Below are positions 1 to 24,350 of a stretch of DNA of 24,350 nt, piece after piece. The stretch covers positions 1-24,350 of IMG/VR virus record IMGVR_UViG_3300031227_000415, one strand, 5' to 3'. Source of the stretch: a virus. The notes beneath the pieces are model-generated. The model was not told where the DNA came from. It was given only the letters and a program-made list of their open reading frames with translations, and searched no databases. Position numbers and translations under genes: made by a program. Position 1 is the first letter of the stretch. Every line of letters begins with the position of its first letter.

Positions 1-1279
1 AGGCGGTGCCCGTGGCATCTATCTCTCCGTATTTCTGACCGTTAACCCAGCACTGTTTCTTTGAACCGTTGTAGACGACGGCTATATTGTACCACGTATT
101 TGTGTCTACTGTCAATGGTGCGATATCTGTGGCTCCTGCGGAAACACCATTTATATTGGCACGAATGTGTGTGCCTGTGTACTCTAAATTTATTCCACTT
201 GTTTGCGAGATAATTTGGCAGGCTGCATCAACATCAAATCTGATACCAACCTCGATGGATAACGCATCGTCACTGAACGTCTCTGCGACTGGCGTAGCGT
301 CTGCGTAATCAGTTGTCCCATTAAATTGAATGGCATAGTCCCTGTATCCCGCCACCCACGTTCCTCCGTGCTTCGTGGCTGTAATTCCCAAAAAGCCCGC
401 AGGACTCATCGTTGTCCCACTGTTCTCGTTGCATGACCAAAAGATGACATCGTTTGCGCCTGCGAAATCAGTGACGACGGGCCAATCATCTTCAATCCGC
501 ACATTGGCGTCAATCAACAACTCATCTAGTAGACCATCGTAATAATCACCAAGGTTATTGCCAACTTGCAAAGCGGTTCCATGAGCAGCAAACGTTGTCA
601 GCGTACTTGTTGTCTTGTACACCAAGTCTCCAACGCTTATAAATATAGTGCCTGCGTTGAATTGGAACGAAACGTATTGCCATACTCCCGCAGTCAGGGT
701 TAGGCTAGGGTCGACTATCTCTGGCGTTACCCCGTCAGTCACTGAGAGTTTCAGCCCAGTGTCCTCCGCATAAAGCAAAAACGCATCATCCAAATAAACC
801 AGCGGACTTGTACCTATCAACGTTGTCGGTTTTATCCAAAATCCAACGAACAGAAATTTCCCTATCGGTTCAGTGGATGATATTGTGACGGAAGCCACTG
901 CGGTTGTCCCATTCAGGCTCAAGCAATTGCTCCACTTGCCACCAGATGCTAGCGTACAATTACCCAATAACAAATCATTGTCATTAGACGTTTCATCGAG
1001 GGTGACTGGCGGAGTCGAACTGCTTGCATCCATATGCCAGTGTCCAACGCAAGTCTCTGTGCGAATAAATGGTTCCGTAGGAATTACAACAGAGTAAGTC
1101 ATGTAGCGGGATAATGCTGTGGTATCTGCGCCGCTCGGTGCCTCATCAATCATACCCAAAAGGTCGCCAGTGTTGGCGAAAACTTGGTCAGTCATAACAA
1201 GTCCGCCAAATGTAGAAACCGCCCTGCCGTCCTTTACGGCACGCCTCAGGTCGGACACAAGATTTGGCGGCAACAGCAT
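1..1279 (-). CDS. Tail fibre/tip protein with tandem LamG-like domains (3' end outside window)
   Basis: The frame is open for 426 codons from ATG at 1279 to the left edge, so the C-terminus is missing. An AAGGAG ribosome site lies 8 nt before the ATG and overlaps the stop of the upstream hub gene. After about 75 residues come two concanavalin/laminin-G-like units. The first covers about 78-258 and ends in YDGLLDELLI, the typical LamG 'DG.lDe' strand. The second starts near 278 with a similar opening (FWSCNENSGTT, matching GHWHMDASSST of the first), carries FNGTTDYA, and reaches NTWYNIAVVYNG near 395-404, the usual strand before the closing repeat. LamG modules in phages bind surface glycans, so this is probably a receptor-binding tail component. 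Its position directly after the hub gene supports that. The exact receptor cannot be inferred. Confidence 0.8.
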   Translation of the reverse strand, partial: MLLPPNLVSDLRRAVKDGRAVSTFGGLVMTDQVFANTGDLLGMIDEAPSGADTTALSRYMTYSVVIPTEPFIRTETCVGHWHMDASSSTPPVTLDETSNDNDLLLGNCTLASGGKWSNCLSLNGTTAVASVTISSTEPIGKFLFVGFWIKPTTLIGTSPLVYLDDAFLLYAEDTGLKLSVTDGVTPEIVDPSLTLTAGVWQYVSFQFNAGTIFISVGDLVYKTTSTLTTFAAHGTALQVGNNLGDYYDGLLDELLIDANVRIEDDWPVVTDFAGANDVIFWSCNENSGTTMSPAGFLGITATKHGGTWVAGYRDYAIQFNGTTDYADATPVAETFSDDALSIEVGIRFDVDAACQIISQTSGINLEYTGTHIRANINGVSAGATDIAPLTVDTNTWYNIAVVYNGSKKQCWVNGQKYGEIDATGTA

Positions 1280-1291
1280 AGCAATTTCTCC

Positions 1292-3490
1292 TTACGTGGC
1301 CTGCGGCTGTTCGATAACTTCCATTTGGCAACCCTGCACATTTCCTTGGCGAGACATCGTTGCAGGCGATACTTCAGTGTTCATCGATGTAATCTTCCAC
1401 AGCCTTATGTCCCCATTGAATTGGATGAAATCTCCTTCACGCAACGTAGGGTCGAACTTTGTGGTGAATGTAAAGCGGCAGCGTATCTTACCAAACTTCT
1501 TCCACAATTCATACGTGGCCCAATTAATCTCTTCTTGCCTGTTGAAGTTAGTCCAGTATACTGCTAATTTGCGCCGCCCGATATAGTCAAATGCATTGGG
1601 GTCAGTTTGACTACCAGTATTTTTCTCTATAGCACTGATTATTTTGCCAGTCCTGTTGTCCTTGCCAAATACTTGCAGTTCATTATAGAACTCATTCATC
1701 ATAAATTCAACCTGCGAACCTCTTTGAACATAGTAGCCGTCAGCCAAAGCATTTTTCGACATATAGAATGTGCGAGACGAAGCCGTTGACGGTTCCTTGA
1801 ATTGGAACTTGCCATCCTTATTAAATCGACATACGTACTCAAATCCAAAGAGGTCATGTAACGTTCGGATGAAATCAATAGCCATTGTTCCACTCTCTGG
1901 CTTGAACTGGAATTTTCCACTAGTTCTCTTCTTTCCCAATCTTACATTTGGCGTAGCATCTATATCCAGCATTGCAGCAGGCCAGCCTTGCCTTACCATA
2001 AACTCACTCAATGCATCGCTCAATATCATACCATCGTAAGGCGGCTGATTGGCAACAACATCTTGCTTCAACAACTCAAAACCATCCCCGCACTCCCACT
2101 CGATTTCCAGTGCGGACTTTGTTGGTGATTGCCACAAGTCAAACTTTGGGTTCAGCGTATAGAGAACTGCTCTGTCTTCTCCATCAACATCATAGTCAAT
2201 CTCATTCAGTGGTCTTTGCGATAGTGCATCATAAAGCCCGTCCTGGTTGCGTATCTTCAGCGTTGCTCGATACCCCTCCAATTCCGTACTCAACTGTTCA
2301 GAGAGTATCTCAACATCAGCAGATATATCTGTGGTGCTACTAGTGTCGGTAGTTGCGCTTTGGTCAAACTGGCAAACTATATCAGTCAACGTAGGAGACA
2401 CATGAGCAGTTGCCGTGAGAGTTACCTCCCACTTGAATCTTTTAAACTCCTGTGTATCTGTTGACGAAATCTCTACCTCGGTATAATTATCGTCATCTCC
2501 CTCCAATGCGTAAATCTTGTAAGAGACGCCGCCCAACTCTCCGCCCGCTGGAATTGTCGTATTATCGAGATAGCCTGTACTGCCCCACCCAAATACTTTA
2601 ACCGTGGGGTACACAGAGTTACTATTGTCTTTTTCAACCACACCACTCTTTATCGTACCAGTTGTAGCACATTCCATAGGCGTAATACGACACATGGATA
2701 ATCCACCACTCAGGCTTCTTATTGCAGCAATTCCCGTAGGAAATAGCGAGATGTTTTCCCTGCCATCATACGAACTCTGGTAGAAAAACCCACCATCACG
2801 CAGCACATCAGACTTGACAATAAACGTCTCTGGCGTAATTGGCTGTATCCAAAACGACAGCCACTCAGAACTCAAGTCCTTTGGATTCTCAACAATGTGG
2901 TGGTGATACTTCTGTGTGTGTATGGATGACGGGTCTGTCTCGAATGTATCGTAAGTATCGAACGGATATTCATACACGAGAAATTGCGCCCTGTCTGTGA
3001 TGGCAAAGTGCATTGGTGAGAAATAGTAATCAGTTCCGCTTATCTCTTGCGTCTTGGTGAGATTTATGCGAGGGAAAATCTCCAGTGAAATATCAGTTGC
3101 ATCGGCAGGGCGATACCACAAGACATCAACGCGAAGTCCTCTACTGTGTGGTATCAAGTGATTTGTATTTGGGTACATAAGCCAAGGGGTTGTCTTCGTT
3201 CCAGCCCAGCCAACGTGGGCACCACCCTTACCAAATGCATTATTGGAGTCTATCCAATCGGAGCGCGTGTCTGGTTCTAGCCCATAATCGTCTTTTCCCC
3301 ACTTGTAGTTATCTGGTCGATATGTTGGCGAGAGCATAACCGACTTACTGAGGTCATCAACATAGATGTCGGTCAATTCATAATCACGAATATTCCATCC
3401 AGGCGTGTGGGTAGTAGCCTCCGATTGTCTATCGAGGACGTAGGTGGGCTTTTTCACCACTACTGACAGCGCAGCCTTATCGTTGGACAT
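1292..3490 (-). CDS. Tail hub / distal tail structural protein
   Basis: The protein has 732 residues, starts at ATG 3490 with GGGAG 7 nt upstream, and lies 14 nt after the tape measure gene. It has no signal peptide or membrane segment and is rich in beta-type sequence with many aromatic residues. The C-terminal third (about 490-725) has a run of features seen in tail hub proteins of the Tal/gp27 kind: LSEFMVRQGW, then SGTMAIDFIRTLHDLFGF followed by FNKDGKFQFKEP, and a late REGDFIQFNG strand pair. The N-terminal half is unfamiliar and may form carbohydrate-binding or adaptor domains. Position between tape measure and LamG fibre is that of the tail tip hub. Family identity is inferred from context and the C-terminal pattern, not from a recognised signature. 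Confidence 0.6.
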   Translation of the reverse strand: MSNDKAALSVVVKKPTYVLDRQSEATTHTPGWNIRDYELTDIYVDDLSKSVMLSPTYRPDNYKWGKDDYGLEPDTRSDWIDSNNAFGKGGAHVGWAGTKTTPWLMYPNTNHLIPHSRGLRVDVLWYRPADATDISLEIFPRINLTKTQEISGTDYYFSPMHFAITDRAQFLVYEYPFDTYDTFETDPSSIHTQKYHHHIVENPKDLSSEWLSFWIQPITPETFIVKSDVLRDGGFFYQSSYDGRENISLFPTGIAAIRSLSGGLSMCRITPMECATTGTIKSGVVEKDNSNSVYPTVKVFGWGSTGYLDNTTIPAGGELGGVSYKIYALEGDDDNYTEVEISSTDTQEFKRFKWEVTLTATAHVSPTLTDIVCQFDQSATTDTSSTTDISADVEILSEQLSTELEGYRATLKIRNQDGLYDALSQRPLNEIDYDVDGEDRAVLYTLNPKFDLWQSPTKSALEIEWECGDGFELLKQDVVANQPPYDGMILSDALSEFMVRQGWPAAMLDIDATPNVRLGKKRTSGKFQFKPESGTMAIDFIRTLHDLFGFEYVCRFNKDGKFQFKEPSTASSRTFYMSKNALADGYYVQRGSQVEFMMNEFYNELQVFGKDNRTGKIISAIEKNTGSQTDPNAFDYIGRRKLAVYWTNFNRQEEINWATYELWKKFGKIRCRFTFTTKFDPTLREGDFIQFNGDIRLWKITSMNTEVSPATMSRQGNVQGCQMEVIEQPQAT

Positions 3491-3504
3491 GAAAAATCTC
3501 CCGA

Positions 3505-6500
3505 CTATGCATTAAGCACACCCACCAACTCTCTCCCGAACTGCTGCATCAATGCTGGCATTGCTGCGGCCACCTTACCCTTGACCATAGCAGGAGTAAG
3601 GTCTTCAACCTTCACCCTCACCATGATTTCATTGTTATTTTGCCCAGCAAGCGTAGCCTTCATTTCCTTTGCGCCAAGTCCTCCGCCCAATATGTCAGTA
3701 CCAAGTTTGCGAAATATTCCAGATTCATGTAGTGCTTGCTCCATCATTGCTTGCGGCGCACCAACCACCTTATCAATTATCTTTCCCCACTCACCCTCAG
3801 TATCATTCTTCATCAACTTCATATACTTTTCATAGTCATCAAACTGTTCTTTTACAGTGCGGTTCTCTTCCTTAGAACGCCAGAGGTAGAAATTCGCCCA
3901 CGCTTGTTTTGCTTTTTCAACAACATCGTCACCAACCCATCCCATCTCGCCCTGCTGCTGCAATATACCAAATCCCTGTTCCCTCAAGCTAACATTGGCA
4001 TCGCCTGCGTCTTTCTCCGCCTGTTCGATTGCTACGGCAGCATTAGCAGCAGCGATTCTATTGCCTTGGAGCAGAGCCAACTCCCTTTCTTGCTTGAGAA
4101 TTGCAATATTGTATGCAAGCATATCTTTAACGCTTGCGCCTTCAAGCTTCCGCTCCTTGCGGCCAACCTTCAATGCATCTATGTAATACTTCATAGACTC
4201 CGTTTGCGCTTTTTGGTTTTCAGCGTCAATCTTGTGCTGCTCCCGAAGTTCCTTCACCGCTGCTATACGCTTGGCAAGCGCGATAAATGCTTCATCCTCA
4301 CCAGCACTTTCTAGGTCTTGAATATTTCGTGCATTAACCGCCTTCTGTCTTGCCAATGCATCTTCCATAATGCTAACCTTAGCATAGGAATTAGCTACCT
4401 TTTCCATAGATGTTGCGCCAGAACCCAACTCAACCTCACCCATCTGCAACCCAACCATTTCGGTGCCCTTAGTTTCATAAAGTTTATATGCTTCCGCCAT
4501 AGCCGCACGACTTTCATCTGATGGATGCTGCTTCGCCCTTGCATAAGCAGCTTGCGCATTAGCTAGGTTCTTGCGCGTTTCTGCAGATGGACTTTCCTGC
4601 AGCGCACTCTCCGCAGCATCAACTTTTTTTTGCGCGGCATCCATCTGCTTTTTACGAGCAGCAGCGTAAAGTTTTACCTGTTCATCTATATTTTCTTTCC
4701 CAAACAAAAGTCCTGCATATTTACCACCGCCAGCAGTGTATAATTGCTGCTCCCCCTTCAATTCTTCAATGCGCAATTGAGCCATGCCTACATCAAGAAT
4801 TGCTTGCGCAAACTCCAACTGCTTCTTATGTTCTTCTGTTTGCTTATTCAATTCTTTGGTTCTAGCTGGTTGTGCCGCTATCAATGCATCCTGCACCTTT
4901 TTGTATTCATCATACTTCTTCTTTCCAGCATCTAAAGCATCCTGCTGCTGCAACAATGTTAGCAACATATCCTTGCCTTGTTTTTTGCTATCTCCTATAG
5001 CCTTCTCCATAGCATCAGCAGATACCAACTCATCTTTACGTAACTTCGCTTGGGATTCCAAATGTTTGCGATAAAGTCTGCCAACATCAAGCGCATCCTT
5101 AGCTGCTTTCACCAAATCATCAGCAGTAATTTCTATGTCTTCTCTGGTAGCATTCTCATCAAGCAGCATAGCATTACGCAATTTACCAAGAACAATATCT
5201 CGTTTTTGCCCAGGAGCCATTCCATCATACGTAGCCTTTAATTTCTCAACTTCTGCAAACCATTTGACAGCCTCAGCGGTTAAATCTTCATATTGCTTTG
5301 TCGTCCTACTAACAGTTTCGCCTTGTTCTTTTGCCACCTGACGTTGCATATCACTTAGCAACATTTCACCCTCAAATCCAATTACCCCAGCTTCCATAGC
5401 TTGTACTTCTTCTGCGGATGCAGTCGGTGCTTGTTCACCAAGTTTCTCTATATGTTCAAACCAATCTGGCGTCACATATTTTGAGTATGTCTTGCGTTGT
5501 TCATCAGACATATTCTTGACAAATGTTCCAGCCCTTGTCCAGAAATCCCTAGTGAACTCTGTTGCCTCAGGCTTTGTCATCTGACCCTTTGTTTGTCCCC
5601 ATTCAAATGGACGCATAGGACCTATGTAGTGGGCGGGAACTTGTGTTTTGTAAGACGCTAATATTTCCTTGAATTTATCTAATTGCGCAACGGCCTCCTT
5701 TGTTGCTTCGCTAGTTGGAACAACTTCTGCCATTTCTTTAAATTTTTCAGTAACAGCGGTTATTTTACTAGTAAGATTTTCAAATGCTCGCTTGTTCGTA
5801 TTCAATAAATACGTCACGCCAGCAATTGCCAATCCAACTGCTAAAAACTGCAAATTCATCAGCATCATAGAGCCAATAGACTTTAGGCCAGCCTTGGCGT
5901 TTGCCCACGCCGTCTTAGCAGCAGCTTTTACACTAGCACCAAATGCTGCCAACTGCCTACCAGTATGTGCAAACCTTTGGCCTAAGAACGTTGTGGCTTT
6001 TTGTAGTGGTGCAAGGAGCATACGTGGTCCTTGGGTACGCATCTCCACTGTAAAACGTCTAACAGCATGTACATATCTTTGTTCCGCCATAGCTAATTTG
6101 CTAAGGCCTGCCCTTTCTCGTACATCTCCTGGTGTCATAGCTTGCTGAGTAGCAAGAGTTTGCGCTGCTACCGCCCTGCGTTGCTTGAGCATTGCTAACG
6201 CAATATCCCTTTCCACCATGTGCTGCTTATGGCTTAATTCGAGCCTCAGGTTTGCCTCTTTAACTCCTAGTTTCTGATAATATACTTTCATTTTCTCATT
6301 ATTAGCTTCCTGCTGTAATGCTGATGGCCCACTTTTGGCACCAGGATATGCAGGCACAACAAACCCGCGCTTAATACGTTTCTCAGCATCAGCTATTTGA
6401 GCAGCCAGCCTTAGCCGTGCATTTTGCGTTACTACCAAATTACGCTGAAGTGTATTTATCTTTTGTAGCGTATTAGCCTCTCTAGAAAGCACACCTCCAA

Positions 6501-7899
6501 CCGCCCCACCAGCCGCTCCAGGAACCGCCGCAGTTGCTGGTCCACCCAAGCCAGTGCCACTAGGCGCAAATCCTAATGCCTTAGCCTTTTCAGCAGCAAT
6601 TTTTTTCAGCGACGCAATAATCTTTGCGTCCATTTTTAATGTCTGTGCAGCGTCAACAGCCTGCTGCATTGCTATCATCTGATTGAGTTTGGCAAGTTCA
6701 AGTTCAACCTCAATCATTTCTTTTTGACCAGTAGTGTAGGTTTGCTGGAATATCTTATACGAAGACCAGATACCCATAAATTGAATTGCAACGTTGGCGA
6801 CAGCGGCACCCAACGCCACAAAACCTGCAATAGCAGTACCTATAATCACAGACCACCCAACTATAGCCCCCGTACTCTCTGCCATCTCATTCATTCTACC
6901 TACGAACTTTGCACCCCATGATAATGCGGATTGCAAAGCAGGTGTAATAAAACCACCCAGCGTTGCTCCCAGCCTCTTCAACTGGTCATTGAAGTTGGAC
7001 ACGGAGCCAATCATTGTGCCCATCATGGCTTCGTTTGCGCCACCATATTTCCTCTGTATTGTTTCCAGCAATGCCCATTGCATCTTGGCACGGTCAACAA
7101 CCTGACCCTGTGCGTTGATAGCGGCACCAGCGAATTCCCGCACCTCCTCCTTAGTAATATCGAAGGTGTTGCGAAGCCGACGGAATTCTCCGTGCATTGC
7201 GTCAACGAAAGCACGCGAAGCAGAAGCAATATCCACACCATCCTGGTTGATAGCAGCAGCCAAGTCACCCATAGGATGGATGAGCGAGGTCACATCATAG
7301 CCAGCAACCGTAAGCACACGACCTGCTTCCAAAACTTCTGTCAAGCTATATCTGATGAGGGGGGCTTGGTCACGAAGATACTCAACCATCTTGCCCGCTT
7401 CTTCCATCGAGCCAGTCATCTTCTCAAATGCCCGCCTCGTAGAATCAATCAGCGTAGCTTCATCAGATAGCTTCTTGATAGCCATGACACCAACGCCAGT
7501 GGCAACAGCAGCCTGCATCATCATTTCACGAATGGGGATAGCAGCCATCGTGAACTTCCACATCATCAGCGATGCGCGGTCAAAGCGAGTGGATAGCATA
7601 TCGAGAAATTTGTTGCCTGTGGTGAGGGATATGGCGGCACGGCGAAAGCCACGTTCCATACGATCAATCTGCTTCTCTAACTCTTCAAACCTCTTGCCAG
7701 CACGCATACCACTGCTAGCGTTTTTGTTGAGGCCTTGGGTCATTTTATCAGATGCTTGTTTGTTTTTCTTAGCTGCATTAGATACCTTATTTATAGCACC
7801 AGCACTTTTTCCCAACGTACCTTGAAATTTACTCAAGGCGGCATCTAGGTCACCTGTTCGAACAGTAAATTTGGTGATTACAGTGTCTTCAAACGCCAT
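3505..7899 (-). CDS. Tape measure protein
   Basis: This is the longest gene in the window, 1,464 residues from ATG 7899. The frame is open to two GTG codons at 7908 and 7905, but AGGTGG sits 5 nt before the ATG and the upstream stop is at 7909, so the ATG is preferred. The protein is almost wholly alpha-helical and rich in Ala, Lys, Glu and Gln, with long coiled-coil stretches. It has a hydrophobic block at about 345-380 (VGWSVIIGTAIAGFVALGAA) and another at about 677-700 (LQFLAVGLAIAGVTYLL). That mix of coiled coil and central membrane segments is characteristic of tape measure proteins, which set tail length and enter the host membrane during DNA ejection. It directly follows the frameshifted chaperone gene, as in lambda-like tails. 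At the usual 0.15 nm per residue the tail would be roughly 220 nm. No lysozyme or peptidase domain was recognised. Confidence 0.92.
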   Translation of the reverse strand: MAFEDTVITKFTVRTGDLDAALSKFQGTLGKSAGAINKVSNAAKKNKQASDKMTQGLNKNASSGMRAGKRFEELEKQIDRMERGFRRAAISLTTGNKFLDMLSTRFDRASLMMWKFTMAAIPIREMMMQAAVATGVGVMAIKKLSDEATLIDSTRRAFEKMTGSMEEAGKMVEYLRDQAPLIRYSLTEVLEAGRVLTVAGYDVTSLIHPMGDLAAAINQDGVDIASASRAFVDAMHGEFRRLRNTFDITKEEVREFAGAAINAQGQVVDRAKMQWALLETIQRKYGGANEAMMGTMIGSVSNFNDQLKRLGATLGGFITPALQSALSWGAKFVGRMNEMAESTGAIVGWSVIIGTAIAGFVALGAAVANVAIQFMGIWSSYKIFQQTYTTGQKEMIEVELELAKLNQMIAMQQAVDAAQTLKMDAKIIASLKKIAAEKAKALGFAPSGTGLGGPATAAVPGAAGGAVGGVLSREANTLQKINTLQRNLVVTQNARLRLAAQIADAEKRIKRGFVVPAYPGAKSGPSALQQEANNEKMKVYYQKLGVKEANLRLELSHKQHMVERDIALAMLKQRRAVAAQTLATQQAMTPGDVRERAGLSKLAMAEQRYVHAVRRFTVEMRTQGPRMLLAPLQKATTFLGQRFAHTGRQLAAFGASVKAAAKTAWANAKAGLKSIGSMMLMNLQFLAVGLAIAGVTYLLNTNKRAFENLTSKITAVTEKFKEMAEVVPTSEATKEAVAQLDKFKEILASYKTQVPAHYIGPMRPFEWGQTKGQMTKPEATEFTRDFWTRAGTFVKNMSDEQRKTYSKYVTPDWFEHIEKLGEQAPTASAEEVQAMEAGVIGFEGEMLLSDMQRQVAKEQGETVSRTTKQYEDLTAEAVKWFAEVEKLKATYDGMAPGQKRDIVLGKLRNAMLLDENATREDIEITADDLVKAAKDALDVGRLYRKHLESQAKLRKDELVSADAMEKAIGDSKKQGKDMLLTLLQQQDALDAGKKKYDEYKKVQDALIAAQPARTKELNKQTEEHKKQLEFAQAILDVGMAQLRIEELKGEQQLYTAGGGKYAGLLFGKENIDEQVKLYAAARKKQMDAAQKKVDAAESALQESPSAETRKNLANAQAAYARAKQHPSDESRAAMAEAYKLYETKGTEMVGLQMGEVELGSGATSMEKVANSYAKVSIMEDALARQKAVNARNIQDLESAGEDEAFIALAKRIAAVKELREQHKIDAENQKAQTESMKYYIDALKVGRKERKLEGASVKDMLAYNIAILKQERELALLQGNRIAAANAAVAIEQAEKDAGDANVSLREQGFGILQQQGEMGWVGDDVVEKAKQAWANFYLWRSKEENRTVKEQFDDYEKYMKLMKNDTEGEWGKIIDKVVGAPQAMMEQALHESGIFRKLGTDILGGGLGAKEMKATLAGQNNNEIMVRVKVEDLTPAMVKGKVAAAMPALMQQFGRELVGVLNA

Positions 7900-7908
7900 C
7901 GGCACCAC

Positions 7909-8412
7909 CTACCACTTGTACTTCTCGTTCATTTCTTCCTGTGTAAGCATTACTTTGTGTTTGCCCATCTTCTCAACCCACTTGTGCTCCATTGCGCTTA
8001 TTTCTTCATCTGTCTTTTCACTTTTTGGCAACACTGCTGTCATGAAGCCTGCGGGTGTCGAATACGAACCATCACTTGATTGGAAATTTACGCCGCCGTC
8101 TTCTGGCGCAGCGTCCTCCATATGACGTTCAACAACACCCTGCTTATCTGTATAAATACTGCCGCAGATAAAACACTCCCTCGGTTGCACTTGCGACTTA
8201 TCAACGCAATCAGGGCATATGTTTTGCGACTTATTCTTTATTCTGTGATAAGCCAGCAACTCCTTGCACTGAGCGGGCGACAGCGACAACTGAGATGGCA
8301 AAACGCCCAAATGCTCAATGCAAGCGTCGCATAGTTCATATATTAGAGGCTGGCTTAGAAAAAACCCTCCAAGCCTTGTGCCAAATCCTCCATGTGGGAG
8401 ACCTTCTGGCAC
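7909..8412 (-). CDS. Tail assembly chaperone frameshift extension (GT-type), Cys-rich
   Basis: This frame is -1 relative to the chaperone gene and overlaps its last 58 nt. It has only a GTG at 8412 with no convincing ribosome site, so translation most likely enters by a -1 slip at 8358-8364, continuing from the CTA codon (8358-8356). That would give a fusion of about 317 residues, 149 of them from this frame. The extension has three CxxC pairs (CDAC, CPDC, CFIC; residues 28-31, 66-69 and 80-83 of the open frame), which suggests a zinc-binding fold. It ends in a charged helical tail (MLTQEEMNEKYKW). In lambda the GT protein bridges chaperone and tape measure protein during tail assembly, and the tape measure gene follows here at once. 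Independent translation from the GTG is the alternative. Confidence 0.75.
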   Translation of the reverse strand: MPEGLPHGGFGTRLGGFFLSQPLIYELCDACIEHLGVLPSQLSLSPAQCKELLAYHRIKNKSQNICPDCVDKSQVQPRECFICGSIYTDKQGVVERHMEDAAPEDGGVNFQSSDGSYSTPAGFMTAVLPKSEKTDEEISAMEHKWVEKMGKHKVMLTQEEMNEKYKW

Positions 8413-8861
8413 TCTTCTAGGATAGCCTGATATAGCGCACTGTCAGATGCTTTCAGCGCTGCTAAAGCAGCATTATCAAGTTGTGGCAGAACGACAGCGG
8501 ACTGCACCACCGCATCACCCATAGCCTCAATAAACGCCGCCTTGTCTCCATCTGCACCCATAGCAGCCAACCCAGCAGTTGAAAGTTTGTAGAGTGTGTT
8601 CATGTCTGCTGGCGCAATCTTGAACCACCTATCAGTACCAGGCACCTCGAAATCCACCGCATTCTCAACGCGGTCTTTTTCCCACTGCTTGACATCATCT
8701 ACGGTGGCATACTGCTTTTGCGGCTGGGCGTCCTCACTAGCATCCTGTATTACTCTGGCTGCTTCGTTTATTTCTTCTTCGTCCGTTACTGGTTCTCCAT
8801 CTACAAGAGCTTCAAACTTCACGCCATCATCTTCTGTGCTTTCCACGTCTTCACTCATCAT
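8355..8861 (-). CDS. Tail assembly chaperone (gpG-like)
   Basis: The protein has 168 residues. The frame begins ATG ATG (8861, 8858); AAGGAG is 4 nt from the first and 7 nt from the second, so the second is slightly better placed. It overlaps the end of the upstream gene by a few bases. The N-terminal half is very acidic, followed by a helical region (residues 80-165) rich in Ala and Leu with the pieces FKIAPADMNTLYKL and LKASDSALYQAILEE. No family signature was recognised. The assignment rests on gene order (tail tube, this gene, frameshift extension, tape measure) and on the exact slippery heptamer just before its stop, the arrangement found for lambda G/T and in most siphoviruses. Confidence 0.75.
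   Translation of the reverse strand: MMSEDVESTEDDGVKFEALVDGEPVTDEEEINEAARVIQDASEDAQPQKQYATVDDVKQWEKDRVENAVDFEVPGTDRWFKIAPADMNTLYKLSTAGLAAMGADGDKAAFIEAMGDAVVQSAVVLPQLDNAALAALKASDSALYQAILEECQKVSHMEDLAQGLEGFF
8358..8364 (-). other. Programmed -1 ribosomal frameshift site (T TTT TTC)
   Basis: Read on the minus strand in the chaperone frame, the last codons are GGT TTT TTC TAA. The heptamer T TTT TTC fits the X XXY YYZ rule exactly and is followed at once by the stop codon (8357-8355). A one-base backward slip on both tRNAs gives TTT TTT and then CTA in the open downstream frame. GGAGGG lies directly upstream and GGAGG further upstream; Shine-Dalgarno-like sequences of this sort can stimulate bacterial -1 shifting. 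No strong downstream stem-loop was seen by eye. Confidence 0.8.
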
Positions 8862-9351
8862 CCTGCTCCTTCACCGTTATTGTGGGGACCTCATCGAATA
8901 CTAACGTCACTTTCTCCTGCATAGGATTGTCCATGACATACTCAACATCATCAATCTCTGCGTTACCAACCAACTCAAATCCCGTATTGACAATATGCAC
9001 ACCTACTGTTTCTCCAGTGCGATGGATAAACCGTGGCGCAACGCCATCCACCAACTTCTCGAAATAGAGAACAGGCTTTATCCCATCGGGCCAATTATTC
9101 ATAGAAAGAGATATAGACTGGAAAATCTTCGTCAAATCAACATCATCAACAGTAAAGAGTTCCACATCTTCTTTTGCTGTATGGCGATGAACTTGCAACA
9201 GCCACTCAGCTTTTGCAGCTTCCGTATTTACCAACAAAGATATTTCCCCTTTCCACAACATTAGGTCAGCGTGAGTAAATCCTTCTTCCATACGCTCAAC
9301 CTGCTCGTCCATCTCTTCCATCTCGGAAACACCATTTGTATCTTCAGACAT
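8851..9351 (-). CDS. Tail-tube-like protein, paralogue of the upstream tail tube protein
   Basis: The protein has 166 residues, starts at ATG 9351, and has G-rich GGGGGGTAGGAAG just ahead. The first 55 residues are an acidic extension with no match nearby. From about residue 57 it aligns by eye with the 130-residue tail tube protein next door: TAKEDVELFTVDDVD against TAKEDVKVVNVDGGD, then IFQ against LFQ, PRFI against PKFI, and DNPMQEKVTLVF against DNPMTEECTVVS at the end. The two are therefore homologous and probably arose by tandem duplication. It may be a second tube subunit, a tail-completion ring or a decorated tube variant; the sequence cannot decide. It has its own promoter at 9372-9399. 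Confidence 0.65.
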   Translation of the reverse strand: MSEDTNGVSEMEEMDEQVERMEEGFTHADLMLWKGEISLLVNTEAAKAEWLLQVHRHTAKEDVELFTVDDVDLTKIFQSISLSMNNWPDGIKPVLYFEKLVDGVAPRFIHRTGETVGVHIVNTGFELVGNAEIDDVEYVMDNPMQEKVTLVFDEVPTITVKEQDDE

Positions 9352-9371
9352 CTTCCTACCCCCCGTCTTGT

Positions 9372-9399
9372 ATTATAGTACATGCGGTTTAGCACTCAA
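9372..9399 (-). promoter_or_regulatory. Sigma-70-like promoter TTGAGT-16-TATAAT
   Basis: On the minus strand TTGAGT (9399-9394) is followed after 16 bp by a perfect TATAAT (9377-9372) in the 87-bp gap between the two tail-tube-type genes. Transcription would start near 9365, about 14 nt before the ATG at 9351. The right arm of a perfect palindrome overlaps the -35 by one base. Confidence 0.6.
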
Positions 9400-9419
9400 C
9401 GTGTTCAAAAAGAACACGT
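9399..9419. repeat. Perfect inverted repeat ACGTGTTC-N5-GAACACGT
   Basis: Two 8-bp arms are separated by AAAAA (plus strand), in the gap after the tail tube gene. In RNA it would be an 8-bp hairpin with a 5-nt loop. Neither strand has a T-run after the stem, so it is not a typical intrinsic terminator. It abuts the -35 of the promoter at 9372-9399, which is the place for an operator. An RNA-processing or mRNA-stabilising hairpin at the 3' end of the tail tube message is the other reading. Confidence 0.65.
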
Positions 9420-9438
9420 ATTTGCGCTTAACTACCGA

Positions 9439-9831
9439 TTATGAGAATGTCATAGTTGGCGCAGTCAGTCCTGCGCTAACTACCGTACATTCCTCTGTCA
9501 TAGGATTGTCACCAGTCAGTGGCGCACCAGTAATCATCCCAGAACCTACGAAGTAAAACGTAGTACAGGAAATCGACACAACAATTACACCCGCGCTAAT
9601 GCACGATGCTATGAACTTAGGGGTTGCATTGAGCAAGCTAGTAACGCGCAGGCTCCAATCGAGTGTACCAAATTCCCTTGCTTTCCACGTATCCCGCGCT
9701 GCTCCCACATCTATTTCATCAGCAGTAACATCCAGCGTGAAATTCTGGAACAAAGCCAGGACATCACCGCCATCAACGTTTACAACCTTTACATCTTCTT
9801 TGGCTGTCCAACGCCCAGTAATTGCAGCCAT
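9439..9831 (-). CDS. Major tail tube protein
   Basis: The protein has 130 residues, from ATG 9831 with a near-ideal AGGAGG 7 nt upstream, consistent with high expression. Its first 43 nt overlap the end of the GT2 gene in another frame. The short beta-rich sequence has features of small tail tube proteins: WTAKEDVKVVNVDGGDV at the N-terminus, a central DTWKAREFGTLDWSLRV stretch, and a C-terminal TGDNPMTEECTVV hairpin. Its place three genes ahead of the tape measure, before the chaperone, is where the tail tube gene normally sits. A paralogue follows at 8851-9351. Which of the two forms the tube is inferred from compactness and ribosome-site strength. Confidence 0.7.
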   Translation of the reverse strand: MAAITGRWTAKEDVKVVNVDGGDVLALFQNFTLDVTADEIDVGAARDTWKAREFGTLDWSLRVTSLLNATPKFIASCISAGVIVVSISCTTFYFVGSGMITGAPLTGDNPMTEECTVVSAGLTAPTMTFS

Positions 9832-10616
9832 TTAGATTCCTCCTCATGGGCGAAGCGCAACATATCACTCCTGCCCTGGTCTTGTATTGCACTAGGAGCT
9901 TGCTGCAAGCTAGCGCTCCTGCCATGCTCAAAGGCAACGGGGCTACACCACGAATCCCACCCCGCATACCAAGCTCTCATGCAATACTGCGAATCAGAAC
10001 TATAGAGGAAGTATGTTTCATCCAGCAAGCCTATATCTTTTATCATATCTACCCTCAGCGCAACGACTGCGAACGTTACCCAAGGGCACCAATGTGGCTT
10101 CGTATAATTTGCAGTATCATGTGTAAAATGCGTAGCGCATAAACCTTCCTTTGACACAATTGATATATTGTCTGTTACAGGATACAACACCGGCCAAAGA
10201 CGTAACGTTTGTTGCGGTGTAACTTGTCCACCAGAGTGAATAACTTCACCATTGGGCATGACTAATCTTGCACCAATTATACCACATGTTTCCATCGACG
10301 CAAGGGGTTCTGCCAGTTTTTTGTCCCATTTTTCTGGACATCTTACATCAGGATTGACAATGAAGATAAATTCGTCAACACCTTTGTCCAAAAGGTGACG
10401 CAGCCCTTGGTTGATTCCTGCTGAATATCCCACGTTTTCTTCATTGCGGTGAACAGGGATTCCCACATCATCAAGCAACTTAACGGTGTCATCCGTGCTG
10501 GCGTTGTCAATGACGTGTGCTATAATAGGAAGCGAGACGTTATCAACCAAACTGTTCCACTTGCCATGCCGAATCTCTTTGGCTGAGTTGAACGTAAGGT
10601 AAACGAGACCATTCAT
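9789..10616 (-). CDS. Glycosyltransferase family 2 (GT-A fold, rhamnosyltransferase-like)
   Basis: The protein has 275 residues and starts at ATG 10616, overlapping the stop of the 56-residue gene by 4 nt. It shows the usual order of a GT2 enzyme: VIDNASTDDT (35-44), which binds the nucleotide; NVGYSAGINQGL (61-72); the metal-binding position as NPDV (88-91); and the acceptor-side block LLDETYFLYSSDSQYCMRAWYAGW split over 197-220 (pattern GxxDExFFxYxxDxDxxxR). These are features of the WbbL-type branch that adds rhamnose or similar sugars to polysaccharide. No membrane segment is seen, so it is soluble. It lies between structural genes and is co-transcribed with them, so virion proteins are possible acceptors; a host surface glycan is the alternative. 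Confidence 0.85.
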   Translation of the reverse strand: MNGLVYLTFNSAKEIRHGKWNSLVDNVSLPIIAHVIDNASTDDTVKLLDDVGIPVHRNEENVGYSAGINQGLRHLLDKGVDEFIFIVNPDVRCPEKWDKKLAEPLASMETCGIIGARLVMPNGEVIHSGGQVTPQQTLRLWPVLYPVTDNISIVSKEGLCATHFTHDTANYTKPHWCPWVTFAVVALRVDMIKDIGLLDETYFLYSSDSQYCMRAWYAGWDSWCSPVAFEHGRSASLQQAPSAIQDQGRSDMLRFAHEEESKWLQLLGVGQPKKM

Positions 10617-10783
10617 CCCTCAAGCAACACCCGCCCCTCAGCATCTTGCTTCTGAATCTTCAGCGTTTTCTTCACGCCATTGACCTCAACCGAGATTTCA
10701 TCCAAACCATGTGTGCCCCCAATCAGGGCAAGCATCGTCAGTTCATCGTCATCTGGCATGTGGTCAAGCACTAGGTTGCGCAT
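10613..10783 (-). CDS. Small hypothetical protein (56 aa)
   Basis: The ATG at 10783 is preceded by GGAGG with a 9-nt spacer. The gene overlaps the end of the GT9 gene by about 20 nt and the start of the GT2 gene by 4 nt (ATGA). The product is acidic at the N-terminus (MPDDDELTML) with a short basic beta-like middle (EVNGVKKTLKIQKQ). It was not recognised as any family. Ribosome site and double coupling to the neighbouring genes are the reasons for calling it real. Confidence 0.65.
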   Translation of the reverse strand: MRNLVLDHMPDDDELTMLALIGGTHGLDEISVEVNGVKKTLKIQKQDAEGRVLLEG

Positions 10784-11861
10784 CGTTATGCACCTCCATC
10801 ATTTTGGCTACAATGTCATCTGGCCTCAACTTCAGCATTGCTTCACACCATCTGCCTTCACAAGGTGGTATCCCTTCGATAGTATTGCATGGGCAACAAT
10901 CCATCTGCCCTTGTAAATACGAAACAGATGGATAATATTGTGTACGTTTAGCTCCATCTGTGCGCCCGAATATAGCTAACGTTGGAATGTCCAACGCTCC
11001 AGCAATGTGCATAGCAGCAGTATCTACTGTGAGCACTGCGTCCATACAATCCATAAAAGCTATGAACATTCCCAGCGTCGTTAGGTTTCCACACATATCG
11101 TGCATGTGTTCTGGTGGCCCAACTTTGGTATTATCGTCACCTACGAAAGTGAGGCGGTCATTGGGGGCACCGAGAACATACACATCACATCCGTATTCTT
11201 CTACGAGTCCCACTCCGATAATGCCAATAAACTGAGTAGGCAACGAGCGATAGTGGTCTGCCGAACCTGCTTGTAATGCGATAGCAGTTCTCCCTGGCGT
11301 AACGTATGTCTCCACCAGAACATCACGCATTGCATTATCAACTATCAAATCTGCCCCTCTTTGAGGCGGGGCTATCTGTAGGTATTCAGCGAACGTATCA
11401 GACAATTCCCGCTCAATACTTTGCCTATCCAATTCTGCCACATTCACCCAAGCATCATAATACTCACCAATATCCTGGCGTATCGGATAATCCCAAAGGT
11501 GGTCAAACCACGGGAACATAAGCGGCGAATCCGATTGCGCAGAAACAACGCCAATTTCCACATCTGGATACTTGTACTTGAAATCTTCTAAGCAAGGATT
11601 GAGTGAGATTATATCACCTATCCCGCCTGGAAAAAACAGCAGCAACCTTTTTGTTTTGCCTGGCACAAACGGGCGCAAAGGCATTTCATCGAACTTAGCA
11701 AGCGGGTCAAGCAGCGCCAACTTTTCTGCGATAATTTGTGTGGCTAGATAGGGAACTCCTTCATCAAGGATGCCAAAAGCACCTATCACTCCGCCTCTTG
11801 GAACTGGTGTTGCAAACGACTGCGACGTTACCATCTTGAACAATGGCCTGTGTGGAACCAT
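10764..11861 (-). CDS. Glycosyltransferase family 9 (heptosyltransferase-like)
   Basis: The frame is open to GTG 11864, but AGGAGG is 5 nt from the ATG at 11861 and only 2 nt from the GTG, so the ATG is chosen (365 residues). The N-terminal Rossmann half carries FFPGGIGDIISLNP (about 77-89), the GT9 opening 'GDxxxxxP'. The C-terminal half has the hallmark DTAAMHIAGALDIPTLAIFG (about 280-299), which in heptosyltransferases binds the ADP-sugar. A cysteine cluster near the end (CCPC, then two further Cys) is also common in this family. The fold is GT-B and no signal or membrane segment is present. It follows the neck-like gene by a 1-nt TGATG overlap, so it is translationally coupled to virion genes. 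Substrate and acceptor are unknown. Confidence 0.85.
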   Translation of the reverse strand: MVPHRPLFKMVTSQSFATPVPRGGVIGAFGILDEGVPYLATQIIAEKLALLDPLAKFDEMPLRPFVPGKTKRLLLFFPGGIGDIISLNPCLEDFKYKYPDVEIGVVSAQSDSPLMFPWFDHLWDYPIRQDIGEYYDAWVNVAELDRQSIERELSDTFAEYLQIAPPQRGADLIVDNAMRDVLVETYVTPGRTAIALQAGSADHYRSLPTQFIGIIGVGLVEEYGCDVYVLGAPNDRLTFVGDDNTKVGPPEHMHDMCGNLTTLGMFIAFMDCMDAVLTVDTAAMHIAGALDIPTLAIFGRTDGAKRTQYYPSVSYLQGQMDCCPCNTIEGIPPCEGRWCEAMLKLRPDDIVAKMMEVHNDAQPSA

Positions 11862-12427
11862 CACTTCCTCCTAAATCCTATGTTTTGTAACAGCCCTGTT
11901 TGGAAGTAACCGAGCAACGTCCGATAACTACTGGCAAGCCACTTGCCGAATGGCCGAGGCACCATTGCCCTTTGTTTTGCTCCCGTTTTTGTCTGGACCG
12001 TACTTGTCCACCCAGTTCTCAGAAGTTTGGGCAGCGGACCCTCTGGCGTTGTTCCGTAAGGGTCCATCTTAGCATCTGTAACCAAGTTGAATGTGGTGGA
12101 ACCGCCTTCAAACGACAAGTCAATATGCGACTGTTTATACATACCACCGCCAGACCTGCCACCTAAAAACTCCTGCGGGTTTACTATCTTTGGGTCAAAA
12201 CCACCATGCGGCCCATACATCCCGTGTCCTTCTCTAGCAAAATACGCTTGCTGCTTCTTCAAACTCTGTGTGCCCATCAGTAATTGCCGATACAAAGCCA
12301 TGCGAACTGCCTTCGTGATGTCTGCGGTAACAGCAGCGCCAAAGGGATTTGGTGAGCGCAACTTGCGAATCCGTTGCCCATATTCATTTGCTAATCTCTG
12401 CCAATCTGAAAGGTCGATAGTAATCAT
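11861..12427 (-). CDS. Putative neck/minor tail protein
   Basis: The protein has 188 residues from ATG 12427, 6 nt after the tail-terminator-like gene. It begins with a helical region (SDWQRLANEYGQRIRKL), has a Gly-rich central loop (GHGMYGPHGG, GGRSGGGMY), and ends in a basic segment with RAMVPRPFGKWLASSYR. The late 'R-x-x-x-P-R-P-F' is reminiscent of the HK97 gp10-like family that forms the neck, but the match is loose. Gene order between connector genes and tail tube fits a head-tail joining role. No enzymatic motif is present. Confidence 0.4.
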   Translation of the reverse strand: MITIDLSDWQRLANEYGQRIRKLRSPNPFGAAVTADITKAVRMALYRQLLMGTQSLKKQQAYFAREGHGMYGPHGGFDPKIVNPQEFLGGRSGGGMYKQSHIDLSFEGGSTTFNLVTDAKMDPYGTTPEGPLPKLLRTGWTSTVQTKTGAKQRAMVPRPFGKWLASSYRTLLGYFQTGLLQNIGFRRK

Positions 12428-12433
12428 AACGCA

Positions 12434-12949
12434 TCAACCCCAAACAGCTTTAGCGGCAAATCTGGTAGAAGCCATAGCGTAACGAGGATGCAGTGTTGTG
12501 AAAAGATGAGATATATCTGTATCCCCATCATTTCCAAGCCAGTCAACTGTTGTCAGATGAGATAGCCCTATTTTAGTAGATGCTGCGATATTGTCAACTA
12601 TCTTGCAAATCATTGCCTGCGCTTCTTCTTTTGGCCTCTCGTCATTATCCACCCGCACCACTACATAAATGTGGCAGATGAAAGCACAGATATATTGGTT
12701 CCCCTCTATTGTTGGAGCCTGAGGCCATGCACCACCCATACGCTCAAGGTATACAGCTGGAAAATCACCAGTAGGGTCATCATCAAACGGCATCGGCGGC
12801 GGCCCCTCAACCTTTTGCTTCAACGTCAACGCATAAACTGCACCAGCACCAGGGGTTTCCGTAGCCGAATGGTTTGTGTAGAACCTTAAGCCCGCTGTTG
12901 CTGTTGGACTACCGATAATCTGATTTGTTACCTCGTACAACGATGCCAT
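12434..12949 (-). CDS. Putative tail terminator / tail completion protein
   Basis: The protein has 171 residues, ATG 12949 with AGAGGT upstream. The sequence alternates short strands and one helix: FPAVYLERMGG (about 63-73), then the strands YICAFICHIYVVVRV, then the helix KEEAQAMICKIVDNIA, and a closing strand near YAMASTRFAAKAVWG. This strand-helix-strand order is typical of small tail terminator proteins of the lambda gpU type, which cap the tube and bind the head connector. The position three genes after the capsid-side connector fits. The assignment is from pattern and order only. Confidence 0.45.
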   Translation of the reverse strand: MASLYEVTNQIIGSPTATAGLRFYTNHSATETPGAGAVYALTLKQKVEGPPPMPFDDDPTGDFPAVYLERMGGAWPQAPTIEGNQYICAFICHIYVVVRVDNDERPKEEAQAMICKIVDNIAASTKIGLSHLTTVDWLGNDGDTDISHLFTTLHPRYAMASTRFAAKAVWG

Positions 12950-12959
12950 TCACACACCT

Positions 12960-13295
12960 CTACTGTATGGGCGCACGCTCAATTTTCATCTGATAATGGT
13001 CGGCTACCCAGTTGGTAGGATTTTTGAACAAGCGAGGCGGCTCCGCCACAACCCACACAACGCTAGTTTCATCATCCGTAATTTTATCTCCATATTCAAT
13101 ATCTGCGCCAGAGCCTATGAATAGCAAGTCATCCTGCGTCCCCACAGGCCCCATAAATCCCCACTCTATACCAGAACTAGCGGGTGCAAACAAGCATGGT
13201 TCATTGGTCAGCACCGCAACTGGTGTGGTATACGTCTCGTGGTCGGTCCACGGTATTCTTGTTGAACTGCATGTGTCTGGCGTTGGAGGCTGCAT
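12960..13295 (-). CDS. Putative head closure (stopper) protein
   Basis: The protein has 111 residues; ATG 13295 is preceded by AGGAG with a 9-nt spacer, and the gene begins 5 nt after the connector gene. It is a small beta-rich protein with a Pro-rich start (QPPTPDT) and the strands EIEYGDKIT-like (IEYGDKITDD) and TSVVWVVAEPP, followed by a basic HYQMKIERAP end. The phrase 'GDKI' followed by 'VV' strands and a C-terminal strand is what head-closure proteins usually show. Position directly after the adaptor candidate is the main support. Confidence 0.45.
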   Translation of the reverse strand: MQPPTPDTCSSTRIPWTDHETYTTPVAVLTNEPCLFAPASSGIEWGFMGPVGTQDDLLFIGSGADIEYGDKITDDETSVVWVVAEPPRLFKNPTNWVADHYQMKIERAPIQ

Positions 13296-13300
13296 CCAGT

Positions 13301-13981
13301 CTAGCTCCTCTGCGCAATATAGCTGTCAGCAAGCCGAAGTATCACATTGCCTAATTCACTTTTTGCATGGGCGGCCATTACTAGTGCGGCTTTCCCATCA
13401 ACGGTATAATTTCCCGCCTTCCAACCACCAGTTAGAATTCTCTTGTTGGCAACCGATTGCATTGCTGTGTAAAACACCAAGTCCTCAAATAACTGGTCTG
13501 CAACAGTATCCAAATCCGCCAGTGATTTAGCAGTGGCGTAATATACAGCAACTTTATTGCCTGCTGTGCCTGGCTCAGGTATTAGATAAATTTCATCATT
13601 GATTATCTTCCAACTTCCGCCAAAAAACCTGTGCAATTGCGCCAACTGCCTATAGTGGATAAACAATTGCGAAGAATCATCAGCAGGCATGTTCTGTAAC
13701 AATATTTCCGTATACAAATCCGACAAAGATGAACTATAATCAGGGTGCCACGCAACATCAATTATCCACAATGCTGCCGTAGGCTTTGAATAATTAGGCT
13801 GGTCTACCACTGTAGTTAAGCAAGTAGTGCTTGTAGTCATAATCAAATTAGGGCGATAACTCGAATACCTATTCACACAAGATGTAATCAGTGTTGCTAA
13901 ATCAGCGTTACTAACATCAGATGAAGAAACGCCCCTTGCTCGAATGGTTGCAATCAACGTGCTTTGGTCAAATGCACTCAT
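13301..13981 (-). CDS. Putative head-tail connector/adaptor protein
   Basis: The product has 226 residues from ATG 13981, which overlaps the stop of the GT4 gene (ATGA). The frame is open to TTG 13999, but GGAGG lies 11 nt before the ATG. The protein is mostly helical: an N-terminal helical hairpin containing DLATLITSCVNRYSSYRP, a beta-rich insertion (WKIINDEIYLIPEPG), and C-terminal helices (DLVFYTAMQSVAN, AAHAKSELG). Helical bundle plus small beta domain is typical of gp6/gp15-like adaptor proteins that sit under the portal. It is the first structural gene after the capsid gene, the expected place. No specific family was recognised. Confidence 0.5.
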   Translation of the reverse strand: MSAFDQSTLIATIRARGVSSSDVSNADLATLITSCVNRYSSYRPNLIMTTSTTCLTTVVDQPNYSKPTAALWIIDVAWHPDYSSSLSDLYTEILLQNMPADDSSQLFIHYRQLAQLHRFFGGSWKIINDEIYLIPEPGTAGNKVAVYYATAKSLADLDTVADQLFEDLVFYTAMQSVANKRILTGGWKAGNYTVDGKAALVMAAHAKSELGNVILRLADSYIAQRS

Positions 13982-14997
13982 GTTTTTATGCGCCTCCAAG
14001 TCTCGATGATTGCCTTGCTGAACAACACCGCCATGTTGCCAACGGAGAAGGCTTTGTAATTGCCACTCACTTGTAATTCACCGTTGTACGCCTGTTTCAT
14101 CAGATGCACTAGGTGCCCAATATTCGGTTCTGCCCAACGCGCCTTCTTTGTCAGCATGTTTTCTGCGGGCACCATCTTGCTAACCATCAATCCGTAAATC
14201 CCGTTGTCATCTATGTAGTCAACAGGCCCAGACCAATTAGTAGTTATTACTGGTGTGCCACAAGCGGCAGCCTCTAGTTGCGGGAGACCAACGCCTTCTC
14301 CACGACTAGGCTGCACCAAGCAGTCTATATCATGGTAAAACTCCACCAGTTGCTCGCTTTCCCAATCTGTGTCTATGAGATGAATTCTCTCGTCATCAAT
14401 CTCCGGCAACCAGCGTGTGTTCCTAGTCTTGATTGTCAATGACACATTTCTTTTCAGTGGAAACGCTGCCGAAAACGCACGCACCAACACATCAACGCCC
14501 TTCCTCTTCGACATCACACCAACAGAGCCAAATCGAAAATCTCCCCGTTGTTTTCTGGGCCTCCCCACATCCCGCTTGAATAATTTCTCATTGTATCCAA
14601 ACGGAATAATCCGTATCCTTCGGTTGTATTTACCAAACACCTTTGCGCAATGCTGCGAAGGAACCCAAATCTCGTCTGCTCTAGTAACATATCCGCGCCA
14701 AGTCTCAGGCACATCATCCGTCTCGTACATCGTGTAAATGATTTTGTACTTCGTTCCTAGCGACGGCAATGCAGGCGGAAATCCTATTAGAACTCCCAAC
14801 CACCCCAATCTCGGCACCGACACAATCATATCCTTAATATCTTGCAGCAAATAATCTGGCACATTATTGTTAGATGCTAAAACCTCCAACACAATCCTCT
14901 TATCGTCCCGCAGCCTCCGCGCTAATTCTATTGAACCCTGCGCATACCCCGTATATTTAGCGCAAGGTATTCTCAATCTTAATGGCACCCTACCCAC
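13978..14997 (-). CDS. Glycosyltransferase family 4 (GT-B fold)
   Basis: The frame is open to GTG 15078, but the start chosen is GTG 14997 (339 residues): GGAG is 7 nt upstream, the protein then begins with the usual GT4 strand and loop (RIPCAKYTGYAQGSIELARRL), and the promoter -10 at 15041-15046 would leave the earlier start codons outside the message. The C-terminal half holds the diagnostic E-x7-E element EGVGLPQLE (234-242) within PSRGEGVGLPQLEAAACGTP, which binds the nucleotide-sugar phosphates. FGSVGVMSKRKGVDVLV precedes it as the linker strand and basic donor site. No membrane anchor is visible. The gene stands between the capsid terminator and the connector genes with its own promoter. 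Donor and acceptor are unknown. Confidence 0.85.
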   Translation of the reverse strand: MGRVPLRLRIPCAKYTGYAQGSIELARRLRDDKRIVLEVLASNNNVPDYLLQDIKDMIVSVPRLGWLGVLIGFPPALPSLGTKYKIIYTMYETDDVPETWRGYVTRADEIWVPSQHCAKVFGKYNRRIRIIPFGYNEKLFKRDVGRPRKQRGDFRFGSVGVMSKRKGVDVLVRAFSAAFPLKRNVSLTIKTRNTRWLPEIDDERIHLIDTDWESEQLVEFYHDIDCLVQPSRGEGVGLPQLEAAACGTPVITTNWSGPVDYIDDNGIYGLMVSKMVPAENMLTKKARWAEPNIGHLVHLMKQAYNGELQVSGNYKAFSVGNMAVLFSKAIIETWRRIKT

Positions 14998-15040
14998 AAA
15001 ACATCTCCATTGTCCATGGATGTTAACAATAGTCCACATC

Positions 15041-15068
15041 ATTATACCAGATACATGAAAAAAAGCAA
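15041..15068 (-). promoter_or_regulatory. Extended -10 promoter TTGCTT-16-TGG-TATAAT
   Basis: Minus strand: TTGCTT (15068-15063), then 16 bp, then a perfect TATAAT (15046-15041) directly preceded by TGG, giving the extended -10 form. Transcription would start near 15034, right after the terminator of the capsid unit, and would cover the GT4 gene from GTG 14997 and the connector genes behind it. Confidence 0.65.
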
Positions 15069-15098
15069 GGGTTGTCACACCCCGCCTGCATTCAACAC

Positions 15099-15133
15099 AA
15101 AAAAAAGAGGCGAGAGATTTTCTCTCCCGCCTC
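15099..15133 (-). terminator. Rho-independent terminator after the capsid gene
   Basis: On the minus strand GAGGCG-GG-AGAGA-AAA-TCTCT-CGCCTC forms an 11-bp stem with a 2-nt bulge and 3-nt loop (15133-15107), followed by eight T (15106-15099). It begins 24 nt after the capsid stop codon and separates the capsid unit from the GT4 unit. Confidence 0.93.
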
Positions 15134-15156
15134 CATACTTCGGCTGTAACCTACTC

Positions 15157-16785
15157 TCAGAACGGTTCCGTGCCCTGAGTGCCCGATGCAATTGCCATCG
15201 TAGCTAGACCATCACCCTTAAGAACCTCCATTGCGTTACGCGAACTGGTGCTTCTCATCAACCTGTTCTGCGTAGCGTCGCTATCTGGCGGCGAAATATA
15301 AAGCGGGATGTACGGACTGAACACCGCTGCGGCCCTCATCCAGCTATCGGGCTTGAAGCCAAAGAGCAGCGTATTGGCAGTGAACCACGTGGCCTCGTAT
15401 ACGGTATACGTGTTGGCGAACGTGCCTGCGCGAGTAAGGCCGACACCAAACTGATTGTCACCAGGAACACCATCACTGGTCCAATTCTGGTTCATGCTCT
15501 TCAGGAGCGCGAGACTAATGGTGTCACCGATTATCCAGTTTGCGCCTTCGTAGACCTTGGCAGAGATATCAGAGCTTGTGCGGTTTACCCACAGCGACAG
15601 ACCCTGATTGTACCACTCACCCTGAGATTCCCAATCATCGGGCTTGGCAGTACCATACTCATTTGTGGCTGCCGTTGCGCCAGCCCTCAGCATTTCAAGG
15701 AACGTAGCATTGATTTCCCTAGCGATTTGGTCAACAGATGCAGAGAGCAATTCCTGTTCTGCATCCAACCCAAACGCGGCCTTCATGTCCTGCATCAGAA
15801 CAGAAGTGATGTCGTAGTAAATCGACTTCTCTACTGCGGTGACATCGGTCGAACTGAATTCCAGGGCTATCTGACTCTTGGTATCACCCTCATCGTGTTC
15901 GCTCCAGGTTGAGTCAAATGAACCGGAATCGTCCATATCCGACCCGCTGTAGGTGCCGGACGCATACTCAAAGTCTAGGAAATAAACTCTTCCCGTTGGC
16001 TGCGTTAGTGGCTGCACTGACTGTATTTCGTAAGGGATGAGCTTCGGAAAAATTGAGCGCACAAGCGGAAGCAAGTATGGAATTGTAGTTCCAAGCGCAG
16101 TGCTTGTAGTAACTGTCTCCTGCATCTGGAACCCCTGGCGAGTACAAGCATGGAAATAGTTCGGGTAATGCGTGTGATAGTTTTCGAGGATGGTGCGCAT
16201 ATTATGCGCTGGGTTAGACGGCATCGCTTCTCCAGTATCCTCGATACCTTCCATCAGACCACGGAAAACTTCGTCCACAGTTTCTGGCCTGTCACGGCCA
16301 TCAGAAGCACCGTTGTAGTTTGGCAGCCAGAATTTCTCACGTTCGTTACCCGTGATTATTCCGATGCCTCCGTACTGGTCCTTCACGAAGAGAGCCTTCA
16401 GCTGCGGCCCCACAGTCAGGACGACTTCCGCAACTTCCTCAGCAGTTGTGCATTTGTCCAGATGCGGCTTAATCAGACTGGCAACCTTTTCATTGCCATC
16501 ACTGAGTGATGCAGTTGCCGACGCCTTAGCGTCAACCAGTGCGCGAGCCGCATCAACAGCAGCGTGCGTAGCGAGAATCTGGTCAGTAAGATTGCTTTGC
16601 ACCTGCTTTTGTGACGCAGCAGCAACCCGCTCTGCGATAGCAGCCTCATCTATCTGATACTCCTTCGGCTCAATGGCGACTTCTCCAACTACGGGTGTAT
16701 CAACCACTATCGGAACTTCTGGCGTTGGAGTGTTTTCAGCCACTTCTTCTACAACTTCTTCTACAACTTCAGTTTCACCATCCAT
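15157..16785 (-). CDS. Major capsid protein precursor from internal in-frame start
   Basis: This is nested in the fusion gene: ATG 16785 (codon 297) has a perfect AGGAGG 8 nt upstream. It would give a 542-residue precursor, close in length to T4 gp23 (521). The product starts with an acidic segment ([13 protein letters not shown]), then a helical scaffold-like region, then the capsid domain. A capsid needs hundreds of copies but only a few proteases, so separate strong initiation here makes functional sense, as for lambda Nu3 inside gene C. The alternative is that only the full fusion is made. That the internal start is used is inferred from the ribosome site and domain boundary. Confidence 0.65.
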
Positions 16786-17673
16786 TATGGTGGCCTCCTC
16801 TTGTTCAAGTTGTTCTTGACTGTCTTTTTGGAACTTGACAGTTTGGGTTTTAGCAGCACCTCTATCTACGAGGTCACAACCATCCCAAATGTAATTACGA
16901 ATTTCATCGTAATCTTTACTATCTGGACTATCATCTGCTTTTATGATTTTGCGGTCACCATAACCGATTATGGACCATTCCGTTTGCACGTCGTATTCCC
17001 AAAGCGTCATTATGTCTTTTCCTGCGCTAGTAGGGATAAGTGCTCCCTCAAGATAGACATTATCACCTTGGATAAATACTGCGTCATAACGGACTACTAT
17101 ATTGCTAGGACCTCCACCGGATAAAAATCCTGGGTGCCCATCCTGGCCTGTAAATCTCCCCGCCCTCATCATGCGATTGACACGGGGTAGATTTTTCTCA
17201 AACTGCTTGCGCGGGTATGACCTTCGATTCTTGTTGATTTTATCAACTTGCGCCACAATTGCGCGGAACTTCACCGAGCCATCACTTGGCGCATCTTCGA
17301 TGTCATCAATCTTTTCTACCTTGCCAACAAACGTGTCCTCGATACGCTCTCTGCCATCGTTTTTCAATTCATCGACACGAGCCTCTGCGAGCGTGAGCAA
17401 CGACACATCTTCACTTTCCAAAACCTGGAGAAGAATTTCTTCTGCACCATCAACGTCTATAGCGTTAGCGATTGCTTCCTCTATGGCGTCGTTTTCAACG
17501 CTATCAGTTTTGCGCTGCATTTTTGCGCCACACTTAGCACACTTCATAGCTGTACAAGGAACACCAGTATCATGTTCCTTTTCATAGCCGCATTCTGGAC
17601 AAACACAAATCCCGCCGTTGCCAGCACCTGGATTTGGCGAAGCGGCTTCATCTACGTTTTCAGCATCTGGCAT
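15157..17673 (-). CDS. Prohead protease-major capsid protein fusion
   Basis: This is a single open frame of 838 residues, ATG 17673 with GGGGAG about 7 nt upstream. Residues 22-50 form a zinc ribbon (CVCPECG ... [10 protein letters not shown]). Residues about 110-285 look like a serine prohead protease of the XkdF/T4 gp21 kind: DGHPGF with a likely catalytic His180, [11 protein letters not shown], and EWSIIGYG with a likely nucleophile Ser234. After an acidic linker with VVEE repeats (300-312) and a helical scaffold-like segment (about 340-430), residues about 515-838 resemble a T4 gp23-type capsid protein, with [21 protein letters not shown] as the clearest element, split over 548-568. Protease and capsid are usually separate genes. 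A strong internal start at 16785 lies exactly between them. Head maturation would cut the scaffold part off. Confidence 0.85.
16794..16799 (-). promoter_or_regulatory. Internal Shine-Dalgarno AGGAGG for capsid start
   Basis: AGGAGG inside the coding sequence (encoding part of QEEAT), followed by an 8-nt spacer and ATG GAT GGT in the same frame. It matches the anti-SD consensus fully and is stronger than the site of the full-length gene. Confidence 0.7.
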
Positions 17674-17751
17674 AAAGTGTCTCCCCTTACGTTTGAGGTT
17701 CCTGTTTCAGCAGACCTAACATCCGTATCGGTCCTCCGCAGGCTTAGATTC

Positions 17752-17766
17752 GGGTGAACACCACCC
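17752..17766 (-). other. Hairpin in the capsid gene leader
   Basis: GGGTG-N5-CACCC can form a 5-bp stem with a 5-nt loop in the roughly 100-nt leader of the protease-capsid message. The rest of the gap 17674-17817 holds the promoter and no open frame worth calling. No T-run follows the stem, so it is not a terminator. It may affect stability or translation of the capsid mRNA. Confidence 0.35.
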
Positions 17767-17779
17767 TATCTATTATTTT

Positions 17780-17809
17780 CTTATCAAGAACAGAAACAAA
17801 CTATGTCAA
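17780..17809 (-). promoter_or_regulatory. Sigma-70-like promoter of the protease-capsid gene
   Basis: Perfect TTGACA (17809-17804), an 18-bp spacer, then GATAAG (17785-17780), in an A/T-rich stretch just after the preceding gene. An alternative pair, TTGTTT-16-AATAAT, overlaps it. Either would give a leader of roughly 100 nt before ATG 17673. Confidence 0.55.
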
Positions 17810-17817
17810 AAAAATAA

Positions 17818-19539
17818 TTACAAAACAGTGGCAACACTCCATCCATCTGCACCACGGTTGTATTCTTTTGACCATATCCAGTATGTATCTGTGTCAAAAC
17901 TATCACATAATGGAATCATTGTCAAGGGGTTGTCCTCACTTTTGTAAAGAATTTTTCGCAATTCTTCCCGCCTCTCCTCCATCGGCAATGAAGTTATGTC
18001 TTCTCCGTCGAGATATGCGATGTCATAACAGTGTGCAATTGTTGGTATATCCATCAGATTATCACTAAGCATGTGTGCGCCAGGCATTGGTTCCCCATCT
18101 TTTTCTGCGGAGATTACACACTCTATAATGCAAGGCATTTCTAACTGTGCAACTGCCTCGCAAATGATTGGGAATTCATGCGCTCGATTGCGCCCTCCAT
18201 TACCGATGAATATAGATGTGTTGTGTTTTCCTCGATGTATTTGTGCGTCTACTCCCTCTGGTATTGCGCAAACAACATTGTCTTCTAGTGCTGACAGAAC
18301 ATCTTCTTCCGATTCCCATGTTACGCTATCAGATATTTCTGTGGGCGGCAGCGGCTGCCCTATTCTGATAGCTTCAGTATAGAGGAACCAGAATGGCCTA
18401 ATCATATCATCAAGTATTTCACTCTCGTATCTTACTAAATGGTGTCCATGCAAATACCTCAAGCCATCAGCCAAGTCAATAGTAGTTTGCGGTAGCACTG
18501 CGAGGCCATCAGGAAAAGCAATATTGCCGATGGTTTCCAATCTGTCTTTCAGCAGCGTATTCTTGCAATTGCGGTCATTTATTTGCAGCACATCAAAAAT
18601 CTGCATTACTTCATCAGCCCAGATAGCGAGAAAAATTGCGCTCTGCGGCTCCTCCATTTCTGCCAATACATCAACTGCATCAATAAATTCGGTTTCCCGT
18701 TCCCCGTCCTGATTGTAGATGACAATGTTGTCTTCTGTTTTGTGTATCTGATAGATTGCATAGTCTTTGGGAATTGGTTGTGCAATAACAGGGAATTTAT
18801 AGGCACCCTGCTTGCGAAAATAACCGATTGGAATGTGTTCACCTATGGTCATATCGGTTTGTGGATACTCTACACAAGGCTGGTCTTTGCGAATCAGCCA
18901 CAACTCATAAGCGGGTATCCGTGAGCGACCCTCAATATCATCGCTCCCAATGATGTTGAAATCTATGTCTGCGTCTTCCAAAGCTGCTATAGCATCAGGG
19001 TGCTTTGCAACAATTGCAGCAATACCATCATCCTCGTACAATATGCTGCCAGTAATTGATGCAGCCTCATCTGACAACTGAATAACTGCGGGCAATTCAT
19101 CCCACACAGGATTATGTGCTTCGTTCTTGTCCCAATCCTCTGTGCTAATGTGTGGCTGTCCAACTAGTGCCAATAGTCTTGCAGCAAATTTGTGCAATTC
19201 TTCAGATTTCAATTCATGGGCGGCGTCATGCACCTTCAACGCTTCAGAAAGCGAAGGCAGCAATGACGTTGCAGCATCCTTCGTGCCTGCGTGGAATTCT
19301 CCATTGTGGCTGGCGCAATGAGCATTGGCCTGCTTTGTGCCCTCGGCATTTCCCCAGCCATTGCTGAAACGATAGCGTATTGAGACGGGCTTGCTCTTGT
19401 CCTTCCACCAACAGACCACGCGCTCAATTGGTTTATCGTTCACCTTTCCGCTTTTTACGGTAGCGCAGCGGTCACTTCCAGAAGAACTTGCGATACGGCA
19501 AGTGTGCATTCCAGCGAGGGGATCGCTTACTTTTCTCAT
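17818..19539 (-). CDS. Tandem degenerate ATP-dependent DNA ligase-like protein
   Basis: The protein has 573 residues; ATG 19539 overlaps the portal stop by 4 nt and GGAGG lies 9 nt upstream. Residues 418-573 follow the layout of a ligase nucleotidyltransferase domain: QIHRGKHNTSIFIGNGG after motif I, HEFPII, then YDIAYLDGEDITSLPMEERREEL (505-527; motif IV) and GADGWSVA (563-570; motif V). The catalytic residues are lost: motif I reads AIPEGVDA with Ile426 where lysine belongs, motif V ends in Ala570 instead of Lys, and the motif III Glu is replaced. Residues 248-340 are a second, more diverged copy (DYAIYQIHK; IFDVLQINDRN; LKDRLETI). The protein stops at motif V, so the OB-fold is absent. The N-terminal 240 residues were not recognised. 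Genomic position suggests a head or portal-associated structural role. A functional ligase is unlikely. Confidence 0.6.
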   Translation of the reverse strand: MRKVSDPLAGMHTCRIASSSGSDRCATVKSGKVNDKPIERVVCWWKDKSKPVSIRYRFSNGWGNAEGTKQANAHCASHNGEFHAGTKDAATSLLPSLSEALKVHDAAHELKSEELHKFAARLLALVGQPHISTEDWDKNEAHNPVWDELPAVIQLSDEAASITGSILYEDDGIAAIVAKHPDAIAALEDADIDFNIIGSDDIEGRSRIPAYELWLIRKDQPCVEYPQTDMTIGEHIPIGYFRKQGAYKFPVIAQPIPKDYAIYQIHKTEDNIVIYNQDGERETEFIDAVDVLAEMEEPQSAIFLAIWADEVMQIFDVLQINDRNCKNTLLKDRLETIGNIAFPDGLAVLPQTTIDLADGLRYLHGHHLVRYESEILDDMIRPFWFLYTEAIRIGQPLPPTEISDSVTWESEEDVLSALEDNVVCAIPEGVDAQIHRGKHNTSIFIGNGGRNRAHEFPIICEAVAQLEMPCIIECVISAEKDGEPMPGAHMLSDNLMDIPTIAHCYDIAYLDGEDITSLPMEERREELRKILYKSEDNPLTMIPLCDSFDTDTYWIWSKEYNRGADGWSVATVL

Positions 19540-21011
19540 TGATTGTTACCTCCATTAGTTGGCGGTTCAGCAACTATGTTTGCGGCCCACAACGCTATGT
19601 CCTCATCTGACAGTTGCAGAATCTTCTTGCCAATGATTTCCTCAGGAACACCCATCTTATGCCACCCAGATGCAGCTTGTGCGTTGTTGACTGTAATCTT
19701 GGCAACGGCTTCGGCAGTCTTCGATACTATTTTTGGATACACCAGTTGGTAAGAAGCCTTACTTGGGTCAATCCCACTAAGCAACATCTGCACTCCGAAT
19801 ATTTGTCGAGCACCCTTTTCATGCGTCTGTTGTGCGCGACAGCCAAGCCATGTAAACGCTTCCTTTGTTTCCTCTGGTGTCTTATCAACAAAAGACCTCT
19901 GGCCCACCCTCATATTCAAGTAGGACATCGGAACACCCAACCCAGCCAACACACGGTTCAGACTCCATGAAATATCATTGATGTTCTCTAATGCAGCGGT
20001 TCCCGAACGAAGGTTATCAACACCGCCCTCAATAATTTTACCATCCCTAGTGTAAATCATTGCGACATAGAAATCGGTATCAACATCTACTGGGTTCTCT
20101 TGGAAGTTCACGGAAAAGCGGGTATTAGTGCTGTCGTATGGAGTGATAACATCCTTCTCCATGTTTTCCCGATATTTCTTAAACTTTTCCTCAACTGCTT
20201 TAGGGTCCGCATCGATTGGAATAGGTATTTTGTGAATGCGTGTATCCCACGCCCTTGTCAGCCGTGCAATAGCCAAACTATCTTCTTGAGCTTGCAATCT
20301 TTTCCATTGAGGAATTACGGGGGCCATGTGGGGTTCCGCATATTTGCCGCCAGGATTGTTGCCAAATTGCCAGTGAACAATCTGATAAGCATCCCACGCG
20401 GCTACGGCAGTACCTATATCATCTCTTTGCACATAAGCAGGTGCCTCTGCACTTTGTGGCATTTTCATATATACGTCAGGGTCTCCAGAAGCCAAGCGGC
20501 CAAACTTATCCGTATTGATTTCTATTTGCCACGGCTGTGGAAACTGCTTTATCCGTGAAATTGGTTGCAGCCTGTCATCACCATGCGGAACTAACTCTGC
20601 GAAATGGTTGCCCGCTTTCACAGCCATGCGGATAATGTTCCATGTCTGTTCCATCAACCCCGTCTCATCAGCAGTGGCTTGCATCAGCGCTAGTGCTTTC
20701 TTTTGCAACGGGCTTACTTCATCATCTTTATCTTTGACAAGCTCTATCTTGAAGCCCCAAAAGTTTTCCTCTGGAAAATAGCAAGCAGCACTGGCGATAA
20801 TATCAAGACCCCTAGCAATCAGTCCATCCCCCGTATCCATACTGTCGAGGTCTTTGAACACAGAAGTCCTTGCGTGCGTTCTCCCCCACGGCACCTTCAA
20901 CTCCATAGCGTTGCGACCAATGACGCCTGTACCGGCAGGAACAATCTTTGGCTTTTCTTTTCCAATCAATCTAGCCCAAGCATCTCTGGTTCGCGTCAAT
21001 AAGTTAGCCAT
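19536..21011 (-). CDS. Portal protein (T4 gp20-like)
   Basis: The protein has 491 residues, starting at ATG 21011, 6 nt after the large terminase. The portal forms the dodecameric ring at the capsid vertex through which DNA is packaged. EDSLAIARLTRAWDTRIHKI (243-262) matches the T4 gp20 type pattern 'EDaLviyRltRAPerRvf'. The segment LNRVLAGLGVPMSYLN (351-366), preceded by a DNLRSGT loop, matches the gp20 region with 'LyrALrvPvSRL'. The C-terminus is helical and then acidic/Asn-rich (EPPTNGGNNQ). Length is near that of T4 gp20 (524). Gene order terminase-portal-protease-capsid is standard. Confidence 0.85.
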   Translation of the reverse strand: MANLLTRTRDAWARLIGKEKPKIVPAGTGVIGRNAMELKVPWGRTHARTSVFKDLDSMDTGDGLIARGLDIIASAACYFPEENFWGFKIELVKDKDDEVSPLQKKALALMQATADETGLMEQTWNIIRMAVKAGNHFAELVPHGDDRLQPISRIKQFPQPWQIEINTDKFGRLASGDPDVYMKMPQSAEAPAYVQRDDIGTAVAAWDAYQIVHWQFGNNPGGKYAEPHMAPVIPQWKRLQAQEDSLAIARLTRAWDTRIHKIPIPIDADPKAVEEKFKKYRENMEKDVITPYDSTNTRFSVNFQENPVDVDTDFYVAMIYTRDGKIIEGGVDNLRSGTAALENINDISWSLNRVLAGLGVPMSYLNMRVGQRSFVDKTPEETKEAFTWLGCRAQQTHEKGARQIFGVQMLLSGIDPSKASYQLVYPKIVSKTAEAVAKITVNNAQAASGWHKMGVPEEIIGKKILQLSDEDIALWAANIVAEPPTNGGNNQ

Positions 21012-21017
21012 ATAGCA

Positions 21018-22586
21018 TCACCCAATTCGTCGCCTGCGTCGTGCTATTGCAACAGGCACATCTCCTAGTTGGCGAGACGGGTCTGCCGCAGACGACGCAA
21101 GCCATAACGCCATAATCATGTCTGTTGTCTTTGTTTCATAAGGAAAGCCCAACATTTCCTCAATTAAATCACATATGTCACAACTATGCAATGGGTCTGT
21201 GTGGTCTCCAGCGAATGGAAAGTCCCATTGTTCTGCCCGCATCTGCGCAACAAGCCCAGGAAGGCCGATTTCTGGGTTCCATTTTTGCGAGCCTGTAAAA
21301 AAACCTTCCAACGGAAGTTGAATATCTTGAGCATACTTGAATTCTGCTATTACTCTAATAAGACTGAGCATGGCTTCCTGTGTTGCATTATTTTCTACAC
21401 AAATATTTGCGAAAGCATGTCGGAGGTGCATTTCCACCACAGTTTCTGCCACAAATTCTGAAGTCTCTCTCATCCGATGAGCTTCCAATATTACTTTGCG
21501 GTCATCTGCCATAACACCAATTGCGAAGATGGATGAAAAACTTCCAGTGTTTTTTAGCGAAGCGGCTGGGTCAAGCCCACAGTATCGAGCCACAATCGGC
21601 ACCCTAGATTGCCCCATGTGTAGGTCTTCAGCCTTACAAGCATCAACTACGGCTTGCGTCCACCAAGTACGTTGCTGGCGCAACCCTTTCAAAAGGAATT
21701 GCTGGTCAAAAGCCTCGTCTCCAATTTCCTTGCGCCTTTTCTCCAGTGCTTCCAACGGCCAACGTTCAGGCCATAATGATTCTCCAGCGTCGTTAATGGC
21801 GGGGTTCTTCCACGCAAACCACATCTCGTTACCGACTAAATCCTCAATCAAATCATCTGGCGACCACGCTGAACCGATATAAAGATGGCTCTGCCCACCG
21901 ATATTTAACCAATCAGCATAGAACAACCGTTTTACCTTCGGCAGGCGCGCTGGCTCCATTATTGTCTCTTTGGGACCAATAATGTCATCAAAGAGAATAA
22001 GGTCAGTACGTCCACCTGTAGCAGTAGCCGTTACGCCATATCCCTCAAGGCTAGCATCTTTTATTCCCAGATTTGCTTCTTCGTCTTTGAGAACGTCTAT
22101 GGCAGTGCCAGACCATTTACCGTTGGGGTCAGGTACTAAATTAGGAAACACTCCATGCAATTCATCATTAGCTCTTATGTTCTTTTCAACTTGCGTTATG
22201 AACTTGACAGCATTAGTATCATTGTTTGAGACGATTTTAATCCTAAGGCTAGGATTGACGCCAAAAACAAAAAGCACCAAACAAAGCATTGTTTCGGTTT
22301 TGCCGTGCTCTCTCGGCCCCTCAATAACACCATTTGTGATTTGCTCACCATCTCGGAGTGTGGGTTTGACTTCCTCGCCATCTACATAAACCGTCTTGCC
22401 CTCCAACAACGGCAATACCATAGACAACGCCAACATGTACCACTCTTTGTGGTGTTTACCAACCTTCCAGGGCTTCCCCTTCTCATCCTTCATCACATAC
22501 TCTGCGAAGCGAACGATGTCTTCCCGCTTCTCGCGCAAGTCAGCGTATCTGATAGCATCTTGTATTGTGTTGCCTAAAACACCCAT
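21018..22586 (-). CDS. terL: Terminase large subunit
   Basis: The frame is open to TTG 22589, but ATG 22586 is preceded by GAGG at 7 nt, so 522 residues. The N-terminal ATPase has a Walker A GPREHGKT (about 90-97) and a Walker B LILFDD (about 196-201) with the catalytic acidic residue in its usual place; SNNDTNA (120-126) is the adenine-side strand. The C-terminal RNase H-like nuclease shows its acidic residues in order: GLDPA (Asp about 339), CVEN (Glu about 398) and KTTDMIMALWLA (Asp about 489). The motor translocates DNA through the portal and cuts the concatemer. Start and stop of the small subunit overlap it by 1 nt (TGATG), so the two are translationally coupled. The C-terminal RRRRR is basic. 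Confidence 0.95.
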   Translation of the reverse strand: MGVLGNTIQDAIRYADLREKREDIVRFAEYVMKDEKGKPWKVGKHHKEWYMLALSMVLPLLEGKTVYVDGEEVKPTLRDGEQITNGVIEGPREHGKTETMLCLVLFVFGVNPSLRIKIVSNNDTNAVKFITQVEKNIRANDELHGVFPNLVPDPNGKWSGTAIDVLKDEEANLGIKDASLEGYGVTATATGGRTDLILFDDIIGPKETIMEPARLPKVKRLFYADWLNIGGQSHLYIGSAWSPDDLIEDLVGNEMWFAWKNPAINDAGESLWPERWPLEALEKRRKEIGDEAFDQQFLLKGLRQQRTWWTQAVVDACKAEDLHMGQSRVPIVARYCGLDPAASLKNTGSFSSIFAIGVMADDRKVILEAHRMRETSEFVAETVVEMHLRHAFANICVENNATQEAMLSLIRVIAEFKYAQDIQLPLEGFFTGSQKWNPEIGLPGLVAQMRAEQWDFPFAGDHTDPLHSCDICDLIEEMLGFPYETKTTDMIMALWLASSAADPSRQLGDVPVAIARRRRRIG

Positions 22587-23143
22587 CAAGCATCCTCAAC
22601 CGTAAATTCGGCGTCAATAGTTTCTGCCCCTGGCGCAGGCAACCCCATAGACGTAGCCATCTCATTCATTCTCTTCAGCATTGTGGCTACTTCTTTGCGT
22701 TCTTCTGTAGTACCTTCCTGCATTATCTGGATGAAAACATTCTGTTGGCGAGGCATCATACCACTCAGGTCTCCGGTCAACTCACTCATAAGACGAACTG
22801 CCTTGAGATAGGTTTCCGTTAGCTTTGCGGCTTTCAGCCATTGCCCATCGTTTCCTAGTTCACTCACTCCATCCCGCAACATCCCAGCTATGTTGTCAAC
22901 CTCGGTGAGGACAAACGATTTCTTAGAGCGAAGTGTGCCAGCAAGCATTTCTTGTGCGCGTTCAACAGCAAGCTGCGCGATAGCGTCTTTGTTTTCACGA
23001 ATGAACACTTTGACATCGTGTTCTGTACAATTCAGGACATCATCATCCTTCAATGTGTTGACAATATCTACACAACTTGTACCCATTGCACACATTTCTA
23101 ACACTTTTGTGGCTGTTGAGCTGCCACTTGCTAGCAAAAGCAT
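22586..23143 (-). CDS. Putative terminase small subunit
   Basis: GAGGAG is 6 nt from ATG 23143 and 3 nt from an earlier GTG (23146); the ATG is chosen, giving 185 residues. The N-terminal part looks like a helix-turn-helix (KVLEMCAMGTSCVDIVNTL followed by a second helix DVKVFIRENKDAI). The rest is helical, with an oligomerisation-type segment (KAAKLTETYLKAVRLMSEL) and an acidic tail (DAEFTVEDA). Small terminases bind the packaging site and load the large subunit. Assignment is based mainly on its place directly before terL with a 1-nt overlap and on the HTH-plus-helices plan; no specific family was recognised. Confidence 0.65.
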   Translation of the reverse strand: MLLLASGSSTATKVLEMCAMGTSCVDIVNTLKDDDVLNCTEHDVKVFIRENKDAIAQLAVERAQEMLAGTLRSKKSFVLTEVDNIAGMLRDGVSELGNDGQWLKAAKLTETYLKAVRLMSELTGDLSGMMPRQQNVFIQIMQEGTTEERKEVATMLKRMNEMATSMGLPAPGAETIDAEFTVEDA

Positions 23144-23748
23144 CACAAACTCCTCAATTTGTCCAAAGTCTTCTCAATCCATTCAGGTTGTCCAAATCTG
23201 CGCAACATTGATTGGGTGCCGATATACCCCACATTGCCATCTAATCCATCAGCAGGCACAATATACATCGTGCCATCCTCACTATCCATGTGGTAGTAAT
23301 CTACACCATCAATAGGCCGAAGCCTTACTTGGTGCCCCTTGCTGAGCGGGGAGAGGGCGAACACCTTTATCTTCACGGTGCCGACAACTAGCTCAGGCTC
23401 TCCTTGGCGACAGAAACGGTCAACAACAACGTCAACCCCCGCATCCCAATAGAACTGTGCGGCCCTGCCAACCACAGGGCGATGTTCATAGGTGTTTGGC
23501 TTCCTGTTGGCAATAGCGGTTTTCCTGCGAGCCTCTTTCCGCTTGATTGTCTTGCAGTCATCACAATAGCGAGTACGATACGAATCCAGCACCTTACCGC
23601 AAATAGCACACACTGGTTCAATCTCATACTGATTGGCTAAGACACGAACCCACTCCCTGGTTACGCCAATGCCTCTGCCAATCTGCGCGAAATTCTTCCC
23701 CTCATCATACAGAGCCTGCAATTCTTCTTTTGTTGCCACAGCAGACAT
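23143..23748 (-). CDS. HTH-zinc finger protein with possible PD-(D/E)XK nuclease-like domain
   Basis: The protein has 201 residues; ATG 23748 has GGAGAG 5 nt upstream. It is the first gene after the promoter at 23800-23827. Residues 8-42 form a helix-turn-helix (ELQALYDEGKNFAQIGRGIG, then VTREWVRVLANQY as recognition helix). Residues 47-65 are a CxxC-x11-CxxC zinc site (CAIC, CDDC), followed by a basic helix (KRKEARRKT). Residues 93-175 (GRAAQFYWDAG, GTVKIKVF, DGTMYIVPADGL) resemble the PD-(D/E)XK endonuclease-like proteins found with group I introns and in phages, but the acidic active-site residues are not clear. A DNA-binding role in packaging-site recognition or regulation fits the place before the terminases. 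A homing-type nuclease is the alternative. Confidence 0.5.
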   Translation of the reverse strand: MSAVATKEELQALYDEGKNFAQIGRGIGVTREWVRVLANQYEIEPVCAICGKVLDSYRTRYCDDCKTIKRKEARRKTAIANRKPNTYEHRPVVGRAAQFYWDAGVDVVVDRFCRQGEPELVVGTVKIKVFALSPLSKGHQVRLRPIDGVDYYHMDSEDGTMYIVPADGLDGNVGYIGTQSMLRRFGQPEWIEKTLDKLRSL

Positions 23749-23779
23749 AATATCTCTCCAGTTGTGTAGTATTGCGGAA

Positions 23780-23791
23780 TTGTTTCAACAA
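23780..23791. repeat. Short palindrome at the transcription start (possible operator)
   Basis: TTGTT-TC-AACAA lies at about +2 to +13 of the promoter at 23800-23827, and extends to 7-bp arms with one mismatch. The position is that of an operator, but so short a repeat may be chance. Confidence 0.25.
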
Positions 23792-23799
23792 CTGTATGT

Positions 23800-23827
23800 A
23801 TTTTACCACACTATGTTCATTTGTCAA
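23800..23827 (-). promoter_or_regulatory. Strong sigma-70-like promoter of the packaging operon
   Basis: Perfect TTGACA (23827-23822), a 16-bp spacer and TAAAAT (23805-23800) preceded by TGG (extended -10). It sits between the terminator of the upstream unit and ATG 23748, giving a leader of about 45 nt. It would drive the HTH protein, terminases, portal and ligase-like gene. Confidence 0.75.
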
Positions 23828-23843
23828 GCGTTCTCCCCCAAAC

Positions 23844-23866
23844 AAAAAAACCACCCAGAAGGGTGG
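23844..23866 (-). terminator. Rho-independent terminator
   Basis: Minus strand: CCACCC-TTCT-GGGTGG (23866-23851) with a UUCU-type tetraloop, followed by seven T (23850-23844). It closes the unit ending with the 120-residue gene, about 30 nt after its stop. Confidence 0.9.
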
Positions 23867-23895
23867 CTTTAAGAAACGTTGGATGTGGATGCTGG

Positions 23896-24258
23896 TTACC
23901 TCCTCCTGGGTTTCTGCTCCTCCAGTGTGGCAACCAACCTATCAATACACTCCCGCAACTCTGGCTTGCCAGCCAAGAATTCTTGCGCATCTTCCCTACT
24001 GACAATATTCTTGATGATTTTCAATTGCGCAGAAGCTAGAATCCTTTGCACATGGGTAGATGACACAGCATTAATAACATCCCAACGCTCCGTCACGCAG
24101 AAGCCAATTTCAGCGTGTCCCTTACCCATTACGGCATATTGTACCCAAACCTCTATTTCATGTTCAGATAAATTGTTGAGAATATCCTGCTGCCAGATAC
24201 CGACAGTCTCAACTAAGTCTTCTAGGGCTTGGAGCATTTCTGGAGTTACGGCTTCCAT
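23896..24258 (-). CDS. Small helical protein with sigma region 4-like HTH
   Basis: The protein has 120 residues; ATG 24258 has GGGAG about 9 nt upstream and starts 4 nt after the preceding stop. After an acidic helix (residues 1-30) comes LSEHEIEVWVQYAVMGKGHAEIG, which resembles the start of sigma-70 region 4 or LuxR-type HTH (LSxxExEVxxxxxxGxxxxEIA; here split for length at 30-52). The recognition part would be SSTHVQRILASAQLKI (66-81), with an insertion between. The C-terminus is basic (KPRRR). It ends the transcription unit just before the packaging operon, so a transcription regulator of late genes is possible. The match is weak and it may be something else. Confidence 0.5.
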   Translation of the reverse strand: MEAVTPEMLQALEDLVETVGIWQQDILNNLSEHEIEVWVQYAVMGKGHAEIGFCVTERWDVINAVSSTHVQRILASAQLKIIKNIVSREDAQEFLAGKPELRECIDRLVATLEEQKPRRR

Positions 24259-24262
24259 TCAA

Positions 24263-24349
24263 TTATTCTCCCTGTTTTGGATACAACTTGCCCCAAGCCT
24301 TTGCTATTTCATCTACAAATGCGATAACTTCTGCCTTAGGCAAACACAT
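24263..24349 (-). CDS. C-terminal end of an unidentified gene (runs off the window)
   Basis: The frame is open from the right edge to a TAA at 24263. An ATG lies at 24349, but whether it is the start or an internal Met cannot be told. The 28 visible residues (AEVIAFVDEIAKAWGKLYP) look like one amphipathic helix. It precedes the 120-residue gene by 4 nt and is probably co-transcribed with it. Confidence 0.45.
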   Translation of the reverse strand: MCLPKAEVIAFVDEIAKAWGKLYPKQGE

Positions 24350-24350
24350 T

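Follow-up and report, generated by a model that had tools for sequence, protein, structure and literature searches.

The gene that follows the portal gene in the viral DNA analysed here (the window, a stretch of 24,350 nucleotides) encodes a 573-residue protein, termed here the pseudo-ligase, in which profile comparison reveals homology to ATP-dependent DNA ligases in two regions. Both regions lack the lysine that is adenylated in ligases and the motif I arginine. On balance, we think that the product serves head assembly in a T4-like phage. It would reuse two non-adenylatable ligase domains for non-catalytic binding, would be translated together with the portal protein, and would be targeted to the head by an N-terminal Cys/His module.

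Gene organization and relatives

The pseudo-ligase gene lies in a T4-type head cluster, in which a gp20-type portal, a gp23-type capsid protein, and a gp21-type protease stand side by side according to Pfam and PHROGs. The genes are as follows.

21018..22589, minus strand: terminase large subunit (phrog_38, E 9.9e-59)
19536..21011, minus strand: portal gene of the T4 gp20 type (PF07230, E 1.7e-19)
17818..19539, minus strand: pseudo-ligase gene, 573 aa, with an N-terminal module and two ligase-like domains
15157..17673, minus strand: protease-scaffold-major capsid fusion of the T4 type (PF07068, E 2.5e-33; phrog_207, E 1.4e-11)

The start codon of the pseudo-ligase gene is located inside the stop codon of the portal gene (ATGA, 19536-19539). 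This 4-nt overlap and the reading frame with its residues are as an earlier sequence-only reading had described them, and the overlap is present in the window and in both relatives, L002 and L003. The protease-scaffold-capsid fusion gene stands downstream of the pseudo-ligase gene, and the terminase gene stands just upstream of the portal gene. The phrog_207 match of the fusion is to a head maturation protease, and a Peptidase_S77 match in the cluster was found under its Pfam cut-off. The fusion joins a protease, a scaffold-like region, and a T4-type capsid protein in one protein of 838 aa (15157-17673) that is also present in L003 with 71% identity.

Homologues of the pseudo-ligase were found in three IMG/VR contigs, namely L001, a near copy (100%), L002 (73%), and L003 (75%). 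The family comprises only three different sequences, which come from three metagenomes. L002 and L003 have the same gene order around the pseudo-ligase as the window, and the L003 copy sits in a contig of 70.5 kb that is possibly incomplete. Neither the protein nor the family alignment brought up relatives beyond these three contigs, and queries with the portal and with the terminase had the same outcome. Apart from one chance match, a DNA pattern covering the QIHRG region likewise returned just the three known contigs. The same gene layout was not found in isolate phages by tblastn, where weak matches were ordinary ligases or chance. A penicillin-binding protein that matched a portal-piece query in the scan of genome contigs was rejected as false.

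Several other genes were observed in the window and its relatives. Three glycosyltransferase genes of the GT2, GT9 heptosyltransferase-like, and GT4 types (9789-10616, 10764-11864, and 13978-15078) lie among the head and tail genes of the window, and all three are also present in L003/L018. The GT4 gene of L018 (12582-14804) has an intein-like insert with Hint and LAGLIDADG matches directly after GEG; the GT4 gene of the window has no insert. The 70.5-kb relative contains two TnpB/OrfB_IS605-type genes (L016 11233-12339; L018 6851-7972), one of them within the tail cluster, and a pilin-like DUF1559 protein (L016 17729-18427) that gives a hint at the host. The DUF1559 pilin-like type is common in Planctomycetes and Armatimonadota. 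Positions 2-1279, at the edge of the window, encode two concanavalin A-like (Laminin_G_3) stretches, possibly of a tail fibre or receptor-binding protein. In Burkholderia phage BcepIL02, a putative DNA ligase whose lysine motif is intact (L153 2803-3591) adjoins the terminase gene on the opposite strand.

Two ligase-like domains

The pseudo-ligase is divided into the following parts.

19279..19521, minus strand: Cys/His module, residues 7-87, common with prohead proteases (HMM, AlphaFold2, BFVD)
19240..19251, minus strand: L-S-E-A, residues 97-100, a candidate gp21-type site (cut after [LI]-x-E) with a conserved motif
18835..19278, minus strand: residues 88-235, a helical stretch and a conserved middle region with no detectable relatives
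18364..18822, minus strand: domain A, residues 240-392, ligase nucleotidyltransferase-like, non-catalytic (hhalign against viral ligases)
17860..18327, minus strand: domain B, residues 405-560, ligase nucleotidyltransferase-like, non-catalytic (PF01068, hhalign)
17821..17859, minus strand: residues 561-573, an unconserved tail

The ligase-like character that had been assigned to residues 418-573 is borne out. Pfam DNA_ligase_A_M (PF01068) matches residues 429-536 with 27.2 bits, above the cut-off of 26.2 (E 3.6e-6), and the two other contigs also exceed the cut-off with 28-29 bits. DNA ligases rank first for the pseudo-ligase in a phmmer search of the PDB (3gde, E 1.4e-5). An alignment of the three phage sequences was used as the hhalign query against 14 cellular ligases, which gave 97.3% and E 2e-11 for domain B, with none of 400 column shuffles as good; the hhalign E-values are single comparisons, for which the shuffles serve as a control. 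The best matches of domain B in hhalign are among these cellular ligases.

The second ligase-like region, which had been placed at residues 248-340, corresponds to domain A. Its likeness to the 14 cellular ligases is borderline (E 0.004, equalled by 1 of 400 shuffles), but its likeness to viral ligases is strong (95%, E 3.6e-8), with a score of 54 that none of 400 shuffles reached, the best scoring 27. These viral ligases were fetched from viral contigs by a ligase query independent of the pseudo-ligase. Two domains were also reported in L002 by a ligase HMM alone. The middle region revealed no similarity to ligases (90-262), S78 proteases, or domain B in profile comparison. A full-length AlphaFold2 model built on the three-sequence alignment had a mean pLDDT of 32, and neither ligase fold was seen in it.

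The sequence-only reading had regarded the two domains as a duplicated fold, which was not established. In hhalign, viral ligases are a better match for domain A than domain B is. In a tree built from the two domains and 23 ligases, A groups with the viral ligases (support 62-68), and both domains lie near these (77-83). This support is too weak to decide between one duplication and two acquisitions.

Loss of active-site residues

When aligned with viral ligases, the three phages have I-P-E/D-G-V/I-D/A (domain B) and P-K/N-D/N/S-Y-A/E-I/M (domain A) in place of motif I (K-x-D-G-x-R). The lysine that is adenylated in ligases is replaced by I426 in B and by P257 in A, both invariant in 3/3 phages, and the motif I arginine is replaced by D/A/D in B and by I/M/M in A. 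Domain B has no lysine at the I426 position or at up to eight residues before it in any of the three phages. The absence of the nucleophilic lysine (Ile426) and of the motif I arginine (Asp431), first noticed in one domain of the window, thus extends to all three phages and to both domains, and none of the three homologues beside portal genes keeps the lysine.

The other motifs are altered to different degrees. The glutamate of motif III had been called missing from domain B; this stands under HMMER and MAFFT, which give V475 or a gap, but not under hhalign, which aligns the invariant E473. The motif III region of domain A is shortened and contains no Glu. Motif IV (E-G-x-x-x-K) is replaced in domain B by YWxWxK558, in which K558 is invariant. 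The loss of the motif V lysines is correct insofar as K-x-K is absent from the tail of the pseudo-ligase. In contrast, A570, which had been cited for this loss, and GADG, which had been cited as a retained scaffold motif, fall in the C-terminal tail; this part is unconserved (23-31% identity between the window and relatives) and is therefore unusable as evidence, which leaves the motif V claim weak. An OB domain gave no Pfam match at E up to 1, and the about 13 residues left after domain B leave no room for an OB fold.

In established ligase chemistry, the motif residues lost here are needed for the reaction starting from ATP. Because the residues of motifs I, IV, and V are lost and no OB domain is present, the pseudo-ligase is very unlikely, by this comparison, to perform a ligase reaction from ATP. 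The residues that define DNA ligases were looked for and are absent, which places the protein outside the DNA ligase family in a functional sense. The protein might still be an enzyme, either a nucleotidyltransferase whose nucleophile is another residue or one acting on pre-adenylated DNA. All three phages keep K438, K558, and E473, which would suit such an activity, as would the fact that the motif I lysine is dispensable as a nucleophile when pre-adenylated ends are sealed. This explanation is highly improbable in view of the combined loss of the motif I lysine and arginine, the motif IV Glu-Gly, and the motif V lysines, together with a domain A lacking the motif III region and the missing OB domain.

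Purifying selection

The pseudo-ligase gene has a dN/dS of 0.07-0.13 over its whole length among the three phages (73-75% identity); these ratios are approximate because some NG86 synonymous distances come close to saturation. The slowest-changing parts are the N-terminal module and the middle region (81-89% identity), and domains A and B change somewhat faster (62-79%). Purifying selection over the whole gene indicates that the pseudo-ligase is kept as a dead enzyme. Chance similarity and a frame artefact were ruled out by the shuffles and by dN/dS. A decaying, functionless remnant of a ligase gene would account for the lost active-site residues and the fast-changing tail, but the reading frame is intact in three phages under this selection, with a conserved start overlap and N-terminal module; decay is thus extremely unlikely and was rejected.

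N-terminal Cys/His module

Residues 7-87 contain the motif H12-x-C14 ... W62 ... H74-C75-x2-H78-x-G80-x-F82. The likeness of this part to a known pattern led to a DNA-pattern scan of viral contigs. The scan for A-x-A-H-C-x-x-H-x-G-x-F found 101 loci, against 1-2 expected from a rough base-frequency estimate. The motif closes the same stretch of ~75 residues in 98 ORFs, of which 3 belong to the pseudo-ligase family and about 95 are others. The consensus of the stretch is H-x-C-R ... GK-x-Y ... QAYRY ... W ... ARAHC-x-x-H-x-G-x-F. An HMM of 78 module segments gave 39-42 bits, with 39 bits for the window protein. Because the motif itself had been used for fetching, the part before it was scored alone and reached 16-18 bits, whereas none of 6000 shuffles exceeded 10.

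Most of the scanned module carriers are head maturation proteases according to PHROGs. Among 57 carriers scanned for domains, 31 have Peptidase_S78 and 3 have XkdF, and single carriers are a ClpP-type protease, a portal, a capsid, and a Mu F-type protein. The ~80-residue module (loci L022-L122) is found at either end of proteins and also alone as ORFs of 80-100 aa. No Pfam name was found for it. AlphaFold2 with 65 sequences confidently predicted a strand-strand-strand-strand-helix-strand arrangement (mean pLDDT 81.6), whose best fold match in BFVD is annotated 'Prohead protease' (probability 1.00, TM 0.62, E 5.7e-3). Comparison with PDB folds gave nothing under E 0.15 and no Z above 4.7, which does not imply a new fold. 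The invariant residues H12, C14, H74/C75, and H78 could be ligands for zinc. An alignment in which modules and ligases were combined was set aside, as MAFFT had misplaced the ligases. The pseudo-ligase itself has no match to a protease domain (S78, XkdF, ClpP, or S77) in Pfam, PHROGs, or NCBIfam. The occurrence of the module on several unrelated kinds of head protease and on other head proteins makes it worth a name of its own, and it may be a general prohead-targeting part.

The module that is common with prohead proteases ties the pseudo-ligase to head assembly. A cytoplasmic factor that shares only the operon is a different explanation, in which the protein would act as a decoy or regulator on nicked DNA or on the host ligase, in packaging or defence, and would never enter the head. 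Its ligase ancestry is compatible with this role. Moreover, the pseudo-ligase gene is the only ligase-like gene of either type detected in the 70.5-kb relative, a contig that may be incomplete, so the protein could act on a host enzyme. Two features favour the head instead, namely the prohead-protease module and the start that overlaps the portal gene in three phages, and a purely cytoplasmic role is regarded as unlikely.

Candidate prohead cleavage site

The prohead protease of T4, gp21, cleaves after L/I-x-E (PMC9026906). The sequence L-S/T-E-A shortly after the module is conserved in 3/3 phages. Two conserved [LI]xE[AG] sites are present in the pseudo-ligase, against 0.35 expected, and the second lies inside domain B. 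The protease-capsid polyprotein has three conserved [LI]xE[AG] sites against 0.58 expected; one of them (E97) precedes the protease part and another (E475) the capsid part. The motif is short, and the conserved L-S-E99|A100 is suggestive of a T4 gp21-type cleavage site. The earlier proposal of a head part gains support in that the protease-type module and the conserved L-x-E|A site link the protein to the head; the protein may also be part of the virion.

Proposed role in head assembly

The pseudo-ligase would be translated together with the portal protein, as the 4-nt overlap in three phages suggests, and its N-terminal module would bring it into the growing prohead. The prohead protease may then cut at L-S-E99|A100 and free the rest of the protein inside the head. 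The two dead ligase domains would remain as a non-catalytic clamp, most likely on DNA, either close to the portal or within the head; here, DNA binding is judged from ancestry only. A more specific version is put forward tentatively. In it, a ligase turned structural head protein forms a tandem non-adenylatable clamp, which the module targets to the prohead and the protease releases; the clamp would grip DNA (its ends or nicks) at the portal, or would enter the cell along with the genome. For DNA binding, ligase domains depend mostly on accompanying DBD and OB domains, and both are absent from the pseudo-ligase, which counts against a DNA clamp.

As the main rival, the protein could belong to the prohead core or scaffold, with its ligase folds acting solely as protein-protein scaffolds that do not touch DNA. 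The pseudo-ligase lies between portal and protease, where T4 has gp67 and gp68, and the head module fits such a protein as well. T4 core proteins are small and helical, whereas the pseudo-ligase is a multidomain protein of 573 aa, and it revealed no similarity to known core proteins in Pfam or PHROGs. This rival is considered less likely. If the head-assembly reading with a reused ligase is true, it shows, in a form open to testing, how an enzyme of replication was domesticated into a component of the head, and possibly a device that holds DNA at the portal.

Comparison with known systems

Virion parts made from reused enzymes are known. No description of a lysine-less ligase fold in a phage head gene cluster was found in the literature covered, which was limited to open-licence papers. 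By its sequence, the pseudo-ligase is classed as a pseudo-enzyme that belongs to the covalent nucleotidyltransferase superfamily and stands in a new setting, and as neither a functional DNA ligase nor a prohead protease.

Both domains align with ATP-dependent ligases (PF01068) at QIH, at the FD(I/V)L(Y/Q) block, and at the R-containing helix. Unlike these ligases, the pseudo-ligase has its ligase-like domains in tandem, lacks the catalytic residues of motifs I, IV, and V (the nucleophilic lysine, the arginine, the Glu-Gly pair, and the lysines) as well as an OB domain, stands among head genes, and carries a head module. Prohead serine proteases (PF04586 Peptidase_S78, PF14550 XkdF) share with it the module at residues 7-87 and the place between the portal and capsid genes. 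In contrast to these proteases, its module is fused to dead ligase domains with no detected protease domain, and the phage's own protease is of the T4 type and fused to the capsid protein.

The T4 internal proteins Alt and IPI-III and the T4 core proteins gp67 and gp68 have an N-terminal targeting part that is removed by the prohead protease after L/I-x-E (PMC9026906). The targeting and cleavage proposed for the pseudo-ligase resemble this pathway. The two differ in that the pseudo-ligase has no sequence similarity to the T4 proteins and carries a folded targeting module of ~80 residues instead of a 10-residue peptide.
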